A stretch of 64,000 bases of DNA, taken from positions 956,763-1,020,762 of the forward strand of contig NZ_UIGI01000001.1 in the NCBI RefSeq assembly GCF_900446255.1, read 5' to 3'. Under the pieces are notes generated by a model. That model was not told the origin of the DNA. It did no database searches and was given only the letters and a program-made list of their open reading frames with translations. The stretch's first letter is position 1. Each line of letters opens with the position of its first letter. Source of the DNA: Buttiauxella agrestis. GTDB lineage: Bacteria > Pseudomonadota > Gammaproteobacteria > Enterobacterales > Enterobacteriaceae. Of this stretch, positions 1 to 64,000 are shown one piece after another. Made by a program: the position numbers and the translations under genes.

Positions 1-464
1 TCAGGGAGTTTGCTTAAATCTGCGAGGTAATCTTTGCCCAGCGGCAATTTTACAATCTTCGCGCCAGTCTGCTCTGCGACCATTAACCACGGCACAAAGT
101 TTGCGTGATGTTCTGCTTCGCTAACGATAATTTCGTCGCCGGGTTGTAGACGCGGACGGGCATAACATTGCGCCACGAGGTTAATGGCTTCAGTGGTGCC
201 ACGCGTCCAGACAATATCTTTAGCGCATGGCGCGTTAAGCAAACCAGCCACGCTATCGCGAGCGGCTTCATATCGTTCTGTCAGGCGTTGGGCTTCGGCA
301 AATTGACTGCGATGAACATTCCCGGCGCTCAGGCTATAAAACTGCCTGGTGGCTTCAATCACCGCGAGGGGTTTAAGTGTGGTTGCTGCGCTGTCGAGAT
401 AGACACCGGCATCAGCCAGAGCCGGAAACTGGCTGCGAAATTCGGCTGGATTAAATGATTTCAT
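1..464 (-). CDS. csdA: Cysteine desulfurase CsdA, N-terminal part (cut by window edge)
   Basis: The reverse strand from an ATG at 464 reads MKSFNPAEFRSQFPALADAG and stays open to base 1, giving about 154 residues of a roughly 400-residue protein. The fold-type I PLP enzyme start (VYLDSAATT) and the stretch around SEAEHHANFVPW match the CsdA/SufS class of cysteine desulfurases, which take sulfur from cysteine as a persulfide for the CSD sulfur-transfer system in the cytoplasm. The PLP lysine and catalytic cysteine lie outside the window. The gene is divergent from ygdI, as in E. coli. Identification by remembered similarity is strong; CsdA rather than SufS is supported by the neighbours. Confidence 0.93.
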   Translation of the reverse strand, partial: MKSFNPAEFRSQFPALADAGVYLDSAATTLKPLAVIEATRQFYSLSAGNVHRSQFAEAQRLTERYEAARDSVAGLLNAPCAKDIVWTRGTTEAINLVAQCYARPRLQPGDEIIVSEAEHHANFVPWLMVAEQTGAKIVKLPLGKDYLADLSKLP

Positions 465-658
465 GATTTTCCTCGTATCCAATGCCGCCGATCGTCGCGC
501 ATTTGTCTTAATCGCACAAGGAATACGTAACCTTCGGAATAGTCTGCTTAATCTGGCAAAGTCCGAAAAGACGGTTATGCTAATTAATGTTAGGTGAATC
601 TTTCACCGTGTTTATTTTGAAGTACAAATCAGCATTAAACGCTACTAAGGAGAAGAAT

Positions 659-886
659 ATGAACAAGGCAGCCGCAGCAGTATTAGCAGGTGTTATGGTT
701 TTTGGTCTTTCAGCATGTTCAGGCCCTAATTACGTGATGCACACTAACGATGGTCGGACTATCGTAGCCGATGGCAAACCGCAAACCGATGAAGATACAG
801 GGATGATTCAGTACAAAGACGCTAATGGGAATAAACAGCAGATTAACCGTACTGACGTGAAAGAGATGGTTGAGTTAGATAAGTAA
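659..886 (+). CDS. ygdI: YgdI/YgdR-family small lipoprotein
   Basis: 75-residue protein. I start at the ATG at 659 because AAGGAGAAG sits just upstream and the preceding in-frame codons do not look like protein. Residues 1-19 are a lipoprotein signal ending in the lipobox LSAC, so the mature protein is anchored by Cys19. The remainder (YVMHTNDGRTIVADGKPQTD, DANGNKQQINRTDV) is the DUF903 SH3-like fold of YgdI/YgdR. Function is not established for the family. It lies convergent to the gcvB RNA, whose terminator begins 9 bases after the stop codon. Confidence 0.92.
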   Translation: MNKAAAAVLAGVMVFGLSACSGPNYVMHTNDGRTIVADGKPQTDEDTGMIQYKDANGNKQQINRTDVKEMVELDK

Positions 887-895
887 ATTTAGAGC

Positions 896-1101
896 AAAAA
901 AAAGCACCGCAATTTGCGGTGCTACATTAATCACTATGGACAGACAGGGTAAATGTACAGGAAGTGAAAAAGGGGTAGCTAAGCTACCGGGGTCTGGAAT
1001 GCCAGACCAATTGCAAACACAACAACACAACATCACAACCGTAAGCCAAAAGCCCTCCGAAACACGCATTTCAGATAACTTTTCGTTCCGGCTCAGGAAG
1101 T
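896..1101 (-). ncRNA. gcvB: GcvB small regulatory RNA
   Basis: Read on the reverse strand, the RNA starts ACTTCCTGAGCCGGAACG at 1101 and ends in a hairpin with arms AGCACCGCAA/TTGCGGTGCT followed by eight T at 903-896. This gives 206 nt, the usual length of GcvB. The G/U-rich unstructured R1 segment (complement of 1008-1041) that pairs with amino-acid transporter mRNAs is intact, and a second hairpin (GGTAGCTTAGCTACC) is visible. A TATAGT box at 1113-1108 stands seven bases before the start. It is divergent from its activator gcvA, the standard arrangement. GcvB acts with Hfq to repress peptide and amino-acid uptake genes. Confidence 0.95.
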
Positions 1102-1229
1102 GACGCCACTATAGGTATTTGCTGGTGCATCCTCAACGGACAATTTATAATGGCTCAGATAAAAAAAACTAATAGGTTAACTAAGTTCACCTGTTTGTTA
1201 ATAGACTTTAACATTTAAGCCAATCAACT
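1102..1229. promoter_or_regulatory. gcvA-gcvB divergent promoter region
   Basis: 128 bases between the divergent gcvB RNA and gcvA. It holds the gcvB -10 box (TATAGT on the reverse strand, 1113-1108). A CTAAT pentamer at about 1168, inside an AT-rich stretch, matches the core sequence reported for GcvA binding. GcvA is known to repress itself and to activate gcvB from this interval. The promoter box is seen; the protein binding is inferred. Confidence 0.6.
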
Positions 1230-2147
1230 ATGTCCAAGCGTTTGCCACCTTTAAATGCCTTACGGGTATTTGACGCCGCTGCTCGTCACCTGAGTTTTAC
1301 TAAAGCGGCCGATGAACTGTTCGTGACTCAGGCCGCCGTCAGCCACCAGATTAAGTCGCTGGAAGATTTCCTCGGCCTTAAATTGTTCCGCCGTCGGAAC
1401 CGCTCTTTGCTGTTGACTGAAGAGGGGCAGAGTTACTATCTGGACATCAAAGAGATTTTTTCGCAGCTCACCGAAGCCACGCGTAAGCTACAGGCGCGTA
1501 GTGCAAAAGGCGCCTTAACTGTTAGTCTGTTGCCGAGTTTTGCCATTCATTGGCTCGTCCCTCGTCTTACTAGCTTTAATACAGCTTATCCGGGAATCGA
1601 TGTCCGAATTCAGGCGGTTGACCGTCAGGAAGATAAACTTTCGGATGATGTCGACGTTGCGATTTTTTACGGGCGAGGAAACTGGCCTGGCTTGCGTGTG
1701 GAAAAATTATACGCAGAATACTTGCTACCGGTCTGCTCACCAATGCTGTTGACCGGCGAGAAACCGATTAAAACACCTGAAGATTTAGCGCATCATACTT
1801 TATTGCATGATGCGTCTCGTCGTGACTGGCAAACCTACACGCGCCAGTTGGGGGTGAGCCATATTAATGTGCAGCAAGGTCCAATCTTTAGCCACAGCGC
1901 GATGGTGCTCCAGGCTGCTATTCACGGGCAAGGTATTGCGCTGGCAAACAATGTGATGGCGCAATCGGAAATTGAAGCGGGACGTTTAGTTTGCCCGTTT
2001 AATGACGTGCTGGTGAGTAAAAATGCCTTTTATCTTGTTTGTCATGACAGTCAGGCAGAACTGGGTAAAATAGCGGCCTTCAGGCAGTGGATTCTGGCGA
2101 AAACAGCGAGCGAACAAGAAAAATTCCGTTTTCGTTACGATCAATAA
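1230..2147 (+). CDS. gcvA: LysR-type transcriptional regulator GcvA (glycine cleavage system)
   Basis: 305 residues, the family length. The N-terminal winged helix-turn-helix is clear (FTKAADELFVTQAAVSHQIK, residues about 23-42), followed by a LysR substrate-binding domain. GcvA controls the gcvTHP glycine-cleavage operon in response to glycine and purines, and activates the GcvB RNA transcribed divergently here. Position between gcvB and ygdD is as in E. coli. No anomalies seen. Confidence 0.96.
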   Translation: MSKRLPPLNALRVFDAAARHLSFTKAADELFVTQAAVSHQIKSLEDFLGLKLFRRRNRSLLLTEEGQSYYLDIKEIFSQLTEATRKLQARSAKGALTVSLLPSFAIHWLVPRLTSFNTAYPGIDVRIQAVDRQEDKLSDDVDVAIFYGRGNWPGLRVEKLYAEYLLPVCSPMLLTGEKPIKTPEDLAHHTLLHDASRRDWQTYTRQLGVSHINVQQGPIFSHSAMVLQAAIHGQGIALANNVMAQSEIEAGRLVCPFNDVLVSKNAFYLVCHDSQAELGKIAAFRQWILAKTASEQEKFRFRYDQ

Positions 2148-2196
2148 GCAACCTTCGCGCAGGCACTGTGCTGCGCCTTCACTTTAGGGTTACACC

Positions 2197-2592
2197 ATGA
2201 CCAGCCGTTTCATGCTGATTTTTACCGCAATCAGCGGTTTCATCTTTGTTGCTCTCGGGGCCTTTGGGGCGCATGTATTGAGCAAAACGCTTGGTGTTGT
2301 GGAAATGGGCTGGATTCAAACCGGCCTCGAGTATCAAGCGTTTCACACGTTAGCCATATTTGGTCTGGCCGTTGCCATGCAACGCCGGGTCAGCATTTGG
2401 TTTTACTGGAGCAGCGTTTTTATGGCGCTCGGTACTGTTTTATTCAGCGGCAGTCTTTATTGTCTGGCGCTGTCACACTTACGCCTGTGGGCGTTTGTTA
2501 CTCCGGTCGGCGGGTTTAGTTTTCTCGCTGGTTGGATCTTGATGTTGATTGGTGCAATGCGCCTGAAACGTAGGGGCGTAAGCCATGAATAA
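2197..2592 (+). CDS. ygdD: Small inner-membrane protein YgdD (DUF423)
   Basis: 131 residues with four hydrophobic segments (about residues 5-28, 48-65, 70-92 and 97-120) and the DUF423 features [11 protein letters not shown] near the N-terminus and HTLAIFGLA. An integral inner-membrane protein of unknown function. Its last 8 bases overlap the start of rlmM, so the two are translationally linked. Confidence 0.92.
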
Positions 2593-3685
2593 AGTTATTT
2601 TGTACTGCCGACAAGGCTTTGAGAAAGAGTGCGCGGCAGAGATTACCGATAAAGCGGGCCAGCGCGGCGTGTTTGGTTTTGCACGCGTGAAAGAAAACAG
2701 CGGTTACGTGATTTACGAATGCTATCAGCAAGATGACGCTGACAAACTGGCGCGTGAATTGCCGTTTCGTGATCTGATCTTTGCTCGCCAGATGATCGTT
2801 GCGGGTGAACTGCTAAAAGATCTTCCACCGGAAGATCGTATTACACCCATTACCGGAATGTTGACGGGCGTGGTTGAGAAGGGCGGCGATCTGCGTGTTG
2901 AAGTTGCTGACACCAATGAAAGCAAAGAGCTGATGAAGTTTTGCCGTAAGCTGACGGTACCGCTGCGTGCCAGCCTGCGCGAAGCCGGGATCCTCACCAA
3001 TTACGAAACGCCAAAACGCCCGGTGGTGCATGTGTTCTTTATCGCACCTGGCTGCTGCTACACCGGTTATTCCTACACCACGAATAACTCGCCTTTCTAT
3101 ATGGGCATCCAGCGACTGAAATTGCCTGCTGAAGCGCCAAGCCGTTCAACCCTGAAACTGGAAGAAGCATTCCATACTTTCATTCCGGCGGATGAGTGGG
3201 ATGAGCGTCTGGCGAACGGAATGCATGCCGTTGACCTTGGAGCCTGCCCAGGCGGTTGGACTTACCAGTTAACGCAACGCAACATGTGGGTTTGCTCCGT
3301 TGATAACGGCCCAATGGCACAGAGCCTGATGGACACCGGGCAAGTGACCTGGTTGCAGGAAGATGGTTTTAAATATAAGCCAACCCGCAACAACATCTCC
3401 TGGATGGTCTGCGACATGGTTGAGAAACCAGCGAAAGTGGCGAGTCTGATGGCTACGTGGTTAGTGAACGGCTGGTGCCGCGAAACCATTTTCAACCTCA
3501 AGTTGCCAATGAAGAAGCGCTATGAAGAAGTGTCACAAAACCTGGCATTGATTCATGAAAAACTGGCAGAGCATGGTATCAGCGCGGAAATTCAGGCGCG
3601 CCAGTTGTACCACGACCGTGAAGAAGTGACTGTGCACGTGCGCCGTATGTGGGCCGCAGTGGGCGGTCGTCGCGACGAGCGATAA
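2585..3685 (+). CDS. rlmM: 23S rRNA 2'-O-ribose C2498 methyltransferase RlmM
   Basis: 366 residues, matching the E. coli enzyme. An N-terminal THUMP-like region is followed by a Rossmann-type methyltransferase domain with the SAM motif [14 protein letters not shown] at about residues 216-229. Further conserved blocks are VCDMVEKP and [13 protein letters not shown], which carry the catalytic Asp and Lys of the 2'-O-methyltransferase tetrad. It methylates the ribose of C2498 in the peptidyl-transferase centre of 23S rRNA using SAM. Starts inside the end of ygdD. Confidence 0.96.
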
Positions 3686-3698
3686 TCACCTTCATTCA

Positions 3699-3721
3699 AC
3701 CCTCTCCCTAAAGGAGAGGGT
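3699..3721. terminator. Hairpin between convergent rlmM and xni
   Basis: Inverted repeat ACCCTCTCC / GGAGAGGGT with a 5-base loop, placed between the converging ends of rlmM and xni. Only a weak T-run follows on either strand, so it may be a bidirectional terminator or a member of the common GAGAGGG palindromic repeats of enterobacteria. Confidence 0.5.
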
Positions 3722-3723
3722 GT

Positions 3724-4479
3724 TCAGCCCGGCAATCTCAACTGCTGTAAATTCCCATCAAGCTGTAAATCTGTCTGCAACTGCGCCACCTGGCGGCTGA
3801 TAAACGCACTTTCACGATGTTGTTCTAACTTCTTACGCCATTTCTCGGGCACTTCCTCTAATCGTTCATACAGCGTTTCGAGCGTTGAAAACTGATTGAT
3901 CAATTGTGTGGCGCTCTTCGGCCCGATACCCGGAACACCAGAAATTTTACTGCTGCTGATTCCCGCAAGCCCCCAGAAGTCGCCCAGTTGCGCAGGCAAC
4001 ACACCGTATTCCTGCGCAATAAATGGTGCATCCAGCCAGCGTTTCTGAAAGTAGTCGCGGATTTGAATGTTCGGTGCGAGCAACTGGCAGAAACCTTTGT
4101 CGGTGGAAACAATAGTCGCGCGGTGCCCGCTTGCCGCAATTTTTACCGCAAGTGTGGCGGCAAGATCATCAGCCTCGTTCCCCGCAGAATGCCAGCAGGC
4201 AACGCCTCTTTTAGCGAACGCATCTCGCAATACTGGCATTTCCTGATGCAAGGTATCTGGCATTGGTGTGCGCCCCGCTTTATAGTCAGGCAACACCTGA
4301 TGCCGCCAGCCTTCACGGCGGTCATCGTCGTCAAACACGGCGACAGCATGCGTGGGCTGACTATGGGTAATCAGCGCATCAAGAGCGTGCAGGCAGGTAT
4401 CAACGCAGGGTGAGCCTTGAACCGCATGAATACGGCGTATTAAGTTCAGGGCATCAACGATAAGTAAATGAATCATCAT
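3724..4479 (-). CDS. xni: Flap endonuclease Xni (exonuclease IX, ExoIX)
   Basis: 251 residues from the ATG at 4479 ([16 protein letters not shown]), the exact length of E. coli Xni. A GTG 33 bases upstream is in frame but would add residues the family lacks. The 5'-nuclease/FEN fold is visible: the acidic motif [11 protein letters not shown], the block IVSTDKGF, and a helix-three-turn-helix stretch [18 protein letters not shown]. Xni binds DNA flaps and belongs to the family of the Pol I 5'-nuclease domain. In E. coli the fuc operon lies between xni and rlmM; here the two genes abut. Confidence 0.95.
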
Positions 4480-4596
4480 GGGTATTTCGCATTCAACATT
4501 CTCTTGATGCACAGTAACATTTCTGCGAGACGACCGCGAACGCGGGAATTAAATTCAGGAAAGCGGCTCGCAATATTATTGTTCTGAAAAGCATTG

Positions 4597-4608
4597 CTAA
4601 GTACTTAG
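4597..4608. promoter_or_regulatory. Perfect 12-bp palindrome upstream of the aminotransferase
   Basis: CTAAGTACTTAG lies in the 175-base gap between divergent xni and the aminotransferase gene, 46 bases before the latter's ATG. It is directly followed by TTGCTATATATATTTT, which could supply a -10 box. The position suggests an operator, but the protein is unknown. Confidence 0.35.
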
Positions 4609-4654
4609 GTTGCTATATATATTTTAAACGAATAGAAAAATCAGAGACAACAAC

Positions 4655-5839
4655 ATGAGTAATAGTTCACACCTCGCACATCGCATCCAGGCCTTACAAC
4701 CGTCAGCCATCAGAGAATTATTGAAGCACAGCAAAATGCCAGGCGTGATTTCTCTTGCCGGCGGCATTCCTTCCAGCGAATTGTTTGATAAAGAAGGGCT
4801 GGGAATTGCGACGCAAAAAGTGGTCGCCGAGAATTTTAATGACGCGTTCCAGTATGGCCTGACCGAAGGCAATGTTGAACTGCGTCAGCAATTGGTTGAA
4901 CTGTGCCAGCAACGTGGGATTACCACCACTTCAGAACAGTTGCTGATCACCTCTGGCTCTCAACAGGCGCTGGATTTGCTGATGCGTGCGTTGGTGAACC
5001 CTGGTGATGTGTTTGTGGTTGAGCGCCCAACTTATCTGGCGACGCTGCAAATTCTGAGCCTGAACGAAGCCGATGTGAAATCCGTGGGTAGCGATGAGCA
5101 CGGAATGATTGTCGAAGAACTGGAAGAGTTGCTGAAAACGACGCGTATTAAAGGCGTTTATATTGTTCCGACTTTTGGCAACCCAAGCGGCACAACATTG
5201 AGCGCCAGCCGCCGTGAGCAACTGGTCAAACTGGCTGAAGAACATCACTTCGTGATTGTTGAAGATGATCCGTACGGCGCGATTAGCTTCACTGACACTC
5301 ACGAGAAAACGCTTCTGCAAGTGGCAACAGAGCGCGGCAGTCAGGAAAACGTAGTTTATACCTCGACGTTTTCTAAAATTCTGGCACCGGGTTTGCGCGT
5401 AGGCTGGATTGTTCTGCCGGAATGGATGAAGCAAAAAGTCGCCATCATTAAGCAGGCCACAGATTTACACGCCAACTCTTTTACGCAATCACTGGTATCT
5501 GCCTATCTCACACTCGACAGGCTTGACCCGCAGATTGAGCTGATTCGCGAAGCGTATAAGAAGAAATGCCTGAGCTTGTCGAAGTATTTGCATCAGGAAT
5601 TAAACGAGCACATCAGCTTTAATCAGCCGCAGGGTGGGATGTTCTTGTGGGCCTCTTTCCGCTACGAATTTGATACCACCCGTTGGTTGCAACAGACGCT
5701 GGAAAAAGGTGTGGTGTATGTGCCTGGTGAATTCTTCTTTAGTGATAATGCCGACAAGAAAACGTTACGTTTCTCTTATGCAACGGCAACAGAAGAGCAG
5801 CTCTATGATGCGGTACAACGCTTAAAAGCGGCGCTGTAA
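4655..5839 (+). CDS. PLP-dependent aminotransferase, class I/II (2-aminoadipate/MocR-type domain)
   Basis: 394 residues. Fold-type I aminotransferase features: SLAGGIPSSELF near residue 33, the YGLTEGN segment, LLITSGSQQALDLL, VPTFGNPSGTTLS, EDDPYGAI, and the PLP-lysine block TSTFSKILAPGLRVGW. This is the aminotransferase domain found alone in LysN-type 2-aminoadipate transaminases and fused to a GntR domain in MocR regulators; no DNA-binding domain is present here. Substrate cannot be told from sequence; a broad aromatic, aminoadipate or branched-chain amino-acid specificity is usual. It stands alone with its own terminator and no pathway neighbour, and is absent from this place in E. coli. 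Confidence 0.85.
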   Translation: MSNSSHLAHRIQALQPSAIRELLKHSKMPGVISLAGGIPSSELFDKEGLGIATQKVVAENFNDAFQYGLTEGNVELRQQLVELCQQRGITTTSEQLLITSGSQQALDLLMRALVNPGDVFVVERPTYLATLQILSLNEADVKSVGSDEHGMIVEELEELLKTTRIKGVYIVPTFGNPSGTTLSASRREQLVKLAEEHHFVIVEDDPYGAISFTDTHEKTLLQVATERGSQENVVYTSTFSKILAPGLRVGWIVLPEWMKQKVAIIKQATDLHANSFTQSLVSAYLTLDRLDPQIELIREAYKKKCLSLSKYLHQELNEHISFNQPQGGMFLWASFRYEFDTTRWLQQTLEKGVVYVPGEFFFSDNADKKTLRFSYATATEEQLYDAVQRLKAAL

Positions 5840-5844
5840 GACGA

Positions 5845-5872
5845 AAAAATGGAGCCGCAAGGCTCCATTTTT
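5845..5872. terminator. Bidirectional terminator, aminotransferase / kdgT
   Basis: Perfect 12-base arms AAAAATGGAGCC / GGCTCCATTTTT with a GCAA loop between the converging aminotransferase and kdgT genes. Runs of A and T on both sides make it rho-independent in both directions. Confidence 0.9.
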
Positions 5873-5890
5873 GTATTAACTGTTTAACGA

Positions 5891-6886
5891 TTAATGTGAA
5901 ATCTCCACCACATCATCAGTTTCATTCTTTTGAGCGACTTTCCCACCCATACGTCTTGAATACAGTGCGGTAATGATTGGCACCAAAATCGCGGTCACAA
6001 TCACGCTTGCTGCAACCAGCGCGGTCGCTGAAGCGGCGACTGGCTCAAATGCCGGGTTGATTTGCGCAATGATAACCGGGTTAGCCACCGCAGCGCCTGC
6101 TGCGGAAGAGGCTGCAATACCCGCCGTACCGTTGCCGCCACCAATATATTTATCAGCCAGAATCAACGGAATACCGGTGATGATGATAACGCCCACGCCC
6201 AGCATGATACCCAGCAAGCCGGTGTGCATAATCACATTCAGGTTGATGGTGTTACCCAGGGCAAAGCCAAAGAACGGAATCAACACAGGCGTTGCTTTGC
6301 TAAAGAATGCACGTAAATCGTGGTCCAGGTTACCTAATGCAAAACCAATCAGGAAGGGCAGCACGGCACCGATAAAGTGGTGTGGTTCAAAGGAAGCCAG
6401 ACCCGCAGAACCCAGGATCACCATGGTCATGAGTGGGCCAGATTCCAGAGACATCAGAACGAATGCACCTGATTCTTCTTTAGTGCCGTACTGGTTCATC
6501 AGACTCGCGTACAGGCCGCCGTTGGTCATGTCCATCGCAGAGACGAGGGCCAGAACGGATAAACCAGCGAACATGCCGGTCTGAATCCCACCTTCAGGGA
6601 TAAAGGACGCGGCAATCATAGCCACGACCCAGGCCACAGCAATTTTGGTCAGCACCAGGGTGCCGGACTTGCGCAAAACGGTACCCGTTGCACGCAGATC
6701 AATTGAGGCACCAATACAGAAGAACCAAACCGCCAGAATAGGAACGGTGCCGCTTATCATCCCTTTAGTAAACGAACCAAAATAAGCACCGGTGTCAGGA
6801 GCGAAGGTATTTAGTATGGCTCCAAGAATCAATGGAACCAGCATCATCCCGCCGGGAATACGTTCAATAGTAGCTTTGATCTTCAT
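5891..6886 (-). CDS. kdgT: 2-keto-3-deoxygluconate permease KdgT
   Basis: 331 residues with about ten hydrophobic segments. The start [19 protein letters not shown] and the blocks [11 protein letters not shown] and [16 protein letters not shown] are typical of the KdgT transporter family (TC 2.A.10), which imports 2-keto-3-deoxy-D-gluconate (KDG) with protons across the inner membrane. It is divergent from kduI, and a KdgR-type operator lies between them. KDG is the shared intermediate of pectin, alginate and uronate breakdown. kdgT is not at this position in E. coli. Confidence 0.93.
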
Positions 6887-7116
6887 GGTAAATCCTCTTC
6901 ATCCTTTCATCCAGGACTGCGTGTGAATGAAAGAATTACGTAACAGTAAGCGGTTGAAAAACTTTGTTTTCCCAGGTTTTGTTATGCTTTGGTCGACTTG
7001 CTTTTTTGCTCTTTGCGGCAAATAGCATTGACCTGGAGACAGGATTGACGCGGGTTGTGGCCCACATGCTTCTTTCTCTGAATGAACTATCCACTTACTG
7101 GAACTGCAATTCAATC

Positions 7117-7139
7117 AAATTGAAACGATATTTCAATTT
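7117..7139. promoter_or_regulatory. KdgR-type operator between kdgT and kduI
   Basis: Inverted repeat with 9-base arms AAATTGAAA / TTTCAATTT around CGATA. It resembles the published KdgR site (two GAAA/TTTC half-sites around a short spacer). It lies in the 413-base gap 6887-7299 between divergent kdgT and kduI, both known KdgR targets in related bacteria. KdgR would release the site when KDG accumulates. The remaining bases of the gap are AT-rich with no gene I can support. Confidence 0.75.
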
Positions 7140-7299
7140 GGATCACATTATTTATATAATCAGGTGATAAACTGTCTATGTGGTGCGGTTAAATGTAGAT
7201 GACTTGTGATTAACTCTATTTTAATTGCTAAATTATTATTAATAGTAACGGGCGTGATTGTGTTTCCGCCTGGTATTTTCAGCCTTGAAAGGAAAAGTA

Positions 7300-8136
7300 A
7301 TGGATATTCGTCAAAGCATTCATAGCGATCACGCAAAAACCCTGGATACTGCCGGTTTACGTAAAGAGTTTCTGATTGAAACCATCTTTACTGCTGACGA
7401 GTACACCATGACCTACAGCCACATCGACCGCATTATTGTCGGTGGCGTCATGCCTGTTACGCGCACGGTGAGTGTTGGCGGTGAAGTCGGTAAGCAGTTG
7501 GGGGTGAGCTATTTCCTCGAGCGCCGCGAGTTGGGTGTCATCAATATCGGCGGTCAGGGCACAATTACGGTTGACGGTACTTGCTACGAAATCGGCACTC
7601 GCGACGGTTTGTACGTCGGTAAGGGCGCTAAAGAAGTGGTGTTCGCCAGCATCGACCCTGCAAACCCGGCACGCTTCTACTACAACTGTGCTCCGGCACA
7701 CACCACTTACCCAACCAAGCGCGTGACACCTGCGGACGTTTCTCCAGTCACACTGGGCGATAGCGTTACCAGCAACCGTCGTACTATCAACAAGTACTTC
7801 GTTCCAGATGTGCTGGAAACGTGCCAGTTGAGTATGGGTCTGACTGAACTGGCGCCAGGTAACCTGTGGAACACCATGCCTTGCCATACACACGAACGTC
7901 GTATGGAGGTCTATTTCTACTTCGGTCTGGAGCAGGATAGCTGCGTATTCCACATGATGGGCCAGCCGCAAGAAACCCGTCACATCGTGATGCAAAACGA
8001 GCAAGCGGTGATTTCCCCGAGCTGGTCAATTCACTCAGGCGTGGGTACGCGCGCGTATACGTTTATCTGGGGAATGGTGGGTGAGAATCAGGTGTTTGAC
8101 GATATGGATCATGTGAAGGTTGGCGATCTAAGATAA
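7300..8136 (+). CDS. kduI: 5-dehydro-4-deoxy-D-glucuronate isomerase KduI
   Basis: 278 residues from the ATG at 7300 ([19 protein letters not shown]), preceded by GAAAGGAAAAG; earlier in-frame codons do not match the family. The cupin metal site is intact: [15 protein letters not shown] gives two His and one Glu, and the third His is in WSIHSGVG. KduI isomerises 5-keto-4-deoxyuronate (DKI) to 3-deoxy-D-glycero-2,5-hexodiulosonate on the way to KDG. Usually kduD lies next to it; no kduD is adjacent here, although a short-chain dehydrogenase occurs at 61.7 kb. A terminator shared with sdaB follows. Confidence 0.96.
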
Positions 8137-8147
8137 GAAGCCGCTAT

Positions 8148-8176
8148 AAAAAAACCCGCTTCGCAGCGGGTTTTTG
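8148..8176. terminator. Bidirectional terminator, kduI / sdaB
   Basis: Hairpin AAAAACCCGCT-TCGC-AGCGGGTTTTT between convergent kduI and sdaB, with A- and T-tracts on both sides. Confidence 0.92.
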
Positions 8177-8179
8177 TTT

Positions 8180-9544
8180 TTAATCGCAGGACACTTTCAT
8201 CGCCAGGCCACCGCGTGATGTTTCGCGGTATTTGGCGTTCATGTCTTTGCCGGTCTCGTACATGGTGTCGATAACCTTATCGAGGCAAACGCGTGGTTCG
8301 CTGGTACGACGCAAAGCCATACGTGCCGCATTCACCGCTTTTACCGCTGCAATCGCATTACGCTCAATGCACGGAACCTGAACTTGTCCGGCAACCGGGT
8401 CGCACGTCAGACCGAGGTTATGTTCCATCCCAATCTCAGCCGCGATGCAAACCTGGCTTGGGCTGCCGCCCAGTAATTCCGCAAGACCCGCAGCTGCCAT
8501 GGAACAGGCAACACCGACTTCGCCCTGGCAACCCACTTCAGCGCCTGAAATCGATGCGTTCATCTTATACAGAGAACCAATTGCGCCCGCCGCGAGGAAG
8601 TAACGCGCACAGGAGTTTGTATTAACTTCACGAATGAATTTGTCGTAATAAGCCAGTACCGCCGGAACAATACCGCATGCACCGTTAGTTGGGGCGGTGA
8701 CAACGCGACCACCTGCCGCATTTTCTTCGTTTACCGCCAGCGCGAACATGTTAATCCAGTCGACAACGGCCATTGGGTCCGAGTTGTTCTTATCACTGCT
8801 GACCAACATTCTGCGTAATGCCGCAGCACGACGTGGCACTCGCATTTTGCCTGGCAGCACGCCTTCGGTGGTGATGCCACGTTCAATACCGCTGCGCATG
8901 ACATTCCAGACGTCAGCAAAGTGCGCGTCAATTTCAGCCTGCGAACGTATAGCTCGCTCATTGAGCATCATCAAACCAGACAGCGAAAGCCCGCTTTCTT
9001 TGCAATGACGCTGCAAATCAGCGGCACTTTTATAAGGATAGGGCACTACAACCTGCTGGGACTCTTCCACGCCAAAATGGGCTTCATCAACGATAAAACC
9101 GCCGCCGATGGAGTAATACGTTTGGCTGTAAACCACTTCACTTCCTGCCAGCGCCGAAATACGCATGCCGTTTTCGTGCAGGGAAAGATTATCTTCGTGG
9201 AAGTTCATGCAGCTATCGACCGGGAATTCCACTTCATGCTGGCCGTTTGCCAGCAACAGGCGACCGTGAGTATTCACGTCCTGAATAAAATGTGGGATGG
9301 CGTCGATATCAACAGTGTCCGGCATATTACCCGCCAGACCCATAATAATGGCGATATCGGTATGGTGACCTTTACCGGTGAGAGAGAGTGAACCGTATAC
9401 ATCAACGACGACTCGCGTGACGTTGCGCAAAATCCCTTGCGCGATCAAATCGCCTGCGAATTGCTTACCGGCTTTCATCGGGCCGACGGTATGGGAACTG
9501 GATGGGCCAATACCGATTTTGAAAATATCGAATACGCTAATCAT
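8180..9544 (-). CDS. sdaB: L-serine dehydratase SdaB (L-serine deaminase II)
   Basis: 454 residues, near-identical in length to E. coli SdaB (455). It contains the beta domain start MISVFDIFKIGIGPSSSHTV and alpha-domain blocks TAPTNGACGIVPAVLAYYDK and AEIGMEHNLGLTCDPV. The Cys residues in GACG, TCDP and VPCIERN are those that hold the oxygen-sensitive [4Fe-4S] cluster in this family. It converts L-serine to pyruvate and ammonia. It follows sdaC on the same strand with a partial terminator between them. Confidence 0.96.
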   Translation of the reverse strand: MISVFDIFKIGIGPSSSHTVGPMKAGKQFAGDLIAQGILRNVTRVVVDVYGSLSLTGKGHHTDIAIIMGLAGNMPDTVDIDAIPHFIQDVNTHGRLLLANGQHEVEFPVDSCMNFHEDNLSLHENGMRISALAGSEVVYSQTYYSIGGGFIVDEAHFGVEESQQVVVPYPYKSAADLQRHCKESGLSLSGLMMLNERAIRSQAEIDAHFADVWNVMRSGIERGITTEGVLPGKMRVPRRAAALRRMLVSSDKNNSDPMAVVDWINMFALAVNEENAAGGRVVTAPTNGACGIVPAVLAYYDKFIREVNTNSCARYFLAAGAIGSLYKMNASISGAEVGCQGEVGVACSMAAAGLAELLGGSPSQVCIAAEIGMEHNLGLTCDPVAGQVQVPCIERNAIAAVKAVNAARMALRRTSEPRVCLDKVIDTMYETGKDMNAKYRETSRGGLAMKVSCD

Positions 9545-9578
9545 GTTGCGTCCGTTGCCTGAGTAACTTTAAGAGAAA

Positions 9579-9605
9579 AAACCGCCTGCAGGAGGCAGGC
9601 GGTTT
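9579..9605 (-). terminator. Intercistronic terminator between sdaC and sdaB
   Basis: Arms AAACCGCCTGC / GCAGGCGGTTT with six T following on the reverse strand. It sits in the 68-base gap after sdaC, so it should reduce read-through from sdaC into sdaB. Confidence 0.85.
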
Positions 9606-9612
9606 ATAACTT

Positions 9613-10917
9613 TTAGATGAACAGCGAGTATAGAGAGTAAGAGATGGCGGAAATAGCGACCAGACCCATAATTACCACAAATACATTGCTGATATGGCCG
9701 CTGTATTTGCGCATTGCCGGGACTTTCTGAATCGCGTACATCGGCATCAGGAACAGAATCATCGCGATGATTGGGCCGCCCAGAGTTTCAATCATCCCCA
9801 GAATGCTTGGGTTTAGGGTGGCAACAATCCATGTTGTCACCAGCATGAAGATAGCGGTGATGCGGTTCAGTTTGCTGATTTCAATAGTTTTGCCTTTACC
9901 GCGCAGGGATTTGATAACCATCCCGTTGAAGCCTTCACGAGCGCCCAGATAGTGGCCGAGGAAGGATTTGGTAATGGCAACAATCGCGATAATCGGTGCC
10001 ATCCAGGCAATGACTGGCGCGTTAAAGTGGTTAGCCAGGTAAGACAGAATAGAGATGTTCTGTGCTTTCGCTTCGGCCAGGTTTTCCGGGGAAAGGCTCA
10101 GTACGCAGCTGAATACGAAGAACATCACGGTAATGACCATCATGATGTGCGCAAAAGACAGGATGCGGGAACATTTCTTCTCAGCTTCGTCGCCGTACTC
10201 GTTACGTTTTGCAACCGCAAACGCAGAGATGATAGGCGAGTGGTTAAAGGAGAACACCATTACTGGGATTGCCAGCCACAGCGTCATCCACAAGCCGCTG
10301 CCGGTTGCAGGAGATGCAGCTGCACTAAATGACAGGGAATCAAACGCCGCGCTGCTCCACTCAGGGATCAGGTATAACGCCAGAGCCATCAAAGCCGCAA
10401 CAAACGGGAACACCAGGATGCTCATCGCTTTAACGATCATCTGCTCACCGAAACGAACGATGGTCATCAGACCCACAATCAGGATCAGAGACAAAAGCGC
10501 ACGCGGCGGAGAAACCATACCCAACTGATGCGTAATAAAGCTATCAACGGTGTTAGTGATAGCGACGCTGTACACCAGCAAAATTGGGTAGATAGCAAAG
10601 AAGTAGAGCAGGGTAATGACTTTACCTGCGCCCACACCGAAGTGCTCTTCTACAACTTCAGTAATGTCTTCACCAGGGTTTTTACCTGACAGCACAAAGC
10701 GAGTCAGACCACGGTGAGCGAAGAAAGTCATTGGGAACGCAAGAATTGCCATGATGAACAGCGGGATCAGGCCGCCAACACCGGCGTTAATCGGCAGGAA
10801 TAAAACGCCAGCCCCAATTGCGGTGCCGTACAAGCCCAGCATCCACATGGTATCGGACTTGCGCCATGAACTTTTGCTTTCAACCGAGGCAATACTGCCG
10901 GTTTGTGTGGTTTCCAT
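9613..10917 (-). CDS. sdaC: Serine/proton symporter SdaC
   Basis: 434 residues with about eleven membrane segments. The start [20 protein letters not shown] and blocks [37 protein letters not shown] and [17 protein letters not shown] place it in the hydroxy/aromatic amino-acid permease family (STP subgroup) as SdaC. It brings L-serine into the cell with protons and feeds SdaB immediately downstream. A few residues longer than the E. coli protein (429), the extra length lying in a serine/alanine-rich loop near [13 protein letters not shown]. Confidence 0.96.
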
Positions 10918-11078
10918 CTACTACTTCTCCAAAGGAACATATTGATTCGAAAACTGAGTCAATCGCGATGCCTTGCCAATGACTGTTGAAATTTAATGCT
11001 GGTAGCGGGCGATTTTATAGTAATTTTGGCCAGTGATAATCAGCGGGCGGAAAGATACATTCATGTTGTCAATTCATC

Positions 11079-11094
11079 AGTGATCAAGATCTCA
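11079..11094. promoter_or_regulatory. Possible CRP site in the sdaC upstream region
   Basis: AGTGATCAAGATCTCA matches the CRP layout TGTGA-N6-TCACA at 8 of 10 core positions and lies about 165 bases upstream of sdaC. E. coli sdaC is CRP-activated, which fits. The gap 10918-11395 is otherwise AT-rich with no gene I can support, apart from the ppnN terminator at its far end. Confidence 0.4.
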
Positions 11095-11363
11095 AATGTA
11101 AGAATCCACTGCTTGTGTGGTTTTTGGCAGATTTTCACTCTGCATCTGATATTTTGTTTGATATTTACACCCTGTAATTACGGGTATTATAGATAATAAA
11201 CCGTTGTTTCAGTCTGTGTGTACAGGGTAATTGTCTGTATGTGCAGGGTTTTTTAGCATGGAATTGAACTGAGACATTAGTTTACGTGAAGATGTTTATG
11301 CTGATACGGGTAACATGGAAGTGGGCGATTTTAACGGGGAAAATGAGAAATAAATATGGAAAT

Positions 11364-11389
11364 AAAAAAGGGCGGAGTCGCTCCGCCCT
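11364..11389 (-). terminator. ppnN terminator
   Basis: Arms AGGGCGGAG / CTCCGCCCT around TCG, followed on the reverse strand by TTTTTT. It lies directly after the ppnN stop codon. Confidence 0.9.
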
Positions 11390-11395
11390 GATGAT

Positions 11396-12760
11396 TCAGG
11401 TGCAAATCTCGTAGCAAGGAATGTAAGCGCTGCCTGGTAATTTCATGCGGTGCTGGGCAACAAAGCCCTGAAGCAGGTCATCCATGCGTCGCATCATTTG
11501 TGCGTCGCCGTGAATTTTGTACGGGCCAAATTGTTCAATGGCACGTATCCCGCCCTCTTTTACGTTACCCGCAACAATACCGGAAAACGCCCGGCGCAAA
11601 GAGGCCGCCAGTTGCTCTGCGGGTTGATCCGGATAGAGCTTGAGATTGGCCATATTTTCATGGGTTGGCTCAAACGGCATTTGTAGATCAGGGGCAATAC
11701 GAATCGACCAGTTGAAGCTATAAGCATCGCCCGTTTCGCGGCGATTCTCTTTCACTTTTGGCATGGCCTTTTTCATCTGACGTGCGACTTCAGCCGGGTC
11801 GTCGATAATGATTTGGTAATGACGACGCGCCTGTTCACCCACCGTGTTGACGATAAACTCGTCCAGCACGCGGAAGTAATCAGCGCTCTCTTTCGGCCCG
11901 GTCAAAATCAGCGGTAATATCTGATCGTGGTTATGCGGGTTCATCAAAATGCCGAGCAGATAAAGCAGTTCTTCTGCTGTACCCACGCCACCAGGGAAAA
12001 TGATGATGCCATGCGCGATTCGCACAAACGCTTCGAGGCGCTTTTCGATATCCGGCATGATTATCAGTTCATTTACCAACGGGTTTGGTGGTTCTGCGGC
12101 AATGATTGACGGTTCCGTCATACCAATAAAGCGGCTTTCTCTATAACGTTGCTGGGCATGGCCCACCGCTGCACCTTTCATCGGTGCTTCCATGGCTCCA
12201 GGGCCACAGCCGGTACAAATATTGAGTTCACGCAGACCGAGTTGAGTACCGACACGACGTGCGTAGAGGTATTCGTTTTCGTTGATCGAGTGCCCGCCCC
12301 AGCAAACCACCAGGTTTGGCGCTTCGCCAACATGCAATGCACGAGCATTACGTAGAATAGAAAACACCATATTGGTGATATTTTCGGGGTCTGCCAGGTC
12401 GAGGTTTTGGAAGCGCCCAGCGGTGGAAATCTGGCCGTTCACGAACAAAATGTCGCGTAGCACGGCAAACAGGTTGGCTTGCAAAGCCCGGATGATGCGA
12501 CCATCAACAAACGCATCATCAGGTGGATTAATCAGTTCAAGTTTGACGCCACGTTCGCGGCGCAGCACGTTGATATCGAAGTTTTTGTAACGCGATAACA
12601 GCTCTTTACTGCTATCGGTCTGGCTTCCTGAGTTAAGTACGGCAAGTGAACAGTTGCGAAACAGTTGATAGAGGTCGCTGCTGGCCGTGCGTTTAAGCAT
12701 ATCGACTTCCAGCTGCGACAACATATCCATTGAGCCTAACGGGCTAATATGTGTAATCAA
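11396..12760 (-). CDS. ppnN: Pyrimidine/purine nucleotide 5'-monophosphate nucleosidase PpnN
   Basis: 454 residues, equal to E. coli PpnN (YgdH). The central LOG-type Rossmann domain carries [33 protein letters not shown] and the signature [19 protein letters not shown]- and C-terminal extensions ([39 protein letters not shown]) are those of PpnN, which binds (p)ppGpp. It cleaves nucleoside monophosphates to base plus ribose-5-phosphate for salvage. relA, which makes the alarmone, is 30 kb away in this window, but that is chance conserved order. Confidence 0.95.
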
Positions 12761-12875
12761 GTTAACTCCTTACGAAGCGTAAAGTGCCGCTCCCAATGAT
12801 TACAATAGCCCTGGCATGTTCAATTTAACAACCTGAAAACAATAATCCTTCCGCAGGCTGCGAGGCGTTTCGCAC

Positions 12876-13718
12876 TTATTGACGAACCAGGCGGCCAAAT
12901 GCCGGATGGAAATCGGTATTGGTACGCCACGGGTTAATGTCCAGACCGCCGCGACGAGTATAGCGTGCATAGACGCTGAGACTCTCCGGGCGGCAGAATT
13001 GCTGAATATCATTAAAGATGCGCTCAACGCACTGCTCATGGAATTCGTTGTGCTGGCGGAATGACACCAGATAACGCAGCAATTTTTCCCGGTCGATGCG
13101 CGGGCCACGATAACGAATTTGAACGGAACCCCAATCCGGCTGGTGGGTTATCAGGCAGTTGGATTTCAGCAGATGGCTCACCAGGGTTTCATCTACGATT
13201 TCGTCGCCCGCCGCACCGCTCAGGTAATTGGCGTTGAATTCGTAGTTATCGATAGTGATATTTTGCTCATCTATACAAACCCCAGTGAATGCCGCGATTT
13301 CCTGCCCTTCGAGCTCATGCAGACGGAACAACACTACGCTGACATCCCCTTGTGCGCAGGCGCTTAAATCACGCTTTAGCGTCTCCTGCACCGTTTCCCA
13401 GTCTGCAAATTGGGTCTGATTAAAGCTGTTCAAATAGAGTTTGAAGCTTTTGGACTCAACCAGATTCACACTGTTCGCATTGAGTTGGACATGGCCTACG
13501 GCGACCTGCGGCAAACCGTTACTGTTCAGCCACGACAGTTCGTACAGCGTCCAGATATCACCGCCGCTGAATGGCAGGTTATCTGCATGTAAGCCTAATG
13601 GGTCGCGGTTCAGGCTGCGGGGGACGGCCTGGAGTAAAGACGGTTGGTATTGATCCTGGTAAGCGGTTGGCTTACCCAGCGTCAGGCCACTCAGTGCCTG
13701 GTGGTTTTCATAAGACAT
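12876..13718 (-). CDS. queF: NADPH-dependent 7-cyano-7-deazaguanine reductase QueF
   Basis: 280 residues, the long (type II) QueF form (E. coli 282). The NADPH-binding motif segment [15 protein letters not shown] and the catalytic Cys block [19 protein letters not shown] are present, followed by [10 protein letters not shown]. It reduces preQ0 to preQ1 in queuosine biosynthesis; QueE and QueD, two earlier steps of the same pathway, are also encoded in this window at 52.5-53.6 kb. Divergent from syd. Confidence 0.96.
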
Positions 13719-13737
13719 GTGTCACCGATAGAATGCA

Positions 13738-13761
13738 GGTACAATTGGTTCCTATTGTACC
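13738..13761. promoter_or_regulatory. Inverted repeat in the queF-syd divergent gap
   Basis: Perfect 8-base arms GGTACAAT / ATTGTACC with an 8-base spacer, in the 68-base gap between the divergent starts of queF and syd. Position and symmetry suggest an operator or overlapping promoters; no regulator is recognised. Confidence 0.35.
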
Positions 13762-13786
13762 GCAGCCTTGAGGGAGTGAGAAATTG

Positions 13787-14335
13787 GTGGATAACGAAGT
13801 ACGTCAGGCGCTGGAAGATTTCACTGAGCGCTTTTGCCAGGCCTGGCGTGAACAAGCTGATGGCTGGCCTGCAAGTGAAGAATTATATGGTGTGCCATCG
13901 CCGTGTATCGTGACGACAACCGGTAACGATGTGCGCTGGCAGCCACAGCCTTTTACTCCTGCAAACGATCTCAGCGCGGTAGAGCGGGCGATGGATATTG
14001 CCTTGCAGCCAGGCGCGCATCAGTTTTACACCACCCAATTTGCCGGCGACATGCCTGCGACTTCGGGCAACCAGGCGTTAACGCTGTTGCAGGCGTGGAG
14101 TGAAGACGATTTCCAACGCGTACAAGAAAACTTGATTGGTCATCTGGTCACTCAAAAACGCCTGAAGCTTTCGCCGACGCTGTTTCTGGCCACCACACCA
14201 GATGAAATGGAAGTGGTGTCTCTGTGTAATCTTACCGGTGAAGTCGTACTGGAAAAAATTGGCACCAAACAGCGTATAACCCTCGCCCCTTCACTGAATG
14301 TGTTCCTGCAAGGCTTACAACCGCAGGTCATTTAA
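13787..14335 (+). CDS. syd: SecY-interacting protein Syd
   Basis: 182 residues from the GTG at 13787 ([16 protein letters not shown]), which aligns with the usual MDD...QALKDF start; a TTG three bases earlier is the alternative. AGGGAG lies about 11 bases upstream. Conserved blocks are [42 protein letters not shown] and CNLTGEV. Syd is a cytoplasmic protein that binds SecY and SecA and may check the assembly of the translocon. In E. coli it likewise precedes csrB. Confidence 0.94.
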
Positions 14336-14355
14336 GCGTTAATTGCTATCAGTCT

Positions 14356-14373
14356 TGTGAGAGATCTCTTACA
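14356..14373. promoter_or_regulatory. UvrY (GacA-type) box 1 upstream of csrB
   Basis: TGTGAGAGATCTCTTACA, an 18-base palindrome, agrees with the GacA/UvrY box (TGTAAG-N6-CTTACA). It lies 190 bases before the csrB start, as in E. coli. The response regulator UvrY, phosphorylated by BarA (encoded at 38.1-40.9 kb), activates csrB through this site. Confidence 0.8.
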
Positions 14374-14378
14374 CGAGT

Positions 14379-14396
14379 TGTAAGAGATCTCTAACT
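14379..14396. promoter_or_regulatory. UvrY (GacA-type) box 2, half-degenerate
   Basis: TGTAAGAGATCTCTAACT repeats the box six bases after box 1; the left half TGTAAG is perfect and the right half is changed. Together with box 1 it can also form a long hairpin (arms AGAGATCTCTTACA / TGTAAGAGATCTCT), so the two boxes are mirror copies of each other. Confidence 0.55.
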
Positions 14397-14545
14397 TTTC
14401 ATGCAGAGCTTTGATGTCGATAAATTGAATAATTCTTTTATATCAATTGGTTGTGTTGTTTATCGTCTGCTTTTGAATGAAAGTTATCGTAAGCTTTGGT
14501 TGTGAGTGGGTTGTCAGAGTGAACGAAATAGAGGATTCTATGTCC

Positions 14546-14920
14546 GTCGACAGGACGTCGGGAAGTGAAGGAGACATTAGGATGATGTCACTTCATTGAA
14601 GAAGTGGAACACACCAGGATGGTGTTGCAAGGAAGGCTTCTGGACGAAGCAAGGATCACTCAGGAAGAGTAAGGGACACCTCCAGGACGGAGAATGAGAG
14701 CCGAATCAGGAACATTCGGTGGGTCTGGAAGACCAAAGGATTATGCATCAGGACGATGCCGGAACACCTCAGGATGATGGTAGCAGGACGCGAGTACGAC
14801 GGATTGTAGGTCAGGAGACCGCTGGACATAGTTGTCACGGACGAGCAGGGAGCACCAAAAGTAGCCGGATTAGCTGCGAAACGAACCGGGAGCACTGTTT
14901 ATACAGTGCTCCCTTTTTTT
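14546..14920 (+). ncRNA. csrB: CsrB regulatory RNA (CsrA antagonist)
   Basis: About 375 nt starting GTCGACAGGACGTC and ending with arms GGGAGCACTG / CAGTGCTCCC plus seven T (14889-14920). I count about 27 GGA triplets, many as CAGGA or AGGATG in hairpin loops (for example ACACCAGGATGGTGT), the sites that bind and sequester CsrA dimers. The tail around ACAAAAGTAGC-type sequence and GCGAAACGAACCGGGAGC matches E. coli CsrB. A weak -10 element (TTCTAT) is at 14536-14541. Location between syd and yqcC is the E. coli one. Confidence 0.95.
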
Positions 14921-14990
14921 ATGCATTTTTTCGCTCAGCCCAAGAAGTGATATGCTTGCCGGCTTCTTTTGACTGATGCTTGAGGTTTTC

Positions 14991-15320
14991 ATGGAACGCC
15001 ACGCGCTGGTTCGCCAGCATCTACACATCATTGAACAGGTTTTGCGTGACCACCAACTTTGGCAGGGTTGTGCGCCAGGCTCTGAAGCCTTTGAAAGCAC
15101 CCAACCGTTTTGCTTAGACACCATGCAACCGCATGAATGGCTGCAATGGGTACTGATTCCCCGCATGCACGCGCTGATTGACGCAAAACAACCATTGCCT
15201 GCTGATTTTGCCCTCGCTCCTTATTATGAAATGGCGCTCGATGCGGCGCATAGTGGACGTGATCCGCTGTTAAAAGCCCTGCAAGAACTTGATGCGCTGT
15301 TTGCGAGCGACAAATCCTGA
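14991..15320 (+). CDS. yqcC: YqcC family protein (DUF446)
   Basis: 109 residues from the ATG at 14991 (MERHALVRQHLHIIEQVL) with TGAGG upstream; this start gives the family length. Conserved blocks FESTQPFCLDTMQPHEWLQW and APYYEMALDA identify the small helical YqcC family, whose function is unknown. The stop codon overlaps the truC start by one base, so the two are probably co-translated. Confidence 0.92.
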   Translation: MERHALVRQHLHIIEQVLRDHQLWQGCAPGSEAFESTQPFCLDTMQPHEWLQWVLIPRMHALIDAKQPLPADFALAPYYEMALDAAHSGRDPLLKALQELDALFASDKS

Positions 15321-16090
15321 TGCTGGAAATTATTTATCAGGATGAATGGCTGGTTGCGGTCAACAAACCCTCGGGTTGGTTAGTTCACCGAAGCTGGCTG
15401 GACCGCCATGAAACGGTCTTTGTGATGCAAACCGTGCGTGACCAAATTGGCAAGCATGTGTTTACCGTGCATCGCCTCGACAGGCCAACATCTGGCGTAT
15501 TGCTGATGGCCCTTTCCAGCGAAGTCGCACATTTGTTATCTCAGCAGTTTGAAAATCACCAAATTCAAAAGCGCTACCACGCGGTGACTCGCGGCTGGCT
15601 TGAAGATGAAGCGGTGCTGGATTACCCGTTGGTGGAAGAGCTGGATAAAATCGCCGATAAAAAAGCGACTCAGGATAAAGAAGCGCAGCCAGCCGTAACG
15701 CATTATCGTGGGTTGGCGACCGTAGAAATGCCGGTCCCGGTTGGTCGCTATCCAACCGCACGCTACAGCCTGGTTGAGCTGGAGCCTAAAACTGGGCGCA
15801 AGCACCAGTTACGCCGCCATATGTCGCACTTACGCCACCCCATGATTGGCGATTCAAAACACGGCGACCTGCGCCAGAACCGCGCTGCGGCCGAACATTT
15901 TGGCTGCCAGCGGTTAATGCTGCACGCAAGCCAGCTTTCGTTAAACCACCCGGTAACAGGCGAACCGCTGTGCCTTCGCGCCAACCTTGATGACACCTGG
16001 ATGCAGATGATGTCACAGTTTGGCTGGAGCGGCTTATTGAGTGACATCGAAAAGGTTGAGTTTGTGGCAAGCAACGGCCAGGATGAATAA
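15320..16090 (+). CDS. truC: tRNA pseudouridine(65) synthase TruC
   Basis: 256 residues of the RluA family. The catalytic motif FTVHRLDRPTSGVLLMALS (Asp in RLD, about residue 54) and the late block ELEPKTGRKHQLRRHMSHL are intact. TruC makes pseudouridine at position 65 of tRNA-Ile1 and tRNA-Asp. Middle gene of yqcC-truC-yqcA; 27 bases separate it from yqcA. Confidence 0.95.
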   Translation: MLEIIYQDEWLVAVNKPSGWLVHRSWLDRHETVFVMQTVRDQIGKHVFTVHRLDRPTSGVLLMALSSEVAHLLSQQFENHQIQKRYHAVTRGWLEDEAVLDYPLVEELDKIADKKATQDKEAQPAVTHYRGLATVEMPVPVGRYPTARYSLVELEPKTGRKHQLRRHMSHLRHPMIGDSKHGDLRQNRAAAEHFGCQRLMLHASQLSLNHPVTGEPLCLRANLDDTWMQMMSQFGWSGLLSDIEKVEFVASNGQDE

Positions 16091-16117
16091 TACCGCCGTA
16101 ACGCAAGGAGTTAACTG

Positions 16118-16567
16118 ATGGCCGAAGTAGGGATTTTTGTAGGAACAATGTATGGAAACTCGCTGCTGGTTGCAGAAGAAGCCGAAGCGATTTTAAAAAA
16201 GAATGGTCATAAAGCCACCGTTTTTGAAGATCCTGAGCTTGCTGACTGGCAAAAATTTAGCGACCAGTATGTATTAATTGTGACTTCAACAACCGGCCAG
16301 GGCGATTTGCCAGACAGCATCGTTCCTCTGTTTCAGGCGATAAAAGACAAAATCGGATACCAGCCTGAATTGCGTTACGGTTTGATTGCGTTAGGTGACA
16401 GCAACTACGAACATTTTTGCGGGGGCGGAAAGCAATTTGACGCCTTGCTGCAAGAGCAGGGTGCGAAACGCATCGGTAATGTTTTAGCCATTGATGCCAA
16501 CGATCATCCAGAACCTGAAGCGGTTTCTAATCCCTGGGTTGAGCAGTGGGTGACGTTGTTAAAGTAA
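16118..16567 (+). CDS. yqcA: Short-chain flavodoxin YqcA
   Basis: 149 residues, one flavodoxin-like domain. The FMN phosphate loop is [13 protein letters not shown] (residues about 8-20), and further FMN contacts are [10 protein letters not shown] and [13 protein letters not shown]. It is an electron carrier of the cytoplasm whose partner is not settled; the constant link with truC is known. AAGGAG precedes the ATG. Confidence 0.94.
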
Positions 16568-16960
16568 CGGACTGAAAAACAAGGCGGGTAGAAGTCACCC
16601 GCCAAAATCTATGTGCTTTGCTCCTGCCTGAGCGACGGGCTTTATATCTTCGTATTACTCATTCCGCAACAAAATAGATAAAACCCTTACCTTAAAGATA
16701 TAAACAATCACAATGTTTACCCTTAATAATTCATTAACAATGTTAATGTTTGAAGTGATTATTCTGAGTGGTATTTGTTTGTTGTATTTAATATCGCTTA
16801 TTTATTCGCGGGATTTATGTTTTTGTCGCTATTTTATCTAAAAAGTCGGGATGAATTCTGAATGTTAGGATTTTTCTCTAAAATAAATCTTCTTTTATAT
16901 TCGTATTCTCTAAGATGCCGTCACAACCTATTTAGCTTAGATATATAACAGGATGTTATT
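16568..16960. other. AT-rich gap upstream of the cdi locus
   Basis: 393 bases with no gene I can support. A weak hairpin GGCGGGT / ACCCGCC at 16583-16603 follows yqcA but has no clear T-run. The rest is strongly AT-rich (many TTTAT and AATAT runs), as is common for horizontally acquired promoters silenced by H-NS, and must hold the cdiB promoter. This is the junction where the sequence leaves the E. coli order (yqcA-gudP). Confidence 0.6.
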
Positions 16961-18640
16961 GTGCGCGCTTTTTTTGCTCCGTCTGTTGCGGTGTTCATTT
17001 TTTTGTTCTTGCCAGCAGCCGCTCTGTCTGCGGTATTACCTAAAGATCAGGAGCTAATTCTTCAGCAAGAAAGGCAGCGCGCACGTGAGGCAGCATTAGC
17101 GACTCCAACACCAGAGGTTCGACTTTCAGCCCCCTCGGTTTCATTTAGCCGTATTCAGTTCCCTGAAGAAACGCCTTGTTTTCCCATCAATAGCGTGGAA
17201 TTGCAAAACCGTGATGAATTTCCCCATTGGCTGCCCTTGCAGAAAATAGCCAATCAGGCGATCGGGCACTGTATTGGTTCCACGGGAATTAATCTTATTA
17301 TGACCGCAGTGCAAAACCGTCTGATTGATAGCGGATATATCACTGCGCGAGTTGTTGCGCCGCAACAGGATTTAAAAAGTGGGAATCTACAATTAGCCAT
17401 TATTGCGGGGAAATTACGCCATGTATTGCTGACTGCACAAAGTGGGCAATACGTCACGCTTTATAGCGCATTCCCGGCTCACGAAGGTAACCTCCTGGAT
17501 TTGCGCGATATCGAACAAGGGCTTGAAAATTTACAGCGAGTCCCGACCGTGCAGGCCAGCATGGAAATTTTGCCAGGGGAAAACCCAGGCGAAAGCGATA
17601 TTGCCCTGAGCTGGCAGCAAAGCAAAATGTGGCGTGTTGGGTTGTCGCTTGATGACTCAGGTTCGCGCAGTACCGGGCGATATCAAGGTGGGGCAACGGT
17701 TTACGGTGACAATCTGCTTAGCCTGAGCGACACACTTTATCTTTCCGCAGGGACTTCCCTGTTTGCACCAGATGGCAAAGGCACTCACAACTATACCGGC
17801 CAATATTCTCTGCCTTTTGGTTACTGGGCAACCAGCTTTACTGCCAGTAACAACAGCTACCATCAGACCGTTGCAGGCTTGAATGGTGATTATCGTTACA
17901 GCGGCGAAAGCAATAATCTCGACTGGCAACTTAGCCGCGTGTTGCACCGCAATGCCAGCCAGAAAACCTCGTTCACTTACGACGTCATTGCCCGCGATTC
18001 AAAAAACTATGTTGATGGCACTGAAGTTGATGTTCAACGCCGCCAGACGGCCGCCTGGAAAATCGGTCTCCAGCATCGCCATTACATCGCCGCTGCTACG
18101 CTCGATGCGGGTATCAGCTACCAGCGTGGAACGCGTTGGTTTGGCGCAATTCCTGCCTCGGAAGAGTATTTCGATGAAGCCACCGCGTTGAGCAAAATTC
18201 TGCAAATCAACGCCCAGCTTGATGCGCCATTCACTCTTGCCACACAGAACTTCCGCTACAACGTGCAGTACCTGCGCCAGATAAGCGACACCCGCCTGAC
18301 GCCGCAGGATCAATTCTCCATCGGTGGGCGCTGGACGGTACGTGGGTTTGACGGCGAGCGCACGTTGAGCGCCGATCGCGGCTGGACCGTGCGCAACGAT
18401 CTCTCCTGGCAAACACCGATTCCAAACCATCAACTCTATCTCGGCGTGGATTACGGCGAAATCGGTGGTCACGGTAGCGACTACAACCTGGGTAAACATC
18501 TGGCGGGTGGTGCGCTGGGCATGCGCGGCGGTTTACTCGGGGCGAGCTACGACATGTTCGCAGGTATTCCCCTTTCTAAACCAAGCGGCTTTACCACCGA
18601 CCCGGTGACAGTGGGCTTCAACCTGAACTGGCAGTACTGA
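16961..18640 (+). CDS. cdiB: Two-partner secretion transporter CdiB
   Basis: 559 residues from a GTG start with AGGATG upstream. A signal peptide spans about residues 1-23 (hydrophobic [20 protein letters not shown]). It is followed by an N-terminal helix ([19 protein letters not shown]), two POTRA domains (about 70-220; NSVELQNRD..., [11 protein letters not shown]...) and an outer-membrane beta-barrel ending in the aromatic FNLNWQY. The Omp85/TpsB loop-6 signature [12 protein letters not shown] is present. CdiB exports the CdiA effector from periplasm to cell surface. First gene of the operon; nine bases separate it from the acyltransferase gene. Confidence 0.93.
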
Positions 18641-18649
18641 GGAAGATCG

Positions 18650-19195
18650 ATGCGAATAAATAGTTTCGATGTCATTGCGCCTGGCGTGCTGGGTGGCGAG
18701 GCCAGTTCGGCGGAAATTCTGGGTGCGGCGGTATGGCTGTGGATGCACTCCGAGTTTCATCGCGATCTCGCGCTGGAAACCCTGCCTACTGTTTTGCTGC
18801 CCATCATCGAAAAGCAGCAGTACATGCTGGTGAGTGAAAAGGGTAAGCCGGTGTTTTTCCTCAGTTGGATGTGGATGGACGAAGAAGGCGAGCGTCGTTA
18901 TCTGGAAGCGCCTGGCATCATGACGCAAGAACGCGACTGGTTTAGCGGCCCGCGACTGTGGCTGCGCGACTGGGTGGCACCCTTTGGTCACACCCAGGCG
19001 ATGAAAAACCTGGTGACTGAGTATTTGTTCCCGGAAAACTGCATGCGTGCGCTTTATCACCGTGGTGTTACCCGGGGTAAATGCGTCAAAAATTTTCGCG
19101 GCGATAAAGTCAGCCAGCAACAGGCATACGACTGGCGTGCCGCTCACCCACTTTCAGCTCCCGTTAAAGAACTCACTGCAAGGATGCAACCATGA
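18650..19195 (+). CDS. cdiC: HlyC/CyaC-family toxin-activating lysine acyltransferase (CdiC)
   Basis: 181 residues. The RTX-toxin acyltransferase fold is clear: AAVWLWMHSEFHRDL (catalytic His at about residue 37), FLSWMWMDEEGERRYL, and LRDWVAPFGHT, whose Asp is the second catalytic residue. HlyC-type enzymes move a fatty acyl group from acyl carrier protein to lysines of a toxin. Here the gene lies between cdiB and cdiA and overlaps cdiA by four bases (ATGA), so CdiA is the likely substrate. cdiBCAI loci with such a gene are known but form a minority. No RTX toxin is present in the window. Confidence 0.87.
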   Translation: MRINSFDVIAPGVLGGEASSAEILGAAVWLWMHSEFHRDLALETLPTVLLPIIEKQQYMLVSEKGKPVFFLSWMWMDEEGERRYLEAPGIMTQERDWFSGPRLWLRDWVAPFGHTQAMKNLVTEYLFPENCMRALYHRGVTRGKCVKNFRGDKVSQQQAYDWRAAHPLSAPVKELTARMQP

Positions 19196-22100
19196 ACAAG
19201 AACCTTTATCGCATCGTCTTTAACAAAGCGCGTGGCATGTTGATGGTGGTGGCAGATATCGCGAAATCCGGCCGAGCTTCGTCATCGCCTTCTTCTGGTG
19301 TTGGACACACGCTTTCTCAGCGCATAAGCAAAATTTCTTTGCTTAATTTCAGTCTGTTACTGGCGCTGGGGTGTGTCAGTTTTACCAGCCAGGCGGGTAT
19401 TGTTGCTGACGGAAGTGCTGCTGGTAATCAGCAACCGACGATTATAAACAGCGCCAATGGTACGCCGCAGGTCAATATTCAGACGCCAAATAATCAGGGC
19501 GTTTCTCACAATAAATACAGCCAGTTCGATGTGGATTCAAAAGGCGTCATCCTTAATAACTCACACAACGCGACGCAGACCCAGCTTGGCGGCATGGTGA
19601 ATGGCAATCCGTGGCTGGCGAAAAGCGAAGCCAAAATCATCCTTAACGAGGTGAATTCCCGCAACCCGAGTCAGCTTAACGGCGTGCTTGAAGTCGCCGG
19701 TAAAAAGGCGCAAATCGTTATTGCCAACCCGGCGGGCATCACCTGCGACGGCTGCGGCTTTATCAATGCTAATCGCACCACGCTCACCACCGGTACGCCG
19801 CAATTTAATAACGGGCAAATTAGCGGATACGACGTCAACCAGGGCGAGATCGTGATTCAGGGGCGCGGCATGGATAGTACCGGTCAGGACAGCACCGATA
19901 TTATCGCCCGCGCTGTGAAAGTGAACGCCGGGGTCTGGGCTAACGAGCTGAATGTCACCGCTGGTCGCAATTTGATTGATGCGGCGCACCAGAGCATCAA
20001 TTCCAAAGTCACTGATGGAAGCGCACGCCCGAAACTGGCGGTGGACGTGGCACAACTCGGTGGCATGTACGCCGGTAAAATTCGCCTTATCGGCACCGAA
20101 ACGGGTGTCGGCGTCCGTAACGCAGGCACGATAGGGGCTTCGGCGGGCAGCGTGATAATGACTGCTGATGGGCGTATCGAAAACAGCGGAACCATTAATA
20201 GTGCTCAGGACTTAACGATAAGCTCATCAGGCGGTATTCAGAACAGCGGAACTCAGTACGCCTCGGGCAACACTCGCCTGACGACACAAGCCGATGTCAC
20301 CAACAGCGGCACTCTGGCGGCGGCGGGTGAAACGACACTCATCGCAGGCAGCCTCAATAGCACCAACACAGGTGTTTTAGCCGCAGGCTTGAACAGCGAC
20401 GGCAAGCTCGGTAGCTCTGGCAACCTGACGTTAAGCACCTCCGGCACCCTCAGCGCTCATGGTCAGAACCTTGCTGCCAGCAACCTTAATGCGCAAGGCA
20501 GCTCCGTCGATTTAAGCCAAAGCCAGACCTGGGGCAGCCAAATCATGGCGACGGCGACAACCGGCAATCTCAGCACTGCGCAGGGGAATATCGCGGCCGC
20601 GCAAACACTCACGCTGAATACTAACGGCATGCTGACCAACGACGGCGGTAAGCTGGAAGCCGATCGTTTACTGCTCGGCGGCAGTTCGTTGTCGAACCAG
20701 AATGGGGTTATCAATCAGCTTGGCGAGCAGGATTTGACGCTGGGGCAAAGCGACGCCATTAACAATACCTCCGGCACCATTGCCAGCAACGGCACGAACC
20801 TCACGTTGAACACCGCGAAACTCACTAACAATGAAGGGGTGATCATTCATGCGGGAAGCGGAAAGCTCACGCTCAACGCGGCTGATTTAGAGGCGACTTC
20901 AGGCACGCTTGCCACCAATGGTGCATTGTCGCTAACCGGTAAAAAAGTGGTGCTCGATAGCGCGACGACTCAGGCCGATAACATCACGCTGACTGCGGAC
21001 ACCCTTTCGCATCGCTCAGGAAATATGGCGCAAACCGGCAGCGGCAATATGGTGGTGACGGTAGCGAGTGGGCTTGATAACACGGGCGGTAGCATCGCAT
21101 CAAACGGTGATTTCGCGCTCAAAACCGGTAGTCTCATTAATCAACAAGGGCAACTGCTTTCCGCAGGCCACGCGCTGACATTAACTAGCGCGGGCGCAGT
21201 CGATAACCATAGCGGGTTTATTGCCGCAGACGGTGCGCTGGAATTAAACAGTAGCCAGCTCAACAACAATAGCGGATTAATTCAGAGCGGCAGCCTGCTT
21301 ACATTGGACACCCATGGTGGCGAGCTTCTCAACCAGAATAGCGGTGAGCAGGGCGGTATTGTCAGTATGGGCGATTTGTCGTTAAAAAGCGGCAACGTCG
21401 ATAACCAGCAAGGGACCGTTTACAGCGCAGGCCTGGCAACACTCAACACGGGAAACTGGAACAATACAGCCGGGCAACTGGTGGGTATCAGCTCACTGAA
21501 TTTCAGCGGTAACCAACTGCTAAATGACCACGGCGGCTTGATTCAAAGCGGCGGGAAAATAACCCTCGACACCCATGGTGCGGCGCTGAGCAACACGCAA
21601 AGCGGCGATGCCGGAGGCATCATCAGCCAGGGTGATTTGCACATCAACGCGGGTGATGTCAGCAACCAGACTGGCACCGTCTACAGCGCCGGTAACCTCC
21701 TGGTTAACTCGGGGAGCTGGAATAACACGGCCGGGCAACTGGCAGGCGTTGGTTCGCTGAGTTATAGCGGTGCGGCGTTGCTCAATGATAGCGGCGGCAC
21801 TATTCAGAGCGGCTCAGAGATGCTGCTCGACACGCACGGTGCAGCATTCAGCAACACTCAAAACGGCATTATTTCCGCCCAGGGTGATTTGCGCATCAAT
21901 TCAGGTGATGTGAATAACCAGTCAGGCTCGGTTTATAGCGCAGGCAATGCCGTGCTCTCTACTGGAAGCTGGAACAACACATCCGGGCTTCTGGCGGGCG
22001 TCGGCTCGCTGAGTTTTAGCGGCAATGCGCTGCTAAACGATAACAGCGGTGCCGTGCAAAGCGGTGGCGATCTGGCTGTGGATACCCACGGTGCCGTCCT

Positions 22101-25100
22101 CAGTAACACTAACAGCGGCGACACGGGCGGCATCACCAGCCAGGGCAATATGCAGCTTCGCGTCGGCAATCTGGACAACGCTCTTGGTGCGATTATCAGC
22201 AACCAACATCTGGCATTGAATGCAGACGATGTGAATAACGAATCGGGATTGTTGGTTACGTTAAACGGGATTGAAGCATCAACCCGCAAGCTCAACAACC
22301 ACAACGGAGCCATCCAGTCGGGTGCCGGATTCAACTGGAATACTCACGGTAACACGCTTGATAACTCCCATGGACTAATCAGCGCGCAGTACGTTTTCAC
22401 TCTGCTTGCAGGGGATGTGAATAACCAGCAAGGGCTACTGACATCGGGTGGCGACTTCACTCTGGCAGCAGGCCAACTGGATAACCGCAACGGGCAGATT
22501 GCCGGGAAAAATGATCTGGCGCTGACCACTACCGGCATTGAAAACCAGCACGGTGCGATTCAGGCGCTGGGTGATATGGCACTTAATGCGGCCCATGCGG
22601 TTATCGACAACACCGAAGGGCTAATCCAGAGCGCACAACAGGTGCTGATGAACGCCGCGCAGGTAGTGAACCAGAACACCCACAGCAGCGACCAATCGCT
22701 GGGTATTCAGGGCGGGAATATCACCGTCAATGCCGACACTCTCAATAACCAATACGGCGACATGTTGGCGAACGAGGATTTGACTCTGAACCTCGCGGGA
22801 GATTTGGATAACAGCCATGGCCTGATGACGGCGATGGAGCAGGCACAAATCCGCGCCGCAGCCGTTCTCAACACCCTGGGGGATATCGAAGCGGGTCAGG
22901 GAATGGGTGTCATCAGTCACAGCCTGACGGGCGATGGCAAATTGCTCTCGCTGGGCGATATGTCGCTGAATCTTGACAGCGATTTCACCAACACCGCCAC
23001 GATTCAGGCCAATGGTAATCTGGATTTCACCACCACCGGCAACGTCATCAACCAGAACTTAATGCAGGCGGGGGACACCTTCACGCTGAATGCCGCATCG
23101 CTTAATAACACCGCTGACGGGGAAATGAGCGCGGGTACGCTGGATTTACGCGTCGCAGGTACGCTCAACAACCGCGGCTTGCTGGACGGTTACGACACTC
23201 ACCTGAGCGCTCAGACACTTTATAACACTGGCACTGGGCGCATCTACGGCGACTGGCTGGCGATTGATGCTCGCACGCTTAACAACAGAGCTGAAAATGG
23301 CACCGCCGCCACGATTGCGGCGCGTCAGCAACTGGATCTGGGCGTCGGAACGTTGAACAACAGCGACCATGCGTTGATATACAGCGACGGGGATTTATTC
23401 CTTGGCGGAAGTCTTAACAGCGACTGGCTTGCAACAGGCATGGCGGGCGTGGTGAACAACCACAGCGCGACTATTGAATCCGCGGGCAACATGACCCTCA
23501 ACGTTGCCACGCTCAACAACATCAATGACCATTTTACGACTGAAAATGTTGTGGTTTCACAAGAGCATATCTCCGAGTATCTGGTTGATTATCTTGGCGG
23601 CCAGACCTTCAACGATAACGACTACAACATCAGCATGTACAAGGATGAGACCTGGATCATCTGTATTGAAGGGGTGTTTTGTGGCGATAGTTCTCATGGC
23701 GATAAATTCACCCATTTAGACTACACCCGCACCATCACCGAAGACCGGGTTCTGGAAAGCGATCCCGGGCAGATTATTGCGGGCGGTAATCTGACTATTA
23801 ACGCCAGTGACGTTCTTAACGATAAGAGTCAGATAGTCGCGGGTGGTGGACTGAGCATTAACGCCGCTAACCTCAATAATGTGGAAGTCAGCGGTGAGCA
23901 TAAAATCATCGACGAAGGCACGGCCACACGCTACACGCGCAAACAGCACAAGGGGGGCGACTCACCAAGAGTCAGCACTTCCGATTATGTGCCACCGGCG
24001 ATCATCCAGGAAATTAGCCTTAATGCCAGCACCGTTGCTGACCACAGCCAGATCGCAGGCAGCGGCCTGACGGTTGACGGCCATCAGGATACCTCGGTTA
24101 TCGCCAGCATACAGGGCGCTGGGAATCTCGGCATCACCGACATTGCCGGGCCTGATGGCGCAGGCTTTATCTCCACCGGCCCGGTGGGCGGGGTGACTAT
24201 TCCTTCCGCAGGAAACCTATCTCCAGGAAAAACCTTTGAAGTCGCCCAGACAGGCAGCAATGAAGTTATCCGCATCGTCGGGCCAAACACCCGAATTCCG
24301 GATAACAGCCTGTTTAAATCGCACCCTGAGAGCAACAGCCCGTATCTTGTTGAAACAGACCCGCGCTTCACGAATCAGAAGCAATGGCTGGGCTCTGATT
24401 ACATGATGAAGGCGTTTATCACCGATCCGAACAATATCCAAAAGCGACTGGGCGACGGTTTCTATGAGCAACGGCTGATACGTGAACAGGTCGTGGCGCT
24501 GACCGGCCAGCGCTATCTGGGCGGCACCTCAAGCGACGAAGAGCAGTACAAAATGCTGATGGATAACGGCATCGCCTTCGGCCAGAAATGGGGCCTGAAA
24601 CCAGGCGTGGCGCTAACGCCAGAGCAAATGAGCGCCCTGACCACCGATATCGTCTGGATGGTGACGCAGACTGTCAAAATGCCAGACGGCAGCACGCAAC
24701 AGGTGCTGGTGCCGCAGGTGTACGCGAAGGTGAAACCGGGCGATCTGGACGGCAGCGGCGCGCTGCTTGCAGGTAAAAACGTCAACCTGAATCTGAGCGG
24801 CGATTTGACCAATAGCGGGCGTATCAGCGCGAAAGACAGCACGCAGATACTGGCGAACAACATCAATAACCTCGGCGGCATCATCAGCGGTAATGATGTG
24901 GCACTCCAGGCGCGAACCGATATCAACAACGTCGGTGGCACCGTCAAAGGTGGCGATAGCCTGCTGGCGATTGCGGGTCGCGATATCAACGTCACCACGA
25001 CCACCCGCAGCGCCACCAGTGCGAATGGCGACTTTGGCCGCACCAGCATTGACCGTGTCGGCAGCATTTCCGTCAGCAATGACGGCGGCTTCCTGGGCAT

Positions 25101-28100
25101 GCAGGCCGGGCGCGATATCAATCTGACTGGCGCACAGGTGACGAACAGCGGCAGCGATAGCCAGACCACGATAGTGGCGGGCAATAATCTGAATCTGAAC
25201 ACCGTCACTGCGGGCAGCCACGACAACCTGAGCTGGGGTAAAAACGACACTCTGAGCCGTTCGCAAAGTGCGGAAATGGGCACTTCGATTCAGGGAGCAG
25301 GCAATGTGGCGATGGGTGCGGGTCACGACGTGAATATCACGGCGGGCAACATTTCAGCGGACCAGCAACTGACCGTGCAGGCCGGCAACGATCTGAATAT
25401 CGTCAACGGAACGGCTAGCGATAGCTTCGACCAGTACACGAAGCAGACGGGCAGCAGCAGTATGGCGTCTAAAAAAACCACCGTGGACCGCAACAGCTAC
25501 AGCAACCAGACGGCAGTGGGCAGCCAGCTTGACGGCGACAGCGTGACGCTTTCTGCCGGACACGACATGCTGATTCAGGGCAGCAACGTGGCGGGCTCGC
25601 AGGACGTAAACCTGATTGCCGGTAACAATCTGACTGTGACGGCGGCGACAGAACAGCACGACGAACTGCATCTGCATCAGGAGAAAAAATCGGGCTTAAG
25701 TGGCACCGGTGGCATCGGCATCAGCTATGGCACGAATGATCTGAAAACGACCGACACCAGCACCAGCCTGACCAGCGCAGGCAGCACCGTGGGCAGTATC
25801 AACGGCAACGTGAACATGGTGGCGGGCAACGGGCTGACCATCAAAGGTTCGGATGTGGTGGCGGGTAACAACATTGCGCTGCAGGGTAAGCAGGTCGATA
25901 TCCTGGCGGCAGATAACGACAGCAGTACAAAACACACCGTCGAGCAAAGCAGCAGCGGCCTGACCCTGGCGCTGTCTGGCGCGGTGGGGAGTGCCATAAA
26001 CCAGGCAGTGACCAGCGCGAACACGGCGAATAAAGAAAGCGACAGCAACGGACGTATGGCTGCACTCGACGGTATGAAAGCGGCGCTCTCCGGTGCGCAG
26101 GCGTATCAGGCCAGCGAACTGGCGCAGGCGAACGGCACGGAAGGCAGCATGATTGGCGTCAACCTCTCTTACGGCAGCCAGTCGTCGAAATCCGAACAGA
26201 CGCAGACTAACCACGACAGCCAGGGCAGCACCATTCAGGCGGGCAACAACCTGAGCATTAACGCCACCGGCACGGACATTAACGTGCAGGGCAGCCAGAT
26301 AAAAGCGGGCAATGACATTACCCTCGATGCGGCACGTGATGTGAACCTGGTGTCTGCGGAAAACACTCATCAGCTTGACGGCAAAAACGAAAGCCACGGC
26401 GGCTCGGTAGGCGTGGGGATTAACTTTGGCAGCGGTGCCAACGGTATCTCGGTGAACGCCAGCGTCAACAAAGGCAAAGGGAGCGAAACCGGCAACGGCA
26501 CCACGCACACTGAAACCACGGTTGATGCGGGCAACCATCTGACCATCAACAGCGGGCGCGACACGACGCTGACCGGTGCGCAGGTGAGCGGTGATAAAGT
26601 CACGCTGGACGTGGGCCGTAACCTGACGCTTTCCAGCGAACAGGACTCTGACAAATACGACTCGAAGCAACAAAATGCCAGCGCGGGCGGCAGCGTCAGC
26701 ATGGCCGGCGGCAGTGGCTCGGTGAACGTCAGCAAAGACAAAATGCACAGCGATTACAACGCGGTGCAGGAGCAGACCGGCATCTTCGCGGGCAGCGACG
26801 GGTTCGACATCACCGTGGGCGAGCACACCCAGCTTAACGGCGCGGTCATCAGCAGCACCGCCAGTGAAGACAAAAACCGCCTCGACACCGGCACGCTGGG
26901 CTTCAGCAATATCGACAACCACGCCGAGTTTAACGTGGAGCACCAGAGCGCGGGTATCAGCAGTAGCGGCAGTATCGGAGGCCAGTTCCTCGGCAATATG
27001 GCGAATGGCCTGCTGGTGGGGGCGAACAGCGAAGGCAGCGCAGACTCCACGACGCATGCGGCTATCTCCGGTGGCACGATTGTTATCCGCGACCAGGATA
27101 AACAGACGCAGAATGTGGACGACCTGAGCCGCGATGTGGCCAACGCCAATCCGGGGCTGGACGTTATCTTCGATAAAGAGAAAGAGCAGCGGCGTTTGCA
27201 GGAAATCCAGGCGATAGGGGAGATAGGCAGCCAGGTAGCCGATGTGGTGCGGACGCAGGGGCAGATAGAAGCCACCAAAGCGGCTAACGAAAAGATGAAG
27301 AACGTTAGCGACACTGAACGTGCCGCTGCGAAAGAAGACTGGATGAAAGCGAATCCAGGTAAAACCCCGGAAGATAAAGACATCAATAATCAGGTTTACC
27401 AGAACGCTTACAACGATGCGTTCAGTAAATCGGGTTACGGCACGGGCGGCTCCATACAGCAGGGAGTCCAGGCTGCTACCGCCGCTATTCAGGGACTGGC
27501 GGGGGGCGATATGGCGAAAGCGCTGGCAGGAGGTGCTGCGCCATATATTGCTGAACTGGTGAAAAACAGCACATCAGACGATGCTTCACGCGTTATCGCT
27601 CATGCTGTGGTGAATGCCGCACTGGCGGAGATTCAGGGGAAAAATGCCGCGGCGGGAGCGGCAGGAGCCGCAACGGCTGAGCTGGCGGGGATAATCGCCA
27701 CCAGTGTGTATGGCAAAGATGTCAGCCAGTTGAGCGAGTCTGAAAAACAGGCCGTCTCAGCGCTGGCGACGGTTGCCTCAGGCCTGGCGGGGGGGCTTGC
27801 CGGAGACAGTTCGGCAGATGCGATGGCGGGGGCGATTGCCGGGAAGACGACGGTTGAGAATAACTATCTGAGTGTGTCGGAGAAGACAGAGCTTGAGATA
27901 GCGAAGCAGAAACTTAACAGCAACGACCCGGCAGAACGTGAAAAAGCGCAGCAAACTATCAATGCGTTGCGTGAGAAGGATATTGCCAGCGACCAGAAAG
28001 TGATCGAGTCCTGTGGCAATGGTGCGGCAGCAAGCGCAGCCTGTGGCGCGGCAAGACTGGAAGTTATTGCTGCTAAAGAGGAATATGAAACCGGGCCGTA

Positions 28101-28797
28101 TAACTCAAAAATAAGCCAGCAATATGCGGATGCTTACGGCCAGATCGTGAACCTGCTGGATGTCACTAGCGTTGATGCGCAGAACCAACAGCAAGTGAAA
28201 GATGCTATGGTGAATTATGCAATGGCGCAACTTGGGGTTGACAAAGCCACTGCTACGGCGTACATCGAAACCTACGATGGGATGAAGATCGTTGCAGCGT
28301 CAGTAACACCTATTTTGGGAACCGCAGCAGCAAATAAACTAAGTTCTTTGACTAATAAAATTGTTTCGGCTGAAGCATCTCAATCAGCACAAATAATAAA
28401 GTCTTATGGGCCGCATGAATCTGGTCCGTTGGGAAACCCAAATGATCAACGTGCGCCAGCTTCGACATTCAGAAGTGGTTCATATACTGAGAAAGTTGCA
28501 GAAACAGATATTTATCTATACCGGGATTATGGTGGTTCAGCAAAAGTTGATGGTCGTTATTGGACACCAGAACCATCCAAAGGACCATTACAATCTCAGC
28601 TAGATAGCGCGGTTCTCCCTGAGTGGGGAAACACGTTCCAAAATCAAGCCGTTATAAAAATACCTAAAGGTACGACGTACTACGAAGGTGCAGCAGCAGC
28701 CCAAACGGGTACTCAAGGGACAAATCCAACACTACATGGCGGTGGTACTCAAATATTTTTACCTACTCCGCAAAATGACTGGATCATAAAAAAATGA
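19192..28797 (+). CDS. cdiA: Contact-dependent inhibition effector CdiA (TpsA haemagglutinin family) with TNT-like C-terminal toxin domain
   Basis: 3201 residues. In order: extended signal peptide (ESPR, MNKNLYRIVFNKARGMLMVV, cleavage near residue 69); TPS secretion domain, about 70-330 (NPAGITCDGCGFINANRTTL); FHA-1 beta-helix repeats, about 330-1440; a non-repetitive block, about 1440-1620, with CIEGVFC, in the place of the receptor-binding region; a YP-type segment, about 1700-1850 (SLFKSHPESNSPYLVETDPR); FHA-2 repeats, about 1860-2560; pretoxin region ending in VENN at 2888-2891; and a 310-residue C-terminal tip. The last 95 residues (LYRDYGG at 3110-3116, GRYWTPE, IPKGTTYYEG, HGGGTQIFLP with Gln3187) resemble the tuberculosis necrotizing toxin (NAD glycohydrolase) fold. 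Toxin assignment is by motif only. Confidence 0.9.
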   Translation: MNKNLYRIVFNKARGMLMVVADIAKSGRASSSPSSGVGHTLSQRISKISLLNFSLLLALGCVSFTSQAGIVADGSAAGNQQPTIINSANGTPQVNIQTPNNQGVSHNKYSQFDVDSKGVILNNSHNATQTQLGGMVNGNPWLAKSEAKIILNEVNSRNPSQLNGVLEVAGKKAQIVIANPAGITCDGCGFINANRTTLTTGTPQFNNGQISGYDVNQGEIVIQGRGMDSTGQDSTDIIARAVKVNAGVWANELNVTAGRNLIDAAHQSINSKVTDGSARPKLAVDVAQLGGMYAGKIRLIGTETGVGVRNAGTIGASAGSVIMTADGRIENSGTINSAQDLTISSSGGIQNSGTQYASGNTRLTTQADVTNSGTLAAAGETTLIAGSLNSTNTGVLAAGLNSDGKLGSSGNLTLSTSGTLSAHGQNLAASNLNAQGSSVDLSQSQTWGSQIMATATTGNLSTAQGNIAAAQTLTLNTNGMLTNDGGKLEADRLLLGGSSLSNQNGVINQLGEQDLTLGQSDAINNTSGTIASNGTNLTLNTAKLTNNEGVIIHAGSGKLTLNAADLEATSGTLATNGALSLTGKKVVLDSATTQADNITLTADTLSHRSGNMAQTGSGNMVVTVASGLDNTGGSIASNGDFALKTGSLINQQGQLLSAGHALTLTSAGAVDNHSGFIAADGALELNSSQLNNNSGLIQSGSLLTLDTHGGELLNQNSGEQGGIVSMGDLSLKSGNVDNQQGTVYSAGLATLNTGNWNNTAGQLVGISSLNFSGNQLLNDHGGLIQSGGKITLDTHGAALSNTQSGDAGGIISQGDLHINAGDVSNQTGTVYSAGNLLVNSGSWNNTAGQLAGVGSLSYSGAALLNDSGGTIQSGSEMLLDTHGAAFSNTQNGIISAQGDLRINSGDVNNQSGSVYSAGNAVLSTGSWNNTSGLLAGVGSLSFSGNALLNDNSGAVQSGGDLAVDTHGAVLSNTNSGDTGGITSQGNMQLRVGNLDNALGAIISNQHLALNADDVNNESGLLVTLNGIEASTRKLNNHNGAIQSGAGFNWNTHGNTLDNSHGLISAQYVFTLLAGDVNNQQGLLTSGGDFTLAAGQLDNRNGQIAGKNDLALTTTGIENQHGAIQALGDMALNAAHAVIDNTEGLIQSAQQVLMNAAQVVNQNTHSSDQSLGIQGGNITVNADTLNNQYGDMLANEDLTLNLAGDLDNSHGLMTAMEQAQIRAAAVLNTLGDIEAGQGMGVISHSLTGDGKLLSLGDMSLNLDSDFTNTATIQANGNLDFTTTGNVINQNLMQAGDTFTLNAASLNNTADGEMSAGTLDLRVAGTLNNRGLLDGYDTHLSAQTLYNTGTGRIYGDWLAIDARTLNNRAENGTAATIAARQQLDLGVGTLNNSDHALIYSDGDLFLGGSLNSDWLATGMAGVVNNHSATIESAGNMTLNVATLNNINDHFTTENVVVSQEHISEYLVDYLGGQTFNDNDYNISMYKDETWIICIEGVFCGDSSHGDKFTHLDYTRTITEDRVLESDPGQIIAGGNLTINASDVLNDKSQIVAGGGLSINAANLNNVEVSGEHKIIDEGTATRYTRKQHKGGDSPRVSTSDYVPPAIIQEISLNASTVADHSQIAGSGLTVDGHQDTSVIASIQGAGNLGITDIAGPDGAGFISTGPVGGVTIPSAGNLSPGKTFEVAQTGSNEVIRIVGPNTRIPDNSLFKSHPESNSPYLVETDPRFTNQKQWLGSDYMMKAFITDPNNIQKRLGDGFYEQRLIREQVVALTGQRYLGGTSSDEEQYKMLMDNGIAFGQKWGLKPGVALTPEQMSALTTDIVWMVTQTVKMPDGSTQQVLVPQVYAKVKPGDLDGSGALLAGKNVNLNLSGDLTNSGRISAKDSTQILANNINNLGGIISGNDVALQARTDINNVGGTVKGGDSLLAIAGRDINVTTTTRSATSANGDFGRTSIDRVGSISVSNDGGFLGMQAGRDINLTGAQVTNSGSDSQTTIVAGNNLNLNTVTAGSHDNLSWGKNDTLSRSQSAEMGTSIQGAGNVAMGAGHDVNITAGNISADQQLTVQAGNDLNIVNGTASDSFDQYTKQTGSSSMASKKTTVDRNSYSNQTAVGSQLDGDSVTLSAGHDMLIQGSNVAGSQDVNLIAGNNLTVTAATEQHDELHLHQEKKSGLSGTGGIGISYGTNDLKTTDTSTSLTSAGSTVGSINGNVNMVAGNGLTIKGSDVVAGNNIALQGKQVDILAADNDSSTKHTVEQSSSGLTLALSGAVGSAINQAVTSANTANKESDSNGRMAALDGMKAALSGAQAYQASELAQANGTEGSMIGVNLSYGSQSSKSEQTQTNHDSQGSTIQAGNNLSINATGTDINVQGSQIKAGNDITLDAARDVNLVSAENTHQLDGKNESHGGSVGVGINFGSGANGISVNASVNKGKGSETGNGTTHTETTVDAGNHLTINSGRDTTLTGAQVSGDKVTLDVGRNLTLSSEQDSDKYDSKQQNASAGGSVSMAGGSGSVNVSKDKMHSDYNAVQEQTGIFAGSDGFDITVGEHTQLNGAVISSTASEDKNRLDTGTLGFSNIDNHAEFNVEHQSAGISSSGSIGGQFLGNMANGLLVGANSEGSADSTTHAAISGGTIVIRDQDKQTQNVDDLSRDVANANPGLDVIFDKEKEQRRLQEIQAIGEIGSQVADVVRTQGQIEATKAANEKMKNVSDTERAAAKEDWMKANPGKTPEDKDINNQVYQNAYNDAFSKSGYGTGGSIQQGVQAATAAIQGLAGGDMAKALAGGAAPYIAELVKNSTSDDASRVIAHAVVNAALAEIQGKNAAAGAAGAATAELAGIIATSVYGKDVSQLSESEKQAVSALATVASGLAGGLAGDSSADAMAGAIAGKTTVENNYLSVSEKTELEIAKQKLNSNDPAEREKAQQTINALREKDIASDQKVIESCGNGAAASAACGAARLEVIAAKEEYETGPYNSKISQQYADAYGQIVNLLDVTSVDAQNQQQVKDAMVNYAMAQLGVDKATATAYIETYDGMKIVAASVTPILGTAAANKLSSLTNKIVSAEASQSAQIIKSYGPHESGPLGNPNDQRAPASTFRSGSYTEKVAETDIYLYRDYGGSAKVDGRYWTPEPSKGPLQSQLDSAVLPEWGNTFQNQAVIKIPKGTTYYEGAAAAQTGTQGTNPTLHGGGTQIFLPTPQNDWIIKK
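21280..22569 (+). repeat. Tandem ~255-261-bp repeats inside cdiA (FHA-1 region)
   Basis: Five consecutive units begin at 21280, 21541, 21802, 22054 and 22312 (spacings 261, 261, 252, 258). Each starts with I/V-Q-S-G. The first four carry DTHG and NxxSG-type turns, and the first three share VYSAG and GxWNNT. The first three units are the most alike, which suggests recent unequal crossing-over. The encoded units form successive turns of the beta-helical stalk. Confidence 0.85.
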
Positions 28798-29099
28798 AGT
28801 CGTATGAAATAGTTGAACAATGGGTAAGTAAGAGAAGTTCATTTTACTTCTTTCTGCCAGATGGTCCCTATGGAAGACCTTTTGATAATCAGTATTTGGT
28901 TGAAAGAATAGAAGAAACTTCAGATGGTTTTAAAATATTCCTTTCGGATAACCTGATGCTTCACTTTATTGGAAACACAAAGATCGAGGATGAGGGATGC
29001 AATCTGTTAATTAAAAAATTTAATCAATGCATCTTTAAAAATAATGGGGATGACACAAATAAATATGATCATGGTGAAGTGGTTTTAAGTGGCTTCTAA
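28794..29099 (+). CDS. cdiI: Predicted CdiI immunity protein
   Basis: 101 residues, acidic and soluble, overlapping the cdiA stop by four bases (ATGA). The gene is markedly AT-rich like the toxin-tip coding region and unlike the body of cdiA. The segment FLPDGPYGRPFDNQYLVERI looks like the entry loop found in several polymorphic-toxin immunity proteins. The role is inferred from position: in every cdi locus the gene directly after cdiA protects kin cells by binding the toxin tip. No signal peptide, as expected for a cytoplasmic target. It ends before a strong terminator. Confidence 0.85.
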   Translation: MKSYEIVEQWVSKRSSFYFFLPDGPYGRPFDNQYLVERIEETSDGFKIFLSDNLMLHFIGNTKIEDEGCNLLIKKFNQCIFKNNGDDTNKYDHGEVVLSGF

Positions 29100-29105
29100 A
29101 TGATG

Positions 29106-29135
29106 AATCCCAACCCTTGCGGTTGGGATTTTTTT
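29106..29135 (+). terminator. Terminator of the cdiBCAI operon
   Basis: Ten-base arms AATCCCAACC / GGTTGGGATT followed by TTTTTT, seven bases after the cdiI stop codon. Confidence 0.93.
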
Positions 29136-29138
29136 ATC

Positions 29139-29321
29139 TACCAGCCAGCTCTTAGCCCCACTTTCCCACTTCCCGACAGGCGGTCGTATTGCGGAGATCA
29201 TCGCAATAAATTCAGGGAACTGCTGCTTACGGCCTGAAAGCTTACAGACCTTCAACGTCTGCATGATCTCTGGCTCTGGCGGCGCGGGTAACGGGGTGCA
29301 AAAGTGCGCGTCGTGGCTTCG
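29139..29321 (-). other. Unidentified open reading-frame remnant
   Basis: The reverse strand is open for 61 codons from just after a TGA at 29322-29324 and looks protein-like (PAPPEPEIMQTLKVCKLSGR, then FPEFIAMISAIRPPVGKWES). There is no proper start or ribosome site, and the frame runs on into the cdi terminator. I do not recognise it. It may be a scrap of an insertion-sequence or cargo gene left between the active toxin module and the orphan one. Confidence 0.3.
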
Positions 29322-29399
29322 TCATCCGTACATCAGAATGCACTGGGAAAAATTGGTTGTAACCAGCTAACTATAAAGGGAAAAGTGGTGTTCGCTGGG

Positions 29400-29735
29400 T
29401 GACTTCGCAACGGATAAAGTTGTTGTTGAGAATAACTATCTGAGTGTGTCTGAAAAGACAGAGCTTGAGGTGGCGAAGCTTGAACTCAACAGCAAAGACC
29501 CAGCAGAACGTGAAAAAGCGCAGCAAACTATCAATGATCTGCGTGAGAAGGATATTGCCGGCGACCAGAAAGTCATTGATGCGTGTGGTAACGGAAATGC
29601 CGGAAGTGCAGCGTGTGCGGCTGAAACGGGTGGGCATTTTCGTTGCGTGTACCGAATTTTGATGCTGGTGCACCCAAGTTATAGCCGTGCTGCGCTTAGG
29701 AAATAACAATTTCCAAAATACGTTCGATCCGGTAC
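29400..29735 (+). pseudogene. Orphan cdiA C-terminal module, degraded
   Basis: From 29425 the sequence repeats the pretoxin end of cdiA: VENNYLSVSEKTEL, then DPAEREKAQQTIN and LREKDIAGDQKVIDACGNG. It is almost identical to 27853-28040 for about 190 bases. It lacks the upstream cdiA body and a start codon. After about 29615 the copy departs (AAETGGHFRCVYR) and meets a stop at 29706. A neighbouring frame reads NFDAGAPKL, stop, and then a further run ending NNNFQNTFDPVRE, so the tip has decayed by frameshifts. This is a displaced toxin module of the kind that trails many cdi loci. Confidence 0.8.
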
Positions 29736-29757
29736 GGGAAAATAAAGTAGTAACCCG

Positions 29758-29781
29758 ACCCTCTGGTCTCGGAGGGTTTTT
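29758..29781 (+). terminator. Terminator after the orphan module
   Basis: Arms ACCCTC / GAGGGT with an 8-base loop, followed by TTTTT. It stands 30 bases before the ail-like gene and closes the remnant module, which suggests it once ended an orphan toxin-immunity pair. Confidence 0.65.
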
Positions 29782-29811
29782 AATCATTAATATTAAGGAT
29801 GATCTATCTCT

Positions 29812-30390
29812 ATGAAACACAAAATTTTAACTGCTGTTATTTTATCTGCATTGGGGACAATATCTGCTGCACATGCAGATACCCAAAGTATCACTGCGGG
29901 ATATGCGCAGGCTAAAGCTCAGGATTTTAAAAATATCAATGGCATGAATTTAAAATATCGCTATGAGTGGGCGTCACCAGTAAGTATCATGACTTCGTTC
30001 TCATTTATGACTGGCTCGGATAATTACGCATATAACGTAGGGCGAGATATTGTTGATAACAGTGCCAATGTGAAATATTACTCTCTGGCTGCTGGTCCAG
30101 CCTGGCGTATTAATGAATTATTCAGTGTTTATGGTCTTCTGGGCGCAAGCTACAGCAAAGTGAAATACAACTATAACTGGAAGAATTACGAAGGTGGCAA
30201 TACTTACGAAGATATGGGGCGCTATAGTGGAAAAAATGATTCCACGTCCCTGGTATATAGTGCAGGTGTTCAGATAAATCCACTGCCTAATTTCGTTATA
30301 GATGTCGCTTATGAAGGTTCTAATCTGGACGATGGCGCGAGCGATCATTCACTGAATGGCTTTAATGTTGGTGTGGGTTATCGGTTCTAA
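29812..30390 (+). CDS. Ail/OmpX/Lom-family outer-membrane beta-barrel protein
   Basis: 192 residues. The signal peptide is residues 1-22 (AVILSALGTISAAHA). The mature part alternates polar and hydrophobic residues as eight short beta strands with aromatic ends, and the C-terminus NGFNVGVGYRF is the family outer-membrane signature. The strand blocks SITAGYAQAKAQ, LKYRYEW and YSLAAGPAWRINELFSVYGL match the Ail/Lom/OmpX family. Members give serum resistance, adhesion or unknown roles. Sequence is AT-rich against the flanking core genes. A broken second copy lies at 31.05-31.3 kb. Confidence 0.85.
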   Translation: MKHKILTAVILSALGTISAAHADTQSITAGYAQAKAQDFKNINGMNLKYRYEWASPVSIMTSFSFMTGSDNYAYNVGRDIVDNSANVKYYSLAAGPAWRINELFSVYGLLGASYSKVKYNYNWKNYEGGNTYEDMGRYSGKNDSTSLVYSAGVQINPLPNFVIDVAYEGSNLDDGASDHSLNGFNVGVGYRF

Positions 30391-30474
30391 TATCACTTTA
30401 ATAGTTGAGCGGGTTACCCTCCCGCTCATCCTAAATATATGCTGAATAAATTATATTATGGTTGAATTTAACTC

Positions 30475-30999
30475 ATGAAAATAATTTCATTAACTCACGC
30501 ATTACAGCGACCGGGTGCTAGCAATACATTTTTTAAACTCTTATGCCTGCTTTTATTGTCTCTTACACTCTTTGCATGTACAGGTCTCAATTATTTATAT
30601 CCTAAGTTTACAAGTTACACAGGATCTGATTCAGCGATAGTGTATGTTAAAGATGATGGGTTTAATTATTCAATATATATCTTTGTGTTAACCGAAGATA
30701 ATTGTTTCGAAAAGAAAGAAAGAAGGCTGCTGACAAGAAATATGATGATGAAAGGCTCAGGGACTGATATTTATGAATATAAAGTTCAGGCCGGTAAATA
30801 CTATGTCATCGGTTACCAAGAGCCCCGTGCCTTCCACTATCGCACATTCATTCCGGATCTGAATAGTCGTTATAAAATATCGTCTGGCGATATTTCTAAA
30901 CTCCCTTTTGATGGGGGGGAGAAAGAACCAGAGCAAGTTAAAGGCTGGAATATAAAAAACATATGCAAGGATATGTTTGGTTACCGTCATGTAGATTAA
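30475..30999 (+). CDS. Predicted lipoprotein of unknown function
   Basis: 174 residues with a positively charged start and a long hydrophobic segment ending in a lipobox (LLLLSLTLFAC, Cys35). The mature domain (IVYVKDDGFNYSIYIFVLTE, DIYEYKVQAGKYYVIGYQEP) alternates beta strands and reads like a small beta-sandwich with the KVQAGKYYV pattern seen in PEGA-like or carboxypeptidase-regulatory-like domains. I do not recognise a family. It follows the ail-like gene by 84 bases and has the same AT-rich composition. Confidence 0.65.
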   Translation: MKIISLTHALQRPGASNTFFKLLCLLLLSLTLFACTGLNYLYPKFTSYTGSDSAIVYVKDDGFNYSIYIFVLTEDNCFEKKERRLLTRNMMMKGSGTDIYEYKVQAGKYYVIGYQEPRAFHYRTFIPDLNSRYKISSGDISKLPFDGGEKEPEQVKGWNIKNICKDMFGYRHVD

Positions 31000-31049
31000 A
31001 TATACCTCTTCTAATAACCCAAAAAGAGTAATTAAGAAGGATGTGGAAA

Positions 31050-31305
31050 AAGTTGATTGGGTTACAGTAAAGTTAAATACAACTATAACTGGAAGGATTT
31101 TGAAGGGGGAAATACCATGTAAAGATATGGTTCGTTAGAGTGTGAAGAATGATTCATCGTCACTAGTGTATATTTCTGGAATTCAGATAAATCCAGTGAA
31201 AAAATATAGTTATCGAGGTTACTTATGAAGGCTCTGACTTAAATGACAGCAGCAGCGACCATTCTGCAAGTGGATTTAATATTGGTGTAGGTTACCGTTT
31301 CTGGT
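31050..31305 (+). pseudogene. Degenerate second copy of the Ail/OmpX-like gene
   Basis: The DNA follows the 3' half of the intact ail-like gene (30153-30390) but with several in-frame stops and frameshifts. It reads YNYNWKDFEGGNTM then stop, later KNDSSSLVY, then a shift, and finally SDHSASGFNIGVGYRF before stop-containing sequence. The 5' half, including the signal peptide, is missing. It records a past tandem duplication followed by decay. The flanks 31000-31049 and 31306-31441 hold no gene I can support. Confidence 0.8.
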
Positions 31306-31441
31306 TGCTGATGCTTTGCATCAAAAGACGAAATGCTTTTACTTCAAAGGTAGGTAATAGCATGCTTACCGATAAATAATAACTTTATCTCAAAAAACAG
31401 AATTTATATTGTATTTGTTTGACTTATTAAAAGGATGTTAT

Positions 31442-32122
31442 ATGAAAAAAATAATTATCGTTCTTCTCACCGCTACAATTAATCTTACTGGTTGCAGTAT
31501 GTTTCCTAATGCAGGGCCTCTTGCAGGGAAAGATATTACGGAAGTAAATCAGTCTATTTTAGATGGTGAAACAACCGTTTTAGAATTACGCGCTGTATAT
31601 GGTGATAAGCTAACAGTTGAAAAAACGCCTCAGGGTAAAGCAGTCATGAACTGGTATAAAACCTGGAGTTCCGGAATTACTCAAGACTCAACTGTACTGA
31701 GTGTGTTAACGGATAAGAATATTGTAGTTAAACATGTTGTATTGCGATATAAAACAAAAACTGACTATAGCTTCGTAAGTGAATTGACGGATGCGGAATT
31801 AAAATTATTCATCGAACAGGGTAAAACAACTCGCAAGGAAGTTGAATCAAAATTCGGTTATCCGAACGATAACTCCTTTGATGATAAAGGGAATCAGATT
31901 CTGATGTATGTTTATTTTGATTCCAGTAGAAGTCAATATGGCTGGATACCGAATGTTGGTGGTTTTATAGAAGCATTAGCAGGCACTAAGGATACCAAAG
32001 TGACTCTTTTGTCAGTGTCATTGGATGATCAAGATAAAGTTGTATCTTACCAATTGAAAACGACAAATTATCATCAGGGCATTGGGCTTCTGAATTCATC
32101 ATCTGTAGAAGAAGTAAAATAA
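31442..32122 (+). CDS. Predicted lipoprotein with two BamE/SmpA-like repeats
   Basis: 226 residues from the ATG at 31442, with AAAAGGATG upstream. The signal ends in a lipobox (INLTGC, Cys18). Two segments share one pattern: ILDGETTVLELRAVYG and, later, FIEQGKTTRKEVESKFGYPN. The motif G-x-T-T-x-x-E-(V/L), then FG-x-P and a following aromatic strand (QILMYVYF), is that of the SmpA/OmlA (BamE) fold, so the protein appears to hold two such domains. BamE itself serves barrel assembly; this paralog's role is unknown. AT-rich, last gene of the island on this strand. Confidence 0.65.
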   Translation: MKKIIIVLLTATINLTGCSMFPNAGPLAGKDITEVNQSILDGETTVLELRAVYGDKLTVEKTPQGKAVMNWYKTWSSGITQDSTVLSVLTDKNIVVKHVVLRYKTKTDYSFVSELTDAELKLFIEQGKTTRKEVESKFGYPNDNSFDDKGNQILMYVYFDSSRSQYGWIPNVGGFIEALAGTKDTKVTLLSVSLDDQDKVVSYQLKTTNYHQGIGLLNSSSVEEVK

Positions 32123-32496
32123 TAAACGCAAAAATTTCTGTGAAGAGTGGTTGAAGATGCGATCAGTTTTAGCCCTTTAACTAACTGGCCGCAGCTTCCA
32201 GTCTTTAAAGGTGATCGCTCCGGCGATCACCGAACTCGATAATAAAACGATTCATTACCAGTCGCCCGATCTGGATCAGCAGATTCAATTTTTTTCGGCA
32301 TATCCTTGATCACCAGATAAATGATTTCACGCATTGAGACTTTTAAGTTTCTTTTTACCCATAATTTCCAGTTGCCGTTAATGAAGCGAAACTTACAAAA
32401 ATAGGAAATTAGACAATTTTAATTACAGTCTCATATATCCGACTTGTTTTTATTTTAATAGAAATGACTATTTACCCTGACTGAATCTCCTCCACC
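32123..32496. other. Gene-poor stretch with a perfect hairpin
   Basis: 374 bases without a gene I can support. At 32210-32231 there is a perfect hairpin GGTGATCGC-TCCG-GCGATCACC without a T-run, so it is not an obvious terminator. The rest is AT-rich with short broken frames on the reverse strand, consistent with decayed cargo DNA at the right end of the island. Confidence 0.5.
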
Positions 32497-32637
32497 TCAC
32501 AAATCCCCCACATTTATCAGGTTTGTTTCAAAAATCGTGAACCATCCCCCAGAACGTTGGACAGACGCCATAAATTGCTCACAAAACGCGCGGTAAACCT
32601 GTGTCTTTGCACGATGAGACGTTGGCACTCGCTTCAT
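32497..32637 (-). CDS. Possible small protein, 46 residues, unknown
   Basis: ATG at 32637 with GAGGGAAAG seven bases upstream opens a 46-codon frame (MKRVPTSHRAKTQVYRAFCE, then QFMASVQRSGGWFTIFETN) closed by TGA. The good ribosome site and non-random composition favour coding, but I know no homolog. It sits just upstream of and divergent from gudP. It could be the surviving end of a longer gene. Confidence 0.35.
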   Translation of the reverse strand: MKRVPTSHRAKTQVYRAFCEQFMASVQRSGGWFTIFETNLINVGDL

Positions 32638-32770
32638 ATACTTTCCCTCGGCAAATAATAAACCGCAGATTCAGCGTCACATAAAATACTGCGGATAGCC
32701 GATACCTCATTCTGATGCCCTACAAGTGCAGAATGAACTGTAGCCAAAAGCTATGATTCAGGAGTGCAAT

Positions 32771-34132
32771 ATGAATACGATTAGCCAGACGGCGAGCGTG
32801 GCCGAGAAACGAACCAACGCTCGCTATTGGATAGTAGTAATGCTCTTTATCGTCACCTCATTTAACTATGGTGACCGCGCCACGTTATCGATTGCCGGTT
32901 CGGAAATGGCAAAGGATATCGGCCTCGACCCCATTGGCATGGGGTATGTGTTTTCCGCATTCTCCTGGGCTTATGTTATCGGGCAAATCCCTGGCGGCTG
33001 GTTGCTTGATAAATTCGGCTCGAAACGCGTTTACTTCTGGTCCATCTTTATCTGGTCGATGTTTACCTTGCTGCAAGGTTTCGTCGATATCTTCAATGGT
33101 TTTGGCATCATCATTGCGCTGTTTACTTTGCGCTTCCTGGTGGGTCTGGCCGAAGCACCTTCCTTCCCCGGCAACAGCCGAATCGTCGCTGCGTGGTTCC
33201 CGGCACAGGAACGCGGCACGGCGGTTTCTATATTTAACTCCGCACAGTACTTTGCCACCGTGATCTTCGCGCCAATCATGGGATGGCTGACGCACGAAGT
33301 GGGCTGGTCGCATGTGTTCTTCTTTATGGGCGGGCTGGGCATCATTATTAGCTTCGTGTGGCTCAAAGTGATTCATGAGCCGAACAACCATCCTGGCGTA
33401 AACCAAAAAGAACTGGAATACATCGAAGCGGGCGGCGCGCTGATCAACATGGATCAGAAGAAGCCCAAAGAACATATCCCAATGGCACAGAAGTGGGGTC
33501 AGATCAAACAGTTGATCGGATCACGCATGATGGTTGGGATCTATATCGGCCAGTACTGCATCAATGCTTTAACCTACTTCTTTATTACCTGGTTCCCGGT
33601 TTATCTGGTGCAGGAAAAGGGCATGTCGATTCTGAAAGCCGGTTTTGTTGCCTCAGTACCCGCTGTGTGTGGATTTGTGGGTGGCGTGCTCGGGGGTGTG
33701 ATTTCAGACTGGTTGATGCGCCGCACCGGTTCGTTAAACATCGCTCGTAAAACGCCAATTGTGCTCGGGATGTTGCTCTCAGTCAGCATGGTGTTCTGTA
33801 ACTACGTTGAGTCCGAAATGATGGTTATCGGCTTTATGGCGATGGCATTCTTCGGCAAAGGTATCGGTGCGCTGGGTTGGGCGGTGATGGCAGATACCGC
33901 GCCGAAAGAGATCAGCGGTTTGAGCGGTGGCTTGTTCAATATGTTCGGCAACGTCTCCGGCATCGTGACGCCAATCGCTATCGGCTACATCGTCGGCACA
34001 TCCGGGTCGTTTAACGGCGCGCTGATTTACGTTGGCGTTCACGCGATTGTCGCGGTGCTGAGTTACCTGGTGATTGTCGGTGATATCAAACGTGTCGAAC
34101 TCAAACCTGTCACTGCGGGGCAATCATCATGA
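32771..34132 (+). CDS. gudP: D-glucarate/D-galactarate transporter GudP
   Basis: 453 residues from the ATG at 32771 with AGGAG upstream. It has twelve hydrophobic segments and the anion:cation symporter-type major facilitator signature: [13 protein letters not shown] in TM1 and [20 protein letters not shown] in the central part. Near-identical in outline to E. coli GudP, a proton symporter for glucarate and galactarate. First gene of gudP-gudX-gudD, overlapping gudX by four bases. In E. coli CdaR activates the operon; the regulator is not in this window. Confidence 0.95.
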
Positions 34133-35469
34133 ATACTCAGGCAAGCCCGCTGATTACGGATATGAAAGTCATTCCGGTGGCGGGCCATGACAGCATGCTG
34201 CTCAACATTGGCGGCGCGCACGGTGCCTTTTTCACGCGCAACATTGTGGTTCTTACCGATAGCGCCGGGCATACTGGAGTGGGCGAAGCGCCCGGCGGAG
34301 AAGTGATTTATCAGACGCTGGTCGACGCGATCCCGCATGTCGTCGGTCAGGAAATTGCACGCATGAATCGCGTGGTGCAGAACGTCCACAAAGGTAATCA
34401 GTCGGCGGATTTCGATACCTTCGGCAAAGGTGCGTGGACTTTCGAGCTGCGCGTTAATGCGGTGGCGGCTCTTGAGGCGGCATTGCTTGATTTGCTCGGC
34501 AAAGCGCTGAACGTCCCGGTTTGCGAATTGTTAGGGCCGGGCAAACAGCGCGATGAAGTCACCGTTTTAGGCTATTTGTTTTACATCGGCGATCGTAACA
34601 AAACCGATTTGCCGTATCTGGATGGCAAAAATGCGCGTCACGACTGGTATGAACTACGCCACCAGCAGGCGCTGAACAGCGAGTCTATTGTGCGTCTCGC
34701 CGAAGCCGCGCAAGACCGTTATGGCTTCAAAGACTTCAAACTTAAAGGCGGCGTGTTACCTGGCGAGCAGGAACTTGAAGCCGCACGCCAGCTGAAAAAA
34801 CGCTTCCCGGACGCACGAATAACCGTAGATCCGAACGGCGCATGGCTGCTCGATGAAGCTATCGCGTTGTGCAAAGGCATGGGTGATGTGCTGACGTATG
34901 CCGAAGACCCCTGCGGCGCGGAACAAGGCTATTCCGGCCGCGAAGTGATGGCGGAATTCCGCCGCGCGACGGGCTTACCGGTGGCGACCAATATGATTGC
35001 CACCAACTGGCGCGAAATGAGCCATGCCATCATGCTTAATGCAGTGGATATACCGCTTGCCGACCCGCATTTCTGGACGCTCAGCGGTGCGGTTCGCGTG
35101 GCGCAGATGTGCGACGATTGGGGTCTGACGTGGGGCTGCCACTCTAATAATCATTTCGACATATCACTGGCGATGTTCACCCATGTGGGCGCTGCGGCTC
35201 CGGGCAAACCGACCGCCATCGACACGCACTGGATTTGGCAGGAAGGCGATCAGCGCCTGACTCAATCACCGCTGCAAATCGTCAACGGTAAAATCGCGGT
35301 GCCGGAAGCACCTGGCCTTGGCGTGGAACTTGACTGGGAACAGGTGCAAAAATCCCATGAGGTGTATAAATCCCTTCCGGGCGGCTCGCGCAATGACGCA
35401 ACGGCCATGCAATATCTGGTGCCGGGCTGGAAGTTTGATCGCAAATGTCCGGCATTTGGCCGCAATTAA
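34129..35469 (+). CDS. gudX: Glucarate dehydratase-related protein GudX
   Basis: 446 residues of the enolase superfamily, mandelate-racemase subgroup. The catalytic lysine motif DFKLKGGV, the metal ligands around VDPNGAW, YAEDPCG and ATNMIAT, and the His block [15 protein letters not shown] are all present. E. coli GudX is a weaker glucarate/idarate dehydratase paralog of GudD. The two paralogs are adjacent and separated by 28 bases with an AAAAGGAA site. Confidence 0.94.
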
Positions 35470-35497
35470 CTCATCTTGACGAAAAGGAACGAATAAC

Positions 35498-36832
35498 ATG
35501 ACAACTTCTACCCCGATAGTCACCGCGATGCAGGTTATTCCGGTTGCGGGCCACGACAGCATGTTGATGAACCTGAGTGGCGCACACTCGCCATTCTTCA
35601 CCCGCAATATTGTGATTATCAAAGATAACTCCGGCCACACTGGCGTGGGTGAAATTCCGGGTGGGGAAAAGATCCGTCAGACGCTGGAAGATGCATCGCA
35701 ACTGGTGATTGGCAAAACGCTCGGTGAATACAAAAATATCCTGAACCTGGTGCGTGCTGAATTTGCCGATCGCGATTCCGGCGGCCGGGGTTTGCAGACC
35801 TTTGATTTGCGCACCACCATTCATGTCGTAACCGGCATTGAATCGGCCATGTTAGATTTGCTCGGTCAGCATCTCGGTGTGAACGTGGCCTCTTTGCTGG
35901 GCGACGGACAGCAGCGCAGCGAAGTCGAAATGCTGGGTTATCTGTTCTTCGTGGGCAATCGCAAACAGACTCCGTTGCCTTATCAGAGCCAGCCCGATGA
36001 GAAATGCGACTGGTATCGCATTCGCCATGACGAAGCCATGACACCGGATGCGGTCGTGCGCCTGGCAGAAGCGGCATACGAGAAATATGGCTTTAACGAT
36101 TTCAAACTTAAAGGCGGCGTATTAGCCGGGAGCGAAGAGGCCGAAGCGGTGACGGCGCTGGCAAAACGTTTCCCACAAGCCCGTGTGACGCTGGACCCGA
36201 ACGGAGCCTGGTCGCTGGATGAAGCGATTAGCATCGGTAAGCAACTGCGCGGTGTTCTGGCCTATGCGGAAGATCCGTGTGGCGCGGAACAAGGCTATTC
36301 TGGTCGTGAAATTATGGCGGAATTCCGTCGTGCCACAGGCTTGCCAACGGCGACCAATATGATTGCCACCGACTGGCGTCAAATGGGCCACACGCTTTCT
36401 CTGCAATCGGTCGATATCCCACTGGCTGACCCACATTTCTGGACCATGCAAGGCTCGGTGCGCGTCGCACAAATGTGCCATGAATTTGGCCTGACCTGGG
36501 GTTCGCATTCTAATAACCACTTCGACATTTCACTGGCGATGTTCACCCATGTTGCAGCGGCAGCACCGGGCAACGTCACCGCAATCGACACTCACTGGAT
36601 CTGGCAGGAAGGCAACCAGCGCCTGACCAAACAACCGTTTGAAATTAAAGGCGGCATGGTGCAAGTCCCGAAAACACCGGGCCTGGGCGTTGAACTGGAT
36701 ATGGATCAAGTGATGAAAGCGCATGAGCTTTACCAGCAACATGGGCTTGGCGCGCGCGATGATGCCACGGCGATGCAGTACTTAATTCCAGAATGGACGT
36801 TTAATAATAAGCGCCCTTGCATGGTTCGTTAG
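35498..36832 (+). CDS. gudD: D-glucarate dehydratase GudD
   Basis: 444 residues (E. coli 446). The acid/base pair of the family is in [11 protein letters not shown] (Lys) and [13 protein letters not shown] (His). Metal ligands lie in [18 protein letters not shown] and ATNMIATDW. It removes water from D-glucarate, giving 5-dehydro-4-deoxy-glucarate, which an aldolase (not in this window) splits to pyruvate and tartronate semialdehyde; reduction then yields glycerate for the kinase downstream. Confidence 0.96.
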
Positions 36833-36861
36833 GCTATACAAAACCTTCTGAAACCGCGTTG

Positions 36862-36887
36862 GTCGGATACGCGTTGCGACATCCGAC
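36862..36887. repeat. REP-type palindrome between gudD and garK
   Basis: GTCGGAT and ATCCGAC, 12 bases apart, around GCG-rich sequence. The same half-sites occur after garK and after cysI, so this is a family of repetitive extragenic palindromes. Confidence 0.75.
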
Positions 36888-36903
36888 ATTAAATGGACGG
36901 CAT

Positions 36904-38055
36904 ATGAAAATTGTCATCGCACCAGATTCTTACAAAGAGAGCCTCAGTGCTCTCGAGGTGGCGACACAGATTGAAGCCGGGTTTCGGGAGGTGTTCCCGA
37001 ATGCCCATTATGTGAAATTGCCCGTCGCTGATGGAGGTGAGGGCACCGTAGAAGCGATGGTTGCTGCAACAAACGGTGAAATCATTGAGGTGAATGTCAC
37101 CGGGCCGTTGGGCGACCCGATTCAGGCGTTTTATGGAATTTCAGGCGACCAGAAGCAAGCCTTTATCGAAATGGCGGCGGCGAGTGGCCTGGAGCAAGTG
37201 CCAACCGAATTACGCAACCCGCTCAATACCACGTCGTGGGGAACCGGCGAGCTAATACGCTGCGCGTTGGATAGCGGTGTAAAAAGCATTTTGATTGGGA
37301 TAGGCGGCAGTGCGACCAACGACGGCGGCATTGGTATGGTGCAGGCGCTGGGGGCGCGTTTGCTCGACAGCGACGGCGAGCCGCTAGGACTGGGCGGCCG
37401 GGAAGTTGCGCGACTGGCGTCCATCGACATTTCCGGGCTGGATAAACGGTTGCAGGATTGTCGCATTGAAGTCGCGTGTGATGTCACTAATCTGCTCACC
37501 GGTAAAGAAGGGGCCTCGGCGGTATTTGGCCCACAAAAAGGTGCGACGCCTGCGATTGTCCGCGAGCTTGATCTGGCGCTGGAACACTATGCAAAAATCA
37601 TTGCCCGCGACCTCAATGTTGATGTGCTGGAGCTTTCCGGCGGCGGTGCTGCGGGTGGTATGGGCGCGGCACTTTATGCGTTCTGTCATGCGCAGTTGCG
37701 CCAGGGGATAGAGATAGTCACCGAAGCGTTAAAACTCGATGAAATAGTGCGTGACGCAGACCTGGTGATTACCGGAGAAGGGCGCATCGACAGCCAGTCA
37801 ATCCACGGAAAAGTGCCGATTGGCGTGGCGAAAATAGCCAGGCGCTACAACATTCCCGTCATTGGTATTGCCGGGAGTTTAACGGCGGATGTCGGCGTGG
37901 TGCATGAACATGGTCTGGATGCGGTATTTAGTGTGCTGTATAGCATCTGCACGCTGGAAGATGCGCTGAAAAATGCCGGGGAAAACTTGCGAATGGCTTC
38001 ACGCAATATCGCCGCCACCCTGGCTATAGGCGGTGGATGTCGCTTCAAAAGTTAA
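36904..38055 (+). CDS. garK: Glycerate 2-kinase GarK/GudK
   Basis: 383 residues from the ATG at 36904 (MKIVIAPDSYKESLSALEVA); upstream in-frame codons lie in the REP element and are not coding. Glycerate kinase type 1 blocks: VADGGEGTVEAMV, GIGGSATNDGGIGM, LSGGGAAGGMGAAL and ITGEGRIDSQSIHGK. It phosphorylates D-glycerate to 2-phosphoglycerate, the last step of glucarate and galactarate breakdown. In E. coli garK belongs to garPLRK; here it follows gudPXD, so the kinase serves the operon directly. Confidence 0.92.
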   Translation: MKIVIAPDSYKESLSALEVATQIEAGFREVFPNAHYVKLPVADGGEGTVEAMVAATNGEIIEVNVTGPLGDPIQAFYGISGDQKQAFIEMAAASGLEQVPTELRNPLNTTSWGTGELIRCALDSGVKSILIGIGGSATNDGGIGMVQALGARLLDSDGEPLGLGGREVARLASIDISGLDKRLQDCRIEVACDVTNLLTGKEGASAVFGPQKGATPAIVRELDLALEHYAKIIARDLNVDVLELSGGGAAGGMGAALYAFCHAQLRQGIEIVTEALKLDEIVRDADLVITGEGRIDSQSIHGKVPIGVAKIARRYNIPVIGIAGSLTADVGVVHEHGLDAVFSVLYSICTLEDALKNAGENLRMASRNIAATLAIGGGCRFKS

Positions 38056-38097
38056 GGCGGGGGCGCTGCGCTTGCCCGCCCTACGAAAGGCTTCCTG

Positions 38098-38124
38098 GTC
38101 GGATAAGCGGAAGCGTCATCCGAC
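38098..38124. repeat. REP-type palindrome after garK
   Basis: GTCGGATAAGCG and its complement CGTCATCCGAC form a palindrome between the convergent garK and barA ends. A GC-rich stem (GGCGGGGGCG.../...GCCCGCC) just before it at about 38055-38081 completes a composite element. Confidence 0.75.
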
Positions 38125-38130
38125 ATTAAA

Positions 38131-40890
38131 TTAGCTGAGCATCCGCTGGGCTTCTTTCGAAACGTTATTCATTTCATCAAGCAACTCAAGAAGCTCCGGC
38201 TCCAGGTCTTCGGGCTTCACCCCACAGCGCAACTCATGCTCTAACTGGCGGCACAAGCTTTTCAACTTTGGTACGCCGCTGTAGCTGCAACTGCCGTGAA
38301 GCTTATGAATGATATCCACTAACCCTTCCGGGTTTTCCCCTACCAATTGCTCTTCAACTTTGTTACGAACTTCAGGCAGGAAAGCTAACAGCATTTGCAG
38401 CATGTCACGCGCCAGATCCGGCTTATTCGCCGCCTGTTGCAACGCAAGCGCCCAGTCCAGCGTCTGGTTTTGCGGGCTGTTTGGCACGGTCGTTTCAACG
38501 TTCGCCACTGAGGCTGGAGCGGTAATCGCACCCGGTTGATAGCGCATCAGCAGGCTATACAATTTTTTCTCTTCGATAGGTTTGGCGAGATAGTCGTTCA
38601 TCCCGGCGCTTAACAATTTCTCTTTTTGCCCTGCCATAGCGTGTGCGGTGACGGCGATAACCGGGGTTTGCTGGTGGTGTGGCATTTGGCGAATCAGTTC
38701 ACAGGCACGTATACCGTCCATTTCCGGCATCTGAATATCCATCAAAATAATGTCTATCTGCATCTGTTTCGCACGTTCAATTGCTTGCGCCCCGCTGCCA
38801 CACAGTTCGACACTCTGAACATGATCTTCAAGCAACGCACCAATCAACTTAAGGTTTGCCGGGTTGTCATCCACGGCCATTACCGTCAACGGTAATTTTT
38901 TATTCTCAAGGCTATCGACGAGTGCCGGATTCGCATTAAAAGTGTGCTCGGCCAGTAACGGCAGCAAACGTGTCGAGGTAACAGGTTTCAGCAAGCAACC
39001 AGCAACACCTTCTTTTTTCAGCGATTCCGCATCGACCTGGCAATGGCTTGGGAGCGCCAGAATCAGGCAGTCGGTCATGGTGACGGCTTTAGCCAGTTTT
39101 GGATTGGCAATGGAAAGGGAATCGCGGAACGCCACCGGCAAACCAAACAACATAATGTCGTAGTGGGCTTCGGCGAGAGTCATAAACGTCGGGCTGTAAA
39201 TCACCTCAAGCGGCGTATTCGCCAGAATATTGAGCGTGCTTTGCGCGGCAGTGGCATTTTGCTCGATATACGCAATGCGCTTACCTGCGAGGTTTTCGGT
39301 GGAGTAACCGTCCAGAACTGCGTTGGAATTGAGATCCAGGTTGATGTAGAACCAGAAGGTAGAGCCTTGATTTGGCTGGCTATGGAATGAAATATCGCCA
39401 CCCATTTCGCTCACTAGTTTCTGCGTAATCACTAACCCAAGGCCAGTGCCGCCGTGGCGACGTGAAATACTCGCATCCGCCTGACGAAACGCCTGGAATA
39501 AACGCGACTGTTCCTGCTCGGGGATACCGATGCCGGTGTCGTGAATACGCATTTCTACCTGGACTTTATTGTTGCCCTGCGAGCGTTTTTCGACCACCAG
39601 ATCGATATTCCCGCTTTCGGTAAATTTAATCGCATTCCCCACCAGATTCGTCACCACCTGCTGCAAACGCAGCGGGTCGCCAATCACGTTATCCGGTACA
39701 TCATTCTTAATGTGGAGTGTCAGCTCCAGACCTTTGTCATGTGCCGAATGCGCCAGCAACGTCACCACTTCGTCGAGCGTATTGCGCAGCGGGAAGGGAA
39801 TACTTTCGAGGATCAATTTGCCCGCTTCCAGCTTCGAGAAGTCGAGCACGTCGTTGATAATCGTCAGTAAGTTATTCGCTGAACGTTCAATGGTATGCAA
39901 GTGATCGCGCTGCGTGGCGTTCAGATCGGTTTTTAGCGTCAGACGGGTAAAACCAATCACGCCATTTAACGGGGTGCGCAGTTCGTGAGACATATTCGCG
40001 AGGAATTCAGACTTAATACGTGCCGCTTCCTGGGCGCGTTTCTTCGCCAAATCCAGCTCCACGTTCTGGATTTCCATCTGCTCCAGCGTTTCGCGCAAGT
40101 CAGATGTCGCCTGGTCAATATTGTGCTGCATCTCTTCGTGATAAGCGGTTAGCGACATCGCCATCGAATTGATACCATTTTTCAGCATATCTAATTCGCC
40201 GAGCATAAAACCTTCCACCCGGCTGTCGAGCTGCCCGCGCCTGATTCGGTCAACGGTATTCACCATATTGCGAATCGGGCCGGTGACATCGCGCATCAGG
40301 CGATAAGCAAACAGCATGGCGATACCGACGCAGAACAACATCATCAGCGTCGAGATAAAAATTTCCCGGTATTGCTGCAAACGTACGGATTTCAGATCAA
40401 GTTCAATCGCGACATAGCCAAGCGTGTTTCCTGCGGGCTTGGCGTCAGTGACTTCTGATTCATCGGGTGAATAGCTCTCAGAAATAATCGGCGTGCGCAG
40501 GATAATGGAATCGCCATAGCGCGTGATGCTCAAGCTGTGCGGCGGTTTTTCGTTGTTCGGCAACTTGAGTGCGGACGCATTGAGCTGATAATTAGAGGTG
40601 ACAAACAGTTTATTGTTTTCATCGAAAACCGAAATTGCCCGCACAATATCAGAATGGCGGCGGTGCAGAACGCTGACCAACTGGCGAATCGACTCGCGGC
40701 TGTGGAAGCTCATACCGTATTCACTCGCAACCGCCAGCGGCTCGATGATATTGGCGCCGGAATCTTCTAACTGACGCTGCAAGTCATTGTAACGATGGAC
40801 GACAAAAAAGATGCTGAGCAATAAACCGATCATTAATGTCGGCGCCAGAATCAGGATCATCATGCGTGCGCGCAGGCTGTAGTTGGTCAT
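38131..40890 (-). CDS. barA: Hybrid sensor histidine kinase BarA
   Basis: 919 residues from the ATG at 40890 ([20 protein letters not shown]), one more than in E. coli; longer in-frame starts would run into rlmD. Two membrane segments (about 10-30 and 175-200) flank a periplasmic sensor, then HAMP (about 200-255), HisKA with [15 protein letters not shown] (phospho-His near 302), ATPase ([19 protein letters not shown]), a receiver with [12 protein letters not shown] (Asp near 718) and a C-terminal HPt with [12 protein letters not shown] (His near 861). This complete phosphorelay passes phosphate to UvrY, which turns on csrB; csrB is in this window. Confidence 0.96.
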
Positions 40891-40950
40891 GGGGTTCCGA
40901 TATGGGACAATTGAAGCAATAGTTAATATTTTGAGAGAGCATTCTGGCTC

Positions 40951-42276
40951 ATGGCGCAATTCTACTCTGCAAAGCGACGGGTTACGACTCGTCAGATCAT
41001 AACCGTGACGGTTAACGACCTTGACCCGTTTGGCCAAGGCGTCGCACGCCACAACGGTAAGGCGCTTTTTATCCAGGGCGCACTGCCTGGTGAACAGGTC
41101 GACATTACCATTACTGAAGATAAACGTAACTTTGCTCAGGCTAAAGTTAAGCGGCGTTTAAATGATAGCCCGCAACGCGCGACACCGCGTTGCCCGCATT
41201 TTGGTGTCTGTGGCGGCTGCCAGCAGCAACACGCCAGCATCGAGCTGCAACAACAAGCCAAATCCAGGGCGCTGGCCCGCATGATGGGCAAGCGTGAAAA
41301 CCCTGCGGTAGTGGACGAAATAATTTCTGGAACACCATGGGGTTATCGCCGTCGTGCGCGTTTGGGGTTGAATTACCTGGCGAAAACACAGACGTTGCAA
41401 ATGGGGTTTCGTAAATCTCAGGACAGCGAACTGGTGAATATCCAGCGTTGCCCGGTTTTGGTGCCCCAGCTTGAAGCGCTGCTGGTGCCGTTGCACGAAT
41501 GTTTAGCCAGTTTAAAAGCCGTTCGCCGTTTAGGGCATGTTGAATTGGTTCATGCCGATAATGGCCCGTTGATGGTGCTGCGTCATTTAGATGCTCTGAA
41601 TGATGATGACAGGCAAAAACTGGAACGCTTTTCGCATTCTCATGGCGTCGATCTGTTTTTCGCGCCCGACAGTGAGACACTCACGGCCCTGGGTGACGTT
41701 CAGCCCAGCTATCATTCAGACGGTCTACGCTTAACGTTCAGCCCGCGTGATTTCATTCAGGTCAATGATGGCGTGAATCAGCAAATGGTGACGCGTGCTA
41801 TTGAATGGCTGGATATTAAGCCAACCGACCGCGTGCTGGATCTGTTCTGTGGAATGGGAAACTTTACGCTCCCGCTCGCCACGCGCGCTGAAAGTGTCGT
41901 TGGGGTGGAAGGCGTTGCTGCGCTGGTAGCAAAAGCTGAATATAATGCAGAATGTAATTCGCTGAAAAATGTCACATTCTTCCATGAAAATCTGGAAGAA
42001 GATGTGACTCGTCAGCCCTGGGCTGCCCAGGGTTTTGACAAAATATTGCTCGACCCCGCACGCGCGGGTGCGCCGGGTGTCATGCAGCATGTGATTTCAC
42101 TTGCGCCAACGCGAGTGGTCTATGTTTCATGTAATCCGACCACGCTTGCCCGCGATAGCGAGGCATTGCTGGCCGCAGGCTACCAACTGCGCCAACTGGC
42201 AATGCTGGATATGTTCCCGCACACAGGGCACCTGGAATCAATGGCGCTGTTTGAGCGGTTAGATCAGGTCGAGTGA
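40951..42276 (+). CDS. rlmD: 23S rRNA m5U1939 methyltransferase RlmD
   Basis: 441 residues (E. coli 433). It has an N-terminal TRAM domain ([20 protein letters not shown]) and a [4Fe-4S] cluster motif [13 protein letters not shown] plus a later Cys in QRCPVL. The SAM-binding domain contains [16 protein letters not shown], and [13 protein letters not shown] holds the catalytic cysteine. It makes 5-methyluridine 1939 in 23S rRNA. Divergent from barA with 60 bases between the starts, and 57 bases before relA. Confidence 0.96.
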
Positions 42277-42333
42277 TTTGATACATACCCGATAAAGTTC
42301 AAGGCGTAGGGTATACACCGAAGAGGATGGACA

Positions 42334-44562
42334 ATGGTTGCGGTAAGAAGTGCACATCTCAATAAAGCTGGCGAATTTGCGCCCGACAGATGGATTGCGA
42401 GCCTCGGGATCACTAACCAGCAGTCATGTGAACGCTTAGCCGAAACCTGGCGGTATTGCGAGCAACAGACGAAAGGCCACCCGAACGCAGAGCTGCTGTT
42501 GTGGCGCGGCGTCGAGATGGTGGAAATTCTGTCGATGTTGAGTATGGACAACGACACCCTACGTGCCGCTTTGCTGTTCCCGTTGGCAGATGCAGGTGTC
42601 GTGACCGAAGAAGTGATGCGCGAAAGCATTGATAACCAGGTTGTGACGCTGATTCATGGTGTGCGCGACATGGCGGCTATTCGCCAACTGAAAGCGGCCC
42701 ACACCGATTCCGTTTCTGCTGAACAAGTCGATAACGTTCGTCGCATGTTGCTGGCGATGGTCGATGATTTCCGCTGCGTGGTCATCAAACTTGCCGAACG
42801 CATCGCGCACCTTCGTGAAGTGAAGGACGCGCCGGAAGACGAACGCGTACTGGCGGCAAAAGAGTGCACCAATATTTATGCACCTCTCGCCAACCGCCTC
42901 GGTATCGGTCAACTCAAGTGGGAACTGGAAGATTACTGCTTCCGTTACCTGCATCCTGATGAATACAAACGTATTGCTAAATTGCTGCACGAGCGTCGAA
43001 TAGACCGTGAGCATTACATCGACGAATTCGTTAGTGCGCTGCGTAAATCGATGAAAGAAGAGGGTGTTAAGGCTGAAGTGTATGGCCGCCCGAAACACAT
43101 CTACAGCATCTGGCGCAAGATGCAGAAGAAATCCCTCGCCTTTGACGAGTTGTTTGACGTGCGTGCGGTGCGCGTGGTGGCTGAACGTTTGCAGGATTGC
43201 TACGCAGCGCTCGGTATCGTGCACACGCATTACCGCCATATGCCCGATGAGTTTGACGACTATGTTGCCAACCCCAAACCGAACGGTTATCAGTCGATTC
43301 ATACCGTAGTATTGGGACCAAACGGCAAAACCATTGAAATTCAGATCCGCACTAAGCAGATGCATGAAGAGTCGGAACTGGGTGTGGCGGCGCACTGGAA
43401 ATACAAAGAAGGCAATGCCAAGAGCGGTAGTTCAGGTCATGAAGATCGCATCGCGTGGCTGCGTAAACTGATCGCCTGGCAAGAAGAAATGGCGGACTCC
43501 GGCGAGTTGCTGGACGAAGTGCGCAGTCAGGTATTCGACGATCGCGTGTATGTGTTTACGCCGAAAGGCGACGTGGTGGATTTACCGGCGGGTTCTACGC
43601 CGCTGGACTTTGCCTACCATATTCATAGCGATGTTGGGCATCGTTGTATTGGCGCGAAAATCGGTGGGCGCATCGTACCGTTTACCTATCAGTTGCAAAT
43701 GGGCGATCAAATTGAAGTCATCACCCAGAAGCAGCCGAATCCAAGCCGTGACTGGTTAAATCCGAACCTCGGTTACATCACCACCAGCCGCGGGCGTGCC
43801 AAAATCCACAACTGGTTCCGTAAACAAGATCGCGACAAAAACATTCTGGCCGGGCGTCAGATCCTTGATGATGAAATTGAACATCTGGGTATCAGCCTGA
43901 AAGAGGCCGAAAAGTCACTGTTGCCGCGCTACAACTTCAATGACATCGAAGAGTTGCTGGCGGCCATTGGCGGCGGGGATATTCGTCTTAACCAGATGAG
44001 TAACTACCTGCAAGCGCAGTTTAATAAGCCAACGGCGGCTGAACAGGATGAGCAAGCCCTTCGCCAGCTCGAGAAGAAATCCTACGCGCCACAATCGCGC
44101 AGCAAAGATAACGGGCGTGTGGTGGTGGAAGGCGTTGGCAACCTGATGCACCACATTGCGCGTTGCTGCCAGCCGATTCCGGGTGATGAGATTGTTGGTT
44201 TTATTACTCAGGGGCGCGGAATTTCTATTCACCGTGCCGACTGCGACCAGCTTGCGGAACTGCAATCACACGCGCCAGAACGTATCGTTGATGCGGTGTG
44301 GGGCGAAAGCTACTCCAGCGGTTATTCGCTGGTGGTGCGTGTTACCGCCAATGACCGCAGCGGCTTGTTGCGCGATATCACAACCATTCTGGCGAATGAA
44401 AAGGTGAACGTATTGGGCGTTGCGAGCCGCAGCGACACCAAACAGCAACTGGCGACCATCGATATGAATATCGAAATCTACAACCTGCAAGTGCTGGGCC
44501 GGGTATTGGGCAAACTGAATCAGGTGCCTGATATTATCGACGCGAAGCGCTTGCACGGCTGA
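42334..44562 (+). CDS. relA: GTP pyrophosphokinase RelA ((p)ppGpp synthetase I)
   Basis: 742 residues (E. coli 744). In order: a degenerate HD domain (no intact HD pair; LFPLADAGVVTEEVMRES), synthetase domain with GRPKHIYSIWRKMQKKSL and NPKPNGYQSIHTVV, TGS (VYVFTPKGDVVDLPAGSTPL), a zinc-finger region with HHIARCCQPIPGDEIVGF, and a C-terminal ACT domain. It is ribosome-bound and makes the stringent-response alarmone when uncharged tRNA enters the A site. It is followed by mazG without mazEF between. Confidence 0.97.
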   Translation: MVAVRSAHLNKAGEFAPDRWIASLGITNQQSCERLAETWRYCEQQTKGHPNAELLLWRGVEMVEILSMLSMDNDTLRAALLFPLADAGVVTEEVMRESIDNQVVTLIHGVRDMAAIRQLKAAHTDSVSAEQVDNVRRMLLAMVDDFRCVVIKLAERIAHLREVKDAPEDERVLAAKECTNIYAPLANRLGIGQLKWELEDYCFRYLHPDEYKRIAKLLHERRIDREHYIDEFVSALRKSMKEEGVKAEVYGRPKHIYSIWRKMQKKSLAFDELFDVRAVRVVAERLQDCYAALGIVHTHYRHMPDEFDDYVANPKPNGYQSIHTVVLGPNGKTIEIQIRTKQMHEESELGVAAHWKYKEGNAKSGSSGHEDRIAWLRKLIAWQEEMADSGELLDEVRSQVFDDRVYVFTPKGDVVDLPAGSTPLDFAYHIHSDVGHRCIGAKIGGRIVPFTYQLQMGDQIEVITQKQPNPSRDWLNPNLGYITTSRGRAKIHNWFRKQDRDKNILAGRQILDDEIEHLGISLKEAEKSLLPRYNFNDIEELLAAIGGGDIRLNQMSNYLQAQFNKPTAAEQDEQALRQLEKKSYAPQSRSKDNGRVVVEGVGNLMHHIARCCQPIPGDEIVGFITQGRGISIHRADCDQLAELQSHAPERIVDAVWGESYSSGYSLVVRVTANDRSGLLRDITTILANEKVNVLGVASRSDTKQQLATIDMNIEIYNLQVLGRVLGKLNQVPDIIDAKRLHG

Positions 44563-44630
44563 TTTATTGCCCCTCACCCGCCTCTTTCTTCACGGAAAGG
44601 GGCGGGTTGTTTTATTCACAAGGATCCAAA

Positions 44631-45422
44631 ATGAATCAAATTACCCGCCTTCTGGGCATTATGAAGCGTCTGCGTGACCCAGAAACAGGCTGCCCATGGG
44701 ACCGTGAGCAAACCTTCGCCACCATCGCGCCTTACACGCTGGAAGAAACCTACGAAGTGCTTGATGCCATCAACCGCGAAGATTTTGACGATTTACGCGG
44801 TGAGCTGGGTGATTTGCTGTTCCAGGTCGTGTTTTACGCGCAAATGGCCCAGGAAGAAGGACGCTTTGATTTCGACGATATCTGCAAAGCTATCAGCGAC
44901 AAACTCGAACGCCGCCACCCGCACATTTTTGCCGACGGCACCGCCGGAAACAGTGCCGAAGTGTTAGAGCGTTGGGAACAAATCAAAAGTGATGAGCGTG
45001 CGGAAAAAGCGCAGCATTCGGCGTTAGACGATATTCCTCACGCGTTACCTGCATTGATGCGCGCGCATAAAATCCAGAAACGTTGTTCGACGGTGGGTTT
45101 TGACTGGACCACGCTTGGCCCGGTTTTAGACAAAGTCTATGAAGAAATCGATGAAGTGATGCATGAGGCAAAACAAGCCGTCGTTGACGAAGCAAAACTG
45201 GAAGAAGAAGTCGGTGATTTATTGTTCGCCACCGTCAATTTAGCACGCCATTTAGGCACCAAAGCTGAGACGGCATTACAAAAAGCCAACCTGAAGTTTG
45301 AGCGTCGTTTCCGCGAAGTGGAAAGGATTATTGCTGACAGGGGCCTGACAATGACCGGAGTTGACCTGGAAATCATGGAACAAGTCTGGCAGCAGGTTAA
45401 ACGCCAGGAAACTGAAATTTAA
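44631..45422 (+). CDS. mazG: Nucleoside triphosphate pyrophosphohydrolase MazG
   Basis: 263 residues from the ATG at 44631, equal to E. coli MazG, with AAGGATCC just upstream. Two MazG domains are visible: PWDREQTFATIAPYTLEETY with the EExxE-type helices (EETYEVLDAI), and later YEEIDEVMHEAKQ with EEEVGDLLFATVNLARH. It hydrolyses NTPs and dNTPs to the monophosphate. In E. coli mazE and mazF lie between relA and mazG; the gap here (44563-44630) is only 68 bases and holds no toxin-antitoxin genes. Confidence 0.95.
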   Translation: MNQITRLLGIMKRLRDPETGCPWDREQTFATIAPYTLEETYEVLDAINREDFDDLRGELGDLLFQVVFYAQMAQEEGRFDFDDICKAISDKLERRHPHIFADGTAGNSAEVLERWEQIKSDERAEKAQHSALDDIPHALPALMRAHKIQKRCSTVGFDWTTLGPVLDKVYEEIDEVMHEAKQAVVDEAKLEEEVGDLLFATVNLARHLGTKAETALQKANLKFERRFREVERIIADRGLTMTGVDLEIMEQVWQQVKRQETEI

Positions 45423-45632
45423 CGCGTTTTTGTGGTCAAGCGCTTTTTATGGCAATTCCAATTTAACAAGCGCTTGATTTACGTCAAAAACATTTATGCC
45501 AAACGGGCTATTTTCATTGCCCTGACAAAGCGCGAGGTCAGGGCTTTGCAGACAGAATGAAAGTTTGTGGCGCCGATACTGTTCGGGTATACTACTTTCC
45601 CGTCCTGGTACTTCCATCGTCTTTAAACCTAA

Positions 45633-47288
<1,656 letters not shown>

Positions 47289-47299
47289 GAGATAGTTAG

Positions 47300-48676
<1,377 letters not shown>

Positions 48677-48701
48677 TTCGTTACTGCTTTAAATTCTGAT
48701 T

Positions 48702-48728
48702 AAAAAACCCGCTTCGGCGGGTTTTTTT
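48702..48728 (+). terminator. eno terminator
   Basis: Arms AAAAAACCCGC / GCGGGTTTTTT with a TTCG tetraloop and seven T, 26 bases after the eno stop codon. Confidence 0.95.
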
Positions 48729-48846
48729 GTGCGGATTTTTCGCCAAACCTGAGCCACTCTCGCATAAACCGGGAATGCAGTTTGCGGTTGCCAGTGCTCT
48801 CGACCAGGATTAGTGGGTTATTTCACTCACAGGTCAGGAGACCGCC

Positions 48847-49863
48847 ATGAAAGCTGCAGTTGTTAACAAAGACCACTCTGTCGGCATCATAGATAAACCC
48901 GTTCGTGCCCTGAAACACGGCGAGGCATTACTGACAATGGAGTGTTGCGGTGTTTGCCACACCGATTTGCATGTGAAAAACGGAGACTTTGGTGATGTAA
49001 CCGGCATTACGCTGGGTCATGAAGGGATCGGGGTGGTGAAGTCCATCGGCCCCGGCGTCACGTCGCTGAAAGTGGGAGATCGTGCGAGTGTTGCCTGGTT
49101 CTTCCGTGGATGCGGCAATTGCGAATATTGTAATACCGGTAACGAAACGCTGTGCCGTAGCGTAACGAATGCGGGATATACCGCTGACGGCGGTATGGCT
49201 GAAGAGTGCATTGTAGTTGCCGATTACGCAGTAAAAGTCCCTGACGGCCTCGAATCCGCCGCAGCCAGTAGCGTCACCTGCGCGGGCGTGACTACTTACA
49301 AAGCGGTGAAGGTTTCCCATGTTCAACCCGGTCAGTGGATTGCGATTTACGGCCTGGGTGGCCTTGGCAACCTCGCGCTGCAATATGCGAAGAACGTCTT
49401 TAATGCCAAAGTCATTGCCATTGATGTGAATGACGCGCAGCTCGATTTTGCTAAAGAGTGCGGAGCAGATTTAGTCATCAACTCGCGCAACGAAGATGCG
49501 GCCAAAGTTATTCAGGAGAAAGTGGGCGGTGCTCATGCGGCGGTCGTCACCGCTGTAGCAAAAGCAGCGTTCAATTCGGCGGTCGATGCGGTTCGAGCTG
49601 GTGCTCGTATCGTTGCGGTCGGCCTGCCATCTGAGTCCATGAGCCTGAATATTCCGCGACTGGTGCTTGATGGTATTGAAGTCGTCGGTTCTCTGGTGGG
49701 AACCCGCATGGATTTGACTGAAGCCTTCCAGTTTGCCGCCGAAGGTAAAGTTGTGCCAAAAGTGACGATGCGTCCGCTTGAAGATATCAATGCTATTTTC
49801 AAGGAAATGGAAGAGGGCAAAATCAAAGGCCGTATGGTTATTGATTTTAAAACTAAGAAATAA
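48847..49863 (+). CDS. adhP: Zinc-dependent alcohol dehydrogenase AdhP
   Basis: 338 residues of the zinc-type medium-chain dehydrogenases. The catalytic zinc ligands are in [10 protein letters not shown] and GHEGIG, the structural zinc site is [15 protein letters not shown], and the NAD loop is [15 protein letters not shown]. The sequence follows E. coli AdhP closely (propanol-preferring, ethanol/acetaldehyde). It is monocistronic with a stem-loop behind it. It lies beside eno here, not where E. coli carries it. Confidence 0.93.
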
Positions 49864-49876
49864 GCGTTGTCCTGGT

Positions 49877-49899
49877 TGGCCGGGGATTTCCCCCGGCCA
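49877..49899. terminator. Hairpin between convergent adhP and the M20 peptidase gene
   Basis: Nine-base GC-rich arms TGGCCGGGG / CCCCGGCCA with an ATTTC loop, followed by TGTAATTTT. Placed seven bases before the end of the converging gene, so it probably serves both. Confidence 0.75.
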
Positions 49900-49906
49900 T
49901 GTAATT

Positions 49907-51019
49907 TTAAAGCGACTGAATTACCCGCTTAAGCAGACGAATTCTCGGCTCAATGCTGTCTATCTCCAGGTATTCTGACGCGCTGTGGAACCCCGCGCCA
50001 ATCGGGCCGAAACCATCCAGTGAAGGGATGCCCAGCGCTGCGGTATGGTTAGCATCAGAACCGCCGCCAACAGATTTCCAGCGCACTTCGACTCCTTCAG
50101 CAACACCCGCTTGCTCGACAATTCGCATTAACTCTTCGGTATCAGCCGTCGGTGCCATCGCAGGTTTGTGCGCTTGTTGGTGAACGCTCGTTTTCACATC
50201 ACGCTCAAATTCACGCTGGCCATAAGCCTGGATTGCAGCATGGACTCGCGCATATTCATCGTTGTCCTGGAAGCGGACATCAACAATCATCTCCGCATGA
50301 TCCGGCACGATGTTTGCCCCCACACCACCTGAAATCACGCCGGTATTGATGGTCGTGCCTTTAGCCATATCTGCCAGTTCGCTGATTTCCAGCACCGCGC
50401 GTGCCAGCGCTTTGATCGCGGAGCGGCCCGCTTCCGGGTCGTTACCCGCATGCGCTGCCACACCTTTAAACGTTAACTTATAACCCGCGATGCCTTTACG
50501 CGCTTTAACCAGCGAACCGTCTGCCCTTGCGGCTTCACACACCAGCACACAGCGGCTGTGTTTTGCTAGTTCACCAATCCAGTGATGCGAATGCGCCGAT
50601 CCTGTTTCTTCATCCGGGTTCATTGCCACGCCAATAGACAAACGCTCAAGCGTTGTTTTATCCATCTCACGTAATGCCCAGAGAATGTTCAGCAGGCCGC
50701 TTTTCATATCTGAAACGCCTGGACCGTAAGCACGATTGCCTTCGATGCTGAATGGGCGCTCGGCCACGGTTCCAACCGGGAAGACGGTGTCCATATGCCC
50801 GACCAGCAGCACATCATAATGTTCAGCGTCTGGCTTATTGGTGGCAAATAAACCCGGGCCAACTTTTTCGCCGAGAGCGATTCGGTCGCAATGCCAGTTT
50901 TCGTTGTGATACCACTGTTGAATGATGCGGCTGACTTCCTCAACGCCATCAATCGTTGCCGTTCCACAGTCGATATTGACCAGTTTTTTCAGTTCTTGAA
51001 GGTACTGTTTCAAATCCAT
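49907..51019 (-). CDS. M20-family metallopeptidase (glutamate carboxypeptidase-like)
   Basis: 370 residues. The two-zinc M20 site is visible: GHMDTVFP, GPGVSDMKSG (bridging Asp), NPDEETGS (catalytic and metal Glu), EAARADGSLV, and GFGPIGAGFHSASEYLEI (last His). The dimerisation insert includes FKGVAAHAGNDPEAGRSA. It is a cytoplasmic carboxypeptidase or deacylase; the closest recognised type is CPG2-like glutamate carboxypeptidase. It is third in an operon with yjiH and yjiG, three bases after yjiG. In E. coli that place belongs to iadA (isoaspartyl dipeptidase), so a different peptidase has taken the role. Confidence 0.85.
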   Translation of the reverse strand: MDLKQYLQELKKLVNIDCGTATIDGVEEVSRIIQQWYHNENWHCDRIALGEKVGPGLFATNKPDAEHYDVLLVGHMDTVFPVGTVAERPFSIEGNRAYGPGVSDMKSGLLNILWALREMDKTTLERLSIGVAMNPDEETGSAHSHHWIGELAKHSRCVLVCEAARADGSLVKARKGIAGYKLTFKGVAAHAGNDPEAGRSAIKALARAVLEISELADMAKGTTINTGVISGGVGANIVPDHAEMIVDVRFQDNDEYARVHAAIQAYGQREFERDVKTSVHQQAHKPAMAPTADTEELMRIVEQAGVAEGVEVRWKSVGGGSDANHTAALGIPSLDGFGPIGAGFHSASEYLEIDSIEPRIRLLKRVIQSL

Positions 51020-51022
51020 GTC

Positions 51023-51490
51023 TTACTCCAGAATCATCAGTCGCATAATTAACATGGCGCCAAATGCGTTCAGCACCGAAATTGCGATCATTAAGGGAAT
51101 ACGTTTTGCCGGAATGCCAACCACGCCAAGGATGCGGCCAGCATATTGCACTTGAGAGCCCATCAGATAAATGGCAGGGGCGAGAATGGCAAGATGAGCA
51201 CCGGTGAGAATGCCTTTTTCAAACAAAGTGATAGCAACACCGATTGCGCCACCCATCGACATCCAGCCACCGATGAGAACCGCAGCCGCTTCGCCAGGCA
51301 GGCCAAAAACTTTCATCAACGGGCCAAATATCCAGGCCAGGCCGTTCAGTGCACCAGTGATTTGTAGAGCGTAAATAATAATGAATGCCATCAGCACGTT
51401 AGGAAGGGTGCTGGTGGTCGCGATATTCCAGCCTTTGCGGGCACCCGCGACGAACACATCGGTGATCATCGTCTTAGCGGTATCAGCCAT
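51023..51490 (-). CDS. yjiG: YjiG-family inner-membrane protein (SpmB-like, nucleoside-recognition fold)
   Basis: 155 residues from the ATG at 51490 (MADTAKTMITDVFVAGARKG), four to five membrane segments. The Gate/SpmB-type signature is clear: LPNVLMAFIIIYALQITG, GLPGEAAAVLIGGWMSMGGA and MGSQVQYAGRILG. It overlaps yjiH by 8 bases. YjiH and YjiG are two halves of one transporter-like unit; the substrate is unknown. The link to a peptidase suggests peptides or amino-acid derivatives. Confidence 0.85.
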   Translation of the reverse strand: MADTAKTMITDVFVAGARKGWNIATTSTLPNVLMAFIIIYALQITGALNGLAWIFGPLMKVFGLPGEAAAVLIGGWMSMGGAIGVAITLFEKGILTGAHLAILAPAIYLMGSQVQYAGRILGVVGIPAKRIPLMIAISVLNAFGAMLIMRLMILE

Positions 51491-52196
51491 GTTGCACCTC
51501 CACACTCTGTTTGCGCTCTGTGACGTTAAGAATCAGGCGCATCACATTCGCCCCAACGATTTTCATGATGAACATCACCGCGACGCACAGGCCGATGGAT
51601 GCTGGAACAGCACTCGTTCCGTCAATGGCAATCAGCGTAAACAGCACGGCACCGGAGGAGAAAAAGTTGGTTATCATGGCGCCCGCAGAAAACTGGAACA
51701 TAGTGAAGATCGTTTTTTCTTTGTCGGTTATCTGCCCTTCATCGGCTAACACGCGAGTGAGCGAGGCGCCTACATCGGTACTTTGCAGACTGCCAATCAG
51801 CGCAAGGCCGGTGGAACCTGGAATACCGAGAAGTGGGCGTAACAGAGGTGTCAGCAATTTACGAGCAGCATTCAGTGCACCGTAATGCTCAAGTACGTTT
51901 ATCATCCCCAGCGCAAACATCACCGCTGGAATCAGGCCAAAGGCGAACAGGAAACCGTCCATTGCGCCATGCCCACCCTTACCGCGAAAAGCACTTTTGG
52001 CCGCGTCGACCGCGTCTCCCGAAAGATTGACATCGGTGACGACTTTGCCAAACGCACCGTTTAGTGTGGTGAAGTCGAAGACTCCGTACCACTCCTTGCC
52101 ACCCAACAGCCCAGAAAAGAACACCATTGCGAACAGCAACGCAATATAGGCGCCGGGCCCCACGCGTTGGTCACCTGAATGAACCGAACTTTCCAT
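51483..52196 (-). CDS. yjiH: YjiH-family inner-membrane protein (SpmA-like, Gate domain)
   Basis: 237 residues with about six membrane segments. The family blocks are GKEWYGVFDFTTLNGAFG, GHGAMDGFLFAFGLIPAVMF, GIPGSTGLALIGSLQSTDVG and FQFSAGAMITNFFSSGAV. First gene of yjiH-yjiG-M20 peptidase. The gap 52197-52468 to queE has no gene I can support and must hold both promoters. Confidence 0.86.
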   Translation of the reverse strand: MESSVHSGDQRVGPGAYIALLFAMVFFSGLLGGKEWYGVFDFTTLNGAFGKVVTDVNLSGDAVDAAKSAFRGKGGHGAMDGFLFAFGLIPAVMFALGMINVLEHYGALNAARKLLTPLLRPLLGIPGSTGLALIGSLQSTDVGASLTRVLADEGQITDKEKTIFTMFQFSAGAMITNFFSSGAVLFTLIAIDGTSAVPASIGLCVAVMFIMKIVGANVMRLILNVTERKQSVEVQHG

Positions 52197-52468
52197 ATAT
52201 CATTTCCTTATGTCATTGATGGGGTCAATACGCAGGCGATGCTAAGTGTGTTGCGGGCAGCGGAATATGACAGGGATCAAGCCGTCAGGCATAGAGAGAA
52301 GAGAAGGGTAATTGTTGTGATGACAAGCACAATAACCTTGTTGGTTGACAGGTTATTGAGTCGACTTAGGGACTTATTTCAGAACAAATGCCGCAGCAGC
52401 CGCGTTGCGCATGACCTCAACCGTGACTTCTGCGATAATTACTCTTTACACCTATTTCTGAGAAGACT

Positions 52469-53140
52469 ATGCAGTATCCGATTAACGAGATGTTCCAGAC
52501 CCTGCAAGGGGAGGGCTATTTTACTGGTGTGCCCGCCATTTTTATTCGCCTGCAAGGCTGCCCGGTGGGTTGCGCGTGGTGCGATACCAAACACACCTGG
52601 GATAAACTCGCGGATCGTGAAGTCTCTCTGTTTAGCATTCTGGCTAAAACCAAAGAAAGCGATAAATGGGGCAGCGCAACTGCGGAAGATCTGTTGGCTA
52701 TTTTCCAGCGTCAGGATTACACCGCACGCCACGTGGTGATTACCGGTGGCGAACCGTGCATTCACGATCTCACGCCGCTGACCTCACTGTTTGAACACCA
52801 CGGTTATAGTTGCCAGATAGAAACCAGCGGCACGCACGAAGTGCGTTGTACTGCGGGAACCTGGGTTACGGTCTCTCCGAAAGTGAATATGCGTGGCGGT
52901 TACGATGTGCTTTCTCAGGCGCTAGAACGCGCGGACGAAATCAAGCATCCGGTTGGGCGCATGCGCGATATTGAAGCGCTGGATGAATTGCTGGCAACGC
53001 TGGTGGATGACAAAAAACGGGTGATTGCGCTTCAGCCTATCAGCCAGAAAGAAGACGCCACGCGTCTGTGCATTGAAACATGTATTGCCCGCAACTGGCG
53101 GCTTTCGATGCAAACGCACAAGTATTTGAATATTGCGTAG
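52469..53140 (+). CDS. queE: 7-carboxy-7-deazaguanine synthase QueE
   Basis: 223 residues, as in E. coli. Radical-SAM cysteines are in LQGCPVGCAWCDTKHTW (Cys-x3-Cys-x2-Cys), with the SAM-binding VITGGEPCIHD block and the C-terminal LSMQTHKYLNIA. It contracts 6-carboxytetrahydropterin, the QueD product, to 7-carboxy-7-deazaguanine. queE and queD converge here with only a repeat and a terminator between them; in E. coli other genes separate them. Confidence 0.96.
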   Translation: MQYPINEMFQTLQGEGYFTGVPAIFIRLQGCPVGCAWCDTKHTWDKLADREVSLFSILAKTKESDKWGSATAEDLLAIFQRQDYTARHVVITGGEPCIHDLTPLTSLFEHHGYSCQIETSGTHEVRCTAGTWVTVSPKVNMRGGYDVLSQALERADEIKHPVGRMRDIEALDELLATLVDDKKRVIALQPISQKEDATRLCIETCIARNWRLSMQTHKYLNIA

Positions 53141-53145
53141 AAATT

Positions 53146-53172
53146 GGTGGATGACGCTTGCGCTTATCCACC
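53146..53172. repeat. REP-type palindrome after queE
   Basis: GGTGGAT and ATCCACC around ATGACGCTTGCGCTT. It is the GGTGGAT variant of the element found after garK and cysI. Confidence 0.75.
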
Positions 53173-53185
53173 CTATAAATACTAA

Positions 53186-53210
53186 AAAGGCACCCTTCGG
53201 TGCCTTTCTT
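53186..53210. terminator. Bidirectional terminator, queE / queD
   Basis: Arms AAAGGCACC / GGTGCCTTT with a CTTC loop and a following TCTTTT, between convergent queE and queD. Confidence 0.88.
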
Positions 53211-53570
53211 TTAACCTTTATACACGCACCCGGCGGTACAGGTTTCTTTCACCATCACCGCGCTTAACAGCGGTACGATTGGCTTCATCTCATCCCAAAT
53301 CCATTTCGCCAGCACTTCGCTGGTCGGATTCTCAAGACCGGGAATATCATTCAGATAGTAATGATCCAGACGATCATAAGTCGGTTTAAACGCCGCTTTC
53401 AGTTCTGAAAAATCCATAATCCAGCCGGTATAAGGATCAACCTCGCCGGTGATTTCCAGACGCACCATAAAAGAATGGCCGTGCAGGCGACCGCATTTGT
53501 GGCCTTCCGGCACATGCGGCAGGTGGTGAGCGGCTTCGAAGGTAAAATCTTTAAACAGGGTGGTGGTCAT
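53211..53570 (-). CDS. queD: 6-carboxy-5,6,7,8-tetrahydropterin synthase QueD
   Basis: 119 residues (E. coli 121). The zinc histidines and catalytic Cys are in [19 protein letters not shown] and HGHSFMV; the C-terminal [10 protein letters not shown] block is intact. It converts dihydroneopterin triphosphate to carboxytetrahydropterin, the substrate of QueE. Confidence 0.96.
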
Positions 53571-53873
53571 TATTACTTTCTCTGTAGGGCGAAAAACCGC
53601 CGCATAGTACCGGAATCCACTATTTTGCGCATTAATTTAAATCATGCCCCAGGCGTAAATCCCTGTATGTCTGCTTCTTTTCTATTTTATCTTTTATTTT
53701 TCATGGGGTTAGATAACCACTTTTAACGTTATGAATTACCCATAAAAGCGGTTAGTCATTTTGGTTATTTGTTATTTCTATCCCTTCTTTAATTGTTACT
53801 ATCGCTCTGGTTAACCTTACCTTATTGCCGTTTATTCTTGAAAACGGACCTTTGCTACTGGAACCCAATACGC
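53571..53873. promoter_or_regulatory. queD-cysJ divergent promoter region
   Basis: 303 bases without a gene, AT-rich near the cysJ side. GGTTATTTGTTATTTCT at about 53761-53777 has the repeated TTATT blocks typical of CysB-activated cys promoters. The CysB-N-acetylserine activation is known for cysJIH; the exact site here is an inference. Confidence 0.45.
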
Positions 53874-55679
53874 ATGACGACTCAGGCCCCACCGACCGCT
53901 TTGCTGCCGCTGACACCGGAGCAACTGGCACGCCTCCAGGCGGCGACAACCGATTTTTCGCAGACTCAACTGGCCTGGTTATCGGGCTATTTCTGGGGAA
54001 TGATTAATCAACAACCGGGTGCTGTTACCACCGCTCAGGCACCTGCGGCGCAAATTCCGGTGATTACGTTGATTTCTGCATCCCAAACCGGTAACGCACG
54101 TCGCGTGAGCGAACAATTACGCGACGATTTGCTGGCAGCAAAACTGAACGTCAATCTGGTTAACGCGGGCGACTACAAATTCAAACAAATTGCCCAGGAA
54201 AAACTGCTGATTGTTGTTACCTCAACCCAGGGTGAAGGTGAGCCGCCTGAAGAAGCGGTGGCGTTGCATAAATTCCTGTTCTCGAAAAAAGCACCAAAAC
54301 TCCCGGATACGGCATTTGCCGTCTTTAGTCTGGGTGACACCTCTTATGAATTCTTCTGCCAGTCCGGTAAAGACTTTGATACCAAACTGGCGGAACTGGG
54401 CGGCGAACGCCTGCTTGACCGTGTCGATACCGATGTCGAATTCCAGCCAGCAGCCGCGCAGTGGCGGGCAAAAATTGTTGAAGTGCTGAAATCCCGTGTC
54501 CCGGCGGAAACTCCGGCGCAAGCAGCAGTGACAGCAACGGGCGTGGTCAACGAAGTTTTCTCAAGCCCTTACACTAAAGAAGCGCCACTGGCTGCATCGC
54601 TTACGGTTAACCAGAAAATCACCGGCCGCGATTCTGAAAAAGACGTGCGCCATTTCGAAATTGATTTGGGTGATTCCGGTCTGCGTTACCAGCCGGGCGA
54701 TGCGCTGGGTGTCTGGTATCAAAACGATCCAGCCCTGGTGAAAGAGCTGGTCGAACTGTTATGGCTCAAAGGCGATGAAAGCGTCACCATCGATGGCAAA
54801 ACGCTGCCGCTGAGTGAAGCGCTGGAATGGCATTTCGAGTTGACGATTAACACCGTCAATATCGTTGAGAAATATGCGCAGGTTACGCGCAATGCCGCAT
54901 TGCTGGATTTGGTTGGCGATAAAACCAAGCTGCAACACTTTGCTCAGAACACGCCAATCGCGGATATGGTGCGTTACGCTCCGGCTGAATTAACCGCCGA
55001 GCAACTGATTGATTTATTGCGCCCGCTGACGCCGCGTCTGTACTCCATTGCTTCTTCTCAGGCAGAAGCGGAAAGCGAAGTGCACATTACGGTTGGCGTG
55101 GTGCGTTATGACATCGAAGGCCGTGCGCGCACTGGTGGTGCTTCTGGCTTCCTGGCTGACCGACTGGAAGAAGACGGTGAAGTGCGTGTGTTCATCGAAC
55201 ATAACGACAACTTCCGCCTGCCAGCCAACCCGGAAACCCCGGTGATTATGATTGGCCCAGGCACCGGTATCGCACCGTTCCGCGCCTTCATGCAGCAGCG
55301 TGAAAACGACGGGGCAAGCGGTAAGAACTGGCTGTTCTTCGGCAACCCGCACTTTACTGATGATTTCCTGTATCAGGTTGAATGGCAGCGCTACGTCAAA
55401 GACGGCCTGCTAACCAATATCAGTCTCGCCTGGTCGCGCGACCAGGAACATAAAATATACGTACAAGATAAACTGCGCGAAAAAGGCGCGGAACTGTGGA
55501 ACTGGATTAACGAAGGTGCCCACATTTACGTCTGCGGCGATGCAAATCGCATGGCAAAAGACGTGGAGCTTGCATTACTGGAAGTGGTAGCCGAGTTCGG
55601 TGGCATGGACCTCGAAACGGCAGATGAATTTTTAAGTGAGCTGCGCGTTGAGCGCCGTTATCAGCGAGATGTCTACTAA
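53874..55679 (+). CDS. cysJ: Sulfite reductase (NADPH) flavoprotein alpha subunit CysJ
   Basis: 601 residues from the ATG at 53874 ([20 protein letters not shown]), two longer than in E. coli. It has a flavodoxin-like FMN domain ([43 protein letters not shown]), then the FAD domain ([11 protein letters not shown]) and NADPH domain ([30 protein letters not shown]), ending in [10 protein letters not shown]. CysJ passes electrons from NADPH through FAD and FMN to CysI. The stop overlaps the cysI start by one base. Confidence 0.97.
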
Positions 55680-57391
55680 TGAGCGAAAAACACCCAGGAC
55701 CATTAGTGGTCGAAGGCAAATTGAGCGATGCCGAGCGCCTGAAACGCGAAAGCAATTACCTGCGCGGCACCATTAAAGAAGATTTGCAGGACGGGCTGAC
55801 CGGCGGCTTCAGAGGCGACAACTTCCTGCTCATTCGCTTCCACGGTATGTATCAGCAAGATGACCGCGATATTCGTGCAGAACGTGCGGAGCAAAAGCTT
55901 GAGCCACGCCACGCCATGATGCTGCGCTGCCGTCTGCCGGGCGGGATTATTACCACCGAACAGTGGCGTGCGATTGATAAATTTGCCGAAGATAAAACCA
56001 TTTACGGCAGCATTCGTCTGACCAACCGTCAGACTTTCCAGTTTCACGGCATTCTGAAAAAGAACGTGAAACCGGCTCACGAAATGCTGCATGAAGTCGG
56101 GCTGGACGCGCTGGCTACCGCCAACGACGTCAACCGTAACGTGCTCTGTACGTCTAACCCGGTGGAGTCTGAACTGCACCAGGAAGCGTACGAATGGGCG
56201 AAAAAACTCTCTGAGCATTTGCTGCCACGCACTCGTGCTTACGCTGAGATCTGGTGGGATCAAGAGAAAGTCGCGACCACTGACGAAGAGCCGATCCTCG
56301 GTGAAACGTACCTGCCGCGTAAGTTCAAAACCACGGTCGTGGTGCCGCCGCAGAACGATGTCGATCTTCATGCCAACGACATGAACTTCATCGCGATCGC
56401 CAAAGACGGCAAACTGGTGGGCTTCAACCTGCTGGTGGGCGGTGGCTTGTCAATTGAACACGGTAATAAAGCGACTTATGCACGTACTGCGAGCGAGTTT
56501 GGTTACATTCCGCTTGAGCACACGCTGGCCGTTGCCGAAGCCGTTGTCACTACACAACGCGACTGGGGCAACCGTACCGACCGTAAAAATGCCAAAACCA
56601 AATACACTCTTGAACGCGTCGGCGTTGACGTGTTTAAAGCCGAAGTTGAACGTCGCGCAGGCATTACGTTCGAGCCGATTCGCCCGTATGAATTTACCGG
56701 GCGTGGCGATCGTATTGGCTGGGTAAAAGGTATCGACGACAAATGGCACCTGACGCTGTTTATCGAAAATGGCCGCATCCTGGATTATCCGGGTCGCCCA
56801 TTGAAAACCGGCTTGATGGAGATCGCGAAGATCCACAAAGGCGATTTCCGCCTGACCGCCAACCAGAACCTGATCGTGGCGGGCGTTCCGGCAAGCGAGA
56901 AAGCGGCAATCGAGAAAATTGCCAAAGAAAGTGGCCTGATGAACGCGGTGAAACCACAGCGTGAAAACTCGATGGCCTGCGTATCCTTCCCGACTTGTCC
57001 GCTGGCGATGGCAGAAGCTGAACGCTTCCTGCCGCAGTTTGTGACTAAAGTAGAAGAAGTGCTGGAGAAACACCACGTGCCGGATGAACACATCGTCACG
57101 CGTGTTACCGGCTGCCCGAACGGCTGTGGCCGCGCGTTACTGGCTGAAATCGGCCTGGTAGGGAAAGCGCCAGGGCGTTACAACCTGCATATCGGTGGCA
57201 ACCGTATCGGCACACGTATCCCGCGCATGTACCGCGAAAATATCACCGAACCGGAAATTCTGGCCTCTATTGATGAACTGGTGGGGCGCTGGTCGAAAGA
57301 GCGCGAAGCTGACGAAGGCTTTGGCGATTTCACCATCCGTGCGGGGATTATTCGCCCGGTGTTAGATCCGGCTCGGGACTTGTGGGACTAG
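55679..57391 (+). CDS. cysI: Sulfite reductase hemoprotein beta subunit CysI
   Basis: 570 residues, as in E. coli. The siroheme-[4Fe-4S] cysteines are [17 protein letters not shown] (two) and [14 protein letters not shown] (two). The siroheme-binding basic residues fall in blocks such as [17 protein letters not shown]. It reduces sulfite to sulfide with six electrons. It is second in cysJI-H; a repeat element separates it from cysH. Confidence 0.97.
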
Positions 57392-57401
57392 CCATTTTAA
57401 T

Positions 57402-57475
57402 GTCGGATGACGCTCATGCTTATCCGACCGACGAAAGGCTCTTGTAGGGTGGATAAGCCGCAGGCGCCATCCACC
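57402..57475. repeat. REP pair (BIME-like) between cysI and cysH
   Basis: Two palindromes in a row: GTCGGAT...ATCCGAC at 57402-57428 and GGTGGAT...ATCCACC at 57448-57475. They represent the two variants seen singly elsewhere in this window. They fill most of the 111-base gap inside the cys operon. Confidence 0.8.
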
Positions 57476-57502
57476 ATGATTCAAGCAACAAGCGAGGAAC
57501 TT

Positions 57503-58234
57503 ATGGCCGCACTCGATTTAAAAGCGCTGAATGAATTGCCAAAAGTTGAGCGTGTGATGGCGCTGGCCGAGGTCAACAGCCAGCTAGAAAAACTCACGGC
57601 GCAGCAGCGTGTTACCTGGTCGCTGGAGAATCTGCCGGGCGAGTTTGTGCTCTCCTCTAGCTTTGGTATTCAGGCGGCGGTGAGTCTGCATCTGGTCACT
57701 CAGCAGTTTCCGGATATTCCGGTTATCCTCACCGATACCGGCTATCTGTTCCCGGAAACTTACCAGTTTATTGATGAGCTGACCGACAAGCTGAAGCTGA
57801 ACCTGAAAGTCTACAGCGCGAAGGAAAGTGCGGCGTGGCAAGAAGCGCGTTACGGCAAATTGTGGGAGCAGGGCGTTGAAGGCATTGAGAAATACAATGA
57901 CATCAACAAAGTGGAGCCGATGAACCGTGCGCTGCGTGAGCTAAACGGGCAAACCTGGTTTGCTGGCCTGCGCCGCGAGCAATCGGGCAGTCGTGCAAAC
58001 TTACCGGTGCTGGCGATTCAACGCGAAGTATTTAAAATTCTGCCGATTATCGACTGGGATAACCGCCAGGTTTACCAGTACCTCACCGCCAACGGTTTGA
58101 AATATCACCCGTTGTGGGATCAAGGCTATCTTTCAGTAGGCGACACCCACACTACGCGGAAATGGGAAGAAGGTATGGCAGAAGAGGAAACTCGCTTCTT
58201 CGGTCTGAAACGTGAGTGCGGCTTGCACGAGTAA
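57503..58234 (+). CDS. cysH: Phosphoadenosine phosphosulfate (PAPS) reductase CysH
   Basis: 243 residues from the ATG at 57503 ([19 protein letters not shown]) with GCGAGGAAC upstream. In-frame codons before it lie in the repeat element. PP-loop-related block [29 protein letters not shown], and the single catalytic Cys in LKRECGLHE near the C-terminus. It reduces PAPS to sulfite with thioredoxin; no second cysteine pair, so it is the PAPS and not the APS type. Confidence 0.96.
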
Positions 58235-58258
58235 CCCACCGAAAGCACAATAATCCAG

Positions 58259-58290
58259 AAGCCCTTCGCATAATGCAGAAGGGCTTTTTT
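58259..58290 (+). terminator. cysH terminator
   Basis: Arms AAGCCCTTC / GAAGGGCTT with a 10-base loop and six T, 25 bases after the cysH stop. In E. coli cas3 and the type I-E CRISPR-Cas genes follow here; none are present. Confidence 0.9.
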
Positions 58291-58314
58291 ATGATCAGAG
58301 CACATTATTATTTT

Positions 58315-58331
58315 TATTAGTCATACTAATA
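58315..58331. promoter_or_regulatory. FadR-type GntR operator candidate 1
   Basis: TATTAGTCATACTAATA is a palindrome (7-base arms, 3-base centre) containing TAGTCATACTA, a full match to the FadR-subfamily core TNGTNNNACNA. It lies in the 312-base gap (58291-58602) upstream of the dehydratase gene. The gap holds no gene I can support. Confidence 0.55.
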
Positions 58332-58544
58332 GATTCAGGACACTTCACTAATCCCCTCGCAACGACAAATTCAGCATTCTTACTGGTTCAAATATCAGCC
58401 ATAACAATCAATATGTTAGTGAAGTCCACTTCAGATTTATTCATAAATAGCGCTAATATTTACCATCTGGCAACAAATAACCACTCATTTGGTAACTTAA
58501 AAACTACGACATTGTTCACACAATAGTCAGTTTATAAATACTAT

Positions 58545-58555
58545 AGTACGACAAA
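58545..58555. promoter_or_regulatory. FadR-type GntR operator candidate 2
   Basis: TAGTACGACAA matches TNGTNNNACNA, 47 bases before the dehydratase ATG. It overlaps a small palindrome TACTATAGTA (58540-58549). The following bases (ACAAATAGAG) recur next to candidate 3, which suggests a shared promoter layout. Confidence 0.5.
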
Positions 58556-58602
58556 TAGAGCGATTTATTCCCCTGCCTTTTCTCAACCCTACGAGAGTTG
58601 CT

Positions 58603-59820
58603 ATGAAGATCGAACGTATAAAAGTGCTGGTGAGTCGGCCTGGACGAAATTTTGTTACGGTAAAAATTGAAACGGACGAAGGGATTTATGGTGTGGGTGA
58701 TGCCACATTGAATGGCAGGGAAATGGCCGTCGCAGCGTATCTGGAAGAGCATATTGCTCCGTGTCTTATCGGCAAAGATCCGCGCAATATTGAAGATATC
58801 TGGCAGTACCTTTATCGCGGGGCGTACTGGCGCAAGGGGCCTGTGACGATGACGGCGATCGGCGCAGTCGATATGGCGTTGTGGGATATTCTGGGCAAAC
58901 ACGCGGGGCTGCCGGTCTGGCAACTGCTGGGTGGGAAAAGCCGCCAGGGTGTGACGGTGTATGTTCATGCCAACGGCGAAAGCATCGATGAAGTGCTGGA
59001 TAACACAGCGAATTTTATTGAACAAGGCTATAAAGCTATTCGTCTGCAATGCGCCATTCCTTCCACTAAAGGCACTTATGGCACGCTGGAAGGGAAGAAA
59101 AATTACTACGAGTTGCAGGGTAATCGCCCGTTACCGCCGGAGCAGCCGTGGTCTACGCGCAAATATATGAATTTTATACCCGAGTTGTTTAAAGCAGCTC
59201 GCGAGCGTTTCGGCTATGGCATTGATCTGTTGCATGACGTTCATAGCCGTCTGACGCCAATAGAAGCGGCGCGCCTCGGGAAACTGCTCGAGCCATATGA
59301 CTTACTGTTTTTAGAAGATACCGTCACGGCAGAAAACCCGGCGGGCTATCAAATTATTCGCCAGCACACCACGACGCCGCTGGCAGTGGGTGAAATATTT
59401 AATACTATCTGGGATGCAAAAGAGTTAATCGAAACGCAATCGATAGATTATATCCGCACCGCAGTTTCTCATGGTGGCGGAATAACACCGATGCGTAAAC
59501 TCAGTGCTTTTGCTGACCTTTATCACGTGCGCATGGCACCGCACGGTGCACCGGATTTATCACCTATATCCACAATGGCTCATTTGCACCTTAATAGTTG
59601 GGCACCTAATTTTGGTATCCAGGAATTTGTTGGTTTTGGCACTCCAGAATTAAACAGCATCTTTAAATACGAACTGCCCCTCAAGGATGGAATGCTATTA
59701 GTTTCTGATAAACCAGGTTTGGGAATAGATATAGATGAAGCCGCCATGGGGAATTACCCCTATGTCAGATCTTATCTTCCTGTTAGCCGCCTCGAAGACG
59801 GAACGCTCTGGAACTGGTAA
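58603..59820 (+). CDS. ManD/RspA-family sugar-acid dehydratase (enolase superfamily)
   Basis: 405 residues. It matches the ManD group of the mandelate-racemase-like enzymes from start ([19 protein letters not shown]) to the C-terminal [10 protein letters not shown]. The residues reported for active ManD occupy the expected places: Arg147 and Tyr159 ([17 protein letters not shown]), Asp212 and His214 (LLHDVHSRL), Glu238 (FLEDT) and Glu264 (AVGEIFN). The family includes D-mannonate dehydratases and low-activity RspA-type proteins, and sequence does not separate them. D-Mannonate dehydration gives KDG. First gene of the locus; the symporter follows by 23 bases. Confidence 0.85.
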
Positions 59821-59843
59821 TTCTCTGACCTAAGGGTACGATT

Positions 59844-61619
59844 ATGATCTATGATACCGCTGTAATCTGTGGTTATTTCATCTTAATGGTGTTGATCAGT
59901 TTTATATTTAAAAAAATGGCCAGTAAATCCTCCAGTGATTATTTCCGTGGAGGCGGTCGCATGTTGTGGTGGATGGTGGGGGCGACGGCGTTTATGACGC
60001 AGTTTAGCGCCTGGACATTTACCGGAGCCGCCGGGAAAGCGTTTAGTGATGGCTTTATGGTGGCAGCCATATTCCTTGGAAATACCATCGCATACGGAAT
60101 TTCCTGGCTATGGTTTGCTAAACGTTTCCGCCAGGTGCGCGTTGATACGGCTACTGAAGTGATTCGTCATCGCTTTGGTTCGCAGAATGAACACTTCTTC
60201 ACATGGGTGATCATCCCACTGAGTATTCTGAGCGGCGCGGTAATGATGAACGCGCTGGCGATATTTGTTAGCACCGTTTTTAACTGGGATCTTTCGGTCA
60301 CGATTTGGGTAACCGGTATTGTGGTATTAATGATCTCATTATTAAGCGGAGCCTGGGGCGTTGTTGCTTCTGACTTTGTGCAAACATTAATTGTTGCGGT
60401 TATTTCTGTTGCCTGTGCCATTGTCGCATTGGTTAATGTTGGTGGGCCGGTAAATATGGTCACTCACTTCCCTTCGGGCTTTATTATGGGGCCGAATATG
60501 AACTATGGAGTGGTGATATTAGGCTCGGTTATCTTCTTTATTGTAAAACAGCTTCAGAATATAAATAACATGCAGGACTCTTACCGTTTCCTGAATGCCA
60601 AAGACTCAAAGAATGCCCAAAAGGCGGCTTTCTTTGCCATGATATTAATGGCCGTGGGGACGCTGATTTGGTTTATTCCGCCGTGGGTTTCTGCAAGCCT
60701 TTATCCAGATGCCACTGCGCAATATGCCGCACTCGGCAACAAAGCCTCGGACACTATTTATTTGAGCTTTGTTGAACGAGCGATGCCTGCGGGAACCGTT
60801 GGTTTGCTGGTCGCGGGTTTATTTGCCGCAACCATGTCAACCATGGACCCGGCTTTGAACCGTAACAGCGGTATTTTCGTGCGCAGCTTCTGGGTGCCGG
60901 TGGTTTGCCGTAATAAAAAGATCAGTGACCGTGCGGAGCTGTTTGCCGGGAAAATGTTCTGTATTGTGAATGGCTTGCTGGTGATTATTGTTTCGCTGTT
61001 CTTCAGTCATCTTGAAGGCATGAGTTTGTTTGACCTGATGATGTCGGTTTCAACACTTGCTCAGGCTCCGCTGCTGGTGCCGCTGTTCTTCGGCATGTTT
61101 ATCAAGCGCACGCCGAGCTGGGCGGCGTGGGGAACGGTGGTATTCGGTATCTTCGTATCGTGGCTGTGTATGGATGTACTGACCTCGAAAGCGCTCGGCC
61201 AGTTGCTGGGAATTGAGTTTACCAAACGCGAACTGAGCGAAATCAACGTCATCATTAACATCGTTGCGCATTTGGTGCTCACAGGAGGGTTCTTTATCTG
61301 CACCAAATTGTTCTATCGTGAAACGTCATATTCCGCGAAAGAGCAGCAGCAGATTGAAACCTTCTTCAAGAACATCGAAACCGAAGTGGTGGAAGACTCT
61401 CAGCAGAGTGAGTTTGATCGCCTGCAACGTGAAAAGATCGGCTTTATCACGATGTTGATGAGCGGCGGTATGGTGCTGATGGTGTTGATTCCAAACCCGT
61501 TGTGGGGACGATTGCTGTTCCTGGGTTGTGCGGCGGCGATATTCCTCGTGGGGTATTTGCTGCGCCTGAGTTGCCGGGTTGTGCAGGAATCCCCGCAACA
61601 AGCGAAACATACGCTCTGA
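59844..61619 (+). CDS. Sodium:solute symporter (SSS family)
   Basis: 591 residues with about fourteen hydrophobic segments. SSS-family blocks include DYFRGGGRMLWWMVGATAFM in the first helices, QFSAWTFTGAAGKAFSDGF, FVQTLIVAVISVACA, and the sodium-site region ATMSTMDPALNRNSGIFVR. Related symporters in other bacteria carry uronates or oligo-alginate. The placement between the dehydratase and the dehydrogenase suggests it brings the substrate of the locus into the cell. A terminator follows. Confidence 0.85.
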   Translation: MIYDTAVICGYFILMVLISFIFKKMASKSSSDYFRGGGRMLWWMVGATAFMTQFSAWTFTGAAGKAFSDGFMVAAIFLGNTIAYGISWLWFAKRFRQVRVDTATEVIRHRFGSQNEHFFTWVIIPLSILSGAVMMNALAIFVSTVFNWDLSVTIWVTGIVVLMISLLSGAWGVVASDFVQTLIVAVISVACAIVALVNVGGPVNMVTHFPSGFIMGPNMNYGVVILGSVIFFIVKQLQNINNMQDSYRFLNAKDSKNAQKAAFFAMILMAVGTLIWFIPPWVSASLYPDATAQYAALGNKASDTIYLSFVERAMPAGTVGLLVAGLFAATMSTMDPALNRNSGIFVRSFWVPVVCRNKKISDRAELFAGKMFCIVNGLLVIIVSLFFSHLEGMSLFDLMMSVSTLAQAPLLVPLFFGMFIKRTPSWAAWGTVVFGIFVSWLCMDVLTSKALGQLLGIEFTKRELSEINVIINIVAHLVLTGGFFICTKLFYRETSYSAKEQQQIETFFKNIETEVVEDSQQSEFDRLQREKIGFITMLMSGGMVLMVLIPNPLWGRLLFLGCAAAIFLVGYLLRLSCRVVQESPQQAKHTL

Positions 61620-61624
61620 CTCGC

Positions 61625-61650
61625 AAAAGCGCCTTTTACCGGGCGCTTTT
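61625..61650 (+). terminator. Terminator after the symporter gene
   Basis: Arms AAAAGCGCC / GGCGCTTTT around TTTTACCG, followed by CTTTT. It splits the locus into a dehydratase-symporter unit and a dehydrogenase unit. Confidence 0.8.
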
Positions 61651-61681
61651 CTTTTGCATAGCCCGGATGGGTTGGTAGTAT

Positions 61682-61692
61682 TTGTAATACTA
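61682..61692. promoter_or_regulatory. FadR-type GntR operator candidate 3
   Basis: TTGTAATACTA matches TNGTNNNACNA and lies inside a larger palindrome TAGTATT-TGT-AATACTA (61676-61692). It ends 22 bases before the dehydrogenase ATG and sits in the 95-base gap after the symporter. Confidence 0.55.
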
Positions 61693-61714
61693 AATGACAA
61701 ATAGAGGTGATCCG

Positions 61715-62491
61715 ATGTTTTCTGATTTACGGAATAAACGTGTATTAGTGACTGGCGCTTCGGCAGGCGTGGGTTTGGCTGCGGCAGAGGCATTTTTACG
61801 CTGCGGCGCAAAAGTGGGTATTAATGGCCGCCGTTCAGCGCAGGAGATGGAACCGCAGCTTGCCAGGCTTCGCACTTTAGGTGGCGAAGTTTGCTATTTC
61901 CCGGCGGACTTATCCCAGTCAGGTGCCTGTCAGCAACTGGTTAGCGCTTTTGTCGAACAATTTGGTGGCCTCGATGTGCTTATCAATAACGCCGGGGGTT
62001 TAGGCGGGCGCGCAGGCCTTGAGAGCATCGACGATGAATTCTATGACCGCATCATGGACTTGAACGCGCGCTCGGCATTAATGATGACCAAATATGCGAT
62101 TCCCCACCTGCGCGAATCGGCAAAAATCAGCGGTGAAACCGCCTCGGTCATCAGCACCGGTTCGATTGCAGGGCGCGAAGGCGGCGGCATTGGTGCAGGA
62201 ATTTACGCAGCGTCAAAAGCCTGGTTGCACGATATTCATCGCAACTGGGTGAAAGAGTTCACCAAAGATCATATCCGCTTCAATATTGTCTCGCCGGGCA
62301 CCATTGATACCGCGTTCCATGAGGATAAACCGCAGGAGTTGCGTGACAAGATTGCCGGGTCGATTGCGATGGGGCGCTTTGGGCGCAGTGAAGAGGTGGC
62401 TCCGAGCTTCCTGTTCTTTGCATCTCATAAAATGAGCGGCTACATTACCGGCCAGATTTTAGATGTAAATGGCGGCCAGATGGCCCCTTAA
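61715..62491 (+). CDS. Short-chain dehydrogenase/reductase (SDR)
   Basis: 258 residues from the ATG at 61715, preceded by AGAGGTGATCC; an in-frame ATG 21 bases upstream has no ribosome site. The classical SDR features are the cofactor motif TGASAGVGLAAAEAF, NNAGG, the catalytic Ser in VISTGSIAG, Tyr-x3-Lys in IYAASKAWL, and the C-terminal SGYITGQILDVNGGQM. Gly-Ile-Asn-Gly-Arg-Arg (GINGRR) at the end of strand 2 suggests NADP. In alginate and pectin loci such enzymes reduce 4-deoxy-5-hexulose uronate or act like KduD. The substrate here is inferred from the neighbours. Confidence 0.85.
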   Translation: MFSDLRNKRVLVTGASAGVGLAAAEAFLRCGAKVGINGRRSAQEMEPQLARLRTLGGEVCYFPADLSQSGACQQLVSAFVEQFGGLDVLINNAGGLGGRAGLESIDDEFYDRIMDLNARSALMMTKYAIPHLRESAKISGETASVISTGSIAGREGGGIGAGIYAASKAWLHDIHRNWVKEFTKDHIRFNIVSPGTIDTAFHEDKPQELRDKIAGSIAMGRFGRSEEVAPSFLFFASHKMSGYITGQILDVNGGQMAP

Positions 62492-62558
62492 AGGTATCCG
62501 CCATACTTCGGGTTGTAGCGGTACTGGCTGCAACTCGAATTATTTTGGCTACACGGTT

Positions 62559-62569
62559 TAGTGATACAC
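62559..62569. promoter_or_regulatory. Near-match GntR operator upstream of gntR
   Basis: TAGTGATACAC agrees with TNGTNNNACNA except for the final base, and lies 35 bases before the regulator gene. It may serve autoregulation. Confidence 0.35.
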
Positions 62570-62603
62570 TCATTTCCTTCCCTTTTTCAGGTATGACAAA
62601 AGC

Positions 62604-63299
62604 ATGCAATTCACAACCATTGCTACTACGCAACGCGGTCTGGATGGACTTATTGCCAGCGACATCGCCCGCAAGATTCTTTCCGGGCAACTTTTGCCGG
62701 GGGATATTTTGCCCAGCGAAGTGGAGCTTTGCGAGCAGCTCGGTGTGAGCCGCACGGCATTGCGTGAGGCGCTCAAACTAGTGTCATCGAAAGGGATGCT
62801 TGAGTCTCGCCCGAAAGTGGGAACTCGTGTTCGTCCGCGTAATAACTGGAACATCCTGGATGTTCAGTTGCTCGAATGGATGAACGGCATGGAAGGCACG
62901 CTGGAGATGTATCACCAGTTTCTCGAGTTCCGCCGCGTTATTGAGCCGCATGCGACACGCCTTGCCGCTTTGAATGCCACCAGCGAGCAGCGTATTGAGC
63001 TTTCTCGAGTACATGAAGAAATGTGCGCCGTGGCGAAGGACTTCGATCCCGATCGTTGGGTCGATGTGGACACGCGCTTCCACCGTGCGATTTTCCTGGC
63101 GTCCGGAAACTGCTTTTATGCCCCGTTTGGTAATGTGCTAACCACCGTGTTTAAGTGGTTTATTAGCCATTCGTCAAAAGAGGGCGGCATGTGTCTGGAA
63201 GACCATCACCGCATCTATCGCGCGATTATGATTGGCGACGGTGACGCCGCCTTTGAAGCCTCTTTAGCGTTGATGATGGCAAGTAAACATCGCTTATAA
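62604..63299 (+). CDS. GntR-family regulator, FadR/FCD subfamily
   Basis: 231 residues. The winged helix-turn-helix spans about residues 10-75 (GDILPSEVELCEQLGVSRTA then LREALKLVSSKGMLESRP). The all-helical FCD ligand domain follows, with metal-site residues in HATRLAAL, DVDTRFHRAIFLASGN and EDHHRIYRAI. Such proteins respond to sugar acids (compare DgoR, UxuR, ExuR). It should control the flanking catabolic genes; matches to the family operator lie upstream of each transcription unit. Its 3' end overlaps the converging lyase gene by six bases. Confidence 0.88.
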   Translation: MQFTTIATTQRGLDGLIASDIARKILSGQLLPGDILPSEVELCEQLGVSRTALREALKLVSSKGMLESRPKVGTRVRPRNNWNILDVQLLEWMNGMEGTLEMYHQFLEFRRVIEPHATRLAALNATSEQRIELSRVHEEMCAVAKDFDPDRWVDVDTRFHRAIFLASGNCFYAPFGNVLTTVFKWFISHSSKEGGMCLEDHHRIYRAIMIGDGDAAFEASLALMMASKHRL

Positions 63300-64000
63300 A
63301 GGCTGCACCGAGAACTGCCCACATCCTGGGCGGTTATCAACGCAGATTTCCAGCGCTTCACCTTCCACAAAATAAACCGCCACTTTAGTCTGGGCGGCAA
63401 TCTCGTGCTCCAGCACTTCAATACGTTTTACCTGCCCGCGCGCATTGCGCGAGGTTTCGCTGGCTTCATCAAAATAGCCGTGGCTTTCAATGGCGGTGGC
63501 AAATAGCATGTTGTCGCCATGAGTACGCCACAACCACGCTGGTTCAACACGTAAATTAAACTGCGGATCGCCAGCACCGGTCTGAGCAATAATCAGCTCG
63601 CCGCCCTGGGGTAACGCGCCCGTTGCGCTGTAAAAAGACTCGCCATCAAGCCAGGTCAGTTGCCCATTTTCACCTGCCGGAATCACTCCGCGAGCGCAAT
63701 CCCATAAATGCTGATAGCCGTGTTGCTCGCCTAATGGCTGCCATTTTGTAGCGTAATTCAGTGGCATAGAGGTGTTGATCAGCTGCCCGCGCCCGTGCAG
63801 GCAATAATCATACTGATGGTTATCGCTGCTGCTTAGACTGAATAGGTCGAGCACCAATGGTTTTTCGCACTGCGGCACATTGAGTAATAACACCGTGCGC
63901 TGCTGACTGACGCCGGGCCAGCCGTCGTCATAGCGCGCACTCATCCCCTGGCCATGCGGGTTATCGGTATTAAAGAAGTGCGTTTCGCCATGGTGCAAGG
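63294..64000 (-). CDS. Heparinase II/III-like polysaccharide lyase, C-terminal part (cut by window edge)
   Basis: The reverse strand is open from the window edge for about 235 codons and ends at 63294. The block FNTDNPHGQGMSARYDDGWP and then LDLFSLSSSDNHQYDYCLHG with RGQLI match the C-terminal beta-sandwich domain of heparinase II/III-family lyases, including oligo-alginate lyases. The His-Tyr-rich HQYDYCLHGRG segment is typical of that domain. These enzymes cut uronate-containing chains by beta-elimination and yield unsaturated uronates. The catalytic helical domain is outside the window. Converges on gntR. Confidence 0.75.
   Translation of the reverse strand, partial: LHHGETHFFNTDNPHGQGMSARYDDGWPGVSQQRTVLLLNVPQCEKPLVLDLFSLSSSDNHQYDYCLHGRGQLINTSMPLNYATKWQPLGEQHGYQHLWDCARGVIPAGENGQLTWLDGESFYSATGALPQGGELIIAQTGAGDPQFNLRVEPAWLWRTHGDNMLFATAIESHGYFDEASETSRNARGQVKRIEVLEHEIAAQTKVAVYFVEGEALEICVDNRPGCGQFSVQPL

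Follow-up and report, generated by a model that had tools for sequence, protein, structure and literature searches.

A class IV-like CDI locus of Buttiauxella agrestis with a predicted NADase-like toxin tip and its own immunity protein

In CDI systems of the cdiBCAI type, CdiB exports CdiA, CdiC lipidates the receptor-binding region of CdiA, and the C-terminal region (CT) freed after the VENN motif reaches the target cytosol via an entry domain. The question raised by the CDI locus in the DNA analysed here (the window, 64,000 nucleotides of the B. agrestis contig NZ_UIGI01000001.1) is what its toxic tip does there and how the small protein encoded behind it could prevent this. We consider it likely that the locus is a class IV-like cdiBCAI system with an NADase-like tip outside the Pfam TNT family and with CdiI blocking the toxin cleft. 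Gene order, domains, the behavior of the cassette and the conserved residues are seen directly, and the tip probably represents an NAD-destroying enzyme of a kind that has yet to be named.

Organization of the Locus

The first gene, cdiB (16961–18640, + strand, GTG start), encodes an outer-membrane two-partner-secretion transporter of 559 residues, in which Pfam detects the ShlB barrel (PF03865, E 6e-106) together with POTRA_2 and POTRA_3 domains. It is followed by cdiC (18650–19195, +), encoding a 181-residue HlyC-type lysyl acyltransferase (PF02794, E 5e-31) that is related to the solved ApxC (4whn, E 2.5e-23), and cdiC overlaps cdiA (19192–28797, +) by 4 bases. The translated cdiA is a 3201-residue TpsA effector with a TIGR01901 TPS domain and 14 stretches of the TIGR01731 repeat (NCBIfam). 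Its end overlaps, in an ATGA, with cdiI (28794–29099, +), the gene for the 101-residue immunity protein, and an intrinsic-terminator-like hairpin lies 3′ of cdiI (29105–29131, +), with one hairpin found against a mean of 0.7 in shuffled sequences, which is weak by count alone. The complete TpsB, the HlyC-type acyltransferase, the 3201-residue TpsA and the small overlapping gene described in the initial annotation are all present in the translations and Pfam results, and gene order and domains support its naming of a cdiBCAI locus. The order cdiB-cdiC-cdiA-cdiI with an HlyC-type CdiC is that of CDI class IV, and so is the succession of VENN, entry domain and variable toxin with an overlapping immunity gene. 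The G+C content is mostly 0.54–0.61 along cdiA and drops to 0.45–0.38 across the tip and cdiI, as would be expected for a swapped cassette.

Gene order and the HlyC-type CdiC are shared with the class IV cdiBCAI system of Escherichia coli STEC_O31, which differs in carrying an Ntox25 tip and for which an LPS-core receptor and a lysine of the receptor-binding domain lipidated by CdiC are described (PMC8510554, in excerpt). A 1.6-kb cdiA query gave partial matches in 188 of 5,426 E. coli genomes within the 60–80% identity band. The best 8 of the 188 align at 71.0–71.7% identity over 26–27% of the query, the aligned part being ∼430 bases (roughly residues 1693–1836) that have no bearing on the receptor-binding region, the receptor or lipidation. 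At the one such locus opened, in strain D10, a lysine-acyltransferase gene lies upstream of the cdiA match and the locus has broken genes. Window positions 28000–29099 (tip and cdiI) had no match in the E. coli collection by megablast, which detects only identities of roughly at least 85%.

The CdiA-CT and Its Toxin Cassette

VENN occurs once in CdiA, at residues 2888–2891 as had been annotated, and opens the CdiA-CT, where it is followed by the presumed cytoplasm-entry domain DUF6862 (27853–28404, +; PF21726, E 2.3e-12). The entry module spans residues 2888 to ∼3057 and contains cysteines at 2941 and 2951; residues 1–170 of the CdiA-CT query match the solved CdiA 6vek_A (E 1e-72), and conserved disulphide-forming cysteines are reported for CDI entry domains (PMC9086364, in excerpt). 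The toxin domain, a proposed NAD(P) glycohydrolase delimited and assigned by cassette boundary, fold matches and conserved columns, comprises residues 3072–3201 (28405–28797, +). Its start at residue 3072 (YGPHE, nucleotide 28405) was placed from nine relatives, since different carriers begin sharing sequence there. The toxin had originally been located in the last 95 residues; the motifs do lie there, with RDYGG at 3111, GRYWTP at 3121, IPKG at 3157 and GGGTQI at 3183 in the TNT-like order R..GRY..LP..IP.G..GGGTQ that had been given, and it is the length that requires revision, the shared cassette being 130 residues long.

A scan of genome contigs, which reaches close relatives only, matched 57 stretches and yielded 8 confirmed loci, with the tip 94, 87, 87, 85, 85, 81, 65, and 62% identical to that of the window. 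The tip and the neighboring gene recur together in all eight, which makes the pairing more than chance: each toxin gene overlaps at its end with a gene for 101 residues that aligns with cdiI at 92 to 16% identity. BLAST still relates the two most distant partners to cdiI (E 1e-6 and 2e-5), and the L027 partner reached E 6e-8 in a separate comparison. The carriers, examined with Pfam at five of the eight loci (L021, L023, L025, L026, and L027), include CdiA proteins bearing VENN or a variant motif in Yersinia aleksiciae, Biostraticola, Huaxiibacter and Y. ruckeri, a hemagglutinin-repeat protein in Rheinheimera, Rhs proteins in two Limnobacter, and a 278-residue frame with no Pfam match in Photorhabdus khanii. 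A ninth locus (L001), in a genome of the same taxonomic family, has a tip of 85% identity and a partner 46% identical to cdiI. As the same tip and partner stand behind different carriers, the toxin travels with its partner between delivery systems; the toxin tip and its small, putatively protective protein move together between species.

In drawn genome samples the tip family is rare. Profile A2 matches 3 of 398 genomes of the phylum (E ≤0.01), one of these matches being a short stretch with a stop, and the broader profile A3 matches 11 of 345 genomes of the order (E ≤0.01). A tip search at E ≤1 gave 21 matches at 20 loci, of which 12 were opened and three (L001, L002, and L003) kept, with eight left unopened; L007 and L011 were inspected solely on the wrong strand. 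Among 369 genomes of the class, the immunity profile hit 4 (E ≤0.01), with no clear intact homologue among these; they comprise a short GRPYDN stretch with stops (L042), a fragment (L043), an unrelated sequence that was set aside (L045), and L044, which was left unopened. Within the family, 5 of 246 genomes matched at E ≤0.001. Three of these matches (L058, L059, and L060) each lie beside a toxin of the window-tip family and add no clearly new locus, since L058 has the coordinates of L022, L059 is the L025 immunity protein and L060 lies in L001. The fourth, L061, encodes a homologue of 46% identity and is probably an orphan immunity gene, because the 12 kb fetched around it contain no toxin of the window-tip family; a different CdiA, 43% identical over residues 1899–2897, lies 2.4 kb upstream. 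The fifth (L062) had no tblastn match and is probably spurious. Neither tip nor immunity protein had a match in phages; in plasmids the immunity protein had none and the tip a single remote one (Sinorhizobium, 41%), one scan of viral contigs gave no confirmed relative, and no tRNA was found in the window.

Conserved Residues of the Toxin

Alignment A4, collected with profiles of the tip family, holds 13 members down to 23% identity, including the toxins of L046, L047, L048, L049, L051, and L052 (six of the 13 rows of the order scan) and that of L031 from the phylum scan. The seven order-scan sequences left out (L034, L050, and L053–L057) all score against the A4 profile, with E values from 7e-23 to 0.002; four of them (L050, L053, L054, and L057) keep the final GG..Q, GG is absent in L055, and L034 and L056 are N-terminal pieces. 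Nine columns of A4 are invariant (Y39, A69, W74, G89, G95, Q100, G112, G113, and Q116, the last in 13/13), R40 is present in 12 of 13 members and all 13 have Tyr or Phe at position 52, with the placement of the most remote rows, L051 and L003, being uncertain. Cassette positions 40, 52, and 116 correspond to R3111, Y3123, and Q3187, the proposed NAD-site residues, in the order R, then Y/F, then GG-x(1,2)-Q. In TNT the corresponding residues would be Arg757, Tyr765, and Gln822, which have equivalents in Serratia and Aspergillus enzymes and of which the Gln is strictly conserved (PMC10539506, in excerpt); Gln387 of Tne2 and Gln413 of Tse6 are grouped with the TNT Gln (PMC6398120, in excerpt). 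The Arg and Gln of the tip co-align with TNT domains in one comparison, and for the aromatic residue the correspondence is one of motif order only. Within the 13-member alignment no acidic residue attains 90%, position 94 being Glu in 9 of 13, whereas E73 and E94 are invariant in the nine close members, a pattern that makes a transferase less likely.

Predicted Fold and Relation to TNT

The model of the tip is weak, with a pLDDT of 60 (models range from 46 to 60), and the matches that follow are to be read with this in mind. The best solved fold matches are Tse6, Tne2, Rhs1-CT and fungal NADases, and no more than 1 Z separates the first three from the fungal enzymes. NADases fill the high-probability part of the Foldseek results and occupy the first 11 VIA rows, and unrelated chains appear only at probabilities ≤0.08 among the ranks inspected. 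Structure prediction had been proposed as a check on a TNT-like fold; a fold unlike TNT did not appear, the best matches of the weak model being NADases. Membership of the TNT Pfam family did not hold up: a PF14021 search gave no match to the window tip or to nine close members, and over the 13 wider members it gave one (E 0.14). Of the claimed TNT-type NADase, the NADase-like fold is thus what stands, within the limits of the model.

Profile–profile comparison (hhalign) was made with five PF14021 domains, from seven loci found after L036 (one stop) and L041 (half a domain) had been dropped. Three comparisons gave P values of 0.07, 0.024, and 0.09; the second was reached by 2 of 200 column shuffles and the third by 8 of 200, while the first had no shuffle control, and because shuffles reached these values the comparisons were rejected as proof of a relation to PF14021. 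Nor did profiles A2, A3, A4, and A5 provide a sequence bridge to solved NADases, retrieving only chance chains from the PDB. The immunity chain 6xtd_B of the Rhs1 complex (E 1.2 with the toxin profile) and an iota-carbonic anhydrase (E 0.001, composed of two matches of 9.8 and 9.9 bits) were both discarded as chance. Searched singly for solved chains, the remote member L051 retrieved only chance chains and L050 nothing.

These data bear on several readings of the tip. Genuine, if divergent, membership of the TNT family would account for the motif order, for the one hhalign comparison that beat 198 of 200 shuffles and for the presence among the fold matches of fungal NADases, which are grouped with TNT (PMC10539506, in excerpt); we regard it as unlikely, given that PF14021 detects neither the tip nor its close members, that 8 of 200 shuffles attained the value of the second controlled comparison and that the non-fungal NADases match equally well. 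About as unlikely is an ADP-ribosyltransferase that modifies a target protein or RNA and leaves the NAD pool filled. All 11 NADase structure rows outscore the ART rows, and the classical H-Y-E and R-S-E triads require an acid (PMC13285283, in excerpt), whereas the 13-member alignment retains no Glu or Asp at 90% and has Gln116 throughout.

The fold match could also be an artefact of a poor model, with the tip having another activity such as that of a nuclease. The low pLDDT and the lack of a sequence bridge to solved NADases speak for this; we consider it rather improbable, as the best-scoring structures are consistently NADases, with unrelated chains only at low probability, and as the conserved residues follow the NADase order. 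Least probable, and by our estimate very much so, is membership of Tne5, a family of ART-fold NADases that was described in 2026, is known from an Rhs protein of Pluralibacter gergoviae and has homologues in CDI systems (PMC13285283, in excerpt). Its pocket is described there as a Lys-Glu pocket, whereas the wider tip family keeps no acid, which counts weakly against membership; the streptococcal NADase 4KT6, the nearest to Tne5 in print, is absent from the structure-match rows, which excludes nothing. The preferred reading is that the tip would form an NADase subfamily outside Pfam TNT.

The Immunity Protein CdiI

The model of CdiI, in contrast to that of the tip, has a pLDDT of 93.3 and shows an N-terminal helix and a set of β-strands, with no significant match among solved structures. 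The annotated absence of a named family was borne out by sequence searches: Pfam gave no family over cut-off (YcxB appeared below cut-off in two of the nine members, at best with E 0.021), NCBIfam gave one chance match (E 0.032), and PDB sequences gave no match to CdiI and only chance chains at E ≥1 to its profile. Nine positions are invariant including the start Met, and five of them (G27, R28, P29, D31, and Q33) fall within seven residues (permutation P 0.002, a value that ignores the closeness of seven of the nine rows). Between the window protein and the two Limnobacter proteins, 7/11 and 6/11 of residues 25–35 agree, as against 13/88 and 10/88 elsewhere. Divergence nearly everywhere save in a single basic loop suggests that this loop touches a surface that does not vary, namely the active site, and CdiI probably plugs that site of the toxin. 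The unrelated immunity proteins Tsi6, Tni2, and RhsI1 each put a Lys, Arg or His into an NADase site (PMC10539506, in excerpt). On this precedent and the conservation of the loop, we propose Arg28 as the plug: CdiI would insert its G-R-P-x-D-x-Q loop into the toxin cleft and block it, with the invariant Arg28 taking the place of the cationic intermediate.

A GRPYDN-containing frame at L042 (429–584) is 35% identical to CdiI over 52 residues and is followed by stops. No related toxin was found at that locus, and the stretch hints at a wider CdiI family.

Partners of Remote Tips

Downstream of remote tips (23–50% identical), the genes are unlike cdiI. BLAST sorts their products into L029, L031, and L047; L002, L046, L048, and L049; L051; and L003, with no match of a group to cdiI or to another at E ≤0.05 among the 13 proteins compared. 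The L046 and L049 partners are DUF6966 proteins (PF22294), and Pfam assigns nothing to those of L047, L051, and L003. Partners of at least five kinds thus seem to accompany the toxin family; an immunity role is ascribed to them from position, and this variety is in line with the diversity of NADase immunity proteins (PMC10539506, in excerpt). DUF6966, following the L046 and L049 tips, would then be an immunity family for NADase-like toxins, and partners in at least four further unrelated groups suggest that this family of toxins has acquired new immunity folds repeatedly. Somewhat short of an even chance, in our estimate, is the broader proposal that combines these elements: the tip would be an additional type of antibacterial NADase served by an immunity family of its own; the loop Arg of that family would mimic the cation and would have arrived independently at the basic plug of Tsi6, Tni2, and RhsI1, and new immunity folds would have been recruited repeatedly for the toxin.

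Comparison with Known Systems

The predicted core fold of the window tip resembles, as far as the weak model allows, that of Tse6/Tne1, Tne2, and the Serratia Rhs1-CT of Db10 (Tne3), and the tip is like them in the invariant Gln and the aromatic residue (as given in PMC10539506, in excerpt) and in lying beside a dedicated immunity gene. It differs in having no detectable sequence relation to any solved chain, and its family is delivered by CdiA or Rhs carriers; CdiI, for its part, has no sequence match to their solved immunity chains up to E 10. With the TNT family (TNT, Serratia Rhs1-CT 1036, and fungal NADases) the tip shares the order of the motifs, which include proposed counterparts of R757, Y765, and Q822, and fungal NADase folds are among its matches, yet PF14021 does not match it. 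Toxin class 15 of E. coli CDI systems (strain FCH1) is a TNT NAD glycohydrolase and likewise an NADase tip on CdiA, but that class is assigned by PF14021 (PMC11630599, in excerpt). The polymorphic CD38-like ARC toxins, which deplete NAD and are also fused to CDI carriers (PMC12605009, in excerpt), belong to a different fold class (ADP-ribosyl cyclase), of which no match was among the structure rows seen. Among the open-licence PMC papers listed on CdiA or immunity with NADase, TNT or Tne, no title or abstract start describes the window tip or the CdiI family.

If the preferred reading of an NADase outside Pfam TNT is true, NAD depletion by CDI is not confined to the TNT class tabulated for E. 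coli, and a toxin-immunity pair is defined that Pfam and NCBIfam do not name. The pair would also offer a clean test of the principle that immunity proteins against NADases, though unrelated, converge on placing a basic residue in the active site, for which CdiI is well suited, having one invariant, mutable Arg in an otherwise fast-diverging protein.

Downstream Surroundings

Behind the locus lies a displaced CdiA-CT remnant (29416–29622, +), a stretch of 69 residues from around VENN onward that shares 81% identity with CdiA residues 2885–2953. Its frame ends soon after and lacks the toxin domain; it is a trace of an earlier tip exchange. Further downstream, in DNA of lower G+C, is a gene for an Ail/Lom-type outer-membrane protein (29812–30390; PF06316, E 6.5e-33). 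Two open reading frames follow in DNA of ∼33–38% G+C (30475–30999, 174 residues; 31409–32122, 237 residues), neither with a Pfam family, the second giving a sub-threshold lipoprotein signal in the Pfam search.
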